A DNA stretch of 64,000 nt, taken from NCBI GenBank assembly GCA_937928795.1, contig CALFWB010000059.1, positions 27,030 to 91,029 on the forward strand, written 5' to 3'. The notes beneath the pieces were generated by a model. The model had not been told where the DNA came from, searched no databases, and was given only the letters and a program-made list of their open reading frames with translations. Position numbers and translations under genes: made by a program. The stretch is from an uncultured Anaerolineales bacterium. GTDB lineage: Bacteria; Chloroflexota; Anaerolineae; Anaerolineales; UBA4823. Each line of letters begins with the position of its first letter. Positions within the stretch are counted from its first letter, which is position 1. Shown here in pieces: positions 1 to 64,000 of this stretch.

Positions 1-1
1 C

Positions 2-601
2 ACAGGGGCAATTTTAGAAAGGATACCCATTGCAGTGGGGGAAGAAAACACCTTCCATCGTGCTGTTGCAGCTTCGGGAATTTGCGATATTGTTGAGACT
101 GCGCAACGCGGGTTTATCGAATTCGGTTTTCTCGGTGGCGCGCAAATCGATCGCTATGGCAATTTGAACAGTACGGTCATCGGTGACTATGCGCGTCCTA
201 AGGTGCGTTTGCCCGGCAGCGGCGGTGCGAATGATGTCGGTTCGCATTGTTGGAGGACAATCATCATCATGCGCCATGACCGCAAACGCTTTGTGGAAAA
301 GGTGGACTTTATCACAACCCCCGGCTATTTGGATGGTCCGGGTGGGCGAGAGCGGGCTGGTTTGCCGCCAAATACAGGTCCCTATCGGGTGGTGACCAAC
401 CTGGCGGTTTTGGGTTTTCACCCAGAGAGTAAGGAAATGATGTTGTTGGCAACGCAGCCGGGCGTCACAGTGGAACAAGTGATTGCTGAAACGGGTTTTA
501 GGCTGCTGCTTGCCGAAAAAATTGAAGAAAATCCTCCACCGACGAAGGAGGAACTACGCATCTTGCGCGAGGAGGTAGATAAAGAGAGGTTTTATATATA
601 G
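2..601 (+). CDS. CoA-transferase family I, beta subunit (5' truncated by window edge)
   Basis: Frame is open from base 2 (TGAILERIPIAV...). Contains GFLGGAQIDRYGNLNSTVIGDY..KVRLPGSGG, closely matching the second B subunit at 47632..48402. Confidence 0.9.
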   Translation, partial: TGAILERIPIAVGEENTFHRAVAASGICDIVETAQRGFIEFGFLGGAQIDRYGNLNSTVIGDYARPKVRLPGSGGANDVGSHCWRTIIIMRHDRKRFVEKVDFITTPGYLDGPGGRERAGLPPNTGPYRVVTNLAVLGFHPESKEMMLLATQPGVTVEQVIAETGFRLLLAEKIEENPPPTKEELRILREEVDKERFYI

Positions 602-798
602 GGATGTCCAATCGGTGGGAGGGCAAAATCATGTCGCTCACAAGGAGGCTGCTTAGCTTAGATGGTCAGGACAATAGGATAAACCACCAGGCCACAAGGA
701 TACAAAGGACGTTCAACAGATATTCTTGGTCTATTCCTTGGCGCCCTTGTGGTGAGTTTCTTTGCACCCTCACCAGGGTGATTGGGGAATGTATCTTG

Positions 799-1779
799 CT
801 ATAAGGGTAGCTCCACGCCTAGTCCCATCTCTTTTGCCCGTTGGAAGATAGTCGGCGCAACGGCTATATCATCCAGTGCTAGGCCTAGGTTCATCGCCAT
901 GGTGCGCTCGGTCGCAGATTGGCGTGCGGCTTTTTTGCCTGCCACGATTTCTCCGAGATCGGCATATGGTTGAGGAGTTTCCTTGAAGTATCCAATCGTG
1001 CGATAATACTCCATTTGGGCTAAATCGTCGGTTGTGAATTTATCTATTTGGGCTAGGGCTTCTCCCTTCCAATAGGAGTCGTAATCCACAGCACTGGCAA
1101 AAGCGCCGGGTTGAAGCCAGTCTTTTTCAATGGTTGGGGTTGGGTTTTTGAGGATCGGTCCGGCAGTGACCACAATATCGCTCTGGGTGACGGCTGCTTG
1201 GGAATTTGTTACCCCGATAAACTCAATGGTTGGGAATTTTTGGCGCATTTCGGCGAGGAACTTTTCTTGAGCTTGGGGAAGAATATCATAAGCATAGACC
1301 CGTTCGATCGGGAATAGGGTAGCCATTGCCTCTGTGTGTGTTCGACCTTGCACGCCACAACCGAGGATGCCTAAAGTCTTCGAGTCGGGGCGAGCAAGAT
1401 ATTTAGCCGAGAGCGCCGAAGCTGCGCCAGTGCGATAAGCGGTAATCCATGTACAATCCATTACGGCATACGGGAGGCCTGTTTCTTCGTCATTTAAGAT
1501 CAACAGCCCAGATATGTATGGAAGCCCCTTTTTCGGATTATCGGGATAACCACTAACCCACTTTACCCCTGCCGCATAGAGCGAGGGGATGTAGGCGGGC
1601 ATAGCGTGAATGAAGGCGTTCGGTAAGGTATGGATGCCTAGTTTGGGAGGCAGTTCTACCTTCCCTTCGCCTTTTTCACGAAAGGCTTTTTCCAATAAAT
1701 CAATAATTGTGGGCAGGTCTAAAGCGACTTTCTCGACATCTTGGCGAGAGAGATAGAGGAAATGCAAATTGCTCGTCAT
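799..1779 (-). CDS. Ornithine cyclodeaminase / mu-crystallin family protein
   Basis: 326 aa; GVKWVSGYPDNPKKGLPYISGLLILNDEETGLPYAVMD..ITAYRTGAASALSAKYLARPDSKTLGILGCGVQGRTH is typical of the family. Confidence 0.9.
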   Translation of the reverse strand: MTSNLHFLYLSRQDVEKVALDLPTIIDLLEKAFREKGEGKVELPPKLGIHTLPNAFIHAMPAYIPSLYAAGVKWVSGYPDNPKKGLPYISGLLILNDEETGLPYAVMDCTWITAYRTGAASALSAKYLARPDSKTLGILGCGVQGRTHTEAMATLFPIERVYAYDILPQAQEKFLAEMRQKFPTIEFIGVTNSQAAVTQSDIVVTAGPILKNPTPTIEKDWLQPGAFASAVDYDSYWKGEALAQIDKFTTDDLAQMEYYRTIGYFKETPQPYADLGEIVAGKKAARQSATERTMAMNLGLALDDIAVAPTIFQRAKEMGLGVELPL

Positions 1780-1803
1780 CTCACGTTACCTCCTGAAAGC
1801 TGT

Positions 1804-3027
1804 TTATTCATCCAACCATTCTACAATGGTGGCTTCTCCTTGCCCAACACCGACGCACAAGGTTGCCAATCCATAAAATGGACGGCGGGCGGTTGGAGCG
1901 CGGCGACGCATCTCGTGAAGCAGGGTAGTCATGATGCGTGCCCCAGAGCATCCCAAGGGGTGCCCTAAGGCAATGGCACCGCCGTTGACGTTTGTAATTT
2001 CGTGCGCCAAGCCTAATTCTTCCATCACCACAAGGGACTGAATGGCGAAGGCTTCGTTGAGCTCAATCAGTTGGATATCTTGAATCGAAAGGCCGGCGCG
2101 TTGGAGGGCTTTTTGGGTAGCGGGGACAGGGCCGATGCCCATAATGCGCGGCGACACACCGGCTGCGGCGGAAGTGATGATGCGGGCTATCGGTTTTAAG
2201 CCCAGTTCAGTCGCTTTTTCTCGGCTGGTGAGCAAAAGCGCAGCCGCACCGTCATTTAATCCCGATGAATTGCCGGCTGTGACCGTGCCGCCTGAGCGAA
2301 ATGCTGGCTTGAGGCGAGCTAGTGACTCCATGGACGTATCTCGGCGCGGGCGTTCATCAGTTGTTGCCAAAATTGGGTCGCCTTTGGGTTGCGGGATAGG
2401 CACCGGGGCAATTTCTTCGGCAAATTTACCGCTATCGATGGCGGCAATAGCACGTTGATGGCTAGCAAGGGCAAACGCATCTTGTTTCTCACGCGTGAGA
2501 TGGGGATATTGTTCTGCCAAATTTTCGGCGGTTTCGCCCATCGATTCAGTGCCGTAGAGCGCTTGCATTTGGGGGTTGGGGTAGCGCCAGCCTAGGGCGG
2601 TATCCCATGCGGTTAGGTTGCCGAAGGCAAAAGGCTTTTCAGCTTTTGGGATGGAATAAGGAGCGCGTGACATGCTTTCTACACCCCCAGCGATAAAGAC
2701 CTCCCCTTCACCGCTTTTGATGGCGCGAGCAGCTTGATTGATAGCCGCTAAGCCGCTTGCGCATAGCCGATTGATCGTCACTCCGGCAACCTGCACCGGG
2801 AAGCCGGCCAATAAAAGTGCCATACGGGCTATATTGCGATTGTCTTCGCCAGCTTGGTTGGCACAACCGAGATAAACTTCTTCAACTAGCGCCGGGTCGA
2901 TGCGCGTGCGTTCAATGAGAGCTTTCAAGATGTGGGCAGCAAGATCGTCTGGGCGAACGGAAGCGAGGATTCCTCCTAGAGCACCGATGGGTGTGCGCAC
3001 AGCGTCGATAATCACTGCTTCTGGCAT
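1804..3027 (-). CDS. Acetyl-CoA acetyltransferase (thiolase)
   Basis: Start trimmed to [55 protein letters not shown] and [11 protein letters not shown] motifs. Confidence 0.93.
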
Positions 3028-3056
3028 GGGTTTACCATCCTTTCTGTAGGAAAATT

Positions 3057-3605
3057 TCAAATACTTACCCCTTCTAGTCTTAATAGGCGTGCCTTGGTTT
3101 CTAAGCCATCCGGCGCGCTATAGCCATGAAGAGAACCATTGCGGCTGATTACGCGATGACAAGGGATAATGATCGGTATCGGATTGTGCGCTTCGACCTG
3201 TCCAACGGCGCGTGCTGCGCCTGGTTTACCAATCTCGCTAGCAATTTCGCCGTAGGTCTTAACTTGCCCATAAGGGATCGCAAACGTGCGGCGTAGGACT
3301 TGCTCTTGGAAGGGGGTGAGTCTTCGCCAATCAATTGGCAAGCTAAAAGCTCGGAGCCTGCCGTGGAAGTAGGCTTCTAATTGTTCAATTGCTTGTTGCA
3401 AAAGGAGCGATGGGGCTCGTTGAGGGATAAATCCTCTGAGGCGCAAGCTTTCTTCAAACACTTCTGGATGAGTTTGCATCTCAAGGAAAGCTAAGCCAGC
3501 TTCAGAAGCTGCCAGCCCAATTTGCCCAAAAGGGGTTTGAGAAAGATAAGCGACCGACAGACTGAGTGGATGAGAAATGACTTTGGATTGCATGTTTTGC
3601 TCCAA
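3057..3605 (-). CDS. ogt: Methylated-DNA--[protein]-cysteine S-methyltransferase
   Basis: [44 protein letters not shown] active-site motif. Confidence 0.93.
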
Positions 3606-3609
3606 AAGC

Positions 3610-4485
3610 TCAATAGTTGGTTACGGTGTCAATAAGCCCTAATTCTCTGGCTCGGTGCTCGCAGGCTCGAAAGACGAGGATGGAAATGATGGCAAACAGA
3701 AAGGTTAGGGCGACCAAGATCAAATAAAGTTCGCTATTTGAGAAACTCTGTAAGGTAGGGAAGCTGGAAGCAACTTTGCCTACTAGTAAACGGCGCAGAA
3801 GTTCGAGCCAATAGGTAATAGGCATAAGAAAACCGATCGGGCGCAGATAGGCAGGTAAGACTTCCAGAGGGAAAATGGCTCCACTGAAAAGGTAAAGTGC
3901 TCCGGCTACTGCCTCGCCGACGCCGAACATGTGGTGGACGAGGAGGAGCATGACCCCGGCTAGAGTCAAACCCATTAGGGCTAACATCATGACTCCGGTG
4001 AAGAGCGTTAGGAGGAAAAAGCTCCAATTGACTTGATCGATGTCGATTGAAATTTTGAGAAACAGCACGCCAAAAAGAATGGTCACGAAAACAGAAATGG
4101 AGGCAATGATGAAGCGCGCTACCCCGCGACCAAGCAGGTAAGACGGAAAGTGTACTGGGGCGGTATAGATGTATTTCATGGTTTTATAATGCTCACGATC
4201 GTCAATCACTGCCCAAGAGATGCCGGTCATGACATGCCCGACATACATATAGAAAGCATTTCCTAGGTAAATATAAGGGAAGATTGGTGATTCAAAATCG
4301 GCTTGGGTAATAACGCTATACATGATGACCAAAATGGCAGCGCTGGAAAGCGGTTTGATCAGCGAGTAAATAGCAAAGAGGAACGGGTCAGCCCAGTTCG
4401 ATTCGATTTGCCAGCCAAGCCAAGTCGCTAAGCGAAAGGAGCGCCAGAAGATAGGTGCGGAAGATAACAAGCGCGTAGTTTTCAT
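3610..4485 (-). CDS. ABC-2 type transporter permease
   Basis: Multi-TM ABC-2 permease-like protein in an operon with a second permease and an ATPase. Confidence 0.85.
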   Translation of the reverse strand: MKTTRLLSSAPIFWRSFRLATWLGWQIESNWADPFLFAIYSLIKPLSSAAILVIMYSVITQADFESPIFPYIYLGNAFYMYVGHVMTGISWAVIDDREHYKTMKYIYTAPVHFPSYLLGRGVARFIIASISVFVTILFGVLFLKISIDIDQVNWSFFLLTLFTGVMMLALMGLTLAGVMLLLVHHMFGVGEAVAGALYLFSGAIFPLEVLPAYLRPIGFLMPITYWLELLRRLLVGKVASSFPTLQSFSNSELYLILVALTFLFAIISILVFRACEHRARELGLIDTVTNY

Positions 4486-4500
4486 TTTTTTGAGTCGGTT

Positions 4501-5325
4501 TCACCGGCGTGATTCGGTTAATCGCCCTTCGCGAATGGCAAGTTTTTCCATGTAGTTTAGCAACCAATGGGCGCCGAGAAGGAAAATGCCGCACAAAACC
4601 AGCAAGCCGATCACTTCATCGCGCACATCCAGGAAGCCAAATTGAGCAGCGGAAGGGAAAACAAGCTGACGCATAGCATCTAATCCTAAGGTTAATGGGA
4701 TCAGAGAAGCGCTGAGCGCAATCCAGAACCCGAGATTTTTGACCGGAAAATAAAAGCCGGAGATCAGGTAGATCGGCTCTTGGGCAAGGTTGGCTAAATG
4801 CCACGCTTCACGGCTGAGCAATAGAAAAAGAGAAGCCGACATCATCCCTAAACCATAGAGCGCCGTCATGGTCAAGAAGAACACGAGAGTTAGCAGTCCA
4901 AAGTTGGCAACCATAAAACGCACCTGAAAGATCCACCCACCGATGACCAAGATCACGATTGCGCGCAAGAGGGTTGCAACCATACCACCCAGCGCCATGC
5001 CGAGCAAGATGGCCATCATCGAGTTGGGAGCCATGATATAGAGAGCTAAATTTCCTTGCTCCTTTTCCCAATACAACTGGCTGGACATGCTCCATAGAAC
5101 GTTCAGCCAGAAGGCGGTCATGGCGCCACCCATTACGACGAATCCGATATATTCTTCCGGTGCACCAATGGCTCGGTAGACAAAGACATAAGCGGCAACA
5201 CCCAAAATTGGCAGAAAGATATCAAAAAACATCCACGATTTTTCGCGCTGCTGTCCGATGATGCGCGGGTAAGCGCGGGCGATAACAGTTTTGAAGAATA
5301 ATTTCCAGCCACTAGCTTTCGGCAT
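4501..5325 (-). CDS. ABC-2 type transporter permease
   Basis: Start trimmed to MPKASGWKLFFKTVIARAYP. Multi-TM; overlaps the 3' end of the ATPase gene. Confidence 0.85.
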   Translation of the reverse strand: MPKASGWKLFFKTVIARAYPRIIGQQREKSWMFFDIFLPILGVAAYVFVYRAIGAPEEYIGFVVMGGAMTAFWLNVLWSMSSQLYWEKEQGNLALYIMAPNSMMAILLGMALGGMVATLLRAIVILVIGGWIFQVRFMVANFGLLTLVFFLTMTALYGLGMMSASLFLLLSREAWHLANLAQEPIYLISGFYFPVKNLGFWIALSASLIPLTLGLDAMRQLVFPSAAQFGFLDVRDEVIGLLVLCGIFLLGAHWLLNYMEKLAIREGRLTESRR

Positions 5326-6337
5326 GGCTAGCGCCGTTTGTGCCACGTTCGATCTCCTCCATGCTTTTGCCGACCAGGTCAACGAAAACATCCTCCAGAG
5401 TAGGTTCGCGTTTTTGCAGGTTAATAATGCGCACTTGGTTTTCCGTCAAGGTATTAACCACAGCGGCAAGAGTTTCATCTCGGTCGAGGATGAGATCAAG
5501 GATTGCGTAGCCATCGCGGGGCTTGACACCGAATTTGCGAACTCCATGGATGGATTGAAGGTGTTGGGGATAAGGACTCGTGACTTGACTGACTTCCAGA
5601 TGGTAAATGGCTTCGCGCTGCAGACGGTACTTTAGTGACGCGGGTGTGTCACAAGCCAAGACGCGCCCCTTGTTGATAATGGCGACTCGGTCGCATAATT
5701 CTTCAGCTTCTGCCATGTAATGGGTGGTTAGAAGGATGGTGCGTTCTGGGTGTTCATCTAGCCATTGGCGGATAAAGCGGCGCACATCTCGGGATGCGCC
5801 AACATCCAAGCCCAGGGTAGGTTCGTCCAGAAATAAGACTTGCGGGTCGGTGAGAAAGCCGCGCACGATATTCATCTTTTGGCGCAAGCCGGTTGATAAA
5901 TCCGAGGATTTGGTATTTATCCGATCGGCTAAGCCAACGATCTCGAGGAGTTGGGCAATGCGCCGATTAGCCTCTTTGGAGCTGAGTCCATAGAATTGAG
6001 CAAACATCCAGAGGTTTTCGCGCACGGTGAGCAAACCGTATCCGGAAGATTCCCCGCCAGAGACCATGTTGATGATCGGTCGAATTTTATGCGCTTCCTT
6101 AACCACGTCATAGCCGCAGACAAGAGCGGTTCCGCTAGTAGGCGCAAGTAGGGTGGTTAGGATCTTAATCAACGTCGTCTTCCCGGCGCCGTTCGGGCCA
6201 AGCAAGCCAAACAATTCCCCTTGATGAACCTCTAAGGAGACATCCTGCAGAGCAACTAATTGTTTAGCAGTGCTCTTCTTGCTGCCACGAATTTTGTAAA
6301 CGCGACCGAGATGATTGGTTTGAATTGCAAAATTCAT
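5312..6337 (-). CDS. ABC transporter ATP-binding protein
   Basis: Walker A GPNGAGKTT, signature LSTGLRQK, Walker B VLFLDEPTLGLD. Confidence 0.95.
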   Translation of the reverse strand: MNFAIQTNHLGRVYKIRGSKKSTAKQLVALQDVSLEVHQGELFGLLGPNGAGKTTLIKILTTLLAPTSGTALVCGYDVVKEAHKIRPIINMVSGGESSGYGLLTVRENLWMFAQFYGLSSKEANRRIAQLLEIVGLADRINTKSSDLSTGLRQKMNIVRGFLTDPQVLFLDEPTLGLDVGASRDVRRFIRQWLDEHPERTILLTTHYMAEAEELCDRVAIINKGRVLACDTPASLKYRLQREAIYHLEVSQVTSPYPQHLQSIHGVRKFGVKPRDGYAILDLILDRDETLAAVVNTLTENQVRIINLQKREPTLEDVFVDLVGKSMEEIERGTNGASHAES

Positions 6338-6374
6338 CGTTTTTTAATCAAAACCTGCAAAATTGTTGGGTCAG

Positions 6375-6396
6375 CGTAGGTTAATCGTAGGTTAAG
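6375..6396. repeat. 11-bp tandem direct repeat (CGTAGGTTAAT/CGTAGGTTAAG) upstream of the ABC exporter operon
   Basis: CGTAGGTTAAT CGTAGGTTAAG CGT read directly; about 40 bp upstream of the ATPase ATG. Confidence 0.6.
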
Positions 6397-6468
6397 CGTC
6401 AAGCATTTCTCGGTGAAGTTTGATAAACTCAACATCGAAGGGCGATTTCTCTTCTTCTCCTCCTTAGA

Positions 6469-6497
6469 GAGAGCCGGAAGCGGCGTATCCGGCTCTC
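6469..6497 (-). terminator. Hairpin, possible terminator of the upstream minus-strand gene
   Basis: GAGAGCCGGA - 9 nt - TCCGGCTCTC perfect 10-bp stem; no strong U-tract. Confidence 0.4.
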
Positions 6498-6608
6498 GCT
6501 GATTTAATGGGTTTACTTATCTGAGTTATCTTCATAGGTAGTCCTTTTTGACTGGCCGCAGGTAGAGTCGTTCGTTTGACTGCTCTCATCTTGTTCAAGC
6601 AGATGAAA

Positions 6609-7490
6609 TTACTCTTGCCTCAGCTCGTTGAAGCGCTCGAGTGCTTCTTCTGTGTAAAGCAGTGAGCCGTCCTTCTGCAAGATAACCCCCATCTCCTTTG
6701 CCAGCAGATCAGCTCCTTTCGTCATCTCGCGTCCAGCCGCAACGGGAATGACTTGTAACCCCGCTTTACTCAACAAGTCTGCCCTCCGCCTTGCCCGTCT
6801 GACATCGTTCTGGTCAATCACTCCAGAGACTTCGACCGCTAGCCAGAGCTCCTTGAGCCTCACTTTTTCTTCCCATGAGCGGTTCAAATGCCCACGTATC
6901 AGTAGGTCTAAGGAGATCAAGTCATTGCGCTCTTCATCGCTCAGGTTTGGCTCTATCCACTCAGTCCAGATGTCTTGGAGGTCAACAACTTGGGCTCGAG
7001 AAACAAGCTTTCCGAAGTAACTAAAGGCGCGTTGGCGAAAGCGTATTTCGAGCATGTCGCCGCGCAGTTCATCAACGTGGATGGAGATGATGTCAACGCG
7101 CTCCGTGAGTTTTTGAAGCTTTTCTTCGGTTTTCTTCTGGGCTTCGGTTAGCTCGATGATCGCCTGCTCCATGCGCGCAAAACGCTCTTCGTTTCGTTTC
7201 TGGGCTTCGGTCAGCTCGGCGACAGATTGCTCTAAGCGGGTGAGGCGTTCCTCGCTCCGTTTGTGCGCTTCGATTAATTCCTTCTGTCCTTCAGCTAGCT
7301 CAGCAACCGCTTGCTCAAGACGAGTGAGACGCTCTTCGGCGCGCTTATGGGCTTCCACTAGTTCGCGCACGGCTTGCGGCAATTCTAGCACATCAGGGGT
7401 TAATAACAAATGGCGCAGCTCCTCCCGCCATTCAGGGTGCTGATTGAGCAAGCGCACGAGGTCGTGGTAATCCGACACTTGAAAAGCCAT
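6609..7490 (-). CDS. Hypothetical protein: coiled-coil with 21-aa tandem repeats plus C-terminal PD-(D/E)XK nuclease-like domain
   Basis: Repeated EAHKRxEERLTRLEQxVAELT units; C-terminus ELWLAVEVSGVIDQNDVRRARRRADLLSKAGLQVIPVAAG resembles the DUF3782-like family. Confidence 0.7.
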   Translation of the reverse strand: MAFQVSDYHDLVRLLNQHPEWREELRHLLLTPDVLELPQAVRELVEAHKRAEERLTRLEQAVAELAEGQKELIEAHKRSEERLTRLEQSVAELTEAQKRNEERFARMEQAIIELTEAQKKTEEKLQKLTERVDIISIHVDELRGDMLEIRFRQRAFSYFGKLVSRAQVVDLQDIWTEWIEPNLSDEERNDLISLDLLIRGHLNRSWEEKVRLKELWLAVEVSGVIDQNDVRRARRRADLLSKAGLQVIPVAAGREMTKGADLLAKEMGVILQKDGSLLYTEEALERFNELRQE

Positions 7491-7804
7491 GTTACATTTC
7501 CTGATTTTGATTATATCTCAAAAAAGTAGGTGATAAAGCTGCATTCAATAGGATTTCTCACTTGCTCGAGTGGCTTTATTAATCTAGCGAGGCAAACCGT
7601 TTGTCCTCTTTATTGAGACTGAATGCATACCGAGAGGTTTTCGATAGGTTGACTCCAAAAGTCGGCTTCAACCGACTGTTACGAGATGAGGAAGGGATTT
7701 TTCCTGCGCGGCTCTTAACCAGATTGAGGGGGGGTAGGCACTTAAGAAAAGAGGTACGGGAAGAACCAAAGAATGTCAAGAGGTTATCCTGTATAATCGA
7801 GAGA

Positions 7805-9406
7805 GTGAGTGAAGGAACAACCTTAGGCTCAGGTCGATTAGCACAAGCTGCCGCTACGGTAATGGCGGCTTTCTTTGTTAGTAACTTGACCGGCTTAATA
7901 CGCCAAATTCTGGTTGCCAGAGCATTCGGAACAGGGGCGGAGATGGAAGCCTTTAATGCTGCGAACCGTGTAGCAGAAACCCTCTTCAACCTCGTTGCTG
8001 GTGGCGCTTTGGCGTCTGCATTTATCCCAACCTTTAGCGGGCTGTTAGCCAAGAGAGAAACGGTGAAGGCTTGGCAGTTAGCTTCGGCGATTGCCAATCT
8101 AGTATTGGTTGTCCTCATCCTCTTGACGGCAGTAATCTATCTTTTTGCTCCCGAAGTCGTTCGCTATATTCTGGCACCAGGCTTTCGCTTTGAGGTTAGC
8201 AAAGAGGCAACAACGATTTCTCTTTTGCGATTGATGTTGCCCTCGGCGACTCTTTTTGCCCTAAGTGGCTTAGTGATGGGTATTTTGAACTCACACCAGG
8301 TTTTCTTAGTCCCCGCTTTGACGCCCTCGATGTACCAATTGGGCATGATTTTCGGGGTGTTGGTCCTATCGCCTTCGCTAGGGATTGCCGGATTGGGTTG
8401 GGGGGTTTTGGTTGGCGCTGGATTGCATCTTGGTTTGCAACTTCCCTCTTTATGGCGGCTTAAGGGGCAATATTTCCTTGACTTGGCTTTGGATATGCCA
8501 GAAGTGCGCGAAGTCATCCGTTTGTTTGCGCCGCGCTTAATTGGGGTTGCGGTTGTACAGTTGAATTTTTGGGTGAATACCCGCTTAGCCTCCCAGATGC
8601 CCGAAGGCAGTGTAACCGGTGTGGTATTGGGATTTACGTTGATGTTGATGCCTCAAGCTGCTATTGCCCAATCGGTGGCAATTGTTGCATTGCCGACCCT
8701 TTCAACACATTTTGCATTAGGCAAATTTGATGACCTACGTTCAACGCTGGTCAATGGATTGAGAGGTGTTTTGTTCCTAGCTATACCAGCCAGTGTGGGT
8801 TTGAGCCTACTCAGAAAACCGATTGTGGCGATGCTTTACCAGCGAGGAGCGTTTGATGAACGTTCCACTGAATTTGTGGCTTGGGCGTTGTTATGGTATG
8901 CAAGTGGACTGGTTGGTCATAGCTTGGTAGAAATTTTTGCCCGTTCCTTTTACGCAATGCATGATACCCGAACGCCGGTCTGGGTTGGATCGCTAGCAAT
9001 GGGATTGAATGTCGGTTTGAGCTATCTCTTTTCGGCAATCTTTTGGTGGTTGGGCTGGTTGCCGCACGGGGGCTTAGCCCTAGCCAACACAATCGCAACC
9101 TACCTTGAAGCGCTAGGATTGTACTGGATGATGCGTCGCCGCTTGGGAGGTTTGGATGAGCGCACCTTTTTACGCTTTGTCGTCAAAACAAGTCTTGCCA
9201 GCTTGGTGATGGGGATTGGCGTAGCTCTTTGGATAACTTACCTAAGTGAACAACCGGTGTTTGTTCTGGCCCTTGGTGGAATTGCATTAGGTGGCGGTTT
9301 CTTTGGTGTGAGTGCTTGGTTGTTGCGCCTTGAGGAGCTATGGATTTTGTATAACCTTGTCATCCGCTGGGCTAAGAGACAGACAACCACACCAATTGAG
9401 CGGTAA
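7805..9406 (+). CDS. murJ: Lipid II flippase MurJ/MviN family protein
   Basis: GTG start chosen (MSEGTTLGSGRLAQAAATVMAAFFVSNLTGLIRQILVARAFG). Multi-TM MviN-type sequence. Confidence 0.9.
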   Translation: MSEGTTLGSGRLAQAAATVMAAFFVSNLTGLIRQILVARAFGTGAEMEAFNAANRVAETLFNLVAGGALASAFIPTFSGLLAKRETVKAWQLASAIANLVLVVLILLTAVIYLFAPEVVRYILAPGFRFEVSKEATTISLLRLMLPSATLFALSGLVMGILNSHQVFLVPALTPSMYQLGMIFGVLVLSPSLGIAGLGWGVLVGAGLHLGLQLPSLWRLKGQYFLDLALDMPEVREVIRLFAPRLIGVAVVQLNFWVNTRLASQMPEGSVTGVVLGFTLMLMPQAAIAQSVAIVALPTLSTHFALGKFDDLRSTLVNGLRGVLFLAIPASVGLSLLRKPIVAMLYQRGAFDERSTEFVAWALLWYASGLVGHSLVEIFARSFYAMHDTRTPVWVGSLAMGLNVGLSYLFSAIFWWLGWLPHGGLALANTIATYLEALGLYWMMRRRLGGLDERTFLRFVVKTSLASLVMGIGVALWITYLSEQPVFVLALGGIALGGGFFGVSAWLLRLEELWILYNLVIRWAKRQTTTPIER

Positions 9407-9815
9407 CCACGCCTAAGACCACTCCCGCAAAGGCTTCAATCGGTGTATGTCCGAGCACTTCGCGCAATTGTTCTTCCTTGAGTGGATGACCGCTGGCAAG
9501 ATCGTTGATCATGGCGTTGATCAGCTCGGCATGTTTTCCCGCTTGGCGGCGGATGCCGGTGGCGTCGTAAACAACGACCATGGCAAGGGTCAATCCAATA
9601 GCAAAGTGAGGGGAGTCAAAGCCATAAAACAAGCCAAGCGCATGAGCAACGGCGGTTACCAGAGCAGAGTGCGAACTGGGCATCCCTCCTGCTCGGAAAA
9701 GCAATGCCCAATTCCACTGCCGAGTTTTGATATATTCGATCGGCACCTTGACGGTTTGGGCGATTATCCAAGCAATGGCTCCGGAGATTAGAACATAATT
9801 GCGGAAGATTTCCAT
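9372..9815 (-). CDS. Divergent PAP2 family (DUF212/YuiD-like) membrane protein
   Basis: RAGGMPSSHSALVTAVAHALG and VVYDATGIRRQAGKHAELIN motifs. Confidence 0.9.
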   Translation of the reverse strand: MEIFRNYVLISGAIAWIIAQTVKVPIEYIKTRQWNWALLFRAGGMPSSHSALVTAVAHALGLFYGFDSPHFAIGLTLAMVVVYDATGIRRQAGKHAELINAMINDLASGHPLKEEQLREVLGHTPIEAFAGVVLGVVTAQLVWLSVS

Positions 9816-9844
9816 GTCGATTCTAGATAAATTCTTCTTTTTTG

Positions 9845-10063
9845 CTATAGCTTCTCATCGCTTAGGGTTCGGATAGCTAGTTCTGCTTGTTCCAGCAATT
9901 GAAGGCAATACTGAACCAAGGCTTGTCCTCGTTGATAGAGAGAAAGTGTCTCCTGCAAGGTTTGTTCGCCGCTTTCCATTTGGTTAACGACATGTTCCAA
10001 TTCTTGCATAGCTTCTTCAAACGAGAGCGATTCCAGAGAGGGTTCAGGTTTTTTGCTGTTCAT
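9845..10063 (-). CDS. xseB: Exodeoxyribonuclease VII small subunit
   Basis: LSFEEAMQELEHVVNQMESGEQTLQETLSLYQRGQALVQYC. Confidence 0.93.
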   Translation of the reverse strand: MNSKKPEPSLESLSFEEAMQELEHVVNQMESGEQTLQETLSLYQRGQALVQYCLQLLEQAELAIRTLSDEKL

Positions 10064-10508
10064 GGGGATTGTCGCTTTCGGAAGATGGAGTCAGGTTGCC
10101 GAGTGCCTGTAACAGGGGCGCTTCGGCGGGTAAAATTTCTCTTGCTTTGGAGGCAAAGGTCTCAAAATCTATGCCGCGAGAGGCTTGATAGCTTTGAATT
10201 TGGGGAAGGGTTTTTTCCCGGATGGCGCGTCGGATAGCATTCTGGCGGGCTGCACTGGCAAGAATAGCTGTTGCCGCAATGAAAACGAGGAAGAAGATGA
10301 TCACCAAGAAAAATGCCAAAATGAGATTGATGATCTTGAAGGCAAGCAAGAGAGCCACAATGCCAAGAATTGGCAATGTGCCTAGCCAAACTGCTAGACC
10401 AAAGGATTGCTCAGCGCTGGAGGCTCCGATCGACAAGAGTTGTTCGTTAAGTTGGAGGATCACTTCCTCCTCAGTTGGTTCTTGGTTTTCTTCAGATGTA
10501 ACCATCAT
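10044..10508 (-). CDS. Hypothetical membrane protein between xseA and xseB
   Basis: Two predicted hydrophobic helices; overlaps both xse genes at its ends. Confidence 0.75.
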   Translation of the reverse strand: MMVTSEENQEPTEEEVILQLNEQLLSIGASSAEQSFGLAVWLGTLPILGIVALLLAFKIINLILAFFLVIIFFLVFIAATAILASAARQNAIRRAIREKTLPQIQSYQASRGIDFETFASKAREILPAEAPLLQALGNLTPSSESDNPHEQQKT

Positions 10509-11731
10509 GCGCTTTCTCTGGTGACCGATTCGATTTGCACAGCCATCTGACCATCTTTAAGGCGCGCTTGGATGGATTCTCCAACCACGACCTGTTCGAT
10601 AGAGCGAATGAGATTGCCTTCTGGTTTAGTTAAGAGCGCATAACCGCGCTTCAAGATCACTTGAGGATTGAGTGCCTCCAAGCGATGAAAGTAAAGCTCG
10701 ACTTTGGAACGTTGGGATTCCAAATGATGTGCAAGATAAAGTTCTAAACGACGTGTCCATTCATCCAAGCGTTGGCGGGCAATATTGACCCGATTAAGTG
10801 GTGAACTCATGCTCAAGCGGTGAGCATACTGGCTGAGGCGGCTGCGGTGAGAGCTTAGTCGAGAGAGGGCTGCGTTTTGCAGGCGTTGTGAGAGGTTTTG
10901 TAGATTGGCTTGCAGATCGGGAAGATTAGGCGTGACCATTTCGGCGGCAGCGGTTGGGGTGGGTGCGCGTAGGTCACTGGCGAAATCTGCTAGGGTAAAA
11001 TCGGTTTCGTGGCCAATGCCGGTTACAATCGGCGTTTGCAATGCCGCAATTGTGCGCACCAGCCCTTCATCGTTGAATGCCCAAAGGTCTTCGATCGAGC
11101 CACCGCCACGGGCTAAGATGATTACATCCGGCTTGATTTTCTCATCCAACTGCTTTAGAGCGCGAATGAGAGTAGGAGCGGCCTCGTCGCCTTGCACAAC
11201 AGCCGGAGCGATAATCACTTCAGCTAGAGGGTAACGACGTTTGAGCGTGTTTAGCATATCCTGTAAAGCGGCTGCTTGCAAACTGGTAACGATGCCGATC
11301 TTGCGTGGAAAAGGCGGGAGAGGCTTCTTCCGGTCGGCATCAAATAAGCCCTCTTTTTCAAGTTTAGCCTTGCGCTGCAGAAACTCTTGATACAACACTC
11401 CAGCGCCGAGGGCAATTAAGTTATCGGTATAGAGTTGGTACACTCCCGCAGGGGGATAAACGTCTATATATCCGTGGGCGATAATTAAGTCACCGTTTTT
11501 GGGGAGGAACAACTGATAGTTAACTTGCTGTCGCCACATTACGCAACGCAGAGATGCGTTGGCGTCTTTGAGGGTAAAATAAAAGTGACCCGAAGTGGCG
11601 CGTGTTGCATTGGACACTTCGCCAACCACCCACAAGTCGCGAAGTAGTTCTTCTTCAGAGAGCAATTGCTGAAGGTAGGCCGTGAGTTGAGAGACTGTCC
11701 AATTGATTGGTTTCTCGAACAAGGATAGCAT
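10505..11731 (-). CDS. xseA: Exodeoxyribonuclease VII large subunit
   Basis: WVVGEVSNATRATSGHFYFTLKDANASLRCVMW; ILARGGGSIEDLWAFNDE; GIGHETDFTLADFASDLRAPTPTAAAE. Confidence 0.96.
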   Translation of the reverse strand: MLSLFEKPINWTVSQLTAYLQQLLSEEELLRDLWVVGEVSNATRATSGHFYFTLKDANASLRCVMWRQQVNYQLFLPKNGDLIIAHGYIDVYPPAGVYQLYTDNLIALGAGVLYQEFLQRKAKLEKEGLFDADRKKPLPPFPRKIGIVTSLQAAALQDMLNTLKRRYPLAEVIIAPAVVQGDEAAPTLIRALKQLDEKIKPDVIILARGGGSIEDLWAFNDEGLVRTIAALQTPIVTGIGHETDFTLADFASDLRAPTPTAAAEMVTPNLPDLQANLQNLSQRLQNAALSRLSSHRSRLSQYAHRLSMSSPLNRVNIARQRLDEWTRRLELYLAHHLESQRSKVELYFHRLEALNPQVILKRGYALLTKPEGNLIRSIEQVVVGESIQARLKDGQMAVQIESVTRESA

Positions 11732-11805
11732 ATTTCCTGTTAACTTGGGATAGATTATAAATCATTCAGCTTATCTTCGGGTAGAATCAAATTGACTTCA
11801 CAACT

Positions 11806-12327
11806 TTGAAATGGGATCGGATCACCTTGAAACATATCTGGTCACCTTGGAGGATGAAATATATCCAAAACCACCGCCGAGATGCGGGATGTATTTTCTG
11901 TTTAGCAGTTGCTCAGGAAGATAGCCCAGAAAACTTAATTGTCAAGCGCGGTGAGACTGCTTTTGTCATTCTTAATCGGTTTCCTTATACAAGCGGGCAC
12001 TTGATGGTTGTGCCTTATCAGCATACCTCTGATCTTGGTAGTTTGAGTTCTGTTTGTCGATGCGAAATGATAGAGTTAGTAAATGCCTCAATTGAGGTTT
12101 TAAAGCAGGTTTATCGCCCTCAAGGATTTAATTTGGGCATGAACCTTGGCGAACCGGCCGGGGCGGGCATCGCCGATCATTTACATATGCACGTTGTGCC
12201 GCGCTGGAGCGGAGATACCAATTTTATGTCTACCGTGGGGGGAGTGCGAGTGCTCCCTGAAGAATTAGAGGATACATACAGGCGGATCAAGGAGGTGTGG
12301 GAACGAATCGATTTTATCCAAACGTGA
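11806..12327 (+). CDS. HIT domain protein
   Basis: GCIFC zinc-type motif and HLHMHVVPRW histidine triad; exact start uncertain (TTG). Confidence 0.9.
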   Translation: MKWDRITLKHIWSPWRMKYIQNHRRDAGCIFCLAVAQEDSPENLIVKRGETAFVILNRFPYTSGHLMVVPYQHTSDLGSLSSVCRCEMIELVNASIEVLKQVYRPQGFNLGMNLGEPAGAGIADHLHMHVVPRWSGDTNFMSTVGGVRVLPEELEDTYRRIKEVWERIDFIQT

Positions 12328-12389
12328 CTTAAAAAGTTGGCTACCCTAATTGTTCCTTCGATAGAATTGTTTGCCAAAGGAGGAGGATA

Positions 12390-13598
12390 ATGAATGGAAG
12401 TAATCGTGAAGCGTTAATTGTAAGCGCAGTGCGCACGCCCAGTGGGAAATTCCAAGGTAGCCTAAGCGGTTTCACTGCCACCCAACTAGGGGCGATGGTT
12501 GTAAAGGAAGCGGTCAAGCGGGCAGGCCTCGAGGATTTGAGCGCCATTGATGAGGTCTTGATGGGCAATGTGGTCTCGGCGGGTTTGGGGCAGAACCCCG
12601 CCCGGCAAGCTGCCCTCTTCGGTGGATTGCCTGATAGTGTAGGTGCCACCACGATCAATAAAGTTTGCGGATCGGGCTTGAAAGCGGTGATGTTGGCAGC
12701 CCAGGCGATCCGGGCTGGGGATGGTCATCTTTACGTTTGCGGGGGGATGGAGAGTATGAGCCGCGCTCCTTATCTGATCCGAGGGCGGAGTGGAGAGCTG
12801 CGCTTTGGCCATGGGCAGCTCGTGGATGCTCTTCTACACGATGGTTTATGGGATCCCTTTGAAAACTGGGGGATGGGAGACGCAGCGGAGTTTATCGCCC
12901 AAGAATGGGGAATCTCGCGCCAAGAAATGGATGCGTTTGCCTATCAGAGCCATCAGAAAGCGCTGTGGGCGATTGATAATGGAAAGTTCAAAGCCGAAAT
13001 TGTGCCGATCGAAATCCCCACCAAAAAGGGAGCGCCGCTCGTCTTTGATACGGATGAGACGCCGCGCCGAGATACTTCACTTGAATCGCTGGCGGCGCTC
13101 AGGGCGGCTTTTCAAGCCAATGGCAGGGTGACAGCGGGCAATTCGCCGGGGTTGAACGACGGCGCTGCTGCTGTTGTAGTGGCGTCGCGTGAGAAAGCGG
13201 AGCAACTTGGACTTTCAGCCCTAGCGCGTATAGTGGGCTACGCTCAAGCTGCGGTGGATCCGAAACGCCTTTTTATTGCCCCGGCGCGGGCGATTCCAAA
13301 GCTCTTAGAGCAAGTGGGCTGGAGCCTAGGTGAGGTCGATTTGATTGAACTTAATGAAGCTTTTGCTGCTCAGGTCCTTGCCGATGGAAAGGCGTTAGCC
13401 GATCAGGGATGGGATTGGGCAAAAGTTAACATACATGGTGGCGCCATTGCTCTGGGGCATCCGATCGGCGCTAGTGGCGCAAGAATCCTGACGACCTTGA
13501 TCTATGCTCTGAGAGACCGCCAGCTCAAACGGGGCATTGCCTCTCTCTGTTTGGGCGGGGCAGAGGCAGTAGCGATGGCGATTGAGTTGCTATATTGA
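12390..13598 (+). CDS. Acetyl-CoA acetyltransferase (thiolase)
   Basis: SAVRTPSGKFQGSLSG; NKVCGSGLKAVMLAAQAI; GHPIGASGARI. Confidence 0.94.
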   Translation: MNGSNREALIVSAVRTPSGKFQGSLSGFTATQLGAMVVKEAVKRAGLEDLSAIDEVLMGNVVSAGLGQNPARQAALFGGLPDSVGATTINKVCGSGLKAVMLAAQAIRAGDGHLYVCGGMESMSRAPYLIRGRSGELRFGHGQLVDALLHDGLWDPFENWGMGDAAEFIAQEWGISRQEMDAFAYQSHQKALWAIDNGKFKAEIVPIEIPTKKGAPLVFDTDETPRRDTSLESLAALRAAFQANGRVTAGNSPGLNDGAAAVVVASREKAEQLGLSALARIVGYAQAAVDPKRLFIAPARAIPKLLEQVGWSLGEVDLIELNEAFAAQVLADGKALADQGWDWAKVNIHGGAIALGHPIGASGARILTTLIYALRDRQLKRGIASLCLGGAEAVAMAIELLY

Positions 13599-13614
13599 TG
13601 GAAAGGAAAGGTAA

Positions 13615-14466
13615 ATGGATATCCGCGAAATTTACGTGATTGGCGCAGGCACGATGGGCAGCGGCATTGCTCAAGTGGCAGCCTTAGGCGGTTATCATAC
13701 AACCCTGATGGATGTTCTTCCGGAGCAGTTGGATAAAGCGAGAGAAACAATAAGCCGATCGGTTGAAAAATTGTTAAGCAAGGGTCAGTTGACCGACGAA
13801 CAAGCCAAACGGATTGACGGAATCCGCTATGAAAAAGAGCTGAAGTCGATTGGCTTCGCCGATTTGGTGATTGAAGCTGTTGTGGAAGAATTAGCCACTA
13901 AGCAAGAAATCTTTCGTCAAGCCGATGGGTTGTGTCCGCAACACACCCTCCTTGCTTCAAACACGTCTTCGATTTCCATTACCAAGCTAGCAGCGGTTAC
14001 CCGCCGACCCGAAAAGGTGATTGGGATGCACTTTATGAACCCGGTGCCGCTCATGCGCTTGGTTGAAGTCATTCGGGGATTATTGACCTCGGACGAGACC
14101 ATGCAAACGGTTCTGGAGGTTTGCCATCAGATGGGAAAGGAGCCGGTGGAAGCTAACGATGCACCGGGCTTTATCTCTAACCGCATTTTGTGCCCAATGA
14201 TCAATGAGGCGATTTTTGCCCTTCAAGAAGGTATCGGCAGTCGCGAAGCCATTGATGCGGTGATGAAATTGGGGATGAATCATCCGATGGGCCCGCTGGC
14301 ATTAGCTGACTTAATTGGTCTGGACGTTGTTTTAGCGGTCATGGAAATCTTACACCGCGATTTGGGGGACGACAAATACCGTCCAGCCTATCTGTTGCGC
14401 AAATTGGTGGCAGCAGGTCACCTCGGAAGGAAAACGGGAAGAGGATTTTATGAGTATGCTTCCTAG
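13615..14466 (+). CDS. hbd: 3-hydroxybutyryl-CoA dehydrogenase
   Basis: [52 protein letters not shown]. Confidence 0.94.
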
Positions 14467-16072
14467 CGATGAAATTTACGATTTTGTCGTGATCGGTTCT
14501 GGCTTTGGCGGGAGCGTCGCCGCCATGCGCTTGGCTGAGAAAGGCTATCGGGTTCTCGTGCTCGAACGCGGCAAGCGCTATCAAGATCAGGATTTTGCCA
14601 AGACCAATTGGCAATTTTGGAAATATCTCTGGCTGCCGGCCTTGCGCTGTTTTGGTATCTTAGAATTGAGCTTCTTCAAAGACGTGTTTGTTTTGCATGG
14701 CAGTGGGGTGGGTGGGGGAAGCTTAGGATATGCCAATGTCTTGATGGAACCAGACGAACGGTTGTTCGAGAACCCGGCTTGGCGAGAGATGGCGGATTGG
14801 AAAACGCTCCTTCAACCCTACTACCAACTGGCTAAGCGCATGTTAGGGGTGCATCCAAACCCGAAGCTCTGGCATGCCGATCAGCTTTTACTCGACATCG
14901 CCAAAGAATTGGGCATGGAGTACACCTTCCGACCGACAGAAGTGGGGGTTTTGTTTGGGGAAAGCATCGGCACCGGCGAAGATCAAGAAGTTGAGGATCC
15001 TTACTTTACAGGAAAAGGTCCCAAACGGCGTACCTGTAAGCACTGCGGGGCTTGCATGGTTGGCTGCCGCTATAACGCGAAGAACACGCTGGTAAAAAAT
15101 TATCTCTGGTTTGCAGAAAAATATGGCGCTAAAATCTTGCCGGAGAGCCAGGTTATCGATATCCGTCCTGTGAGCGATCACCCACCCGCTCGTTACGCTC
15201 TGACGGTCAAATCCTCCACTCAATTCTGGAAACCCTCGTTTCAAATCCTTTGTAGCAACGTTGTAGTTTCTGCGGGGACAATTGGGACACTAAAACTGCT
15301 CTTGCATTGTCGTGAACGAGCGGACTCTTTGCCTGAACTCTCCCCACGCTTAGGAGAAAACGTGCGCACGAACAGCGAGTCCTTACTGGGGGCGGTGAGT
15401 CGTTCTAAAAGCATCGATTATTCACAAGGGATAGCGATCACCTCGATTTTTCAGGCCGATGCCGTGACCGCTGTCGAGCCGGTGCGCTATCCGGCCGGGT
15501 CTTCGCTGATGCGCTTTCTCAGCGCCCCGCTGGTAGGTGGACAGAAGCCGCTCTTTTTTCGTTTGCTTGAATCGATCTTTTTGCTTATCGCTCATCCCAT
15601 CGAAACGTTGCGCTCTTATGTTTTGCCGGGCTGGGCTCGCCGAACGACTATTTTATTGGTAATGCAAACTGAAGACAGCCGTTTGCGGATGAAATTGGGA
15701 CGGCATGTTTTTACGGCTTTTCGCAAGGGGTTAGTCTCCGATAGCACGGGTGAAAATGTGCAGGGAGTCAGCCCAATTGGTGAGTGGGTGACGCGGCGTT
15801 TTGCTGAGAAGGCAAATGCTGCGCCGGCTGGAGCTATCAACGAGAGCTTGCTCAACACGCCGATGACCGCTCACCTTTTGGGTGGTGTTCCGTTTGGCAG
15901 AAACCGTGAGGAAGGTGTGATCGGACTAGACTGCCAGGTGCACGGTTACCCGGGCATCTATGTGGTTGACGGTTCGATTGTCCCGGCAAATCCCGGCGTA
16001 AATCCCAGCCTCACCATCACTGCTTTGGCAGAATATGCCATGGCGCAAATTCCGCCAAAAGAAAAAGCTTAG
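14450..16072 (+). CDS. GMC-family (cholesterol oxidase-like) FAD oxidoreductase
   Basis: [21 protein letters not shown] motif; [19 protein letters not shown] cysteine cluster; C-terminal [27 protein letters not shown]. Confidence 0.9.
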
Positions 16073-16129
16073 CCCTATCTGCGGGTTTGAAGGGTAGGTG
16101 GGCTTGCCCGCCCTCGGCATCTTTGATGA

Positions 16130-16576
16130 TCAGCCCTGAAAACCGCTGCTAAGGATGTAATTTTCTAGGCCGCGAATCTCGCTCTCACGGCTTGCGACTG
16201 CTGCTTCCATCACATCCCGTAAAGAGAGAATACCGACCATTTGATTGTTTTCAACTACGGGCAGGTGGCGGATGTGAAATTGCTTCATCAGTGCCATACA
16301 TTGGTCAATAGTTGTCTTGGGGGTGACTGTCACCATCTTTTCAACCATAACATCTCGGATGGGAGTCTCCTGTGCTGCTCGGCCTTGTAATTCTCCCTTG
16401 CGAGCGTAATCGCGCTCGGTGAAAATTCCGACGACTTTGTCGCCTTCCATGACCATCACTGCGCCAATGTTGGCTTCCGCCATCACCTTGAGGGCTTCAA
16501 ATACGGTGGAAGTAGCCGCAACGCTATAATTTGGACGCTCTCCCTTTGCTTCAAGCAGATCTTTTACCGTGTTCAT
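16130..16576 (-). CDS. CBS-domain protein
   Basis: Two CBS motifs: NIGAVMVMEGDKVVGIFTERDYARKG and HIRHLPVVENNQMVGILSLRDVM. Confidence 0.92.
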   Translation of the reverse strand: MNTVKDLLEAKGERPNYSVAATSTVFEALKVMAEANIGAVMVMEGDKVVGIFTERDYARKGELQGRAAQETPIRDVMVEKMVTVTPKTTIDQCMALMKQFHIRHLPVVENNQMVGILSLRDVMEAAVASRESEIRGLENYILSSGFQG

Positions 16577-16604
16577 GTTTACCTCCTTTGGACTATCGAA
16601 TGAA

Positions 16605-18068
16605 TTACGGATTTAAATACTTCTCTAAGATCGAACGCGTTAACTGGGCGTCCGCTTTGCCTTGGGTTTGTTTCATCACCTGACCGACAAACCAGCCAAG
16701 CAAGCCAGTTTTTCCCTTGCGGTAATTTTCCACTTGTTGGGGGTTTTCGTTGATCAGTTGTTGAATCATCGCTTCTAGGGCATCGGTGTCGCTCAATTTG
16801 GCTAAACCTTCTTCTGCTACAATTGTGGCAGGGTCTTTGCCGCTGTTTTGCACTTTGTCCAACAAGGCTTTGCCGGTAGATAGGTTGATGACATTTTCAT
16901 CGACCATGCGGATGATTTGGGCTAAATAAGCCGGTGTGACTCTTAAGTCTGCGGCAATGATGCCGAGGTCGTTGAGGATACGCAACAAGTCATTGATGAT
17001 CCAATTTGAGACGCGTTTAGGGTCTCCTTGATATGCCTGTAACGTGGCTTCATAATACTCGGATAAGGAGCGCTCGGAGGTGAGGATGTCAGCGTCGTAG
17101 ATCGGCAAGCCGTATTGTTGGGCAAAGCGAGCGCGCCGTTGCAGGGGGAGTTCGGGTAGGGTGCTAAGTACAGCAGTCTTCCAACTTTCATCAATTTGTA
17201 AGGAGAGCAAGTCGGGTTCGCGGAAATAGCGATAATCGGCTTCGGTTTCTTTAGAGCGCATTTTACGCAAAATACCGCTCTCTTCATCCCATTCGAGTGT
17301 CCAAGCTTCGATGCGATGACCGGCTTCAACTTCGCGAATCTGACGTTGAATCTCAGTTTGAATGGCTTCCCGAACGGCTACAATGGAGTTAACGTTTTTG
17401 ATTTCGGTCTTGGGGTTGAGGACATTTGAACCTTTCGGACGAATGGAGACGTTTGCATCGCAGCGCAGGTGCCCTTTCTCCATATCCGCTTCCGAGACTC
17501 CAATCCAGCGCAACAATTGGCGTAGCCGAATAATATATTGAGCGGCTTCATCTGCAGAGCGCAGGTCGGGTCCAGTGACCATTTCGACCAGCGGGACACC
17601 GCAGCGGTTGAAGTCGATCAGCCGCCGACCGAAGTCATTTTTCGTCTTGCCGGCATCTTCTTCCAAATGCAATTTTTGAATGGTCACCTTGCGTTCTGAG
17701 CCATCTGGCATCGGGAAGGCGAGATAGCCCCCGCGGGCGATGGGAAGGTTGTATTGGCTGATCTGGTAACCTTTGGGGAGATCGGGGTAGAAGTAATTCT
17801 TGCGGTCGAAGAAGGAGATGGGTTGAATTTCAGCGTTCATAGCAGCCGCCAGCAGCATGGCTTTCTCGACAGCGGCTTTGTTGAGCACCGGCAATACACC
17901 GGGTAAGCCGGTGCAGACCGGGCAAATATTGGTGTTGGGTGGATCGTTCCACGAGTCTGCTTTGCAAGGGCAAAAGATTTTGGTCAGCGTATTAAGTTGA
18001 ATGTGAGTTTCTAACCCGATGACCGCTTCGTATTCTATTGTCATCCTCACTTCCTTTTCAGGTGGCAA
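16605..18068 (-). CDS. gatB: Aspartyl/glutamyl-tRNA amidotransferase subunit B
   Basis: YEAVIGLETHIQLNTLTKIFC; NICPVCTGLPGVLPVLN; DRKNYFYPDLPKGYQISQYN. Confidence 0.96.
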   Translation of the reverse strand: MPPEKEVRMTIEYEAVIGLETHIQLNTLTKIFCPCKADSWNDPPNTNICPVCTGLPGVLPVLNKAAVEKAMLLAAAMNAEIQPISFFDRKNYFYPDLPKGYQISQYNLPIARGGYLAFPMPDGSERKVTIQKLHLEEDAGKTKNDFGRRLIDFNRCGVPLVEMVTGPDLRSADEAAQYIIRLRQLLRWIGVSEADMEKGHLRCDANVSIRPKGSNVLNPKTEIKNVNSIVAVREAIQTEIQRQIREVEAGHRIEAWTLEWDEESGILRKMRSKETEADYRYFREPDLLSLQIDESWKTAVLSTLPELPLQRRARFAQQYGLPIYDADILTSERSLSEYYEATLQAYQGDPKRVSNWIINDLLRILNDLGIIAADLRVTPAYLAQIIRMVDENVINLSTGKALLDKVQNSGKDPATIVAEEGLAKLSDTDALEAMIQQLINENPQQVENYRKGKTGLLGWFVGQVMKQTQGKADAQLTRSILEKYLNP

Positions 18069-18090
18069 AGATCTCCTTAGTTAGAATTTC

Positions 18091-19677
18091 TCATAAATTT
18101 TGCAAAATGGGCGGGATTCTTTTGCGCCATTGATCGCTTTCGGTGACGATTTCGTAGTTGCGGGCGATGCGCAAGAGCAAGTCTTCAGAGAAATCGGCGC
18201 CGATCAGTTGGGCGCCGTAGGGTAAGCCTTCGGGGTCAAAGCCGCAGGGGAAGGAGATCGCCGGAACGCCAGCATGGTTGGCGGCAACGGTAAGTTGATC
18301 AGCGAACTGCATGAGGACCGAATCGCCATAGACTTGGGCAATTGGAAATGCCGTGGTTGGCGTCGTTGGGGTTAGCAGTGCGTGTAGCCGATATTTGCCC
18401 TGGGGATCAAAGATCGCTTCAAAGTCACGGCGGATGAGGGTGCGCACGCGTAAGGCTCGCATGTAGTATTGTTCGCTATATTGGGCAGCGCTGACATACA
18501 TGCCCATCAGGATGCGCAGTTTGGGCTGCAGTCCGAAGCCTTCGCCCCGCGTTTTGCGGTACATCTCGCGTAGATCGTGGACGGGCTGTTTGGTGCGGTA
18601 GCCATACTTAACACCGTCGTAGCGATGTAGGTTGGAAGCTGCCTCTACGCGCGAGATGACGAAATAGGCTGGAATGCTGTATTTGGTGTGCGGCATAGGT
18701 ACGTCTTCAATAATGTCAGCGCCCATTTCTGCCAACCGGCCGGCGACGCGGTAGATGGCTTGTTGATAGTCCTCTGGAACAGGTTGTTGGGCGAGTTCGC
18801 CGCTTTCGCCCTCAACATACGTAATGCGAAAGTAGTCTGGCGAAAGGCCGATGCGCAAGCCACGGATGGGCTTTTCCAAATCGGTGACGTAATCCGGTAC
18901 AGGGAAATTAGCTGCCGTCGAGTCATGCGGGTCGGCACCGCTCATCACTTGAAGGAGCAGAGCGGCGTCACTGACATTGCGGGCTAGAGGCCCCGGACAA
19001 TCCAGCGAGGAACCAAAGGCAATCAGACCATAACGCGAGACGCGACCGTAGGTTGGCTTAAGGCCGACCACACCGCAAAAAGCTGCCGGTTGGCGGATCG
19101 AGCCGGCCGTATCTGTGCCGATTGAAAGACATCCTTCACCGGCCGCAACCGCAGCGGCGCTGCCACCCGAAGACCCGCCCGGCACGCGAGCTGTGTTCCA
19201 CGGGTTGCGCGGGCTAGGCCGATAGGCGCTGGACTCGTTTGAAGAACCAAAGGTGAACTCATCGAGGTTGACCTTGCCCAGCATGATCCCGCCAGCTTGT
19301 TCTGCACGGGCAACGGGCGTGGCAGTGTAAGGAGCTACAAAGTTGGAAAGGATTTTCGAGGCAGCCGTAGAAGGGGTGCCTTCAACACAAAAGATGTCCT
19401 TGACCGTAAAAGGAACGCCGGCAAGGGGCCCGACTTCCTCACCCGCTTGAATGGCTTGATCAATCCTTTGAGCTTGCTGGCGGGCGCGTTCGGCGGTTAG
19501 GGTAATAAAGGCGTGAATCTTATCTGGCTCGGTGTCTTGACCGCCGTCTAATCGCCCCGGAACGCCGTCCACCGCAGCGATGCGATTCAGGGTGCTCTCC
19601 AGCACCTCAACGGCAGAGACTTGTTTGCGCCGGATCATCCAAGCCAGTTGGTAGGCAGCGTAATCACACAGATCCAT
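18091..19677 (-). CDS. gatA: Aspartyl/glutamyl-tRNA amidotransferase subunit A
   Basis: Amidase signature PGGSSGGSAAAVAAGEGCLSIGTDTAGSIRQPAAFCGVVGLKPTYG. Confidence 0.95.
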   Translation of the reverse strand: MDLCDYAAYQLAWMIRRKQVSAVEVLESTLNRIAAVDGVPGRLDGGQDTEPDKIHAFITLTAERARQQAQRIDQAIQAGEEVGPLAGVPFTVKDIFCVEGTPSTAASKILSNFVAPYTATPVARAEQAGGIMLGKVNLDEFTFGSSNESSAYRPSPRNPWNTARVPGGSSGGSAAAVAAGEGCLSIGTDTAGSIRQPAAFCGVVGLKPTYGRVSRYGLIAFGSSLDCPGPLARNVSDAALLLQVMSGADPHDSTAANFPVPDYVTDLEKPIRGLRIGLSPDYFRITYVEGESGELAQQPVPEDYQQAIYRVAGRLAEMGADIIEDVPMPHTKYSIPAYFVISRVEAASNLHRYDGVKYGYRTKQPVHDLREMYRKTRGEGFGLQPKLRILMGMYVSAAQYSEQYYMRALRVRTLIRRDFEAIFDPQGKYRLHALLTPTTPTTAFPIAQVYGDSVLMQFADQLTVAANHAGVPAISFPCGFDPEGLPYGAQLIGADFSEDLLLRIARNYEIVTESDQWRKRIPPILQNL

Positions 19678-19680
19678 AGC

Positions 19681-19992
19681 TTACTCCAGATCCTGATGGG
19701 GAATGTCAGGAACGACGATATAGCGTTCATCCAATTCTGGAGCTTGCTTTAGGATGGCTTCAACCTGTGAACTGGGCAGCCATTCATCTTCCCGAATAGG
19801 GGGACGAATTTCGGCGGGAAAACTGACACCGTGCAGGGCTGGGGGGATGCTTTCCTGTAAGGGAATAGCGACCAGTTCCTGTAAAGCCTTGAGTTGGTTA
19901 TTGAGTTGTTGGCGTAGGTATTCAGCTTCAGTTGGGGAGAGTTCAAGGGCGGCGAGTTCAACCAAATGATCAAACAATTCAGGGGTGATCAT
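19681..19992 (-). CDS. gatC: Aspartyl/glutamyl-tRNA amidotransferase subunit C
   Basis: LVELAALELSPTEAEYLRQQLNNQLKALQEL; immediately upstream of gatA. Confidence 0.92.
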   Translation of the reverse strand: MITPELFDHLVELAALELSPTEAEYLRQQLNNQLKALQELVAIPLQESIPPALHGVSFPAEIRPPIREDEWLPSSQVEAILKQAPELDERYIVVPDIPHQDLE

Positions 19993-20063
19993 GCGCAGGG
20001 CATCTCCTTTCCTAGTGGAGAGTATATCCTAGTTTCTTAACCTGTCAATGTATTCTTTGCCCT

Positions 20064-20141
20064 GTGTGCACTCAAAAGTTGTTGGCAACATTGCTTTGTA
20101 GGACAACTCATTGAGTTGTCCTACAACTTTTGCGTGGACAC
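20064..20141 (+). mobile_element. MITE-like element, copy 1
   Basis: 78 bp GTGTGCACTCAAAAGTTGT...ACAACTTTTGCGTGGACAC; TIRs 17/19; flanked by CTTTGCCCT at 20055..20063 and 20141..20149 (8-9 bp duplication); contains 29-bp palindrome TGTAGGACAACTCATTGAGTTGTCCTACA. Confidence 0.85.
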
Positions 20142-20165
20142 TTTGCCCTTTAGCATAAAGGCAGA

Positions 20166-20194
20166 TAAACATCTCTTTGTACACGTGCTATAAT
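20166..20194 (+). promoter_or_regulatory. Candidate sigma70-type promoter for acyl-CoA dehydrogenase gene
   Basis: TAAACA - 17 bp - TATAAT, about 40 bp upstream of the ATG at 20236. Confidence 0.45.
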
Positions 20195-20235
20195 CCAATT
20201 GCAGGATCGCTCGATTTTCTCAAGAGGAGGACGGG

Positions 20236-21405
20236 ATGTCGGAGAGTTTGCTATTTCCCTTTACTGAAGAACACGAAATGATCCGCCAGACAGCGCGTGA
20301 GTTCGCTCAAAACGAGATCGCACCGGTGGCAGCCAAATTTGACGAAAGCGGTGAATTTCCTAGCGAGACGATTCGTAAAATGGGGGAGTTGGGTTTCATG
20401 GGCATTGAAGTCCCCGAAGAATATGGCGGAGCGGGCATGGACTCCTTAGCCTATGTGCTGGCTTTGGAAGAAATTTGCAAAGCCGATGCCGCTCATGGGA
20501 CAATTATGTCAGTCAATAACTCCTTGTTTTGTTACGGCATTCTCAAGTACGGTACAGAAGAACAAAAACAATGCTTTGTCAAGCCGGTTGCTTCTGGAAA
20601 GGCAATTGGGGCATACGCGTTGACCGAGCCGATGTCGGGGTCAGATGCCGGTAACATGCGCACGCGAGCGAGGCGGCAGGGGGATCACTACGTTCTCAAT
20701 GGGCGCAAGTCATGGGTGACCAGCGGGCCCGTTGCGGACTATGTGGTGGTTTTTGCTCTAACCGATCCCGAAAAAAGGCATCGCGGCATTACGGCTTTCT
20801 TGGTGGATGCAAAAACGCCCGGCTTTGTGCGGGGCAAGAAGGAGCCCAAACTAGGGATACGCGCTTCTGCCACCAGTGAACTGACTTTTGAGGATTGCGC
20901 AGTGCCTGTTGAAAACCGCTTGGGGGAGGAAGGCGAGGGATTTAAGATCGCCATGGCGGTTTTGGATGCCGGGCGGATTGGTATTGCCGCCCAAGCCTTA
21001 GGGATTGCTGAGGCAGCCTATCAGGCAAGTTTGCAATATGCCACCGAACGAGAAGCTTTTGGGCAAAAAATCGGCGCCTTTCAAGGAATTTCGTTTAAGT
21101 TGGCGGATATGAAAACGCGCATTGAAGCTTCCCGTTTGCTTACCTACCAAGCTGCTATGGCGAAGGAGCGGGCAAAGACTACCGGAGAACGCTTTACCCT
21201 ACAAGCCTCAATGGCGAAGTTGTTCGCTTCCGAGACGGCGATGTTTGTGACCCATGCGGCGGTGCAGATTCACGGCGGAATGGGCTATAGCCGCGAATTG
21301 CCAATTGAGCGCTACTTCCGCGATGCCAAGATCACGGAAATTTATGAGGGAACCAGTGAGATTCAACGGCTGGTGATTGCGCGTTTGGAAAGTGGATTGC
21401 ATTAG
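20236..21405 (+). CDS. Acyl-CoA dehydrogenase
   Basis: YALTEPMSGSDAGNMRTRA; GGMGYSRELPIERYFRDAKITEIYEGTSEIQRLVIAR. Confidence 0.95.
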   Translation: MSESLLFPFTEEHEMIRQTAREFAQNEIAPVAAKFDESGEFPSETIRKMGELGFMGIEVPEEYGGAGMDSLAYVLALEEICKADAAHGTIMSVNNSLFCYGILKYGTEEQKQCFVKPVASGKAIGAYALTEPMSGSDAGNMRTRARRQGDHYVLNGRKSWVTSGPVADYVVVFALTDPEKRHRGITAFLVDAKTPGFVRGKKEPKLGIRASATSELTFEDCAVPVENRLGEEGEGFKIAMAVLDAGRIGIAAQALGIAEAAYQASLQYATEREAFGQKIGAFQGISFKLADMKTRIEASRLLTYQAAMAKERAKTTGERFTLQASMAKLFASETAMFVTHAAVQIHGGMGYSRELPIERYFRDAKITEIYEGTSEIQRLVIARLESGLH

Positions 21406-21431
21406 GTTATTCTGGTCTATCTAGGCGGTCT

Positions 21432-24400
21432 ATGAGCCAATCTGCTGCGTGGTTCTTGATTTTCTTTGCAGTCGTCCTAGCGATCGGGATTGATCTGTAT
21501 TTGATGAGACTGGTGCGGGTTCAGATCCAAAAGAGGCTCAAAGAGAACCCTGCAAAGGCAGAAGGAGTTTATGTCTTTGGTGCCTATTCCCCAATCCTAA
21601 GCTGGTTGAAAAAGCTGTGGAATGCCTCTCTACAGTTGGAGGCTGTTGCTACGTCTCCATCTATTCAACCAAAGTTGATGCAGTCTGAGCAGCGATCCGC
21701 AGATGGAGGAGTGCTTCTCGGTTTACGGAACATCGTAATCTGGCTGAGCCGGCAAAGGGAAGGGTTCTATCTCATCCTTCTGACGGTGGGGGTTTTGTTT
21801 TTTTGTCGTGGAATTCTAAGCTTACGCACTGACCTTCAATTACCAGGGAATGAAAGTGGCAATTTCCAAGCTGTGATGCAATATTTCGTTCAGAGCCTTC
21901 TCCAAGACCATAGACTCCCGGCGTGGAATCCTTATTTCAGAACCGGATTGCCATACCTTGCGGATCCGATGCTGCACATCTACAACCCTGTGGTCACCCT
22001 ACCGTCTTTGTTGTTTGGGGTGCGGATTGGCTATCGAATTGCCTTGGTGTTTAGCTATCTCATAGCTGCAATCGGCATGATGAGACTGGGGAGAGCCTTC
22101 GGATTGGGAAAATTGGTGAGTCTTTGGTTGGGTTTTATGTACGTTTTTGCCGGTCAACCTACGGCGCGTTTTTTTCAAGGGGAATATTTGTTTGTGTTTG
22201 GATTTGCGTGGATTCCGTGGGTTTTTTATTTTCTTGTTCGCCATTGGCAAACGCGGGAATTTAAGAAATTGGTCTATTTTGCCTTTGCGCTGGCGTTGCT
22301 TTATTTGAGTGGGAATGCTTACTATCCATTTCTCCTCTTTTGGCTGCTTCTGATTTTTGTCTTTCTGTTCATGGTCAGGGTATTGAGTCAACCGATTAGA
22401 CTAGAAATCGATGGCCGCTTTTTGGTTTCCATGCTAATTGCGCTTGCTTTGGGAGGAGGTTTGATCGCCCTTCATTTTCTCCCTATGCTTCAATCGCGCC
22501 CTTACCTAGTTAAGGGAGAGGATGTTCAGGGATCGCATACTCTCTGGCAAATCTGGCTGGATTACACTTCGAGAGATACCTTTCGGGAAGATGCTTATAC
22601 TGCCTTGCCTGCTCGAGAAGAGTTTTATGCCTACATCGGTTACATGCCCTTTTTCGCATTAGCCCTCCTGCCGTTTGGGTGGCAAAAAGGGAGGCGGCGT
22701 TGGATCGCCTATTGGATTGCCGTCATCGCCTTTGTGGTGATGTGGGTTAATGTCGATCAGATGCCGTGGCGCAATTATTTTTATCAGACGGCTTTCTTTA
22801 GTCAATTTCGACATGTCTTACGTCCGTTGATTTTTGGCAGTTTTGCCATTTTTCTCCTCGGGGCATTTGGGCTTGATGGAGTGGAGAAAAGGTTGATAAG
22901 ATGGATTGAGAATGCCGCTGATGGAGGATCAGGGAAAGTTCGGAGAGTCATCTGTGGCTTAGGGTTTTTGGGGTTGATCGGTCTGATGGGGTATGGGGTT
23001 TATGATGTCTATCGGGTAAACCACCCATATTTATCTTTAGACCAGGATGATTTGGCTGCCTATCGGATTACAAGGTGGTTAAGGGAACACGATCCATCCG
23101 AATATTATGTGCGCCGTAATCCGGCAAATAGCTGGCACTTACCCATGCTAACTGCTCGCCTCAAGTATATTGATGCATGGTATGCTTTTACACTTATAGA
23201 GGATCGGAGCGATACCGATTTAGCCAAACGTCCCGTTAGAGCCCAGCCCCTTTACATCCTTCAGGCTGAAAACGACCCTCCACCGGATGGACGCTGGCAT
23301 CTTGTTACCCAAATCGAGGGCACTACCATCTATAAAATGCGGGATAGCCTCCCGATTGTGTTTAAGACAGCCCTTTCCGCTTTACAAGCAAATCCTCAGG
23401 AAGAGTTACGCAGTGAAGAGGTCACTCCTTTAACCCCATTTTTTAAGAACGATACCGTTGAGATCATCGCTCAGGCAACGGAACAAGAAGTCTTAGTGGT
23501 TCTAGTTTCCTATTTTCCGGGATGGAGAGTCAAAATTGATGGTCGCCGTGCCCAACTAGAACAGGTTGGTGGGTATCTGGCTGTGAAAATGGAAGAGGGA
23601 ATCCACAAATACCGCTTCGAGTTCCGTCCGACCGTCTTTTATTGGGGGCTGACGCTCAGCTTAATCAGTTTGAGTATTGGCTTGTTTCTCATCCGCTCTG
23701 ATGTCATTGCGTTTGGTCAAAAGATTTGGAACTTGCTTCCACGGGTTCGAGACGCCTGGGTTACCAAGATGAAGATATGGGCTCAAAGGAGAGTAGAGAA
23801 GTCTCTTATCCACTCTGCTGTGTATCGGGAAGGAGCGTTTGTCGTCGAGAGCGAAATAGGGCTCGAAGAAGGTTGCGAGGCGAACTTGATTGTCATTCCG
23901 AATCGAAACAGTCAGATGGCTTTACCTTGGCTGTGGAATGCTTGGAAACAACTGGCTTGGTTAGTCGTTCAAAGTTCCCTCAGCGCAGTGTCTATGACAG
24001 CTATGCTGTTTATCTTGAGTATCCTAATTTATTTTGCTACTCGCATCGTTGGGCTTTCCGATTTTCCCATTTATTTCTTCACCGATGAAGCTATCCAAAC
24101 TGCCTCTGCGGCTGAATTGGTTCGCAATGGATTTTATGGGCCTGGAAAAGTTTTCTTGCCAACCTATTTTCCCAACGGTTCGTATTGGAATCTGAGCCTA
24201 AGCGTTTATGTTCAAGTGCTTCCCTACCTATTATTCGGGAAATCGGTTTGGGTGACGCGGTGGACTTCTTTGATGGTGTCGGGGTTAATGGTTCTAGTTC
24301 TGGCGAATGCTTTACGAAAAACGGTTTGTCCGAGGGCTTGGTGGAGCTTTCTTCTATTCCTTGCGGTTACTCCGACGTGGTTCTTGCATTCGCGCACTGC

Positions 24401-25997
24401 GTTTGAGACGGTGATCTTTAGTGGATTTTATGCAGCCTTTCTTGGCGCATATTTGCTCTATATCCAGCACTCGCCGCGCTATCTGTATTGGGCGATTTTG
24501 ATGGCAGGATTAGCGTTTTATGCGTATAGCCCCGGTCAGGTAATTATCGCCGTGACAGCAGTTGCCCTCCTTGCTCTCGATTTTCGTTATCACTGGCAAA
24601 ATCGTGCTCTTTTGGGCAAGGGGATGTTGTTGATCGGGCTGTTAGCGGTCCCTTATCTTCGTTTTCTCTCCTATCATCAGGAAGCGCCCTTACAGCACCT
24701 GCGCAATCTTGATTCCTATTGGTTCTATGATCTTCCTATCACTGAGAAAATCGGGCGTTATCTCAAGGAATACCTCATGGGATTAAGTCCATCTTATTGG
24801 TTTATCCCACACTCAATAGACCTAAACCGCCATACCATGAAGGGCTATGGTCATCTTGGATTTTGGAATTTACCCTTTATCCTCTTGGGACTCATTTTTG
24901 CCATTCGCCAATGGCGCAAGCCTTCCTTACGGGTTTTTCTTGTCGCTTTTTTGGCAGTGCCAACCGGCGCAGCGCTGGTAGGGGTGGGAATAACTCGCTT
25001 GCTGGCGATGGTTATTCCGATGGCTGTTTTCGCAGCCTTGGGATGGGAGTGGGTTCTTTCTACTGTTCAGGAGGTACGCCGGCAGAAAGTGATTCAAGTT
25101 GCTCTGTTTGTTCTGTTCAGTGCAGTCTCTTTTTCCATGACAAGAGACAGCTTGCAAAATGGGCCGACTTGGTACGATGATTACGGCTTGTATGGGATGC
25201 AGTATGGCACACGCCAGATTTTTGAGCAAAAAATCCCACAATACTTACATCGCTATCCGGATAGTCAGCTCTTTGTTTCCTCGTTATGGGCAAACGGTGC
25301 GGATGTCTTTGTGCGCTATTTCCTAACTCCTGAACAGGCGCAACGCGTCAATATGGGATCAATTGATAGCTATTTGAGCCGTAAGCAACCCTTAGATGAA
25401 CGTACCGTCTTCTTCTTGACAGCCGAAGAGTTTCGCGCTGCGCTTGCCAGCCCTAAAATGCGTTTTATTCGCATGGAAGAGGAAGTATCTTACCCGAACG
25501 GAAAGACCGGGTTTTATATTGTGCGTTTGGCTTATGTGGACAATGTGGATGAAATCTTTGCCCGCGAGAGAGAACTCCGTCGCCAGTTGCTGACCGCCCA
25601 TGTAGTTGTGGACGACATCTCCGTTGCGGTGCGCTATTCCCAAATTGATGCCGGTCGTCTGGGCGATCTCTTTGATCAAGATAAGCAAACTTTAATTCGC
25701 GGTCGTGAAGCCAATCCCTTTATCTTGGAATTCCAGTTTGTGCAGCCGCAGTTGTTGAAGGGGATTCAAGCTCAATTCGGCTCGATGGATTTTGAGCTAG
25801 TTTTGTATCTTTACCCAGAAGGACAGACTGAACCCATAGAACTGCGCCAAGAATATCGCGGATTGCCGCCTGATCCGTCTGTTGAATTGCTGTTTCCCCA
25901 GGAGATGAGCTTAGCAAAGATGAGAATTGAGGTTCGTGATCTCAATTATGGAGAGATTGCCAATATTCATATTCGTGAGTTGAAATTCCTGAGATAG
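21432..25997 (+). CDS. Very large membrane protein: YfhO-like N-terminal half fused to GT39/PMT-like second half and C-terminal F5/8-type-like domain
   Basis: 1521 aa. First TM block ends with FPGWRVKIDGRRAQLEQVGGYLAVKMEEGIHKYRFEFRP (YfhO-like); second block has FTDEAIQTASAAELVRNGF (GT39-like); last ~120 aa non-TM. Confidence 0.75.
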   Translation: MSQSAAWFLIFFAVVLAIGIDLYLMRLVRVQIQKRLKENPAKAEGVYVFGAYSPILSWLKKLWNASLQLEAVATSPSIQPKLMQSEQRSADGGVLLGLRNIVIWLSRQREGFYLILLTVGVLFFCRGILSLRTDLQLPGNESGNFQAVMQYFVQSLLQDHRLPAWNPYFRTGLPYLADPMLHIYNPVVTLPSLLFGVRIGYRIALVFSYLIAAIGMMRLGRAFGLGKLVSLWLGFMYVFAGQPTARFFQGEYLFVFGFAWIPWVFYFLVRHWQTREFKKLVYFAFALALLYLSGNAYYPFLLFWLLLIFVFLFMVRVLSQPIRLEIDGRFLVSMLIALALGGGLIALHFLPMLQSRPYLVKGEDVQGSHTLWQIWLDYTSRDTFREDAYTALPAREEFYAYIGYMPFFALALLPFGWQKGRRRWIAYWIAVIAFVVMWVNVDQMPWRNYFYQTAFFSQFRHVLRPLIFGSFAIFLLGAFGLDGVEKRLIRWIENAADGGSGKVRRVICGLGFLGLIGLMGYGVYDVYRVNHPYLSLDQDDLAAYRITRWLREHDPSEYYVRRNPANSWHLPMLTARLKYIDAWYAFTLIEDRSDTDLAKRPVRAQPLYILQAENDPPPDGRWHLVTQIEGTTIYKMRDSLPIVFKTALSALQANPQEELRSEEVTPLTPFFKNDTVEIIAQATEQEVLVVLVSYFPGWRVKIDGRRAQLEQVGGYLAVKMEEGIHKYRFEFRPTVFYWGLTLSLISLSIGLFLIRSDVIAFGQKIWNLLPRVRDAWVTKMKIWAQRRVEKSLIHSAVYREGAFVVESEIGLEEGCEANLIVIPNRNSQMALPWLWNAWKQLAWLVVQSSLSAVSMTAMLFILSILIYFATRIVGLSDFPIYFFTDEAIQTASAAELVRNGFYGPGKVFLPTYFPNGSYWNLSLSVYVQVLPYLLFGKSVWVTRWTSLMVSGLMVLVLANALRKTVCPRAWWSFLLFLAVTPTWFLHSRTAFETVIFSGFYAAFLGAYLLYIQHSPRYLYWAILMAGLAFYAYSPGQVIIAVTAVALLALDFRYHWQNRALLGKGMLLIGLLAVPYLRFLSYHQEAPLQHLRNLDSYWFYDLPITEKIGRYLKEYLMGLSPSYWFIPHSIDLNRHTMKGYGHLGFWNLPFILLGLIFAIRQWRKPSLRVFLVAFLAVPTGAALVGVGITRLLAMVIPMAVFAALGWEWVLSTVQEVRRQKVIQVALFVLFSAVSFSMTRDSLQNGPTWYDDYGLYGMQYGTRQIFEQKIPQYLHRYPDSQLFVSSLWANGADVFVRYFLTPEQAQRVNMGSIDSYLSRKQPLDERTVFFLTAEEFRAALASPKMRFIRMEEEVSYPNGKTGFYIVRLAYVDNVDEIFARERELRRQLLTAHVVVDDISVAVRYSQIDAGRLGDLFDQDKQTLIRGREANPFILEFQFVQPQLLKGIQAQFGSMDFELVLYLYPEGQTEPIELRQEYRGLPPDPSVELLFPQEMSLAKMRIEVRDLNYGEIANIHIRELKFLR

Positions 25998-26008
25998 GAG
26001 GCGCATCG

Positions 26009-27046
26009 GTGAAAGCGGTCTATTTTGAGCAGCACGGTGGTTTGGACGTGCTCCAGTACGGTGATTTGCCCACACCACCTGTAGGGCAGGGTGAGGTGTT
26101 GGTTCGGCTGAGAGCTGCCGCACTAAACCGAGTTGATCTGTGGGTACGCAACGGTTGGCCGGGCTTGAAACTTTCCCTTCCGCATATCCCTGGGGCGGAT
26201 GGAGCAGGTGTGATTGAAGAAGTAGGAGAAGGAGTGACCTCGGTCACCGAGGGGATGGCGGTGGTTATCAATCCGAATATTGGCTGTGGGAAATGCCCGG
26301 AATGTCTGGCTGGTCAGGATAACCGTTGCCGCAATTGGCATTTGCTGGGCGAAACGATCTCAGGAACTTATGCCGAATATGTGGTCGTTCCCGAAAGAAA
26401 TGTTTTACCCTTACCACCATCTTTCCCAATGGCAGAAGCGGCTGCCGCAGCTCTGGTCTTCCAAACCGCTTGGCATTCGTTGATTACGCGTGGGCAGCTC
26501 AAAGCGGGGGAAAGCGTATTGGTCGTGGGTGCGTCTGGCGGCGTTAATACCGCTTGCATACAAATTGCCAAGCTTGCCGGGGCAACCGTGTTCGTTGTCG
26601 GCTCGAATTCAGAGAAGCTGGAGCTAGCCAAAACGCTTGGGGCAGATTTCCTCATTGACCGCTCCCAAGAAGAGAATTGGGCAAAAGTGATTTATCAACT
26701 GACCGATCGTCAAGGGGTGGATATTGTTGTTGATAATGTAGGCACGACGTTTCCTCTAAGTTTTCGGGCGGCGCGCAAAGGGGGGCGCATTCTCACGGTT
26801 GGCAATACCGGTGGTGCGATTTTTGAAATTGACAATCGGTTTATCTTCGGTAAACATCTGAGCTTAATCGGATCGACTATGAGCAATCAACAGGACTTCC
26901 GACAAGTTATGCAGCTTGTTTTTGAAGGCAAATTAAAGGCGGTTTTAGACCGAGTTTATCCGTTGAGAGAAGCCAAACTAGCCCAAGAGCGATTAGAAAG
27001 CGGCCGACAAAACGGGAAAATTGTCTTAGAAATTGGTGATCTTTGA
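26009..27046 (+). CDS. Zinc-type alcohol dehydrogenase / quinone oxidoreductase (MDR superfamily)
   Basis: GTG start; GADGAGVIEEVGEGV; CGKCPECLAGQDNRC; GASGGVNTACIQIAKLAGA. Confidence 0.92.
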   Translation: MKAVYFEQHGGLDVLQYGDLPTPPVGQGEVLVRLRAAALNRVDLWVRNGWPGLKLSLPHIPGADGAGVIEEVGEGVTSVTEGMAVVINPNIGCGKCPECLAGQDNRCRNWHLLGETISGTYAEYVVVPERNVLPLPPSFPMAEAAAAALVFQTAWHSLITRGQLKAGESVLVVGASGGVNTACIQIAKLAGATVFVVGSNSEKLELAKTLGADFLIDRSQEENWAKVIYQLTDRQGVDIVVDNVGTTFPLSFRAARKGGRILTVGNTGGAIFEIDNRFIFGKHLSLIGSTMSNQQDFRQVMQLVFEGKLKAVLDRVYPLREAKLAQERLESGRQNGKIVLEIGDL

Positions 27047-27447
27047 AACCACCGATTTTCGTAACTTTTGTTTTCTTTGGCGTGTTAACCACAGGGAGCG
27101 CGCATCTGATCGGCGTGATTGAGACCTATCATCGATGGAGAACCCTCCAGAACTTATTAGGGAATGTTTCTTATTATATTTTGTTTTCGAATCTGGCATT
27201 ATTCTTAGCTGCAGTTGGCGTTCTAATTGCTATCTGGTTTCGCTATCGCAAGGCGAAGTGGTCAGTTCTGGGCTATTTTCTGTTGTTTGTCTCTTTTAAT
27301 TGGATAGATCGCCTAGTATTTTTTCAAACGAAGGATTTTACCCATCTACCTTTTGTCATTGGGTTTCAAATTTTGATCGGTCTGATCATTTACTTGGGAT
27401 TAGGTCGGAAGTCTGTGAAAGCCTATTTTGGAGAAAGCAATGCCTGA
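27043..27447 (+). CDS. Hypothetical membrane protein
   Basis: 134 aa with four hydrophobic stretches; overlaps neighbouring CDSs at both ends. Confidence 0.7.
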
Positions 27448-29002
27448 CGAAAAGCCTCTAAACCCGAAGATTCAAAAATTGCGTCAACTGCGTGCTCAGA
27501 GCTGTCTGGGGGGTGGAGAAGAACGCATCCGAGCCCAGCACGAACGCGGTAAATTGACCGCCCGCGAGCGGATCGATTTACTGCTTGATAAGGGCACCTT
27601 CCGCGAGGTGGATGCCTTTGTCCTGCACCGCACCCACGATTTTGACTTGGATAAGCAGCGTTATTTGGGGGATAGCGTGGTGACCGGCTGGGGGATGATC
27701 GAAGGACGCTTGGTATACGTCTTTTCGCAAGATTTCACCGTTTTTGGGGGTAGCCTCGGAGAAGTTCATGCCGAGAAGGTGTGTAAGATTATGGATATGG
27801 CGATGAAAAACGGTGCGCCCGTGATTGGACTCAACGACTCAGGCGGGGCACGCATTCAAGAGGGGGTAGTTTCTCTCGGCGGCTATGCCGATATCTTTTT
27901 GCGCAATACGTTAGCTTCGGGGGTCATCCCGCAAATTAGCGTTATCATGGGACCTTGCGCCGGTGGAGCGGTGTATTCTCCCGCCTTAACCGACTTTATC
28001 CTGATGGTGCGGAACTCTTCGTATATGTTTATTACAGGCCCAGAAGTGGTTAAGGCAGTTACTCATGAAGACGTAACCTTTGAGGAGTTAGGAGGTGCGG
28101 CGGTACACTCGGAGATTTCGGGGGTTTGTCATCTGGCAGCCGATAGTGAAGCGGATGCTCTCTACCTTGTGCGCAAGTTACTTAGTTATATTCCTCAAAA
28201 CAACCTAGAAGATCCGCCTTTTGTTCCCCCGGTGGACGATCCTTTGCGCATGGAAGAAGCTTTGGATGAGATTATCCCAGATGATCCCCAAAAACCGTAT
28301 GATATGCGCGAGGTGATTCGCTTAGTGGTCGATGACGGCATTTTCTTTGAAATTCAAGAATACTTTGCTCCAAACATCGTCATTGGCTTTGCGCGCTTAG
28401 GTGGTCATAGTGTTGGAGTGGTGGCTAATCAACCGGCAGTACTGGCAGGGGTATTGGACATCAAATCTTCCGAGAAAGCCGCTCGCTTTGTTCGATTTTG
28501 TGACGCCTTTAATATCCCCTTAGTGACCTTCGTAGATGTACCGGGCTTCTTACCCGGTGTAAGTCAGGAACATGGCGGCATCATCCGCTCGGGGGCAAAA
28601 TTGCTATATGCGTATTGCGAGGCAACCGTGCCAAAGCTGACGGTCGTCACCCGCAAGGCTTATGGTGGCGCGTATGACGTGATGAGCAGCAAACACATCC
28701 GTGGCGATGTGAATTTCGCTTGGCCTTCGGCAGAAATTGCCGTAATGGGCCCTGAGGGCGCGGTGAATATCATCTTCCGCAAAGAAATTGCTAAAGCGGA
28801 AGACCCCGAAAAGCGCCGTGAGGAGTTGGTGAGGGAATACCGAGAAAAGTTTGCTAATCCGTACATTGCTGCCGAGAGAGGCTATATTGACGACGTTATT
28901 GAGCCACACGAGACGCGGCCACGCTTGATCAATGCTTTGGAGATGCTCGCCAATAAACGCGATACCAACCCACCCAAAAAACACGGGTGTATTCCCTTAT
29001 GA
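27440..29002 (+). CDS. Acyl-CoA (propionyl/methylmalonyl-CoA-type) carboxylase carboxyltransferase subunit
   Basis: Start trimmed to [89 protein letters not shown]. Confidence 0.94.
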
Positions 29003-29052
29003 TCCGTTCGTTGTGAAAATCCACCTGTTATCCTCGGGAAGGTGAGGGCTAC

Positions 29053-29826
29053 ATGAGTTGGCAAAAAGAGTGGATCGAGGTCAGAGGTCACCGCGTTTAT
29101 CTTGAGCGGTTTGAAACGGATAGCCCGCTGCTGGTTGTCCTGTTGCATCATGGGTTGGGAAGTGTGCAGGCTTGGCGTGCCCAGATGGACTTTTTGACGA
29201 GCCAAGGCATTCCCATTCTGGCTTATGATCGTTGGGGATATGGCCAGTCGGATGATCGGGCGCAATTAGATCCGCCTTTTTTTGAAGAAGATGTGCAAGA
29301 TTTAGAGGCAATCGTATCGCAGCTTGCCAAACCTTTGGTTCTTGTGGGGCATTCGGACGGCGGCAACATCGCCCTAACGTATGCAAGTCGTCAGCCAGAG
29401 AACTTGCGCGGAGTTGTGGTAATTGCAGCCCATATTTACTTTGAACCCAAGATGGCAAGTGGAATGCAGGAGCTAATTCGTTCTTATCAAGAAAATGAGG
29501 TTTTCCAAAAAAGCCTGCACCGAGTCCACAAAGGCAAACCCGTGTTTGAACGCTGGTTTCAAGCCTGGACTCAACTGGGTATGGATTGGGATATGAGACG
29601 GATTCTCTCCTCGATATCCTGTCCGGTATTCGTGGTGCAGGGGAGTGAAGATGAACATGCAACCATTCAACATGCCTTGGACCTGACCAAGGCTTTGCCG
29701 AATGGGCGAGTACAAATCCTCGAAGGGGTGAATCACATGCTACCACAAAAAGCTGCGGGCATCTTCAATCCACTCCTTAGCGAAGCTCTTATGGAGTTTC
29801 AGAAGGGAAATCAGTATGTTCAATAA
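29053..29826 (+). CDS. Alpha/beta hydrolase
   Basis: [30 protein letters not shown] nucleophile elbow; C-terminal GVNHMLP. Confidence 0.9.
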
Positions 29827-31330
29827 AGTACTGATCGCTAATCGGGGTGAAATTGCGGTTCGCATTTTGCGCGCCTGTCGGGAGCTGGGAATGAAAACCG
29901 TGGCGGTTTTTTCCGATGCTGACCGACACGCGCTGCATGTCCGTTATGCTGACGAGGCATATTACATTGGAGCGTCTCCTTCGCGAGAGTCTTATTTGCG
30001 GGGAGATAAAATTATCGAAGTCGCCCTGAAATCTGGGGCTGGCGCCATCCATCCGGGTTATGGCTTTCTAGCGGAACGCGCCGATTTTGCCCAAGCGGTT
30101 CTGGATGCCGGCTTGGCGTTTATCGGCCCGAAGCCTTCTTCAATTGCGGCTATGGGAGATAAAGCCGTAGCGCGCGCAACCGTATCGAAAGCTGGTGTGC
30201 CGGTTGTGCCCGGCACAGAAGGGGAAGGGGCGTTGAGAGATGATGAATTGTTGGCGATTGCGCCTCAGATTGGCTTTCCGTTACTGATTAAGGCAACGGC
30301 TGGCGGGGGAGGGAAGGGGATGCGCGAGGTCAAGTTCCTAGATGAGATGCCGGCTCTGCTAAAAGCTGCCCGGCGCGAAGCAGAAGCCGCTTTTGGAGAC
30401 GGGAATGTATATCTAGAGAAATTGATCGATGGAGCAAGACATATTGAATTCCAAATCCTAGCCGACACGCATGGAAATGTTATCCACCTCGGCGAAAGAG
30501 AGTGTTCGCTACAACGCCGCCACCAAAAATTGCTCGAAGAAAGCCCCTCTCCTTTTATTGGCGATGATGAAGAGTTGCGACAAAGAATGGGAGAAGTTGC
30601 AGTAAGAGCAGCAGAAGCGGTAGGATACGTCAATGCGGGGACGATCGAATTCCTGGTGGATAAAGATAAAAAATTTTATTTCCTAGAGATGAACACCCGC
30701 CTGCAAGTCGAGCACCCGATTACCGAGATGGTCACCGGGGTTGATATCGTCAAAGAACAGATTCGCATCGCGCGCGGCAGGCAACTTCGTTATACGCAAG
30801 AGGATATCTTCCTCAAGGGTTGGTCAATCGAGTGCCGCATTAACGCTGAAGACCCGTATAATAACTTCATGCCCTCTACAGGGGTGCTCACCCATATTAT
30901 CCCACCGACCGGACCTGGGGTGCGAATTGACACCGGCGTTTATCCGGGGTTTGAGATTACACCCTACTACGACTCACTCATCTCGAAGTTGATTGTGTGG
31001 GGCGAAACCCGAGCAGAAGCGATTCTGAGGATGCGCCGCGCCCTTGAAGAATATCGTATCCTCGGCGTGCACACTAACATTCCCTTCCATCAGCGGTTAA
31101 TGGATTCGCACCGCTTTATGGCTGGCCAATTTGACACTCGCTTTGTGGAAGAGCGTTTTTCACTCGAAAGCGCTCAAGAAAATATCGAAACCCATCCCAA
31201 TATCGCCGCAATCATTGCTGCACTGGTAGCACATCGAGAAACCCGCCGCGCAGCTCAATTTGTCCGCCGTGGGGAACGCGACATCAGCAACTGGAAATGG
31301 CTCGGTCGCTGGGAAAGGATCAGAAAATGA
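29816..31330 (+). CDS. accC: Biotin carboxylase subunit
   Basis: [62 protein letters not shown]. Confidence 0.95.
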
Positions 31331-31833
31331 TCAATGTAAGGTATATTGCCACGATCGATCAGGTTGACTACCTGGTTGAAATTATCGATGACAAGCATGT
31401 TGCCTTGAATGGTCAAATTTATGAAATTGACTTTGCTTCGGTCAGCGATCAACCGATCTATTCCTTGCTGATTGACGGAGAATCTTATGAGGCTTTTGTT
31501 GATCGGCGCGAGGAAGAGTGGCAAATCTTATTGCTCGGTAACCTGTATTTGGTGCGTGTGGAAGATGAACGGGAAAAGCGCTTGAGAGCTGCGGCAGGGG
31601 GAAGAGTGATTGAACGCGGTGAATTTCATCTGAAAGCGCCGATGCCCGGATTGGTGGTTGCTATCCCAGTGACTGAGGGTCAGCGGGTCAATAAAGGGGA
31701 TGTGTTGGTCATCTTAGAGTCAATGAAAATGCAGAATGAACTCAAGTCTCCCCGCGATGGCGTTGTCATTCGCTTGAGAGTGGGCGTGGGGGATAGTGTT
31801 GAACAATCTGAAACATTACTAAGCGTAGTCTGA
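31327..31833 (+). CDS. Biotin carboxyl carrier protein
   Basis: Start trimmed to [12 protein letters not shown] (ATGA overlap with accC). Biotinylation motif [17 protein letters not shown]. Confidence 0.93.
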
Positions 31834-31849
31834 GTTAAGGAGAGACCGA

Positions 31850-32461
31850 ATGCAGGAACGCGAGATTGAAGTAAAGTTTTTAGTCAAGGACCTAAGCGCA
31901 ATTGAGGCTAAGTTAAAGCAAGCGCAGGCAAGGCTGCTTCAACCGAGGATGTTTGAACAAAACCTGAGGTTTGATACTCCCGACCGAAGGTTATCTCAGC
32001 GTGGGGAGGTTTTGCGGTTGCGAAGAGACGTGCATAATCTCCTGACCTATAAAGGGGTTAGTTCGGATGATCACGGTGCTCGATCGCGGGTGGAGATCCA
32101 AACCCAAGTTGCGGATTTCGAAGCGACTCGGCGGTTGTTTGAAGCCTTGGGTTATTCTGTGATCATGACTTATGAGAAGTATCGCTGTGAGTACGAAGTT
32201 GATGAGGGACGAATCTCGCTGGATGAAATGCCGTATGGGAATTTTGTCGAGATTGAAGCGGAGAGTGCAGAGAAAATCCAGCAGCTCTGCCAATTCTTGA
32301 GTCTTGATTGGTCGAAGCGAGTTTTCTATAGCTACGCCGAACTTTTTTCGCTTATTAAGGACGCAGACCAACTAGAAACGGATGATTTATCTTTTGAAAC
32401 CTTCAAAAATTGGCAAGGTAATCTTGCCCATTTTAGCATTTTCCCTGCAGATGATGAATAA
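31850..32461 (+). CDS. CYTH-domain protein (class IV adenylate cyclase / CyaB-like)
   Basis: EREIEVKFLVKDL; VLRLRRD; RVEIQTQV; MTYEKYRCEYEVDEGRISLDEMPYGNFVEIE. Confidence 0.9.
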   Translation: MQEREIEVKFLVKDLSAIEAKLKQAQARLLQPRMFEQNLRFDTPDRRLSQRGEVLRLRRDVHNLLTYKGVSSDDHGARSRVEIQTQVADFEATRRLFEALGYSVIMTYEKYRCEYEVDEGRISLDEMPYGNFVEIEAESAEKIQQLCQFLSLDWSKRVFYSYAELFSLIKDADQLETDDLSFETFKNWQGNLAHFSIFPADDE

Positions 32462-32534
32462 GGTCAAAATTGAAAAGGCTAATCCAAAGTGCATCTTCGC
32501 TTGAGCAGGCGTTTTGAAGTGCTGAAGCCTTGCA

Positions 32535-33389
32535 TCAGGCGTCAACCAGTTTGAGCCCTTTCCAAGCTAAACGATTTATGGTTGAAAAAGGAAGACCAAT
32601 CAACTTAAGGAAATTTTTGAGAGGGGTGGGGTCACCACTGGTTGCAAATTTTAGCTCCCCCATTTTGGTGGGGTCATTAAGAAGTCTGCGTTGTTGAAGT
32701 ACCCGGTAGGTTTGGCGTGCCACTGCCGGGGCGGGATCGATCACACGCACCTTCTCACCAACAATTTCTTGGATTAATGGAACAACAAATGGGTAATGCG
32801 TACAACCCAAGACAACCGTATCAATATTTTGGGCTAGCATAGGGAGTAAAGCGTCTTCAAGAATTTTTCGGCTCGTTGTGCTGCTAAAATTTCCTTGCTC
32901 GATTTGTTGCACCAAGCCGGGGCAGGTATGTTGGTAAAGCTTCACACCTTGGGCAAAGCGTTCGATGACTGAGGCGTAGAGCGCGCCTTGAAACGTGGCT
33001 GGGGTTGCTAAAACTCCAACTGCACCGCTTTGGGTTGTTTCGGCGGCTGGTTTGACTGCGGGCTCCATACCGATAAAGGGAAGATCGGGATATGATTGAC
33101 GAAGAGACTTAAGAGCGGCTGCTGAAGCTGTGTTACAAGCGACAACGATGATTTTGGCATTTTTCGAGATCAAATATTCGGTGATGCCCATGGCGTAATT
33201 GCGAACCTCTTCCATGGGTCTTTGTCCATAAGGGACATGGGCTTGGTCGGCTATGTAGAGGACATTCTCATGAGGAAGTTGACGCACAATCTCTCTTAAA
33301 ACACTTAGTCCCCCTACACCGGAATCGAAAACCCCAATCGGTGCAGAGGGGGAAAAAGGAAATGTTGAATCGGCAGAAGCCGTCGCCAA
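32535..33389 (-). CDS. murI: Glutamate racemase
   Basis: IGVFDSGVGGLSVLREI; VVACNTASAAAL; VLGCTHYPFV. Confidence 0.95.
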   Translation of the reverse strand: MATASADSTFPFSPSAPIGVFDSGVGGLSVLREIVRQLPHENVLYIADQAHVPYGQRPMEEVRNYAMGITEYLISKNAKIIVVACNTASAAALKSLRQSYPDLPFIGMEPAVKPAAETTQSGAVGVLATPATFQGALYASVIERFAQGVKLYQHTCPGLVQQIEQGNFSSTTSRKILEDALLPMLAQNIDTVVLGCTHYPFVVPLIQEIVGEKVRVIDPAPAVARQTYRVLQQRRLLNDPTKMGELKFATSGDPTPLKNFLKLIGLPFSTINRLAWKGLKLVDA

Positions 33390-33391
33390 GC

Positions 33392-33742
33392 TTATGCAGT
33401 GAACTTGGTCTTAAGCCGAGAGCTTTTACCCGTCCGCCCGCGCAGGAAGTAGAGCTGAGCGCGACGCACGTGAGCATGGCGTTCGACAATGACTTTTTCA
33501 AGACGAGGGGATTTCAAGAGAAATGTTCTTTCTACCCCAATGCCGTTGCTGGCGATGCGCCGCACTGTGAAGTTGGCGTTATTACCGCCTTTGCCCATGC
33601 GAATAACCGTGCCGCGGAATTCCTGTGTTCGCTCGGAGTTGCCTTCTTTGATACGGATGAAAACTCTGACGGAATCTCCAGGCCGTAATTCAGGGATGTT
33701 TTCGTTGATCGGTGCTTCAACAGCTTGCAATAATTCGCTCAT
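33392..33742 (-). CDS. rplS: 50S ribosomal protein L19
   Basis: LRPGDSVRVFIRIKEGNSERTQEFRGTVIRMGKGG..FTVRRIASNGIGVERTFLLKSPRLEKVIVERHAHVRRAQLYFLRGRTGKSSRLK. Confidence 0.97.
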   Translation of the reverse strand: MSELLQAVEAPINENIPELRPGDSVRVFIRIKEGNSERTQEFRGTVIRMGKGGNNANFTVRRIASNGIGVERTFLLKSPRLEKVIVERHAHVRRAQLYFLRGRTGKSSRLKTKFTA

Positions 33743-33904
33743 AAGACAATCCTTGAGATTGGTTTATTCTGATAAGAATTTCAAACGCGAACGTAAATTA
33801 TATCATGAATTGTCAATCGTCATGAAAATTTATCGAGAAAAACTCGAAACTTGCCCTAAATCGGCACTTGCAAACCAAAACTCTGTGGTAAAATACCTTC
33901 GTTT

Positions 33905-33977
33905 GCCCCCATCGTCTAGGGGACTAGGACGCAGCCCTTTCAAGGCTAAAACGGGGGTTCGAATCCCCCTGGGGGCA
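33905..33977 (+). tRNA. tRNA-Glu (UUC)
   Basis: Cloverleaf: GCCCCCA/TGGGGGC acceptor, GTCT..GGAC D-arm, anticodon loop CTTTCAA (TTC), GGGGG-TTCGAAT-CCCCC T-arm. Confidence 0.96.
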
Positions 33978-33984
33978 TTTTTAC

Positions 33985-34006
33985 TCCCCAACCATTAGGT
34001 TGGGGA
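33985..34006 (+). terminator. Rho-independent terminator after tRNA-Glu
   Basis: TCCCCAACC-ATTA-GGTTGGGGA followed by ATTTTATTT. Confidence 0.8.
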
Positions 34007-34083
34007 ATTTTATTTGCACCTTACAAAAGTATTAGGTAACTCCTTATTGCTAGGATACGACTTTCCATTAGAATTGATATGGT

Positions 34084-34773
34084 ATGGAACAGCATGACCT
34101 CTCCGCCCTTGCCGATTCATTTGAGTCCCTTGCGCCACAAGACATTCTTGCTTGGGCTATTCCAGAATATTCTCCTCATATTGTGATGTCAACCGCCTTT
34201 GGACCAGGGGGAATTGTCCTCATGCATCTCGTGAAGCAAATGGGTTATGACATCCCTGTTTTCTATATTGATACGGGCTTGTTATTTCCAGAGGTGCATC
34301 AATTGCGCTCCGTATTGGAGCAGACCCTGGGCATCCGCTTTGAAAGAATTGAGCCTGCACTGAGTCTGGAGGAACAAGCAGAGCAGTTTGGTGAGAAATT
34401 ATGGGAGCGAGATGCCGATACCTGCTGCTGGTTGCGTAAGGTGCTCCCGCTGCAACGCTATCTTCGCGACAAAAAAGCCTGGATCAGTGCCATCCGGGCA
34501 GACCAGACTAAAAACCGTGCCAAAGGCAGAGTCATTGAGTGGGATGAGCGATTTCAGGTGGTCAAAATTAACCCTTTGTTAAAGTGGAGTGAGGGTCAGA
34601 TTTGGGAATATATTAAGCGACATGGTCTTCCTTATAATCCTTTGCATGATCGGGGATATCCAAGCCTCGGTTGCATCCCTTGTACATCGCCGATTGAAAA
34701 CGGGGAAGATATGCGCGCTGGTCGTTGGAGGGGGAAAACAAAAGTTGAATGTGGTATTCATGTCCGAACGTGA
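34084..34773 (+). CDS. cysH: Phosphoadenylyl/adenylyl-sulfate reductase (Fe-S, APS-reductase type)
   Basis: VMSTAFGPGGIVLMHL; CC..(DTCCWLRKVLPL), GCIPCTSP and ECGIH motifs. Confidence 0.9.
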   Translation: MEQHDLSALADSFESLAPQDILAWAIPEYSPHIVMSTAFGPGGIVLMHLVKQMGYDIPVFYIDTGLLFPEVHQLRSVLEQTLGIRFERIEPALSLEEQAEQFGEKLWERDADTCCWLRKVLPLQRYLRDKKAWISAIRADQTKNRAKGRVIEWDERFQVVKINPLLKWSEGQIWEYIKRHGLPYNPLHDRGYPSLGCIPCTSPIENGEDMRAGRWRGKTKVECGIHVRT

Positions 34774-34790
34774 TTCTGCGTTGTGCTGTT

Positions 34791-36272
34791 TCATCGAGAG
34801 ATTAGTGGGAGAAAAATCTCTTGCCTAAGAGCAGCTTTCATAAATTGATAAATCGCCGTATTGTCAAGATAGTGACCACGAATTGGGTCGTACCCTATAA
34901 TAAATGCGGAATAAGACTTCTTGATCGTGCCAAATGCGTACAATGGAACAAGACAATTGGTGTGGTTAGTACTATTCCATGCCCAATAGATGGTTTCGCC
35001 AGAATCGATCTCCGTATTTGTATTCGTGTCTTCCCAACTAGCACGAATACACGTTGTTAAGCAGTTTTTTTCGAGTTTCAACGTTCGCGAAGATACTTCT
35101 CCAAGAGGTTGGTCGGGGAAAACATTGGGGGCTTGAGTTAAGTAACCCGTTTCATGATCGGCTGTGACAATGATGAGCGTGTTTGTCCAATTCGCCGGTG
35201 ATTGGGGATCATTGACCCAATCGATGGCTATTTGTACAGCATCATTAAGTTCTATCACCTCGCCGATCACTTGATTCATACTGTTTTGGTGAGAAGCAAA
35301 ATCAATTGCTCCACCTTCTACCAACAAGATAAAACCATTGGGATTTTGGTTGAGTATTTGAATGGCAGCGAGGGTCATTTCAGACAGAGAGGGATTTTCT
35401 TTGTTAGACCCTGAACCATCGGCGAGACGGTATTCCAAATTTCCGTCTGCTCCGCCAAATAGCCCAACGAGCTTCAGGGTTGTGGGATCACTGGCAGCAG
35501 CAAGAAGGCGTGAACCACCATCCGGGCTATCGGTTATGCGTTCGATATAACGGTGCTTATTCGGTAGGTTGCTCTCAGAAAGGAGTTTTTGACGGATGGC
35601 ATCATCCACGTAAGGGTTGTTTGCGTGCCACGCAGGGTGACCACCGCCGATCAGGACATCAATGGGAGGTAGTGTGTTGCCATGACCGCCTCCATAAAAA
35701 AGGCGACTTGGGTCGCCGGTCGTATTTGGTTTACCCCAAATTCCTTCGTTGGCTATTGCATATCCATTTTGGCGGGAATCGTTATGGGCAATCCATGCGC
35801 CGGGCGTTGCATGAGAGATCGGAACACTGGTCACTGCTCCAACGCTAAGCCCAAGTTGGCGCGCTTCCTCCGAAATGGTCAAGTAACGCTCAAGACCGTC
35901 CGCACTGACGCTGATCCTCCCATTGGCTGTCTTTTTGCCGCTGAACAGCGCAGTTGCAGCGGCGGCACTGTCCGTAACAAAGTTTTGGCTAACCCAATCA
36001 AATTCATGCCAAGCTTTTTGGGGCTCATAAATCCCTCCCTGAGGATAAGTGGATACCCAGACTTTGAACCAATCCTGATAGGGCGGTGGTTGAGAGGTGT
36101 ATTGTGTCGTTGCTAGGATATGATTCTCTCCCATCCCATCGCCGATAAAGAGAAAGATATAGCGAGGCTCTGCTTGAAAAGCGTTATTAGCAGGCTTTGA
36201 CCCTTGAACGGGGAAATCCCATGCAGCTATCAGGAGTAGAAGGAGTAAAGACGATAGAGCCTTTATTTTCAT
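34791..36272 (-). CDS. Secreted alkaline phosphatase
   Basis: Start trimmed to MKIKALSSLLLLLLIAAW (signal peptide). FIGDGMGENHI; VTDSAAAATALFSGKKTANG; ADHETGYL. Confidence 0.92.
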   Translation of the reverse strand: MKIKALSSLLLLLLIAAWDFPVQGSKPANNAFQAEPRYIFLFIGDGMGENHILATTQYTSQPPPYQDWFKVWVSTYPQGGIYEPQKAWHEFDWVSQNFVTDSAAAATALFSGKKTANGRISVSADGLERYLTISEEARQLGLSVGAVTSVPISHATPGAWIAHNDSRQNGYAIANEGIWGKPNTTGDPSRLFYGGGHGNTLPPIDVLIGGGHPAWHANNPYVDDAIRQKLLSESNLPNKHRYIERITDSPDGGSRLLAAASDPTTLKLVGLFGGADGNLEYRLADGSGSNKENPSLSEMTLAAIQILNQNPNGFILLVEGGAIDFASHQNSMNQVIGEVIELNDAVQIAIDWVNDPQSPANWTNTLIIVTADHETGYLTQAPNVFPDQPLGEVSSRTLKLEKNCLTTCIRASWEDTNTNTEIDSGETIYWAWNSTNHTNCLVPLYAFGTIKKSYSAFIIGYDPIRGHYLDNTAIYQFMKAALRQEIFLPLISR

Positions 36273-36479
36273 AGCAAAAGGGCAAACTATAGTTTCTATT
36301 CTAATTGAATTGCGAAAACCCAAACTTAACAAATGAGTAAGCATTTTCCATGTTGGTGTGTTAATCCATTTCTCACCAAATGTTTACAAATTTTTTAAGA
36401 GAATTGTTTATACTAACAACAACTCTGGTCAACGTGGAGCATGGAATTATCCTATCAATAACGTGAATTCTTTATAAGG

Positions 36480-37700
36480 ATGTTGCTGATGAGAACACAT
36501 AAAGGTACGCATAATCCCCTGATTTTGTTGATAACCCTATTGATTTTTACGGTAGCCTGTACCATCTCGGTGCCGATGAATTTTTCGGTTCCTGAATTTG
36601 CCCCAACGCCGCAAAACTCGCAAAGTGAAAGGCAGGTGGAACTTCAAACTCAGTTATATCCTACGCCGACACCATTTCAATTGCCTGCCCAAATTCAGGA
36701 TGAACAAGCGTTATTGGTTGCCTTGTATGCGCGAGCCAATCCGGCTGTTGTGAATATTACCGAATATTCTAGCCAAGGGGGAGAGGTGATGCCACTGGGG
36801 CAGGGTTCGGGGTTTGTATATGATAATCGTGGCCATATTGTGACTAATGCTCACGTGATTCATGGTTCTGACCAAATCGAAGTGACCTTTTGGGATGGAA
36901 CCATTGAATTAGCCCAATTGGTTGGAGAGGATTTACATAGTGATTTAGCTGTTGTAAAGGTCGAAAAGATGCCTGAAGGAATTATTCCCTTGCCTTTAGG
37001 GAATATGGAAAATTTGGCGGTTGGACAAACCGTTGTAGCGATTGGCAATCCGTTTGGGTTGGAAGGTACTCTGACCAAAGGTGTTATCAGTGCTTTGGGG
37101 AGGTCTATTCCTGCCTTGACCTCGTTTAGTATTCCGCAGGCGATCCAGACCGATGCAGCGATTAATCCGGGCAATTCCGGTGGTCCCCTGTTGAATTTGC
37201 AAGGGGAAGTGATTGGGGTTAATGCTCAAATTGAGACCGGTGGGACCAGCCGTACAAACAGCGGGGTGGGTTTTGCAATTCCGGTCAGCATCATTAAGGC
37301 TGTGGTTCCAGACTTAATCGAGAAGGGTAAACATGAATGGGCTTGGTTGGGGGTGCGTGGCGGTAGTTTATCTCCCCTCGTCCGCGAAGCGATGAAATTA
37401 AACGTTGACAAAGGAGCTTATATTGCCGAAGTCGTTGCCGGAGGTCCATCGGCTAAAGCCGGCTTGCGCGGCTCAAGTGGCAGGATTACTGTGCGCGGGC
37501 GAGAAGTGGAAATCGGTGGTGACGTGGTGATTGCTATCAATGGAGAACCAGTGCGCTCGTTTGATGACTTGTTGATTTATATCAGTCTGAAAGGAAAGCC
37601 CGGTGATACGGTTGAATTAACGGTCGTCAGAGATAATAAAGAGATCACCATTCGGGTTAAGTTAGAAGCTCGACCAGCGACTCTCGAACTTCAGCCTTAG
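36480..37700 (+). CDS. HtrA/DegP-family trypsin-like serine protease with PDZ domain, probable lipoprotein
   Basis: Lipobox FTVAC; VTNAHVI, SDLAVVKV, NPGNSGGPLLN catalytic motifs; C-terminal PDZ. Confidence 0.93.
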   Translation: MLLMRTHKGTHNPLILLITLLIFTVACTISVPMNFSVPEFAPTPQNSQSERQVELQTQLYPTPTPFQLPAQIQDEQALLVALYARANPAVVNITEYSSQGGEVMPLGQGSGFVYDNRGHIVTNAHVIHGSDQIEVTFWDGTIELAQLVGEDLHSDLAVVKVEKMPEGIIPLPLGNMENLAVGQTVVAIGNPFGLEGTLTKGVISALGRSIPALTSFSIPQAIQTDAAINPGNSGGPLLNLQGEVIGVNAQIETGGTSRTNSGVGFAIPVSIIKAVVPDLIEKGKHEWAWLGVRGGSLSPLVREAMKLNVDKGAYIAEVVAGGPSAKAGLRGSSGRITVRGREVEIGGDVVIAINGEPVRSFDDLLIYISLKGKPGDTVELTVVRDNKEITIRVKLEARPATLELQP

Positions 37701-37719
37701 TAAGCATATTCATGGCGGC

Positions 37720-37753
37720 ATCAGCTCTGGTGGTGTGTTTCACCAGAGCTGAT
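37720..37753. terminator. Bidirectional terminator between convergent htrA and purH
   Basis: Perfect 13-bp stem ATCAGCTCTGGTG-8nt-CACCAGAGCTGAT followed by TTTCTT. Confidence 0.85.
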
Positions 37754-37757
37754 TTTC

Positions 37758-39257
37758 TTAATGACGAAAATGGCGAACCCCAGTGTAGACCATAGCTAAG
37801 CCGGCTGCATCGGCAACAGCTAAGGAATCCGCATCCCGCACCGAGCCACCGGGGTGGATGATGGCGGTTATGCCGGCTTGAGCGGCAATTTCAACCGAGT
37901 CGGGAAAGGGGAAAAAAGCATCTGAAGCGAGTACCGAGCCTGGTGCACGTTCTGCAGCATGTTGGATGGCAATACGCACCGCATCGACGCGGTTGGGTTG
38001 CCCTCCGCCAATCCCAACGGTCGCAGTTCCTTTTGCCAGAACGATGGCGTTCGACTTGACGTATTGGACGGCCTTCCACGCAAACCGGAGAGCTTCCCAT
38101 TCCTGCGGAGTTGGTTGGCGACGGGAAACTACCTGCCAGGTTGCATTGGGTGGGTCACCGCTATCCATCGTTTGACGGAGAAAGCCACCCATAATCGAGC
38201 GGTACTCATATCCAGCCGAGGGAGTGATGAGGGGGGCTTCTATCAAGCGGCAATTCTTTTTTGCCCGAAATATTTCTCGAGCAGCTTCCGAGAAAGCAGG
38301 CGCAATGAGGCACTCGATAAATAACTCCTTCATTGCTAAAGCCACATCCTCGCAGATCTCGCGATTCGAGGCGATCACGCCTCCAAACGCTGAAACGGGG
38401 TCGGAAGTCAGCGCGTTTTGATAAGCCTCTTCGACCTTTTCAGCACAGGCGATCCCGCACGGAGACTGATGTTTAACAATGACAACACAGGGAAGCTCGT
38501 AACTCAGAGCAGCTCGCCAAGCCGTATCCAAGTCAAGTAGGTTGTTGTAGGAGAGTTCCTTCCCTTGCAGGATTTTGCCTCCGAAGGGTGATGTATGGGG
38601 TTGTTCCGAGAAAAATTCCGCTTGTTGGTGCGGGTTTTCGCCATAGTGCAACTTTTGGACAGGGTAAAGTTGAAGCGTTAGGGTTTCTTCTGCACTGAGA
38701 TAAGCGGCGATTAGGGCATCGTAGCGAGCGGTGCGAGCAAATGCTTCTGAAGCTAACTTACGCCTGGTTTCAGCAGAGACGCTTCCTTGTTTGAGTTCAT
38801 GGAGAATAAGCGAATAAGCTCGCGGATCTGAGCAGACGACGACTCTCTCCCAATTCTTTGCAGCCGCCCGAAGTAAGGCAACACCGCCAATGTCGATGTT
38901 TTCGATAGCCTCTTCTAGGCTTACATTGGGTTGGGCAATTGTTTGTTCAAAAGGATAGAGGTTGACCACCACCATGTCAATTGGACTCCAACCCATGCTG
39001 GTTAATTCCCGAAGGTCTTCTTCCGTTGAACGAGCAAGGATTCCAGCATGGATGGCAGGGTGTAAAGTTTTTACGCGCCCTTTTAGCACTTCAGGTGAAG
39101 CGGTATATTGAGCAATTTCAGTGTGAGGGATCTTCTGGTGAGCAAGGTAACGCGCTGTACCTCCGCTTGCCAGTAGGGTCCATTTCATTTCTGCCAGTTG
39201 ATGGGCAAACTCTGCCAGTCCTTTTTTGTCATAAACGGAAAGCAGGGCAGTGGGCAT
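37758..39257 (-). CDS. purH: Bifunctional AICAR transformylase / IMP cyclohydrolase
   Basis: Start trimmed to MPTALLSVYDKKGL. KTLHPAIHAGIL; KHQSPCGIA; SDAFFPFPDSVE. Confidence 0.96.
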   Translation of the reverse strand: MPTALLSVYDKKGLAEFAHQLAEMKWTLLASGGTARYLAHQKIPHTEIAQYTASPEVLKGRVKTLHPAIHAGILARSTEEDLRELTSMGWSPIDMVVVNLYPFEQTIAQPNVSLEEAIENIDIGGVALLRAAAKNWERVVVCSDPRAYSLILHELKQGSVSAETRRKLASEAFARTARYDALIAAYLSAEETLTLQLYPVQKLHYGENPHQQAEFFSEQPHTSPFGGKILQGKELSYNNLLDLDTAWRAALSYELPCVVIVKHQSPCGIACAEKVEEAYQNALTSDPVSAFGGVIASNREICEDVALAMKELFIECLIAPAFSEAAREIFRAKKNCRLIEAPLITPSAGYEYRSIMGGFLRQTMDSGDPPNATWQVVSRRQPTPQEWEALRFAWKAVQYVKSNAIVLAKGTATVGIGGGQPNRVDAVRIAIQHAAERAPGSVLASDAFFPFPDSVEIAAQAGITAIIHPGGSVRDADSLAVADAAGLAMVYTGVRHFRH

Positions 39258-39379
39258 CACCGTTTCCTTTCTCATGTGAGTTTCGGTACAATACAAGTTG
39301 ATTTTAACCTTTTTCCCAAAGTTTTCTAATTGGCAACTTTTCCAAAAAATGCTATGATAAATTGAGAAAGGAGTTGATT

Positions 39380-40600
39380 GTGAGCGGCAAAATCTTGGCT
39401 GTTGATGACGATCCGATGAATTTGAAACTCGTCGCTGCGACTTTGGGCAAAGAAGGTTTTGAGGTTGTCACGGCGAGTAATGGGAAAGAGGGATACCAAA
39501 AAGCCGAAGAAATTCTGCCCGATCTGGTGATTCTCGATGTAATGATGCCAGAGATGGACGGCTACCAGGTTTGTAATTTGCTGCGTAAAAACCCTAAAAC
39601 AGCCAACTTATCCGTTATGATGCTCACTTCCCTAGGTTCCGTAGAACAAAAGATCAAGGGATTTGACGCAGGAGCGGATGACTACTTAGCGAAACCCTTT
39701 GCGCCGGATGAATTGATTGCCCATGTGCGAGCCTTGATGCGGCGTTCGAGCAGCCATGCCGAAGTTGAAGGAGAGGCAAATGGAAAAATCCTTGCGGTAT
39801 TTTCTTTGCGGGGCGGTGTGGGGGTTTCTACTATTGCAAGTAACCTAGCTAGTGGTTTAGCGCTTCTGTGGAATGCGCCAACGGTTTTGGTCGATTTAGT
39901 TCTTACTGCAGGCCAAACCGCTCTCATGTTCAATTTGCCTTACCGACGCTCATGGGGGAATTTAGCCCGTTTGCCGATTGAAGAAATTGAACCTCTTGTT
40001 GTCCACGAGGTATTGTTGCAGCACAGCAGCGGTGTTCGTGTTCTAGCCGCATCTCCTCAGCCGGAACAGAACGAATATCTAACAGGTGAGAAAGTCACCC
40101 ATGTATTAGGAATCCTCAGTCAGCAATATGCTTATATCGTGCTTGATCTGCCTCATGATTTTCAGGAAACAACGCTCGCCAGCTTGGATGCTAGTCACGA
40201 GATTATCCTCGTGCTTTCACCAGATTTAGCCGCAGTCAGAGCCGCTGTATGTGCCTTAAACGTGTTTGAAAACTTAAGATACCCGAAAGAGATCATCCGC
40301 TTGGTTGAGAATTGGGTCTTTCCTAAGGGTGGTTTGCCCCGCGGGGACATTGAAAAAGCTCTGGGGCGAACGATTGACCTTCAAATCCCTTATGCATCCG
40401 AACAGATTGTGAAGGCAATTAATGTCGGAGCGCCGCCGGTGTTTGCCGACCCTCAATCCCCCCTGGGAGCATTGTTCGAGGATTTTGCCTTTTTGATGAG
40501 CAAGGAAACCCATAAAAAGACCAAACCTCAGACACCAACCCAAGCCTGGCTACGGGTGGTGCGCCGTTTCCAGCAACGTCAAGCGAAAAAAGCGAACTGA
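39380..40600 (+). CDS. Response regulator receiver fused to CpaE/TadZ-like ParA-superfamily domain
   Basis: GTG start. Intact REC (VDDD..ILDVMMPEMDGYQV..LAKPF) followed by AVFSLRGGVGVSTIASNLA. Confidence 0.88.
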   Translation: MSGKILAVDDDPMNLKLVAATLGKEGFEVVTASNGKEGYQKAEEILPDLVILDVMMPEMDGYQVCNLLRKNPKTANLSVMMLTSLGSVEQKIKGFDAGADDYLAKPFAPDELIAHVRALMRRSSSHAEVEGEANGKILAVFSLRGGVGVSTIASNLASGLALLWNAPTVLVDLVLTAGQTALMFNLPYRRSWGNLARLPIEEIEPLVVHEVLLQHSSGVRVLAASPQPEQNEYLTGEKVTHVLGILSQQYAYIVLDLPHDFQETTLASLDASHEIILVLSPDLAAVRAAVCALNVFENLRYPKEIIRLVENWVFPKGGLPRGDIEKALGRTIDLQIPYASEQIVKAINVGAPPVFADPQSPLGALFEDFAFLMSKETHKKTKPQTPTQAWLRVVRRFQQRQAKKAN

Positions 40601-40634
40601 TTGCTCTATCTGAAAATCCGCAGATGACGCAGAT

Positions 40635-40921
40635 TTCCAGCAATTCTAAATTTGCGCACCGGTTTATCTTCTAGCAAGAAAGAGCAGATTTCCGTAACAT
40701 AGGTTTCGGCTTATGTCTCGTTTCCACAAGCTAAAGCTTATGTTACCGTCCAAGCGAAGCATATGCTACGCTTGACAAGCTGTAGCAGGCGGATTTCCCG
40801 TAACGGAGGCTTCAAGCTGATGATGGTTTGGTCAACTTGGATTTGTGTTACCTTCGCATGATTTTCCCATAGCGGATGTCTAAAGCCAGCGTTTTCAGGC
40901 CTAAATTTAGAATTACTGGAA
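40635..40921. repeat. Inverted-repeat-bounded cluster of degenerate REP-like hairpin units
   Basis: 19-bp arms TTCCAG(C/T)AATTCTAAATTT at 40635..40653 and 40903..40921 (18/19); internal GTAAC-type hairpin units at ~40687, ~40724 (reverse), ~40746 and ~40792. Confidence 0.6.
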
Positions 40922-40925
40922 GATT

Positions 40926-42629
40926 TCACCGATCTTTAATCGAGCCTATTGGGATTGGTGCAAGAAGATCGATTTCGGGTAAGAAGCCGAGCGCGAGGAG
41001 CCCTTCAGCGAGATTTCTTTCCTGGCCAGCAATCACGACTGCCGTCGTGGGATTGAGAATTTGGTGGAGGTACTTTGAACAACGACTTTTCTTGATCATC
41101 TCAAGGATTTCAGGGGAACGCACGCGCAGGATCGTCAAGCGTTGCACTTGGATTTCTGTCGAGTGGGTTGTCCAACGCCGTATTGCCTGGATCAGCGTGG
41201 GGGGAAGGTTTTCGCAGGATTTCTGGAGTAGGCGGATGAGTTGTTGCGGTTTAAGTCCTTTTTGTTGGGCTTGCTGGAGAGAGGTAGGCGTGATGCGGTA
41301 AGAGAAATGCCCATCCTGATAGCCCTCCCATTGGCAATACCGAGCAATCTGATAGCGAAGCGCCCCAGGGAAGCGTCGCGGAACAGAGATGATCCCCGAC
41401 GGAAGGACCTGTAGTTGGTCTTGAACTTCCGCATTGTTTGATGGGGGCTGGTGTCGCAATAGATTTTCCCCCTGCCGAGTGACTCGAAAAGCATAGGTGG
41501 GCTTTTGCCTTTTCAAGCCTAATTCTAGAATTCCAAACCACACAAGAGGACCAAGAAGAAGATAGCGTAGTAGTTCACCTTCAACCGAATACCAACTCTC
41601 GAACCCTTTCAAGAACACCCCATCACTGCGCCGTCGGATGAGCCAGATTTCGTAATTCCCGCCGGGGCGTTGAAAGTCTGGGAAATGATCATGAAGATAC
41701 TCAACGAAGAGATCAAGGTCATACCAAACTTCTGATTGTAAGGATCGAAGCCGATCGACCAACAAAAGTCGAGCAGACGCTGGGTCGTTTTCCCATTCTC
41801 CCACGCATTCCAGTTGCTCCAATTGTTTGAGTTCGTTGATCGCTAATGATCGCAGCCATGTTTCGTATAGGAATTGAATTGCCTCAAACCTGGGTATTGA
41901 TAGGATATGGCGTATTCGCTCTGGGATTGGCGAGCCGCTTGGGTTGACAACGGCGGCTTCTGTCAGAAGCGTCACTAAGAATTCTGGTGTAAGCGATAAG
42001 GGTAACTCTTTGAAATGCTTTTTGGAGAGCAAAAGATGTCTTTGGAGCTCATTCAATTTCTTGTGGGCGAATTTTTCCATCCGCAACCAGGCTAAGCAGG
42101 TACAGACGTCATCGTAGAGAAGGTCTTGTCCGCTGCAGGTTGGCTCAACTTGTTCGGAGGACAAAGCACCTTCAAAGCGGGGGGTATCGATCGAGGGAGA
42201 AACTGGAAGAGCGACGAGTAAGTCATCTGGAACATAAAAAAATTCTTCTAGCGCTTGATCCTTCTCGAAAAAATCTTGAAAGATGAGCGCGAGGAAGTAT
42301 AAACGCTCGCTGGCACTTTGCGGGGAGAGAAAGATGGCTTCGCGATCCCTTTTCCCTGCTCCGACTTGACGAATTTCCCCATATTTTCGGCTGAATACCG
42401 CAGAAGGAAGGCGACCCTGATGCGCAATTAAGTCTTCAAGAGCTGCACGGGCATCGGAAGGCAGACTGTCAAGGATGCGCTGGATATTCTGCAGATCGAT
42501 CATCCAAGCGCTCAATTGCTGGATTGCCGTCTTTTTGTCTTTTGGGAGGTGATCAAATCCCCAAAGCTGGCAAACAATTCTTAGGAATCCGAGATCGTAC
42601 TTGCTAAGGCTTTGAGAAAGCTTGGGCAT
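40926..42629 (-). CDS. Hypothetical protein, possible helicase-associated (XPB/Ssl2 N-terminal-like) winged-helix protein
   Basis: 567 aa; LSKYDLGFLRIVCQLWG...; LSRKYGEIRQVGAGKRDRE-like start resembles helicase-associated N-terminal domains; no helicase motifs. Confidence 0.45.
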   Translation of the reverse strand: MPKLSQSLSKYDLGFLRIVCQLWGFDHLPKDKKTAIQQLSAWMIDLQNIQRILDSLPSDARAALEDLIAHQGRLPSAVFSRKYGEIRQVGAGKRDREAIFLSPQSASERLYFLALIFQDFFEKDQALEEFFYVPDDLLVALPVSPSIDTPRFEGALSSEQVEPTCSGQDLLYDDVCTCLAWLRMEKFAHKKLNELQRHLLLSKKHFKELPLSLTPEFLVTLLTEAAVVNPSGSPIPERIRHILSIPRFEAIQFLYETWLRSLAINELKQLEQLECVGEWENDPASARLLLVDRLRSLQSEVWYDLDLFVEYLHDHFPDFQRPGGNYEIWLIRRRSDGVFLKGFESWYSVEGELLRYLLLGPLVWFGILELGLKRQKPTYAFRVTRQGENLLRHQPPSNNAEVQDQLQVLPSGIISVPRRFPGALRYQIARYCQWEGYQDGHFSYRITPTSLQQAQQKGLKPQQLIRLLQKSCENLPPTLIQAIRRWTTHSTEIQVQRLTILRVRSPEILEMIKKSRCSKYLHQILNPTTAVVIAGQERNLAEGLLALGFLPEIDLLAPIPIGSIKDR

Positions 42630-42635
42630 GAATTT

Positions 42636-43553
42636 CTAACAGACTACCTGAATCGCCGAGGGGATAAGGCTGATCTTGAGAGAACGAACATCCATACCGA
42701 AGCCTGAAAAGATTTCGCCATCGGTATGAATCACTAAATTTTGGTCGGCTTGAATGTCCATCTCGGTAAACGCTCCGCTGCGCGTGAGGCTAAGCTTGAG
42801 ATGGGTGCCTCGCATCACTTCAGGCAATAGCCGCAACATCATCGGACGCGAGACTTGCGGAATACCGACATAGTTAAGCAATCCATCGTTCACTTCGGCT
42901 GGTGGATAGATATGGAAACCGCCTCCTTCACGGTTGCCATTGCAAAGAATGAATAACAGCAATTGGTCCGACCATGATTTCTGCTCTGTCTTGATCTGAA
43001 AGTGGGGTGCTTTGCTATTGAGCAGGATGGTTTGCATAACAGCTAGTAGGTAGATCAGAAACCCACTGAAGGCGGTGAAGCGACGCGAGCGGATCGTCAC
43101 AATGGCATCAAAGCCTATTCCCAAGGCGTTATCCCAATATTCAACTCGGCCGCGGTTGTCTTCTACTTTGCCTACATCAACCCATTTTGGGCTGCCAGTA
43201 AAGATTTGGCGGATGGCATATTCCGGTTCAGGGTTCATGCCGACCGCAAAGGCAAAGTCGTTTCCGGAGCCTAAGGGAACAATGCCGAGTTTGGGACGTT
43301 GTTCGGGAGGTACTTGCATTAAGCCGTTGACCACTTCGTGGGTTGTGCCATCTCCACCGGCAGAAATGATCAATTCGTAGCCCTCTAAAGCAGCTTGTTT
43401 CGCTAATTCGGTAGCGTGAGTAGGGTAAACCGTCCCTGCCCAATCTGCGCCACCGAATTCCTGGACAATTGGACGTAAATTCGATGCTTTATGCCAAGCT
43501 CGACCTAGATCCGCGTTGGGATTCACAATTAGCTTTACTTTTCTTTTTTGCAT
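42636..43553 (-). CDS. Diacylglycerol kinase family lipid kinase
   Basis: LIVNPNADLG; ISAGGDGTTHEVVNGL; LGIVPLGSGNDFAFAVG. Confidence 0.93.
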   Translation of the reverse strand: MQKRKVKLIVNPNADLGRAWHKASNLRPIVQEFGGADWAGTVYPTHATELAKQAALEGYELIISAGGDGTTHEVVNGLMQVPPEQRPKLGIVPLGSGNDFAFAVGMNPEPEYAIRQIFTGSPKWVDVGKVEDNRGRVEYWDNALGIGFDAIVTIRSRRFTAFSGFLIYLLAVMQTILLNSKAPHFQIKTEQKSWSDQLLLFILCNGNREGGGFHIYPPAEVNDGLLNYVGIPQVSRPMMLRLLPEVMRGTHLKLSLTRSGAFTEMDIQADQNLVIHTDGEIFSGFGMDVRSLKISLIPSAIQVVC

Positions 43554-43575
43554 TGTTCGATCACCCTTGATGGAT

Positions 43576-44346
43576 TTAGTATCGAGATTTCATCTCTCTG
43601 GTCGGGATGAGGATTTGACCTTCGGCGGGGTCTCCGATCAACGTGATGGAAGAAGGCTCATTTCTTGCCAACCAGGCGCAATACGCGGCGATGGCTGCGT
43701 CTAGCTCAGTAGGTAATAACACAAGATTTGTGGGAAAGTTTCCCTGCAAAACCTTATAACGCGTGACCTCTTCAAAAAAACGCATGGGATCGGGCAGTTG
43801 GAGGTTCCTTTCATAAAGGATGAGTTGTCTTTGGAGGCGACCTTCGAGGGTGTTCTTAGGAAGTGGATGGTGACCTAATAAAATCGTGAAGGCAGCATGA
43901 GGGTAGGTTTCTAAGAACTGATTGGGAGCATTCTCGGCTGGATAGCGTTGGAAACCCAATTTGACCATTTGGCGATAGAATTGAAAACCTTGCTGCATCC
44001 AGCGGGGACAGTCTTGTTCGCGGGCGGGGGTGGGGATGACCTTGATGCGATGCTTCCTGAGGATCACTTCACAAAGGCGATAGTTGAACCAGCGGCCTGG
44101 TCTTAAGGGAGGAGATACGGAGCGACGGATTTCTTCTTTTTCCATCACTCTTTGATTTGGCTGATATGGAGAACAAATCGCAACCATGCAGTTTGATTGG
44201 TTTGCTAAAAAGGCTAGCATTTCGGATATGTCTGCAGAGCCTCTGTGAGTGATTGAGAGAGACCCATCTAAGGCAACATAGGTAAACGGTTTCTTACCGG
44301 CAGCAGGGTCAACGCCAATATAGAGAGGGTTCTGAAACATTCTCAC
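43576..44346 (-). CDS. DUF429-like protein
   Basis: YIGVDPAAGKKPFTYVALD; FLETYPHAAF; ELDAAIAAYCAW pattern. Confidence 0.7.
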   Translation of the reverse strand: MRMFQNPLYIGVDPAAGKKPFTYVALDGSLSITHRGSADISEMLAFLANQSNCMVAICSPYQPNQRVMEKEEIRRSVSPPLRPGRWFNYRLCEVILRKHRIKVIPTPAREQDCPRWMQQGFQFYRQMVKLGFQRYPAENAPNQFLETYPHAAFTILLGHHPLPKNTLEGRLQRQLILYERNLQLPDPMRFFEEVTRYKVLQGNFPTNLVLLPTELDAAIAAYCAWLARNEPSSITLIGDPAEGQILIPTREMKSRY

Positions 44347-44528
44347 CTTCCAGAGTCGAAAATGGGAAGTTGGAACGTAACCGTTTGTAGGCTTGCTAAT
44401 GTAGCTTTTACCGAGGTTAGCTCGCTTGTTGATTCGCAGTTAGACACTCGCGCTTCTTGCACCTATTGAGCATACTCTGCGGTTGAATTGAGTGTAGCCT
44501 AAAAGGACGGAAAACGCAATAAGACCAA

Positions 44529-44606
44529 GTATCCACGCAAAAGTTGTAGGATAACTCAATGGGTTGTCCTACAAAGCAATGTTGCCAACAACTTTTGAGT
44601 GCACAC
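44529..44606 (-). mobile_element. MITE-like element, copy 2
   Basis: Reverse complement is 75/78 identical to 20064..20141; flanked by an exact 9-bp duplication TAAGACCAA (44520..44528 and 44607..44615). Confidence 0.88.
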
Positions 44607-44782
44607 TAAGACCAATTGCGTTTTGACTCAAACCACAGTGTGATTTATACTTATTGATGTGGGCTGCGCTATTTAGGAAGTGTGCAACCCTCTACATTTT
44701 TGCCTCACTCACGTTATACTAAAGACGGGTTAGGTTTATATCGTTGAGTCAAATTTATCTGTTCTAAGAGGAGGAACGTGTG

Positions 44783-46357
44783 ATGCAAGAACAATTCAAG
44801 CTGACCTATGCCACCATGTTTAATCCCCCAGAAGAACTTCATCTTCGTTTTGATGAAGCTCTCCAAAGAGTGAAAGTGAATTTAGGAAAAGAATACGGTT
44901 TATTAATTAACAATCAAGATCACTTTACTGATGAAAAAGTTGAGGATCGTTCACCCGTCAATACGGATATTGTCCTAGGAGTCTTTCAAAAAGGTGGAGT
45001 TGCCGAAGCGCAGGCAGCCTTAAAAGCAGCTCGCACAGCTTTTCCAAGCTGGAGCCGTCTACCCTGGCAGGAACGGGTGAATACCCTGCGCAAAGTAGCT
45101 GACACAATTGACCAAAGGATTTTTGACATTGCCGCTGCTTTGTGCATGGAAGTTGGGAAAAACCGTATGGAGGCACTTGGGGATGTCGCCGAGACGGCCG
45201 ACTTGATTCGCTACGCCTGTGACCAAATGGAGAAAAACAATGGCTATATTGTCCAAATGGGCAGCGATCCGCTAGTTGGGTATAAGGCGACCAATTTCTC
45301 GGTTTTACGCCCCTATGGTGTTTGGTTGGTAATCAGTCCGTTTAACTTCCCGAGCGCGCTGAGTGGTGGTCCGATGGGAGCTGCTCTCGTTACGGGCAAT
45401 ACCGTGGTCATCAAGCCGGCTTCGGATACTCCTTGGACAGTGCGCCTATTGGCTGAGTGCTTTCGCGATGCCGGTTTGCCAGAGGGAGTTTGCAACTATG
45501 TTACCGGACCGGGGAGCACTTTGGGACAAGCCTTGATTGAAAGCGATCTTGTGGATGGTATTACCTTTACGGGTTCCTATGATGTTGGCATGAAAATTTA
45601 TCGCGATTTTGCTCAAGGTCGCTATGTGCGCCCGATTATCTTAGAGTTGGGAGGGAAAAATCCAGCCATTGTCAGCCGCAATGCTGATCTGGAACGAGCG
45701 GCGATTGGGATTGTGCGCTCGGCGTTTGGGTTACAAGGACAGAAGTGCTCGGCTTGCTCACGGGTTTATGTTGAGGAGCCGGTTTATGACGAATTGGTCA
45801 ATCGCTTGGTTGAGCTGACCGAGAAGTTAGCTATCGGTGATCCAACGGATCGGAAGGTCTATTTGGGGCCTGTGATCAACCAAAAAGCTTATCAGGATTA
45901 TCAACACTATGCCGAGGAACTCTCTCAGGCGGGTACGATACTAACCGGTGGGAAAATTTTGACCGAAGGCGATTATGGGAAAGGCTACTTTTGTGCTCCT
46001 ACGTTGGTAGCGGACTTGCCGTTGGAACATCGTCTATGGAAGCACGAAATGTTTTTGCCCATTACAACGATTGCAAAAGTTAATTCGTTGGAACAAGCCA
46101 TGCAACTAGCCAACGATGTGGACTATGGGCTCACCGCCGGTTTCTACGGGACAAAAGAAGAGGCTCAATGGTTCTTCGATCAGATTCAAGCCGGGGTTAC
46201 GTATGCCAACCGTCCGCAAGGCGCTACAACCGGTGCATGGCCGGGTTATCAGCCTTTCGGAGGTTGGAAAGCCAGCGGTTCAACGGGCAAGAATGCTGGC
46301 GGGTTATATTACTTGCCTTTATATCTGCATGAACAAATTCAAACGCTCATTGAATGA
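44783..46357 (+). CDS. Aldehyde dehydrogenase family protein (1-pyrroline-5-carboxylate dehydrogenase-like)
   Basis: ATG of GTGATG chosen. ISPFNFPSALSGGPMGAALVTGNTVVIKPA; FTGSYDVG; LELGGKNPAIV; GQKCSACSRVYV. Confidence 0.92.
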   Translation: MQEQFKLTYATMFNPPEELHLRFDEALQRVKVNLGKEYGLLINNQDHFTDEKVEDRSPVNTDIVLGVFQKGGVAEAQAALKAARTAFPSWSRLPWQERVNTLRKVADTIDQRIFDIAAALCMEVGKNRMEALGDVAETADLIRYACDQMEKNNGYIVQMGSDPLVGYKATNFSVLRPYGVWLVISPFNFPSALSGGPMGAALVTGNTVVIKPASDTPWTVRLLAECFRDAGLPEGVCNYVTGPGSTLGQALIESDLVDGITFTGSYDVGMKIYRDFAQGRYVRPIILELGGKNPAIVSRNADLERAAIGIVRSAFGLQGQKCSACSRVYVEEPVYDELVNRLVELTEKLAIGDPTDRKVYLGPVINQKAYQDYQHYAEELSQAGTILTGGKILTEGDYGKGYFCAPTLVADLPLEHRLWKHEMFLPITTIAKVNSLEQAMQLANDVDYGLTAGFYGTKEEAQWFFDQIQAGVTYANRPQGATTGAWPGYQPFGGWKASGSTGKNAGGLYYLPLYLHEQIQTLIE

Positions 46358-46376
46358 AGCCCTTAGCGGTTTGCTC

Positions 46377-46408
46377 TTGTAGGACAACTCCTTGGAGTTG
46401 TCCTACAA
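46377..46408. repeat. Solo copy of the MITE core palindrome, possible terminator
   Basis: TTGTAGGACAACTCC-TT-GGAGTTGTCCTACAA: perfect 15-bp stem, 20 bp after the ALDH stop. Confidence 0.75.
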
Positions 46409-46469
46409 CCTTAGCTTGTTTTTGGGCTTGATGGTAGAATGCAGGTCTAAAGGAGTGTCCAAGCAGTAG

Positions 46470-46715
46470 ATGGAAGAGGAGCCACTGGGGTATCGAGTCG
46501 GGATCTTTTTCATCGTTGTTGGCTTGTTGGCGTTGATACCTTTTGTGGCTTCTGAACAGTTAAACCAACCGGATTATCGATATTTCTGTCCAGGCATCCT
46601 CTTATTGGTAGCGGGTGGGGCCTTGATGTGGAGAAATCGTCCGCCCAAGCGGCAGGACGTTCAACGCTTTCGCATCTTCAAACGCAAGCCAAAAGAAAAA
46701 CGAAAGAGTGAATGA
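46470..46715 (+). CDS. Hypothetical small membrane protein
   Basis: 81 aa, two hydrophobic segments; stop overlaps the next start. Confidence 0.65.
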   Translation: MEEEPLGYRVGIFFIVVGLLALIPFVASEQLNQPDYRYFCPGILLLVAGGALMWRNRPPKRQDVQRFRIFKRKPKEKRKSE

Positions 46716-47617
46716 TGAGCAAATTGATGTCCTTAACCGAAGCGATTCAAAGATACGTTCGAGATGGCGATTTGGTCTATGCGGCCGGTTTCACGCACCT
46801 AATTCCCTTTGCGGCTGGGCATGAAATCATTCGTCAGGGAAAGAAAAACTTGATTTTGGCTCGCGCCACGCCCGATCTGATTTATGATCAGATGGTTGCA
46901 GCCGGCTGTGCAAGAAAAGTGATCTTCTCTTATATGGGAAATCCAGGCGTCGGTTCCCTGCGCATCGTGCGCGCCGAGATTGAAGCCGGCAATTTAGACT
47001 GGGAGGAATATTCACACTTTAGTATGATCTCACGCCTACAAGCCGGCGCCAGTGGTTTGCCCTTTATGCCCATGAACCCGACTGCAGCCGGGGATTTAGA
47101 GCGGGTCAATCCCAATTACCGTCAAATCATCGATCCTTATAGCGGAAACCCGGTTGTGGTTGTTCCGCCTCTAAAACCGGATGTAGCTATTGTACATGTG
47201 CAGCGCTGCGATGCGGAGGGGAATGCCCATATTTGGGGGATTATCGGAGAGCAAAAGGAAGCTGCCTTTGCAGCCGAGCGGGTCATCCTCACCGCTGAAG
47301 AAATTGTGGATGAGGAGGTGATTCGCTCCGATCCCAACCGCACCTTGATCCCCGCATTTATTGTGGATGCGGTTTGTCATGTGCCCTATTGCGCTCATCC
47401 TTCTTATACGCAAGGGTATTACGATCGGGATAATGAGTTTTATCTGCAATGGGATGAGATCAGCAAGAACCGTGAAAAAGTCAAGCAATACTTGGATGAA
47501 TGGGTTTATGGTGTGGCGGATCGAAATGCCTATTGGGAAAAACTTGGCCCGCAGGTTCACCAGCGTCTAAAGGTCGGGGAGCGGCTGAGCGCTGCGGTTA
47601 ACTACGGTTTATACTAG
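46712..47617 (+). CDS. CoA-transferase family I, alpha subunit
   Basis: GDLVYAAGFTHLIPFAAGHEIIRQGKKNLILARATPDLIYDQMVAAG; paired with B subunit. Confidence 0.92.
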   Translation: MMSKLMSLTEAIQRYVRDGDLVYAAGFTHLIPFAAGHEIIRQGKKNLILARATPDLIYDQMVAAGCARKVIFSYMGNPGVGSLRIVRAEIEAGNLDWEEYSHFSMISRLQAGASGLPFMPMNPTAAGDLERVNPNYRQIIDPYSGNPVVVVPPLKPDVAIVHVQRCDAEGNAHIWGIIGEQKEAAFAAERVILTAEEIVDEEVIRSDPNRTLIPAFIVDAVCHVPYCAHPSYTQGYYDRDNEFYLQWDEISKNREKVKQYLDEWVYGVADRNAYWEKLGPQVHQRLKVGERLSAAVNYGLY

Positions 47618-47631
47618 GGAAGGGATCGACA

Positions 47632-48402
47632 ATGGCGGAATATACTTCACCAGAATTGCTCACCATTAATGCTGCGCGCTTATTGCGCGATGGAGATGTG
47701 GTTTTTGTCGGCGTTGGTTTGCCCAATTTGGCTTGTAACCTGGCTCGGCGCACCCACGCTCCGAATTTGGTGATGATCTATGAAGCCGGAGTCATCGGGG
47801 CTCAACCGGCAAGGCTGCCGCTTTCGATTGGCGACCCAACACTGGTTTCGGGCGCTCTCTCGGTGTGCGGCATGTATGATATTTTTGCTCTCTATCTACA
47901 ACGGGGCAATATTGACGTCGGATTTTTAGGCGGCGCCCAGATTGATCGCTTTGGCAACATCAACGCCACCGTGATCGGGGATTATTCGCACCCCAAAGTG
48001 CGTCTGCCCGGTTCGGGGGGATCGATGGAGATAGCTGCTTGGGCAAACCGCTGCTATATCATCACCCCTCATCAGAAGCGCCGCTTCCCTGAGAAGGTGG
48101 ATTTCCGAACCTCAGCGGGATTTCTCAATCATCGTCGCGAACGAGAGGCTGCGAAATTAAGAGGAGCGGGACCCCAAGCGATTGTTACCGACATCGGAAT
48201 TCTGGAACCAGATGAGAACGGCGAATTAATCCTAACCGCTCTCCATCCGGGCCGCATGGTTGAGGAGGCAAAGGAGAACACCGGTTGGGACCTAAGGGTA
48301 TCCGGTCACTTAAGGATTACCGAACCTCCCAGCGAACGAGAACTGAAAATTCTGCGGGAAGAACTGGACCCGCAGCGAATATATTTGAAGGGGGGCGAAT
48401 AA
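47632..48402 (+). CDS. CoA-transferase family I, beta subunit
   Basis: VGVGLPNLACNLARRTHAPNLVMIYEAGVIGAQPARLPLSIGDP; GFLGGAQIDRFGNINATVIGDY. Confidence 0.93.
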   Translation: MAEYTSPELLTINAARLLRDGDVVFVGVGLPNLACNLARRTHAPNLVMIYEAGVIGAQPARLPLSIGDPTLVSGALSVCGMYDIFALYLQRGNIDVGFLGGAQIDRFGNINATVIGDYSHPKVRLPGSGGSMEIAAWANRCYIITPHQKRRFPEKVDFRTSAGFLNHRREREAAKLRGAGPQAIVTDIGILEPDENGELILTALHPGRMVEEAKENTGWDLRVSGHLRITEPPSERELKILREELDPQRIYLKGGE

Positions 48403-49311
48403 GTGAGGCTCTTTTTTTCTCAAGGACGTTTGCGATCGGGGTGGCGGATCATCCTTCATTCCATCTTCGTTTTGTTCTTTACGTTTCTCGTTGGTATCCC
48501 TGTAGCCCTACTTTTTGGGGATTTAGATGCCTTGCCCTCTGAACCATCGCTTCCTGCATATGCCAACCTCAGCAATCGGTGGCTCTTAGTTTCTCAGTTG
48601 TCTTTTGCGATTGGACTGACTTTTGCTACCTATCTTGCGCGCCGCTGGTTGGATAAAAAATCATTCCGCAGTTTGGGAGTGGAAATTAACCGAAGGACGT
48701 TTATGGATTTAATTGCAGGTATCTTGATCGCCGGATTGATGATGGGAGTGATTTTCCTGTTGGAATTTGCCTTAGGTTGGTTGCGAGTCGAGGGCTTTGC
48801 TTGGCAGACAGCAGGTTTTGATCGTTTCTGGCAAGAAGTTTTTACCGTAGCCTTGGTGTTTATTTTGGTTGGGTGGACGGAGGAGTTACTTTCACGGGGG
48901 TATCATCTTCAGAATTTGGTAGAAGGGTTGAATTTGCCCCTAGGCGTTACGCTTTCCTCCTTGATTTTTGCACTGTTACATCAGTCCAATCCATCCTTTA
49001 CCTTAGGCGCATTCTTGGGATTGTTTTTTGCCGCCCTTTTCTTCTGTTTTGCTTATTATTGGGTTGGCAATCTTTGGTTGCCGATTGGCTTACACATCGG
49101 ATGGAATTTCTTCGAGGGGGTTGTGTTCGGATTTCAGGTTAGTGGGTTGGAGAATTTGCCGAAGCTTATTCGTCATAACGTCTCAGGCCCACCTTGGATT
49201 ACAGGAGGCGCCTTTGGACCCGAAGCAGGGTTGATACTAGGCGCTGGACTATTGCTTGGAGTGGGGTTGGTGTTTTTCTATCGGAACTGGCGAGAAAGCG
49301 GGGTAGAATGA
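48403..49311 (+). CDS. CPBP-family intramembrane metalloprotease
   Basis: GTG start; GWTEELLSRGYHLQNL (EExxxR), FALLHQSNPS, HIGWNFFEG motifs. Confidence 0.9.
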   Translation: MRLFFSQGRLRSGWRIILHSIFVLFFTFLVGIPVALLFGDLDALPSEPSLPAYANLSNRWLLVSQLSFAIGLTFATYLARRWLDKKSFRSLGVEINRRTFMDLIAGILIAGLMMGVIFLLEFALGWLRVEGFAWQTAGFDRFWQEVFTVALVFILVGWTEELLSRGYHLQNLVEGLNLPLGVTLSSLIFALLHQSNPSFTLGAFLGLFFAALFFCFAYYWVGNLWLPIGLHIGWNFFEGVVFGFQVSGLENLPKLIRHNVSGPPWITGGAFGPEAGLILGAGLLLGVGLVFFYRNWRESGVE

Positions 49312-49397
49312 GTTTTTTCGTTGCAGCCTGTCCTTAATTGGGTAGAGGGATCAGGATTCGTTATTCAAAATACATTTTGGAGAATTTGTTGTTCGAA

Positions 49398-50951
49398 ATG
49401 GCTTTTGTTTTATCGCTCTTGCCCATCCTCTTAATCTTAATCTTGATGGCCGGCTTCAACTTGAGCGCAGAAAAAGCCGGGTTGATTGGGTACTTGGCTT
49501 GTGTTACGGTGAGCGTTGTGTTTTTTGGGGTAACGATGCCTATACTCACCTATGGGCACTTAAAAGGCTTGTGGTTTGCGGTGGATGTTTTGCTAATTAT
49601 CTGGGCGTCTTATTTGTTTTATTTAGTCCTTGAAGAAGCCGGAATTATAGCGATTTTAGAAGAACGACTGCCTCAAGTAGCGCCCTCTAAAGGAATGCAG
49701 GCCTATGCCTTAGGATGGATCTTTGCCTCTTTTTTACAAGGAGTAGGAGGATTTGGGGTGCCAGTAGCGGTGATTGCGCCTATCCTCATGAAATTGGGTT
49801 TTGAGCCGTTGCAAGCTATTCTCATTCCATCCGTTGGGCATGGATGGGGGGTCACATTTGGGTCGCTGGGTTCCTCCTTTCGAGCCTTGTTGGCTATCAG
49901 CGGTCATCCGATTTATCCGCTCAATATCATCACAGCAGGTATGTTAGCAGTTTCATGTGTCTTGAGTGGATGGATTTGTTTGCTTCTGGTTGATGGATGG
50001 AGAGAATTTCGGCGTTTGTTTGCTCAGGTGACCATCAGCGGCATGGTGATGGGAGGCTTTATGATGCTTGGAGTTTGGTTGGGGGTTTGGAACTTAGGAA
50101 CTTTTCTTGGAGCGCTGGCTGGGTTAATTTGGTTTATCTTTTTGGTGCGTTTTTTCTATAATCACCAACGTCTTGATTTGGAGACGGTCAAGGAGCTTGG
50201 GGTGGCATTTTCCGGTTTTGGAGTGCTGATCGGGACGATTTTTGTGGTGAACCTTGTCCCTTCTCTGAACACGTTATTTCATCAGGTAGAATTTAGCTTA
50301 ATGATTCCGGCCTTGGAAACAGCTCCAACTCGCTTGAATATCCCTCCGCATTCTATTCCGTCTGGCAGAGCAGCCCAGGTGTTCATTCTATCCCATCCTG
50401 GCATTGTGCTTTTTTACGCAATCCTTTTGCTGGTGCTCTGGTTTAGCCTTCAGGGACGACTTCGGGCACACTCTCTGGCGCAAGTGGGCAAAAAGATGGT
50501 GAAGAGATTGGTTCCAACTACAATCGGGATTTGGGCCATGGTGACGATGTCAATTCTAATGGAAATGAGCGGGATGACTGACACAATCGCTCATGGGTTG
50601 AGTGTAGGTTTTGCACCGGTATATCCTCTTATCTCGCTGGTCATTGGGGGGATTGGCGCTTTTATGACCGGAAGCAATACAAACTCCAATGTGCTCTTTG
50701 CTTCGCTGCAGATGCAAACAGCTCGGCTCCTAGGCTATCCGACTGCGCTCATCTTGGCTGCTCAAACTGCGGCTGCGTCTATTGCTTCTACATTGGCACC
50801 GGCAAAGATCATTGTCGGCACCAGCACGAGTGGACTCAAAGGACGCGAAGGGCTCATATTGCGCAGATTGTTTCCAATTGTCGTGATCCAAATTCTTTTG
50901 CTTGCCGGAATCGCTTATCTCATTCTATGGATTGAAAGGATAAATGGGTGA
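49398..50951 (+). CDS. L-lactate permease family transporter
   Basis: Start trimmed to MAFVLSLLPILLILILMAG. GWIFASFLQGVGGFGVPVAVIAPIL; VGHGWGVTFGSLGSSF; FMTGSNTNSNVLF. Confidence 0.9.
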   Translation: MAFVLSLLPILLILILMAGFNLSAEKAGLIGYLACVTVSVVFFGVTMPILTYGHLKGLWFAVDVLLIIWASYLFYLVLEEAGIIAILEERLPQVAPSKGMQAYALGWIFASFLQGVGGFGVPVAVIAPILMKLGFEPLQAILIPSVGHGWGVTFGSLGSSFRALLAISGHPIYPLNIITAGMLAVSCVLSGWICLLLVDGWREFRRLFAQVTISGMVMGGFMMLGVWLGVWNLGTFLGALAGLIWFIFLVRFFYNHQRLDLETVKELGVAFSGFGVLIGTIFVVNLVPSLNTLFHQVEFSLMIPALETAPTRLNIPPHSIPSGRAAQVFILSHPGIVLFYAILLLVLWFSLQGRLRAHSLAQVGKKMVKRLVPTTIGIWAMVTMSILMEMSGMTDTIAHGLSVGFAPVYPLISLVIGGIGAFMTGSNTNSNVLFASLQMQTARLLGYPTALILAAQTAAASIASTLAPAKIIVGTSTSGLKGREGLILRRLFPIVVIQILLLAGIAYLILWIERING

Positions 50952-52126
50952 TCTCAGAGATTGATCTTATCGCCAATTTTGTGCAACGCTTTCAAGCTCA
51001 GCCCCGTGTATTTGCCCGCGCGCCAGGGCGAGTCAATATCCTTGGAGAACATGTGGATTATAACGATGGCGTGGTTTTGCCGATGGCGATCGATCGCGAA
51101 GTTGGAATTGCCGCCCGAAAAATCGACTCAAACGAAGTTAACCTGGTAGCTTTGGATTTGAACGAGGAAGTAGTGTTTACGCAGCAGAGCCTTCAGGAGA
51201 AAAAGGATAAATGGGGAGAGCCTCTGCCCAAGTGGGCATTATATCCGGCGGGCGTGGCTTGGGTGCTTTCCCAGAAATGCCATCCTGTTAGCGGACTTCA
51301 AGCAGTGTTTTCCTCAAGTATCCCGATTGGGGCTGGTCTAAGTTCATCGGCAGCCGTTGAAGTGGCATTTGCCACCCTGTGGAGCGCATTGGATGGATGG
51401 CAACTTCAACCTTTGGAATTGGCTCAAGCTTGTCAGCAAGCTGAGAACGAGTATGTTGGGGTTGCTTGTGGTTTGTTGGACCAATTTTCCAGTGTTTGTG
51501 GGGTCGAAGGACATCTGTTGTTTTTTGATACACGCAGTTTAGAGTGGAAACCATTGCAGTTTTTTGAAGATTGTGTGATTGTGATTGCCGACTCGCGGGT
51601 TGAAAGGTCGTTGGCTAGCTCCGAATATAATCGCCGACGTGAGACCTGTGAAGAAGCGGTTCGACACTTACAACGTTTTTTACCGAACCTAAAGTCCTTA
51701 CGGGATATATCGCCGGTGGAGTTTGCTGCCTATCGGGAATACTTACCCCAAGAAGCGCAACGCCGTGCTGAGCATGTTGTCAAGGAAATTGCACGGGTAT
51801 ATTCTGCAGTTACTGCCCTGAAGAATCAAGATCGGCGCGCTTTTGGGGCGTTAATGTACGCCAGTCACTACAGCTTGCGCGACGATTATGAAGTCAGCCA
51901 TCCGAATTTAGACATCTTGGTTGAGATTGCCAAGCAGTTACCGGGTTGTTATGGGGCACGATTGACCGGCGCTGGGTTTGGTGGATGTACGGTGAACATG
52001 GTGGCGAAATCCGAAGTCGAGCGGTTTGTAGAACAGCTTGACCGCCTTTATTATGAGCGCACAAGGGTTCAAGGGAAAGTTTTTGCAGTGGTTGCAAGTC
52101 AAGGGGCAAGCTGGAAGTTGGTCTAG
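50948..52126 (+). CDS. galK: Galactokinase
   Basis: APGRVNILGEHVDYNDGVVLPMAID; IPIGAGLSSSAAVEVA; GARLTGAGFGGCTVNMV. Confidence 0.95.
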   Translation: MISEIDLIANFVQRFQAQPRVFARAPGRVNILGEHVDYNDGVVLPMAIDREVGIAARKIDSNEVNLVALDLNEEVVFTQQSLQEKKDKWGEPLPKWALYPAGVAWVLSQKCHPVSGLQAVFSSSIPIGAGLSSSAAVEVAFATLWSALDGWQLQPLELAQACQQAENEYVGVACGLLDQFSSVCGVEGHLLFFDTRSLEWKPLQFFEDCVIVIADSRVERSLASSEYNRRRETCEEAVRHLQRFLPNLKSLRDISPVEFAAYREYLPQEAQRRAEHVVKEIARVYSAVTALKNQDRRAFGALMYASHYSLRDDYEVSHPNLDILVEIAKQLPGCYGARLTGAGFGGCTVNMVAKSEVERFVEQLDRLYYERTRVQGKVFAVVASQGASWKLV

Positions 52127-53346
52127 GGGCGGATTCCCCACAGGCGAATTGTACCATCGTAAGAAGCAGAAGCAAGCAATTGTCCATTGGCTGAGAATTG
52201 CAGGAAATTAACCCCACGGCGATGCCCTTCTAATTTACGCAATTCTTCGCCGCTCGAAACGGACCAAATTTGAATGAGGGTAGATTGGAAACTGGAGCCC
52301 GAGGCAATAAGCTGTCCATTGGGGTTAAGAGCCAAACTCTCCACCACACCGCTGGCTTGCATGGTTTTTAGGCGTTCACCCTTTTCGATGTCCCATAAGA
52401 TGAGCGAGCCATCATAATGACCGGTAGCGAAGAAGGTGCCGTCGGGGGAAATCGCTAAACAGTTGGCTGCGCCGCTGAAGGAGGTCGGCAAAGAATAAAC
52501 CACTTCGCCTTTTTCCAAATCCCAAACCTTGATCGAGTAGCGGTCGGGGATAGTGATGAGCGTTTTTCCATCTGGAGAAATTGCCGTCGTCACGAGAATT
52601 CCCGTGCGGATGGTGCTAAGAATTTCCCAGGTGAGCGCATTGCGAAATTGGATTGCATTTTCTGCGTCCACAATGTTGCTATAAGCAATCGCTACCGTTT
52701 TGCCATCGGTAAGATATTGCACTTGACGAACGGCGCGATAGTCGCCGAAATAAGCAACGCGAGGATAGTTCGGCGCAATCCAAACCTGAACGTTGCCGAA
52801 GAAACTTTCAAGGCTTTCGCCGTAGCGGTGACCGGTCACGAGCCAGCGCCCATCGGGACTAAAGTCAAAGGTAGAGATGCCTTCATCGAGGGAGAAGATG
52901 GAAGAAACCTGCGGTTGGGATGGATCGATGAGATAGATTGAATTGGTCGTTGCCGCAGCGAGGAGAAAGCGAGTGGGATGCCACTTGAAATCGACCAATG
53001 GCGGGGTCTGATATTCGGTGATGCCGGAGACAAAGGCGGTGTTTGTGGTATCGATCAGGGGCAAAAGCGGCGGAATGGGAGTTTTGGCTTCGACCAGGAG
53101 CAAAGCGGTGGGCGTTAGGGTGGGTGTTGGGGTGGGCGTAAAGGTGGGTGTGAACGTTGGAAGTAAGGTGGCTGTTAGCGTTGGGGTAGGAGAGGGGGAT
53201 AGGGTGGCAGTGGAGGTTGGCGTGGGGGTGGATAGAAAGGATCGTGGTGATAAACGACAGAAGACTTGCGAAATTCCGAGACAAACGAGGGTCAAGCCAA
53301 AGGAAAGGCGGTAGAGCCTGGACGGAAGTTCATTGTGTAATCTCAT
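52123..53346 (-). CDS. WD40-repeat protein with N-terminal hydrophobic segment and PT-rich linker
   Basis: STPTPTSTATLSPSPTPTLTATLLPTFTPTFTPTPTPTLTPTAL linker; C-terminal ...LASASYDGTIRLWG WD repeats. Confidence 0.88.
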   Translation of the reverse strand: MRLHNELPSRLYRLSFGLTLVCLGISQVFCRLSPRSFLSTPTPTSTATLSPSPTPTLTATLLPTFTPTFTPTPTPTLTPTALLLVEAKTPIPPLLPLIDTTNTAFVSGITEYQTPPLVDFKWHPTRFLLAAATTNSIYLIDPSQPQVSSIFSLDEGISTFDFSPDGRWLVTGHRYGESLESFFGNVQVWIAPNYPRVAYFGDYRAVRQVQYLTDGKTVAIAYSNIVDAENAIQFRNALTWEILSTIRTGILVTTAISPDGKTLITIPDRYSIKVWDLEKGEVVYSLPTSFSGAANCLAISPDGTFFATGHYDGSLILWDIEKGERLKTMQASGVVESLALNPNGQLIASGSSFQSTLIQIWSVSSGEELRKLEGHRRGVNFLQFSANGQLLASASYDGTIRLWGIRP

Positions 53347-53362
53347 CCCTGCCTAATCCTCT

Positions 53363-56300
53363 TTATCTGGCAATGAAGGGGAAGTAATAGAGCCACGGTG
53401 TTTTGACCTTGACGAAGGCGAGATAGTCTCCTTGGGAATAATGGACATCCGAGCGGGTAAACGCAAAACCGCGGCTTGAGGGGTGGATCAAGCGAGCTTG
53501 ATAACGAATGGTCGTGCTTTGTTGAGCCGCTAGGCTTCCCTGCCAAACGAAGCCTTGTTCTTTTTCCGTTACCGAACCCAAATTGAACGTGATTGAGGTA
53601 GGGATAAGCTGAAGATGCTCGGAGAGGGTTTCGGTGATGGTTGCCTGAGCAGCAGTCACGCCTAGATTGCTAACAGTCAATGTAAAATCAATCGTATTTC
53701 CGCTGTACGCAGTTTCGGGGGAGCCTGCTTTTGTTATCTCTAGGTAGGGTTTATTGATCGAAATCAGGTGCCGATATTTGGCGACCAAACCCTGGCTATC
53801 GTAGAAGATTCCTTCGATGGGGATCAGCGCATCCTCTGAAATCGAATTGGAAACGCGCAACTTAGCCTGTAGAACGATTTTTTGCGAGAGAGGTAGATTG
53901 CCTTGAAAGATCAGGGCGTTTTCGGATGGGGAATATGACCAAGGTCCGCTGAGGCTGGATGGGATCAGGGTGGTGTTGGTGGGGATGGGAAGAACAAGGC
54001 GATCGGGCGAAGGACTAGGGATCCTACGGCTCAACTCAATAGTGATGGGTAGTTCACCTCCCTTGAGCACCGAGGGCGGAAGGCGAAACTTCGTATCCCC
54101 AAAGGGGCTAAGCCAGAAGAGTGTCCTTTGAATGAGCAATCGGCGCGGTTCGTCAGGCATTGTCTCTAAGGGGATGGAGAAGAAAGCCGAGCGAGCATCG
54201 GATGGTGGATGAAGGGTGCCGATGAGATTTAGGTTCTCATCCATCAGCAGTGGAATAGATTTCTGGGTTGGTGAGATGCTGTCGCTCCAATTCAAGAATG
54301 GAAACGAAAGGGAGGAAGCCTGAGGAGGAAGTTGCAAAGGGTTTTGGAGGAAGGGGATCGCTTGGGTGGCAGTGATGGAGAAGGCCGCAATGCCTATCCC
54401 TAACTTGTCCCGCAGGAAGTTGCTGTCGCGGCGGAGATCGAGCAAGTCTTGACTGCTGAGGAGTAACCCTCCACCTTGATCGAGGTAGCGGGATAGGCGG
54501 CTCTCGTTGTCTGCCGAAAGGGTAAAGTACCAATCGTAGCCGGTTGTCCAAAGGACAACAGGGTACATCTTTAGGGTGTCTGTGGTTGGGCTCTGTTGAA
54601 ACCCTTTGGTGACAAAGATGTCGTAAGGGAGGGGTAGATGATCCAATGGATCGAGGAAGCTGGGTAGATGGTCATACCACACCTGATCGTCCACAACTAA
54701 GAGTGGAGCCGGTGTTTTAACTTGCATTGTTAGGGTATCTTGAACGGAAGGATTGTTTTGACTGGTAATCCTAAGTGTAAAGATAGAATTTTGTTGGCGG
54801 AGGGCGGAAGGAGGAATTTGAACTGTGGCAGTGAGGATGGCTGAAGCGCAGGAAGCCAAGCTTAGGGTAGAGGAGTTGCTAAACGATTGTCCATTGGGGA
54901 GTTGGATGGAGGTTTGCCACGTCGCCCCTTGAATTTCGAGTTGATAGGTATCGGCTTGAGTGCCGCGGTTGACAAGTTGGAATGTACCGGTCACAATTTG
55001 ACCGGGTTGGGCAACCATGCTGTTCTGGTGAAATTGGGCCAACAAAGCATAGGGTTCTTTTGGGGTGGTAAACCAATCTATGGCGCGTTGGAGCAGAGCG
55101 TTTCGGGTGTTTTCTGGTCCGGCGCCCTCCAAACCGAAGCCAAACCATATCCCTTTGAAGGGTACACAGTACGATGAATAGACTCCCCCGGTTTCATCTC
55201 CATTCCAGATGAGACCAGCTTCTGTGCGCAGGGAATTGGAAATTACAACGGAGTCGGGATGGAATTGTTGTTGAGCGCTGTCTGGGGTGTTCAGATTGAC
55301 GGTCAAGCCGGCAAAGGGACTGTCTTCTTTCCCAACAAGTGGCGTAAGCAGCCCTTCGTCTCTGAATAAGATTCCCATTTGATCTTGAAGGTAATATTGG
55401 GGCATTAAGAAGTTGGGTCCGCCGGCGTCGAGATAAGCGATGTCCTCACCGCTGATCAGCAGGTTGCCGCCAACGCTAAGATAATCCGAAATGACTTCAC
55501 CTGACCCGATCAAGCCGGGAGAGTCGCCCGGCGCTGACCAAATAACCAGATCGTAAGCCCGCAGGGTGGTTATGGAGGGACGGTCATCGGGAATGCCGTT
55601 GACCCCATAGGGACTTCGGATAGACAATTTGTCGAAAGGATAAAGATTAGCTTCTAGAGCGCGTTCATAGAAGCCAATTTGACTGCGATAGTACCATGGG
55701 CCACTATCAACGAGGAGAATGTGAGGGGCTTTTTCAAGCAATATATCAGGGGAGTAGATTTGTCCGACTTGAACGCTATAGGGTAATTTCTGTATGCGAT
55801 GTCTTGCGGAGCGAACCGAGATCTGCCAAGACCCTTCTGGCAGGCGGAGCTGAAATTCGCCATTGGATGGATTGGTTTGCACAGCGAGCGGTGTTCCTTC
55901 GACGGTCAAGGTGGCAGAGAGCGGGATGTGGGTAGCCACTTCGAGCACCCTCCCGAGGATGAAGCCTGAAGGTTTGGGAGATAAGATTAATTCAACGGTT
56001 GTGGTTTGCAGGTTTTGGATGTAGATGCTGGTTTGGGTTTGTGGCTCGTAATCGAAGCGCGCAACTGTGAGGTCATAGAGTCCTGGCGGCAGATGAACTT
56101 CAAAGCTGCCGTCTGCTTGGGTGCTGAGGGCGATCACAGTTGGGTTCGTTGGATGACGATCTTGAACCGTTAGGGTTGCAAAAGGGATGGGCTGATTGGT
56201 AATTGCTTCCTTAACACTCCCACGCAGGATTCCATTTTGAGTCACTTGTAACGCCGCCGCATACGCATTGACCAGACCATAGCCGCTGACGTTGTTGGGG

Positions 56301-57694
56301 ATGGTGGTTGAGAGGGGTTCAGCGGTTTGGAGCAGAATTTGCTCGAGTTGATCGACGCCGAGATTGGGGTTGGCTTCGAGGAGCAACGCGGCGATCCCGG
56401 CGACGTGAGGAGCTGCCATAGAGGTACCGTCCATCTTCGCATAGCCACCACCAGGGAAAGCGGAAATAACATTGACACCCGGAGCGCTCAGTTCCGGCTT
56501 GACTTCCCCCCAACTGCTAGGTCCGCGGGAGGAAAAATGGGTGGGTAACTTGCTTTCATCCACGGCGCCGACAGCCAAGGCTTCTGGGTAGCTAGCTGGC
56601 GCACCGATAGTATCTCGCTGGGGCCCGTTGTTGCCGGCGGAGAAGACCGGCAAAATTCCGGCTGCTCGCAGGCTTTGAACGTCAGCGCGAAAGCGGGGGT
56701 CGCTGCCAACATCGCTGCCCCAAGAGTTGTTAACAATATCCGGCGCTAGGGCAGGATTGCCAGCCGGCGCCAATATCCATTCAAACGCCGCGTGAATCCA
56801 AGACTCATAGGTGTATCCCTGATTGGTGAAGGCTTTTACGGCGATCCATTTGGCGCGTGGTGCAACGCCAATGCGGTGACCTAAGCCATCGTCTCCAACC
56901 ATGCTGCCCATTGTGTGGGTGCCATGGCCAAGTCCATCGCCGGGATAAAGATAAGGTTCACCGGTGACGACGTACCAATTTCCCTGATGTTGAGCCGGTC
57001 CGTGAGGGTTGTAACCGCGGTATTGCTTCTGCAGGGCGGGATGAAAACCGTCAACACCGCTATCGATACTGGCGACAACAACCCCTTCTCCCTTCAGTTG
57101 AAGGAATTGCTCCACTTTGTCAACTTCGACAAGGTCAAGATTGTAGATCAATTCATCTAAGGAGGCTAGTTCCAATTCCATGTATGGAGCAGTTTCCAGT
57201 TCAATTTTTTCATCCGGACGAATGAAAATCACATCGCTGCGGGTTGAGAGTGCTTTTATTAAGGCTGAGCTTGCTTTCAGGGAAACAACCGGGCTGACCC
57301 AGAAGGCGCGGATGTCACTTGCTTGCCCTCGGCGTCTTGCGGCATTGAGAGTTTGCATCAGCCCCATCGTCCGCAGTTCAGCTTCCTGTTGGAGAAACGA
57401 AACGATGCTTGTTCTTTGCTCTTCTTTGGAGGCAAAGAATTGTTCGGATAAGAAGCTGAAGGATGTTTCATTACGCTTCTGCTCAATGACGAGAGGGATC
57501 AACTCTTCGGATTGTGGATTGACAAGGTGGCGGATCAAGTCGGGATGGAGCTTCTTCCAGTCAACCTCTTCCGGTAAAGTCGGTGCGGGGTAGGTGTTTG
57601 CTTGGGTAGGCTGAGAAGTAATGGCTGCGAGCAACAAACTGACTGCTAGCACAGCAAGGAAAACCGAAATGATCATCAGAAAATTGCGTCGCAT
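53363..57694 (-). CDS. Secreted subtilisin-family (S8) serine protease, multidomain
   Basis: 1443 aa; VVASIDSGVDG, GHGTHTMGSMVGDDG, GTSMAAPHVAGIAALL; carboxypeptidase-regulatory-like repeats, DUF11-like C-terminus; ends YYFPFIAR. Confidence 0.92.
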   Translation of the reverse strand: MRRNFLMIISVFLAVLAVSLLLAAITSQPTQANTYPAPTLPEEVDWKKLHPDLIRHLVNPQSEELIPLVIEQKRNETSFSFLSEQFFASKEEQRTSIVSFLQQEAELRTMGLMQTLNAARRRGQASDIRAFWVSPVVSLKASSALIKALSTRSDVIFIRPDEKIELETAPYMELELASLDELIYNLDLVEVDKVEQFLQLKGEGVVVASIDSGVDGFHPALQKQYRGYNPHGPAQHQGNWYVVTGEPYLYPGDGLGHGTHTMGSMVGDDGLGHRIGVAPRAKWIAVKAFTNQGYTYESWIHAAFEWILAPAGNPALAPDIVNNSWGSDVGSDPRFRADVQSLRAAGILPVFSAGNNGPQRDTIGAPASYPEALAVGAVDESKLPTHFSSRGPSSWGEVKPELSAPGVNVISAFPGGGYAKMDGTSMAAPHVAGIAALLLEANPNLGVDQLEQILLQTAEPLSTTIPNNVSGYGLVNAYAAALQVTQNGILRGSVKEAITNQPIPFATLTVQDRHPTNPTVIALSTQADGSFEVHLPPGLYDLTVARFDYEPQTQTSIYIQNLQTTTVELILSPKPSGFILGRVLEVATHIPLSATLTVEGTPLAVQTNPSNGEFQLRLPEGSWQISVRSARHRIQKLPYSVQVGQIYSPDILLEKAPHILLVDSGPWYYRSQIGFYERALEANLYPFDKLSIRSPYGVNGIPDDRPSITTLRAYDLVIWSAPGDSPGLIGSGEVISDYLSVGGNLLISGEDIAYLDAGGPNFLMPQYYLQDQMGILFRDEGLLTPLVGKEDSPFAGLTVNLNTPDSAQQQFHPDSVVISNSLRTEAGLIWNGDETGGVYSSYCVPFKGIWFGFGLEGAGPENTRNALLQRAIDWFTTPKEPYALLAQFHQNSMVAQPGQIVTGTFQLVNRGTQADTYQLEIQGATWQTSIQLPNGQSFSNSSTLSLASCASAILTATVQIPPSALRQQNSIFTLRITSQNNPSVQDTLTMQVKTPAPLLVVDDQVWYDHLPSFLDPLDHLPLPYDIFVTKGFQQSPTTDTLKMYPVVLWTTGYDWYFTLSADNESRLSRYLDQGGGLLLSSQDLLDLRRDSNFLRDKLGIGIAAFSITATQAIPFLQNPLQLPPQASSLSFPFLNWSDSISPTQKSIPLLMDENLNLIGTLHPPSDARSAFFSIPLETMPDEPRRLLIQRTLFWLSPFGDTKFRLPPSVLKGGELPITIELSRRIPSPSPDRLVLPIPTNTTLIPSSLSGPWSYSPSENALIFQGNLPLSQKIVLQAKLRVSNSISEDALIPIEGIFYDSQGLVAKYRHLISINKPYLEITKAGSPETAYSGNTIDFTLTVSNLGVTAAQATITETLSEHLQLIPTSITFNLGSVTEKEQGFVWQGSLAAQQSTTIRYQARLIHPSSRGFAFTRSDVHYSQGDYLAFVKVKTPWLYYFPFIAR

Positions 57695-57705
57695 GGGTCG
57701 CCTCC

Positions 57706-60093
57706 TTAACTCAGCTTGACAATGGTTACGCCCTCGCCACCTTCTTGCTCTTGGCCGGGTTCAAAGGAGAGAATGTGAGGATGTTTGCGCAGATGTTCTC
57801 GAATCGCTTGCCGCAAACGCCCGCTGCCTTTTCCATGAATGAGGCGCACAAAAGGCAATCCAGCAAATAAAGCCGAATCTAAATAACGGTCGATTGTTTC
57901 AATGGCTTCATCGGCGCGTAGGCCACGCAAGTCGAGTTCCCAAGAGGGCGTTTCTTTTGCCGATGGAAGATGAGTAGAAGGCAATTCTGAACGGCCGAGA
58001 GGTGAAGCTGTTTCCTCTTCTTCCAGGAGGAGGTCCTGCAAATCAGATTGCACTCTTAGTCTGCCGGCTTGGACTTCAACCTGTTCTCCACTGATGCTGG
58101 TGAGGATCCCTTTGACTCCTAGGGAGCGCAGTTTGACTTTATCTCCTATTTTCAATGGGCGAGATGTTTGTTGGACTCTTTTCTTGCGTTGTTGTTCTCG
58201 AGTCTTAAGTTTGACGAGCTGTTCGAGTTCTTCAATCTGGGCGGTCATCTCATGAACATGAATAGACTCTCCTAATTGCTCTGTGTGCTTATCCTCGCGA
58301 CGCAATTTGCGCAATGCTTCTCTGACTTCTTCTAAGAGTTGATTGGCTTCTTGTTGGGTTGCTTCCAAAATTTTCAAACGCTCGCTCTCGATGTTCTCTA
58401 GGCGTTCGTTCAATTCTTTGCGCAGCTTTTCTGCTTCTTTGCGATGGAGCTCAGCTTGCTGATAAGCTTGACGGGCAAGCTCGCGATGGCGTTGGATTTC
58501 GTCCAATAAACCTTGGCTTTCTAATTCGCCAGGAGTCAGGTCTTGGCGCGCTTTTTCAATGATTGCTTCAGGCATTCCCAATCGCTGGGCTATGGCGATC
58601 GCGTTGGATCGCCCTGGCAGTCCAATCGAAAGGTGATAGGTGGGTTGCAGGGTTTCTAGATCAAATTCCACACTGGCGTTCATCGCGCCGGGGGTAACAT
58701 GGGCAAACACCTTCAACTCCGGGTGATGAGTGGTAACAAGGCAGGGAATTTTCTTTTCCAGTAAATAGGCAAGAATTGCCCTAGCTAGAGCAGAGCCTTC
58801 TTGAGGATCGGTGCCGGCGCCAAGTTCGTCTAAGATAACCAAGGAGCGGGAGGTAGCATAGTTCAAGATGTGGACGATGTTCTTAATATGCCCTGAAAAC
58901 GTGGATAAGGACTGTTCGATTGATTGCTCATCGCCGATGTCGGCAAAGATATTCTCAAAGACGGAGAGCGTAGCAGCCTTAACCGGAATTGGCAAGCCAG
59001 TTTGAGCCATCAAAGCCAGCAAACCAACTGTTTTGAGTGTGACTGTTTTCCCCCCGGTGTTCGGACCGGTAATGACTAGGGCGAAAGCTTCGTGAGTCAA
59101 TTCAATGTCAATGGGAACGACTCTTTGCGGGTCTAATAATGGGTGGCGAGCTTGAGTGAATTGAAGGATGTAAGGAGAAGTGGCCGGTTTGTTCTCTTGC
59201 GCGCTTAGAGAAATGATTTGGGGTTGGATCGCGTCAATTTCGAGAGCATATTTGGCACAGGCTAAGATCAGATCGAATTGTGCTATAACCGAGAGACAAT
59301 TTGTGATGGAATCTGAAACCGCGGCAATCGCTTTAGAAAGCCTCAACAAAATGCGGCGTTCTTCGTCCCTCTCCTCTAGTTGAAGTTGGCGATGCTGATT
59401 GTTCAATTCGACCACGCTGAGAGGTTCAATGAACAACGTAGCTCCAGAAGCAGATTGGTCGTGAACGATAGCGGGGATACGTCCCTTAAAGTCGGTGCGG
59501 ATAGGGATTACATAGCGTCCTTCGCGTTGAGTAATAATTGGTTCTTGTAGGATGGGGACGATGGCCGGATCGGAAATCATCTGTTGTAGTTTTGAAAGCA
59601 GGCGGCTGCGAGTCGTTTTCAACTCGGATCGGATGGCTGACAGGGCTGGTGAGGCGCTATCCAGAATCTCGCCATGATCCGAAATGGCTAAGGAGATGGC
59701 TTCGATCAAACCGGCCGGAATCTCCATGCTCAACACCAATTCGCTGAGTTTTGGATACTCAAGTCGCTGGCGGTCAAATGCGCGGAAGAGGGATCGAGCG
59801 GTGATGAGCGTGTCCTTTAGGTCTAAGAGTTCCTGTGGGGTTGCCACACCGTCGTGCTTGGCAAGGTCAATGATTGGGCGAATATCGTGCGCTCCGCCGA
59901 GACCGGCTTGGTTGAATTTATGCAAATACCGTATCGCTTCTTGGATCAGATTTTGGCGGCTGAGGATCTCTAGGGGATCGGTGAGCGGCTTCAATGAGAG
60001 AGCTAACTCTGCGGAAGGGCGGAAGGCGGTATAGCCTTCGATTTTGCGCAGAATTTTCGGAAAATCCAGCATGTTGAGGGTTTTATCGTCCAT
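57706..60093 (-). CDS. mutS2: Endonuclease MutS2
   Basis: ITGPNTGGKTVTLKTVGL; ELGAGTDPQEGSALARAIL; C-terminal Smr domain LDLRGLRADEAIE..LIHGKGSGRLR. Confidence 0.95.
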   Translation of the reverse strand: MDDKTLNMLDFPKILRKIEGYTAFRPSAELALSLKPLTDPLEILSRQNLIQEAIRYLHKFNQAGLGGAHDIRPIIDLAKHDGVATPQELLDLKDTLITARSLFRAFDRQRLEYPKLSELVLSMEIPAGLIEAISLAISDHGEILDSASPALSAIRSELKTTRSRLLSKLQQMISDPAIVPILQEPIITQREGRYVIPIRTDFKGRIPAIVHDQSASGATLFIEPLSVVELNNQHRQLQLEERDEERRILLRLSKAIAAVSDSITNCLSVIAQFDLILACAKYALEIDAIQPQIISLSAQENKPATSPYILQFTQARHPLLDPQRVVPIDIELTHEAFALVITGPNTGGKTVTLKTVGLLALMAQTGLPIPVKAATLSVFENIFADIGDEQSIEQSLSTFSGHIKNIVHILNYATSRSLVILDELGAGTDPQEGSALARAILAYLLEKKIPCLVTTHHPELKVFAHVTPGAMNASVEFDLETLQPTYHLSIGLPGRSNAIAIAQRLGMPEAIIEKARQDLTPGELESQGLLDEIQRHRELARQAYQQAELHRKEAEKLRKELNERLENIESERLKILEATQQEANQLLEEVREALRKLRREDKHTEQLGESIHVHEMTAQIEELEQLVKLKTREQQRKKRVQQTSRPLKIGDKVKLRSLGVKGILTSISGEQVEVQAGRLRVQSDLQDLLLEEEETASPLGRSELPSTHLPSAKETPSWELDLRGLRADEAIETIDRYLDSALFAGLPFVRLIHGKGSGRLRQAIREHLRKHPHILSFEPGQEQEGGEGVTIVKLS

Positions 60094-60324
60094 GGAAATT
60101 CACCTTAATCGAGGTGCAGTTTACCATAGGGCAACTATAAAATGGAAGATATGAAATAAAAGTGATAGGACGACGCCTTGCAGTCATCCTTTGGTTGACC
60201 ATATTGGTGCAAACACTTGAACAGACGCAGAGGCAGAAGGATGTTTTCATTTCTTGAAAATGTGGTATATTGAAATAGTCATAGATGATTTTTATCAGGT
60301 TTGTTGGCATTGGAGGATTAATCG

Positions 60325-60474
60325 ATGATTTTTCCGCAAGCATTCGAAAAGGGTCAAGGATTAGTAGAATATGGCATGATCTTGATTTTAGTTGCCGTGG
60401 TTGTCATTATAGTCGTTTATCTTCTTGGTCCGGCGATCGGCAACATGTACAGTCAAGTCACAGCGGGGATTTAA
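60325..60474 (+). CDS. Flp/Fap-type pilin (49 aa, absent from supplied ORF track)
   Basis: ATG..TAA translates to MIFPQAFEKGQGLVEYGMILILVAVVVIIVVYLLGPAIGNMYSQVTAGI; G-QGLVEY prepilin-like motif with a single hydrophobic helix; GGAG upstream. Confidence 0.88.
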   Translation: MIFPQAFEKGQGLVEYGMILILVAVVVIIVVYLLGPAIGNMYSQVTAGI

Positions 60475-60486
60475 GCGAAATCCCCC

Positions 60487-60515
60487 TTGTCTTGTCAGTC
60501 AGCATCGAGTATAAT
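60487..60515 (+). promoter_or_regulatory. Promoter of tRNA-Val
   Basis: TTGTCT - 17 bp - TATAAT, 11 bp before the tRNA 5' end. Confidence 0.6.
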
Positions 60516-60526
60516 TTCCAATTGTA

Positions 60527-60601
60527 GGGCGCATAGCTCAGTTGGTCAGAGCGCACGGTTCACATCCGTGAGGTTCGGGGGTTCGAGCCCCTCTGCGCCC
60601 A
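60527..60601 (+). tRNA. tRNA-Val (CAC)
   Basis: GGGCGCA/TGCGCCC acceptor; anticodon arm CACGG-TTCACAT-CCGTG; T-loop TTCGAGC. Confidence 0.96.
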
Positions 60602-60630
60602 CTTAAGATCGGTTTTACCTCTATTTCCGG

Positions 60631-60660
60631 TAACGCACCTCATGATCCGTAGGTGCGTTA
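60631..60660 (+). terminator. Terminator after tRNA-Val
   Basis: TAACGCACCT-10nt-AGGTGCGTTA followed by TGTGCTTTT. Confidence 0.7.
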
Positions 60661-60813
60661 TGTGCTTTTAGCAGGAAATTTGCATTGAGTGAACAAGCAA
60701 CTGCTGGCTGAAAGCGGTTGCCCCCACGAGCGCTTTTCCCCTATAGGTCTTGCCGCATAGCCACTTAGGAGGCTAGTGAGCAAGCTTGCTGTTCAACAAT
60801 CGGTACTAATTTC

Positions 60814-60833
60814 CTTAATCAAACTTAATCAAA
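60814..60833. promoter_or_regulatory. Perfect 10-bp tandem repeat (CTTAATCAAA x2), candidate operator
   Basis: CTTAATCAAACTTAATCAAA read directly, ~80 bp upstream of the GntR-family gene. Confidence 0.5.
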
Positions 60834-60891
60834 TGCATCTCTTGCGTTTTTTGCTAATCTGTGTTAAGATATGATTACTTGGTAGTTATCT

Positions 60892-60912
60892 GATGACCGA
60901 TGACCGATGACC
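60892..60912. repeat. Heptanucleotide tandem repeat (GATGACC x3)
   Basis: GATGACCGATGACCGATGACC immediately followed by A-ATG of the GntR CDS. Confidence 0.9.
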
Positions 60913-60913
60913 A

Positions 60914-61690
60914 ATGTCTAAGTTCTCACCCTTAGAACCCAAAAAAGCCTCAGAAAACTACGCCATTCGTCACAGCGAACCCCTCCGCTATCAAGTTCGC
61001 AAAGCTATTTTAGATTTTCTTGAACAAAGAAATTACTCTGTCGGTGACAAAATCCCTTCAGAGCAGGAATTGATGGACCTTCTCAACGTCAGTCGTTCAA
61101 CGCTGAGGGAAGGCCTACAACTTCTTGAGCAGGAACGTGTCCTAATTACAAAACACGGCCTTGGCCGTTATCTTGCCTCGACCCCAAAAGACCTGAAATT
61201 CGATATCAATGAGCTGTTGAGCGTTACCGAAATGCTTGCCAATTATGGCATTCAAGTTAAGACTCATCTTCTTAGCAGTGAAACTATCCCCGCCGATAAC
61301 GAACTTGCCAATTACCTAGACGTTCCGTTGGGAGAACCGATTATCGCTATCGAACGAATTCGCTACGCCGAAGCAATCCCGGTGATTTACGCAATTGACT
61401 ATATTCCCAATAAAAAAATCCCAGGTCTTATTGACCCAAAAGAATTTGAAGGCTCCCTATTTGCGCTTTTAGAGACAAGATGGGGACTGAAATTGGACTA
61501 CTCTATAGCGACCCTGCGGGTCGTTTTATCCGAGGGACATATCCCGAAAACTGCTGTTGTCGATCCCCATCTGCCATGGGTTCTGTTGGAGCAAGTGAAT
61601 TACACCGAGCAAGGTGAGCCGATCATCTTTTCACGCGATTATCACCGCAGTGATTACATCGAGTTCCATGTAAAGCGGTTTCGGCGCTAG
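60914..61690 (+). CDS. GntR-family (HutC/UTRA-type) transcriptional regulator
   Basis: GDKIPSEQELMDLLNVSRSTLREGLQLLEQERVL wHTH and C-terminal UTRA-like ligand domain. Confidence 0.92.
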   Translation: MSKFSPLEPKKASENYAIRHSEPLRYQVRKAILDFLEQRNYSVGDKIPSEQELMDLLNVSRSTLREGLQLLEQERVLITKHGLGRYLASTPKDLKFDINELLSVTEMLANYGIQVKTHLLSSETIPADNELANYLDVPLGEPIIAIERIRYAEAIPVIYAIDYIPNKKIPGLIDPKEFEGSLFALLETRWGLKLDYSIATLRVVLSEGHIPKTAVVDPHLPWVLLEQVNYTEQGEPIIFSRDYHRSDYIEFHVKRFRR

Positions 61691-61715
61691 ATTTCTATTT
61701 CACAAGGAAGCAACA

Positions 61716-62843
61716 ATGAACAAACCCATCATTCGTATTCCAGCAGAAGACCTAACCCGACAGTATCAGCAAATCCGCTGGGAAATCGCAGCCGCTATTG
61801 ACACCGTTCTGCCGAGCGGTAAATATACATTGGGCCCAATTCTAGAACAGTTTGAGCATGAATTTGCTGAATACTGTGGGGCGAAATATGCCATCGGGAT
61901 CAGTAACGGCACAGAAGCACTCCATCTAGCCTTGTTAGCTTTGGGGGTTGGCCCAGGGGACGAAGTCATCACCCAAGCAAACACATATGTTGCTACCGCC
62001 TTTGCGGTCAACTACTGTGGGGCAACACCTGTTTTTGTGGACATTGAGCCGCAATATTCAAATATTGACGTTAAAAAAATTGAGGAGAAAATAACCGCCA
62101 AGACAAAAGTGATCATTCCGGTCCACATTTACGGCCATCCCGTAGATATGGACCCCTTGATCGAATTAGCTAGAAAATATCATCTCAAAGTGCTCGAAGA
62201 TGCATCGCACGCCCACGGGGCGACGTACAAGGGAAAGCGAAGCGGTGGTTTGGCAGATGCGGCTGCATTCAGCTTCTATCCCTCAAAGGTGCTGGGAGCT
62301 TATGGGGATGCAGGTGCGATCGTAACCAATGACGATGAATTGAATCATCGCCTGAGAGTGTTGCGTTATATGGGGCAAGAAGTGAAACACACCCATCTTG
62401 AAATTGGCTATCAGCAGCGCCTTGATCCCATTCAGGCTGCTGTTCTGCGCGTCAAACTGCGCCATCTAGATTTTTGGATTGAGAAGCGGCGCCACATTGC
62501 CTCTCTCTACAATCAGCTTCTGCAAGATTTACCCATTGAAATCCCACAAGAAGCAGAATGGGCATACCATGTCTATTACCTCTACACCATACGGTGCAAT
62601 GAGAGGGATCAATTAGCCGAATTCCTTGCCCAAAAAGGGATAGAAACTCAGAAAATCTATCATACGCCGGTTCCCCTTCAACCTTGTTACCGATACTTAG
62701 CCTATCAACCGCAAGATATACCCATTGCTTACGATTATGCAAATAAGTTACTTAACCTACCTTTGTTTCCAGAAATGAACGATGAAGAAGTCCATCTGGT
62801 TTCTCAGGCAATCCATGATTTCTATAGGGGGAAAGGACAATGA
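61716..62843 (+). CDS. DegT/DnrJ/EryC1/StrS-family sugar aminotransferase
   Basis: YAIGISNGTEALHLALLALGVGPGDEVITQANTYVATAFAV; VLEDASHAHGATYKGKRSG; FSFYPSKVLGAYGDAG. Confidence 0.94.
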   Translation: MNKPIIRIPAEDLTRQYQQIRWEIAAAIDTVLPSGKYTLGPILEQFEHEFAEYCGAKYAIGISNGTEALHLALLALGVGPGDEVITQANTYVATAFAVNYCGATPVFVDIEPQYSNIDVKKIEEKITAKTKVIIPVHIYGHPVDMDPLIELARKYHLKVLEDASHAHGATYKGKRSGGLADAAAFSFYPSKVLGAYGDAGAIVTNDDELNHRLRVLRYMGQEVKHTHLEIGYQQRLDPIQAAVLRVKLRHLDFWIEKRRHIASLYNQLLQDLPIEIPQEAEWAYHVYYLYTIRCNERDQLAEFLAQKGIETQKIYHTPVPLQPCYRYLAYQPQDIPIAYDYANKLLNLPLFPEMNDEEVHLVSQAIHDFYRGKGQ

Positions 62844-64000
62844 CTCGAATCAAGTTGACCATCCTGGGTGGTAGTGCTTTAGCAACGCCCGTTCTTTTCG
62901 AGGCGATGGGCAAGAAAGGTGCTCAGGCTAGCTATGATGTTGTCTTGCATGGGAGAGATACGGAAAGACTAGAACTGGTTCAGCGCGTGTCAGAAGCAAT
63001 CGTTTCAAAGTACCCGAATTTAGATATTCGCCTTTCCTACACCGCCGAAATAGCGGAAGCCCTAGAAGGAGCAGATTTCTGCCTTAATCAAATTCGTGTT
63101 GGGGGGTTAGAAGGACGCGCTTATGATGAGACCTTTCCGCGGCGCTTTGGCATTCCAGGTGAGGAGACTGTTGGGCCGGGTGGGTTCAGTAATTCTCTCA
63201 GAGGCATACCCAAGGTGCTTGAAATCGCTAGGGTGATGGAGAAAGTCTGTCCAGAGGTCACGATCTTAAACCTAACCAATCCAAGCAGCATTATCCAATA
63301 TGCTATTCGGCGTTACACCAACTTGCGAGTGATTGGCACCTGTGATTCGCCTGTATCTCTAATGGAGCTCTTAGCTAAATACCTTGGTCAGCCAACCATA
63401 CATTTGCAATTCTCGATCTCGGGGATGCATCATTTTAGCTGGATCCCCTCGATTCTCGATCAATCCGGCAATGAAAGAATCTATGATGTTCTGGAACGGT
63501 TAGAGGAAATCCCTAAAATTGGGGTTGATCCTGAATTGGTCAGGGCGATGGGTGTCATCCCAGGGCCTTACCTCAAGTATTACTTTCATCCCGATCGGGT
63601 TTTAGCAGAGACGGAGGGCCGCACGATTCGAGCCTATCAATTGATGTCCCTTTCCGATCAAATTCTGGCGGCCTACCGCAAATGGAAACCCGGCGAATCG
63701 ACAGAAATGCTCAACCAGCGCGGGGCGGTATGGTATGACAAAATCGTTGCTCCAGCCCTAATCGCTTTTGCTGAAAAACAAAGTGTGGAACTGGTGCTTT
63801 CCATTGATAATCAAAACTACTTGCCCTTCTTGCCCCCCGAAGCCATTGTTGAGCTACCAGTAAAAATCGAGAACGGACGGATTGCGGGAGCGCGACCCGC
63901 TCATCTTCCTCAATTCGTTCAAGCTCTCACATCGCAAAATTGTGCTTATGAAATGCTCGCCGCTGAAGCTATTGCCGAAGGCAATCGTCAAAAGGCGCTC
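62840..64000 (+). CDS. Glycoside hydrolase family 4-like protein (3' truncated by window edge)
   Basis: ATGA overlap with the DegT gene; IKLTILGGSALATPVLFEAM; ADFCLNQIRVGGLEGRAYDETFPRRFGIPGEETVGPGGFSNSLRGIPKVLEIARVMEKVCPEVTILNLTNPSSI. Confidence 0.88.
   Translation, partial: MTRIKLTILGGSALATPVLFEAMGKKGAQASYDVVLHGRDTERLELVQRVSEAIVSKYPNLDIRLSYTAEIAEALEGADFCLNQIRVGGLEGRAYDETFPRRFGIPGEETVGPGGFSNSLRGIPKVLEIARVMEKVCPEVTILNLTNPSSIIQYAIRRYTNLRVIGTCDSPVSLMELLAKYLGQPTIHLQFSISGMHHFSWIPSILDQSGNERIYDVLERLEEIPKIGVDPELVRAMGVIPGPYLKYYFHPDRVLAETEGRTIRAYQLMSLSDQILAAYRKWKPGESTEMLNQRGAVWYDKIVAPALIAFAEKQSVELVLSIDNQNYLPFLPPEAIVELPVKIENGRIAGARPAHLPQFVQALTSQNCAYEMLAAEAIAEGNRQKAL

Follow-up and report, generated by a model that had tools for sequence, protein, structure and literature searches.

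A recently amplified MITE of 78 bp, present in more than 100 copies in the genome of an uncultured Anaerolineales bacterium, is inserted in register with predicted sigma70/A promoters. It is very probably a non-autonomous derivative of the ISKra4 group (prokaryotic Mutator-like, p-MULT 4) that inserts just upstream of promoters of this class. The genome examined is a 3.29-Mb draft in 128 contigs with 93% completeness. Two copies lie in the window, which is the whole stretch of 64,000 nucleotides analyzed here.

Structure of the element

Copy 1 occupies positions 20064 to 20141 (plus strand) and, on comparison, equals the family consensus. Its left TIR, GTGTGCACTCAAAAGTTGT (20064 to 20082, plus strand), is the end that usually lies toward the promoter, and its right TIR is GTGTCCACGCAAAAGTTGT (20123 to 20141, minus strand). 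The two are mismatched at 2 of 19 positions, in agreement with the earlier note, which had described a 78-bp element with TIRs matching at 17 of 19 positions and a perfect 29-nt palindrome inside it. The palindrome is present at 20097 to 20125, where it shares 3 nt with the right TIR and has one centre base, T or A depending on the copy. The duplicated target of 8 bp, TTTGCCCT, flanks the element at 20056 to 20063 and again at 20142 to 20149. Of the two boundaries that had been considered for this copy, 78 bp with an 8-bp duplication was retained, since 111 of the 112 full-length copies of the family run from GTGT to ACAC over exactly 78 bp, with the duplications abutting these ends; the reading as 77 bp with 9 bp arises from a one-base coincidence. 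Copy 2 is located at 44529 to 44606 on the minus strand, between 9-bp duplications TAAGACCAA (44520 to 44528 and 44607 to 44615).

Four end-like sites were found in the window against 0.03 expected. Across the genome, the left-end pattern with up to 3 mismatches, right ends included in the count, gave 219 matches, and the reversed-pattern control gave 0. Together, these counts exclude a chance origin of the element ends.

As single-stranded DNA, the 29-nt palindrome could form a strong hairpin (computed z of approximately −6.7). It is not a canonical terminator: when the sequence was read by eye, no T-run followed the hairpin on either strand, and the intrinsic terminator reading was discarded. 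An RNA element was also considered and discarded after an Rfam search returned no match. Among the 111 copies compared, the centre base (window position 20111) reads T in 74 copies and A in another 36, and every other column departs from the consensus in at most 10 copies. Both centre states occur inside groups of copies sharing other variants, which suggests that the palindrome centre was flipped repeatedly by hairpin template switching. A related palindrome (TTGTAGGACAACTCC-TT-GGAGTTGTCCTACAA), this one without TIRs, is found at 46371 to 46418, just past the stop of a 525-aa ORF ending at 46357.

Copy number, age, and distribution

Reading the stretches around known matches yielded 112 distinct full-length copies, all but one exactly 78 bp long, together with about 10 truncated ones. 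A further full-length copy, flanked by a duplication of its own (AATCCTCT), lies outside this set at G000:C25:2552. Divergent copies may be missed by this procedure. The duplications are perfect in 62 of the 112 copies, with lengths of 8 bp (28 copies), 9 bp (33 copies), and 10 bp (1 copy). Outside the palindrome centre the copies differ from the consensus at a mean of only 1.4 positions, and 28 of 111 show no difference, which indicates that the amplification is recent. The element is short and non-coding, has TIRs, a constant length, many copies, and target duplications, and has paralogous empty sites (see below), as is characteristic of MITEs.

No matching copy was found in the 60 relatives searched, no match was obtained in a plasmid search, and an exact match to the 37-nt core was absent from other sequenced species. 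One genome of the same genus contains a diverged relic that shares the layout of the MITE (L235; alignment score of 77 versus a shuffled maximum of 46), showing that the family predates its expansion here.

The truncated copies break near the palindrome edges or within the palindrome, lacking either the left part (L070, L144, and L157) or the right part (L026, L101, and L130). Other repeats are also present in this genome. A repeat of about 82 bp (CAGCCTGTGTTG...CATAGGCT) forms tandem arrays (L097, 1011 to 1345; L036, 1029 to 1282; L014, 1188 to 1433), and one of its units is interrupted by an insertion of the MITE. Further dispersed repeats (TCTGGCGGTCCAGCAATTCTAAATTTGAACAT; GTGTCACTTCAAGC...) adjoin copies in the right flanks of L068, L153, and L130 and in the flanks of L107, L129, and L148, and one MITE copy seems to have been duplicated along with such a neighbor.

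Empty sites

The flanks of each copy were joined and compared with the recovered DNA of the same genome. Paralogous repeats without the element align over the junction with no gap and with the target present once. Over 102 bp, the copy on C23 is 91% identical to its empty site (L121); for the second copy on C116 (L124), the match to L097 is 94% over 90 bp. Single-target empty sites and further copies with duplicated flanks, both of which the earlier note had named as checks, were therefore located, the latter in numbers above 100 in the genome. When reconstructed, 13 of 111 empty sites fall inside open frames of at least 150 aa; most copies lie outside genes.

The orthologous locus of copy 1 gave a concordant picture. 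In same-genus genomes, too, gatC adjoins the acyl-CoA dehydrogenase gene, and the element is absent wherever the locus is readable, namely, from the four alignable intergenic regions (L305 to L308; L304 was left out of this comparison). The DNA upstream of the gatC −35 box has diverged within the genus and provides no base-exact orthologous empty site, for which reason the paralogous ones were used. A viral-contig search with the neighboring acyl-CoA dehydrogenase returned nothing informative.

Register with promoters

Promoters were predicted from sequence by scoring the −35 and −10 hexamers jointly, with offsets counted outward from each MITE end. In 26 of 111 copies, TTGAC begins 15 or 16 bp out from the left end, versus 0.18 expected (P = 2e-46), and TATAAT-like hexamers accumulate at offsets 38 to 40. 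A promoter score of at least 8.5 at offsets 15 to 17, on either side, was obtained for 66 of 111 copies, usually at the left end, compared with approximately 5 expected from control offsets. For scores of at least 10, the register accounts for 54 of 111 copies, where fewer than 1 is expected (control windows gave a mean of 0.3 per side). The peak is 1 to 3 bp wide with background to either side, and the register holds for both hexamers. Orientation is biased about 3:1, with the left end toward the promoter in 46 cases and the right end in 14 (P = 4e-5). About 40% of the copies have no above-threshold promoter at the register, and these may derive from decayed promoters, from promoters of other sigma factors, or from true off-target insertion.

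The distance to the −35 box follows the length of the duplication. With 8-bp duplications the distance is 15 in 12 of 17 cases, and with 9-bp duplications it is 16 in 18 of 23 (Fisher P = 4e-5). This places the promoter-side edge of the duplication 7 to 8 bp from the −35 hexamer and some 30 bp from the −10 hexamer. In promoter coordinates, the duplicated target spans approximately −51 to −43, the region contacted by the C-terminal domains of the polymerase alpha subunits.

Both window copies follow this pattern. The predicted gatC promoter has its −35 box, TTGACA, at 20043 to 20048 (minus strand), 15 bp beyond the left end of copy 1, and its −10 box, TATACT, at 20021 to 20026 (minus strand), with a spacer of 16. 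This TTGACA-16-TATACT arrangement is kept in three same-genus genomes that lack the element (G003, G004, and G005). For copy 2, the putative −35 box TTGACT is found at 44623 to 44628 (plus strand), 16 bp beyond its left end, followed after a spacer of 17 by a −10 box, TATACT, at 44646 to 44651, ahead of the 525-aa ORF at 44780. The earlier note had instead linked copy 1 to a TAAACA-17-TATAAT candidate for the acyl-CoA dehydrogenase gene. Those hexamers exist (20166 to 20171 and 20189 to 20194), and the −10 (GTGCTATAATCC), though not the −35, is conserved in four genomes of the same genus; the candidate is out of the MITE register. The base-pair register had been missed: the primary promoter for copy 1 is the conserved gatCAB promoter, on its opposite, left side.

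Relationship to ISKra4 elements

An end-pattern search across 400 genomes of the order gave matches in 47. Some of the ends pair into elements of 1,473 to 1,495 bp in other genomes of the order, nearly all with 8- to 9-bp duplications. The ends of these full-size elements read GTGTGCACGCAAA(A/G)G(T/A)TGTCA, and the MITE ends agree with those of the order's ISKra4 elements at 16 to 18 of 19 positions. A protein of about 463 aa in one full-size relative (L225) matches the ISKra4 transposase model NF033572 with E = 6e-67 and 226 bits, above the curated cut-off of 205; the shorter frame of L226 reaches 196 bits, just under it. In the flanks of such ends in 36 other genomes, a −10-like hexamer occurs at offset 38 to 40 in 30 of 118 cases, and each other offset accounts for at most 2. 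The promoters at these sites have a clear −10 and a weak −35. That the same register surrounds ISKra4-type ends in other genomes indicates that the rule belongs to the transposase group and not to one MITE.

Many genomes of the order contain further short elements with ISKra4-type ends, approximately 30 in all and 80 to 223 bp long, most of them flanked by 8- to 9-bp duplications (L210, L211, L212, L218, L223, L229, L232, L238, L239, L241, L268 to L270, L280 to L289, L295, and L296). They apparently form an undescribed group of ISKra4-derived MITEs.

No intact ISKra4 transposase was found in this assembly, nor did the family model detect one in the genus. The sole trace in this genome is at the end of contig C36, where a 37-aa match to the transposase C terminus (59% identity) accompanies a decayed end, GGGCGTACG.... 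Multicopy IS elements are often dropped from draft assemblies, and assembly loss and true absence of the transposase are equally possible. The ISKra4 link consequently draws on three shared features: the ends, the size of the duplication, and the target register. A transposase gene within near-identical ends, a further check named in the earlier note, was found in full-length elements of the order; in this genome, only the contig-end stub was recovered. Mobilization in trans, as proposed earlier for want of an internal ORF, is supported by the copies, the empty sites, and the transposase-bearing elements of the order with near-identical ends.

A left-end-like site on G000:C38 (L193) is followed by a 47-aa frame with no family, no relatives, and no recognizable transposase. 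Because the arrangement there (end, inverted repeat, ATG ...KYN) resembles that of the IS left end, the site was kept as a possible left-end remnant. The contig end (L193, approximately 5350 to 5560) resembles, by eye, an IS1-type transposase C terminus; it is unrelated to the MITE ends.

Mechanism and alternatives

We infer that an ISKra4 transposase is the mover of the MITE and that the register is due to an interaction with RNA polymerase or with the promoter complex, not to DNA sequence alone. An ISKra4-type transposase, supplied in trans, would bind the ends of about 19 bp and move the 78-bp unit. A staggered cut of 8 or 9 bp would be made directly upstream of a sigma70/A promoter, so that the target at about −51 to −43 is duplicated. 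The promoter-side cut would be fixed upstream of both hexamers, at 7 to 8 bp from the −35 and about 30 bp from the −10, and the extra base of the 9-bp duplication would come from the side distal to the promoter.

Alternatively, the transposase could read promoter DNA directly, from the hexamers or from DNA shape, without touching RNA polymerase. The register kept to both hexamers fits such reading, as does the lack of an obvious extra conserved base within the duplication; we consider it possible but doubtful, given the weak −35 boxes of the target promoters in other genomes and the transposase-polymerase contact proposed for TnGBS (PMC3942029), neither of which is decisive. A mobilizer from another family with 8- to 9-bp duplications, unrelated to ISKra4, is very improbable. 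The missing intact ISKra4 gene, the 8- to 9-bp duplications of IS256, and the IS1-like end on C38 could be cited for it, but IS256 elements have no promoter preference in the published survey (PMC3942029), the register is an ISKra4/ISLre2 signature, and the MITE has ends like those of the ISKra4 elements in the order, as given above; IS256- and IS1-type candidates were dropped once those elements turned up. Also very improbable is that selection replaces targeting, with broad intergenic insertion and survival near −51 of copies that are useful as an upstream regulatory module, or the loss of harmful ones elsewhere: few empty sites fall in long open frames, and a palindrome at constant upstream distance could serve as a binding site, but selection would not tie the −35 distance to duplication length base by base or yield so narrow a peak, MITEs with other interiors keep the same register in other genomes, and the same preference has been published for the ISKra4 and TnGBS/ISLre2 groups (PMC3942029).

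The MITE is best read as a parasite that targets safe sites, leaving the core promoter and the DNA up to about −51 intact. A short element can in this way spread in a compact genome without breaking core promoters. It is unlikely, though conceivable, that the dozens of unrelated promoters tagged at −51 have thereby gained a shared upstream element that alters or co-regulates them, and that ISKra4-derived MITEs have done likewise independently across the order; were this so, the shared element would consist of the MITE left end and the palindrome. The more than 60 natural insertions in one genome, in base-pair register, point to an anchored promoter-side cut with the duplication length taking up the slack. 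How such transposases find promoters, by polymerase contact or by DNA reading, is testable with a 78-bp substrate.

Comparison with known systems

A literature search of partial coverage, which does not prove priority, found no MITE of the ISKra4/ISLre2 groups and no MITE in register with promoters, and the consulted passages of a review on bacterial MITEs (PMC10969869) report no base-pair register with host promoters. Correia, ERIC, and MITEAba12 elements resemble the present MITE in being short, non-autonomous, and mostly intergenic, with TIRs and target duplications, and differ in their parent families and duplication sizes.

Targeting of this kind is known from full-size elements. Insertion 15 to 17 bp upstream of sigmaA −35 boxes, repeats of 8 to 9 bp, and an orientation set by end asymmetry were reported for TnGBS/ISLre2 and the ISKra4 group by Guerillot et al. 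(2014; PMC3942029), who also suggested contact with RNA polymerase. The TnGBS integrative conjugative elements and ISLre2 (p-MULT 3) share with the MITE this distance and a preferred end toward the promoter; however, they belong to another transposase lineage and are large or full-size elements, reported in streptococci and mainly Firmicutes.

The closest likeness is to the ISKra4 group (p-MULT 4; ISKra2/4/5/6, ISCasp2/3, and others). The group is recognized by direct repeats of 8 or 9 bp, which both the MITE and the full IS copies have; by inverted repeats of 18 to 39 bp with a conserved terminal cytosine, represented here by ends of about 19 bp that start with G and finish with C; and by insertion approximately 13 to 17 bp upstream of sigmaA −35 boxes, which the MITE shows relative to predicted promoters, at the fixed distance of about 15 to 17 bp seen in the group (PMC3942029). 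The group is further characterized by a conserved aspartate motif between the transposase domains N1 and N2 and by a circular transposition intermediate. Where their ends are similar, insertions of the group occur in both orientations (PMC3942029), and the MITE is likewise found both ways. Its full-size relatives carry the NF033572 transposase, whereas the MITE itself is gene-less, at 78 bp and over 100 copies, and shows a clear orientation bias that is not complete; the paper on the group makes no mention of MITEs (PMC3942029). Everything observed for the MITE agrees with the published targeting of ISKra4, TnGBS, and ISLre2. To this the MITE adds a miniature form and its copy number, the occurrence of this form as many derivatives within a single order, an orientation bias that is partial, and a promoter distance coupled to the length of the duplication.

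Follow-up and report, generated by a model that had tools for sequence, protein, structure and literature searches.

The 78-bp repeat that occurs twice in the window (by which we mean the whole analysed stretch of 64,000 nucleotides from an uncultured Anaerolineales bacterium) is very probably a non-autonomous transposon of the ISKra4 type (p-MULT 4, prokaryotic Mutator-like), which was inserted upstream of existing sigma70 promoters by an ISKra4 transposase from the full-length ISs of its host. Judging from the flanks of its many genomic copies, insertion is not random and is aimed at a spot just upstream of predicted promoters. The element can be classed as a MITE on the grounds that it is short, non-coding and multicopy, has inverted repeats and TSDs, and is missing from the orthologous site in relatives. 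The two copies in the window and the features around them are as follows.

44529..44606, plus strand: MITE copy 2, 78 bp, one of at least 128 genomic copies
44520..44528: left TSD of copy 2, TAAGACCAA, 9 bp
44607..44615: right TSD of copy 2, TAAGACCAA, 9 bp
44529..44547, plus strand: left terminal inverted repeat of copy 2 (family form GTGTCCACGCAAAAGTTGT; position 3 is A in copy 2)
44588..44606, minus strand: right terminal inverted repeat of copy 2, GTGTGCACTCAAAAGTTGT
44544..44574: internal 31-bp palindrome of copy 2 (family form TTGTAGGACAACTCA-A/T-TGAGTTGTCCTACAA; one change per arm in copy 2)
44623..44628, plus strand: -35 box TTGACT, 16 bp beyond the right end of copy 2
44646..44651, plus strand: -10 box TATACT, after a 17-bp spacer from the -35 box of copy 2
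44780..46357, plus strand: gene downstream of the copy 2 promoter, an aldehyde dehydrogenase like L-glutamate gamma-semialdehyde dehydrogenase (NF002852, E=1.7e-133, below the curated cut-off)
44514..44519, minus strand: -35-like TTGCGT of a candidate divergent promoter, predicted from sequence, abutting the left TSD of copy 2
44491..44496, minus strand: TACACT, the -10 box of this candidate divergent promoter, spacer 17
20064..20141, minus strand: MITE copy 1, equal to the genomic consensus
20056..20063: TSD AGGGCAAA beside the right end of copy 1, 8 bp
20142..20149: TSD AGGGCAAA beside the left end of copy 1, 8 bp
20043..20048, minus strand: -35 box TTGACA, 15 bp beyond the right end of copy 1
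20021..20026, minus strand: -10 box TATACT, after a 16-bp spacer from the -35 box of copy 1
19681..19992, minus strand: gatC-like gene, the first downstream of copy 1 (TIGR00135, E=4e-11, just under the cut-off)
18091..19677, minus strand: gatA-like gene, next after the gatC-like gene (TIGR00132, E=1e-142, just under the cut-off)

The two copies lie on opposite strands and have three differences over their 78 bp (element positions 3, 24 and 34), the last two of which place one change in each arm of the palindrome. The opposite orientation, the number of differences and the single change per arm had been given correctly in the original prediction, as had the exact coordinates of copy 2 and of its 9-bp duplication. 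The element begins and ends as 5'-GTG...CAC-3', which means that each repeat carries C at its 3' end and G at its 5' end. Its left and right 19-bp terminal inverted repeats are alike at 17 of 19 positions, and the 78 bp have no coding capacity. The candidate divergent promoter to the left of copy 2 is similar in relatives, and a scan of the window with Rfam returned two tRNAs and nothing else.

A search of the host genome (3.29 Mb in 128 contigs) with the 44-nt right half of the element, allowing up to three mismatches, yielded 62 forward and 66 reverse matches. The reversed control pattern gave no match genome-wide, and the 40-nt core had none in 100 dinucleotide shuffles of the window. The consensus of the genomic copies is GTGTCCACGCAAAAGTTGTAGGACAACTCAATGAGTTGTCCTACAAAGCAATGTTGCCAACAACTTTTGAGTGCACAC. 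We read 100 distinct right junctions, 97 of them together with the left flank, and among these 97 copies the TSD is exact in 53 (8 bp in 23, 9 bp in 29 and 10 bp in one), such that exact duplications of 8 or 9 bp border 52. The TSD is near-exact in a further 18 and was undetected in 26. A few of the copies that lack a TSD have a left flank equal to the right flank of another copy (L017 with L030; L027 and L118 with L129), and these few are explained by exchange or recombination between copies or by misassembly at contig ends.

Copies depart from the consensus by a mean of only ~1.2 changes when the centre base of the palindrome is set aside, and 28 of 93 are identical to one of two forms, which together argue for a recent expansion. 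The 78-mer as such is absent from 150 relatives, in which there are partial matches only. At the locus orthologous to that of copy 2, two genomes of the same genus (G002 and G005) have no MITE, and both retain TTGACT/G-N17-TATACT at the unoccupied site; the promoter is therefore older than the insertion. It had been argued from the different 8-9-bp flanks of the two copies that the element has transposed, and this part of the original interpretation is borne out by the genome-wide TSDs and by the empty orthologous site. The same set of copies excludes the two outcomes named as fatal to it, namely a lack of TSDs and a 78-mer confined to two loci within a longer duplication. What that interpretation missed is the targeting of promoters, the family of the transposase and the variable centre of the palindrome.

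When flanks are aligned on the right end of the element, TTGACA appears 15-17 bp out, followed by a TATAAT-like box at 39-45 bp. Promoters of the sigma70-type pattern TTGACA-N16-18-TATAAT were called by a joint score of both boxes (threshold 8.5), for which the other positions in those flanks give a background of 1.4%. By this measure, 41 of 95 copies have a promoter 15-17 bp outward of the right end, where ~1.3 would be expected (p=4e-50), and 12 of 95 have one at the same distance outward of the left end (p=9e-9). The two ends differ in frequency (p=4e-6), only two copies have promoters at both, and an orientation bias of ~4:1 favours the right repeat over the left on the promoter side. About half of the copies thus occupy one precise spot just upstream of predicted promoters. 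The simple joint score recognized no promoter at either end of 44 of 95 copies; either targeting, though strong, has exceptions, or the promoter score is too strict.

Both copies in the window conform to the rule, copy 1 with TTGACA-N16-TATACT at 15 bp before the gatC operon and copy 2 with TTGACT-N17-TATACT at 16 bp before the aldehyde dehydrogenase gene. Across the genome, 65 of 79 genes to the right of a copy read outward from it, and the left-hand neighbours are divided 38:38. An 8-bp TSD goes with a spacing of 15 and a 9-bp TSD with a spacing of 16 (Fisher p=0.005). Given that the spacing follows the length of the duplication, the cut on the promoter side would be made at a nearly constant position, 7 bp upstream of the -35 box.

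The same spacing recurs elsewhere among elements that were collected by repeat similarity rather than by random draw, and in which a promoter is not present at every end. Seven elements with related repeats from other genomes in the phylum have a spacing of 14-16 bp (L219, L220, L221, L222, L232, L234 and L238). The promoter spacing of the 78-bp element is also seen at the element end in L236, at three full ISKra4 ISs (L255, L267 and L268), and at several larger MITEs of 175-392 bp in one genome (G073). A 98-bp MITE in SuakinDeep_MAG45_1, an Anaerolineales MAG, is flanked by the TSD TACTGGACG, and its left flank, when read by eye, contains TTGACA-N17-TATCAT at 16 bp. Relatives of the 78-bp element in other families have TTGACA beyond the right end, at 16 bp in one case (L214) and at 15 bp in another (L210).

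It might be proposed that insertion is random within intergenic regions and that the spacing arises later by selection, if only sites just upstream of a -35 box are harmless or useful, for example because the element delivers a binding site. Such a scenario would fit the avoidance of most coding DNA (only 11 of 86 copies overlap any ORF of at least 80 aa) and the operator-like palindrome in the element, which has two TTGTNNNACAA dyads. However, a spacing that is precise to 1-2 bp and that tracks the length of the TSD is hard to obtain by selection, and the copies, with the few changes noted above, are young. Furthermore, MITEs and ISs with other interiors share the spacing in other genomes, and insertion upstream of promoters is already known for this transposase family (PMC3942029). 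We therefore consider selection after random insertion a very unlikely source of the pattern.

Terminal inverted repeats of the MITE's type are widespread in the phylum sample, and their best link to a transposase comes from a genome of the same order (G103). This genome contains a 1491-bp IS with intact ends (L247), whose TIR GTGTGCACGCAAAGGTTGTC is identical at both ends and whose TSD is CACCACCA. Each end of the MITE is identical to this TIR at 17 of 19 positions, and the IS encodes a transposase that matches the ISKra4 model NF033572 with E=9e-58, a score just under the curated cut-off, in a frame that is broken near the C-terminus. For the transposases found with this TIR family, the ISKra4 score is far better than that of ISLre2.

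The host genome itself carries the TIR GGGTGCACGAAAAAGTTGT at three contig ends, where IS fragments are located. Two of these fragments include an ORF with a 37-aa N-terminus that aligns to the L247 transposase (BLASTP, 32% identity, E=2e-4), and in one MITE copy, located on contig 40 (L236/L065), the right end is identical to the host TIR at 19 of 19 positions. The fragments are likely to belong to a related IS, and we infer that this poorly assembled IS is the donor of the transposase. The ISKra4 HMM found no match in the host genome (G000), and the body of the presumed donor is absent from the assembly; the 37-aa N-terminus by itself matched no NCBIfam or Pfam family. Matches to this N-terminus in relatives fall inside aldehyde dehydrogenases and were rejected as chance. 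One IS fragment, at the end of contig 43 (L066), has TTGACA-N17-TAAAAT ~23 bp from its end (by eye), and a 7-bp tandem duplication between the IS end and the promoter (AGAGGCA x2) would explain the extra distance.

A transposase from a different family that recognizes similar repeats, such as the ISAs1 type represented at L241, could in principle have mobilized the element. At that locus, an ISAs1 transposase (positions 295-1519; NF033564, E=3.5e-123) is near a TIR that is broadly of this type (GGGTGTATGAAAAAGTTGT), and the genome concerned holds ISKra4 elements as well; thus TIR likeness alone is not fully specific to a family. The proposal gains from the position of this ISAs1 transposase, 67 bp inward from such a TIR in genome G557, and from the fact that the host assembly is without a full transposase between these repeats. 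Against it, the intact IS of the same order whose repeats agree at 17 of 19 positions is an ISKra4 element, the promoter spacing and the 8-9-bp TSDs match those of ISKra4/ISLre2, and the N-terminus from the host IS fragments can be aligned with ISKra4. We weighed the ISAs1 connection, judged it weaker than the ISKra4 connection, and give another transposase family little chance of being responsible.

The assignment to ISKra4 can be compared with what has been described for its relatives. TnGBS/ISLre2 and part of the ISKra4 group show a peak of insertion 16 bp upstream of sigmaA -35 boxes (PMC3942029, Guerillot et al.), produce 8-9-bp TSDs, have repeats ending in C, and use both orientations when the two repeats are nearly identical (PMC3942029). 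Every feature from that study that could be tested is found in the 78-bp element. Its resemblance to the ISKra4 group thus extends to TSDs of 8-9 bp, to repeats (~18-39 bp in that group) ending in C, to insertion ~16 bp upstream of a sigmaA-type -35 box, and to the use of both orientations where repeats are nearly alike (PMC3942029). The 78-bp element differs from that group in its lack of coding capacity, its internal palindrome, its at least 128 copies and its ~4:1 orientation bias. Like TnGBS/ISLre2 (p-MULT 3), it is inserted 15-17 bp upstream of sigmaA promoters and has its right repeat towards the promoter, although the TnGBS/ISLre2 elements are large ICEs or full ISs and occur mainly in Firmicutes.

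Short, non-coding, multicopy elements with inverted repeats and a largely intergenic distribution also include the RUP, NEMIS/Correia, ERIC and Nezha MITEs. These are moved by other transposase families, and we know of no promoter-distance rule for any of them. In the open-access papers that we searched, we found no described MITE of ISKra4/ISLre2 and none that targets promoters.

The internal palindrome spans element positions 16-46, and the whole element folds far better than shuffled versions (z about -6). In the 93 copies compared, its arms are not conserved beyond the rest of the element by any wide margin. The suggested test for compensatory changes came out close to negative, as 29 single arm changes face only one compensatory pair among these copies, which gives no support for selection on pairing. 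Likewise, the idea that decay of the palindrome could be followed from copy to copy provides no useful clock, because change in the arms is no quicker than in the remainder of the 78 bp. The centre base (element position 31) varies by far the most: 61 of the 93 copies have A there, 31 have T and one has G, with every other position showing at most 6 changes. Three pairs of copies that share two other derived changes all differ at this base. These observations suggest that the palindrome centre flips repeatedly by inversion, which alters only that base; two subfamilies subject to gene conversion would also account for the dimorphism.

Copies of the outer arms GTAGGACAACT...AGTTGTCCTAC that are not part of a full element are present in other genomes from this order, with loops that are self-complementary but varied. 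One genome (G068, L176-L213) has 27 palindromes of the GTAGGACAACTGC..GCAGTTGTCCTAC type, most without MITE ends, that resemble GTAG-tagged REPs. A reader might accordingly ask whether the repeat is such a REP, moved by a tyrosine (RAYT) transposase, and not a DDE-type MITE. The palindrome does contain the GTAG tag, several genomes from the order have it on its own, and GTAG repeats have been reported from Chloroflexi (PMC3733652). What is repeated in the host, however, is the whole TSD-flanked 78-bp unit, with the palindrome enclosed between terminal inverted repeats rather than standing alone. We consider a RAYT origin exceedingly improbable. To our knowledge, terminal inverted repeats and 8-9-bp TSDs are not expected of REP/RAYT mobility.

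A different repeat of ~281 bp is present at 40638-40918 of the window, with ends CAGCAATTCTAAATTT.../...AAATTTAGAATTACTG and flanks that form a 9-bp match with one mismatch (GCAGATTTC/GAAGATTTC). It looks like a second MITE-like family. Eight copies of the 78-bp MITE (L003, L013, L027, L045, L088, L089, L094 and L118) have the end of this second repeat (TTTAGAATTGCTG or a close variant) in the left flank, 9-10 bp before the MITE, and this gap is about one duplication length. Thus, the two repeats have come to lie at almost the same distance from the promoter downstream, and targeting may depend on the promoter side alone.

For the ISKra4-type transposon that we favour, these features can be assembled into a plausible mechanism. 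An ISKra4 transposase made by full-length ISs in the same genome would bind both 19-bp inverted repeats and insert the 78-bp DNA upstream of a pre-existing sigma70 promoter, which might be recognized through the complex of RNA polymerase with the promoter. Of its two cuts, the one nearer the promoter would fall 7 bp before the -35 hexamer and the second 8-9 bp farther from it, generating the 8-9-bp duplication. The slight inequality of the repeats would then place the right one next to the promoter ~4 times as often as the left.

For a bacterial transposase of the DDE type, aiming at promoters is a rare property. A 78-bp substrate with ~100 mapped insertions offers a clean readout of this process, in which the position of the cut appears to be fixed at 7 bp and the length of the TSD sets the rest. 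The ~4:1 bias associated with slightly unequal repeats is in keeping with a proposal from the literature, according to which orientation is set by the asymmetry of the repeats. It is conceivable, though we think it unlikely, that one palindromic site, perhaps an operator, has in this way been spread to a fixed position upstream of several dozen promoters, creating a regulon in one step, with a centre that is flipped by small inversions. The family is a natural example of one sequence set at a common distance ahead of dozens of predicted promoters.
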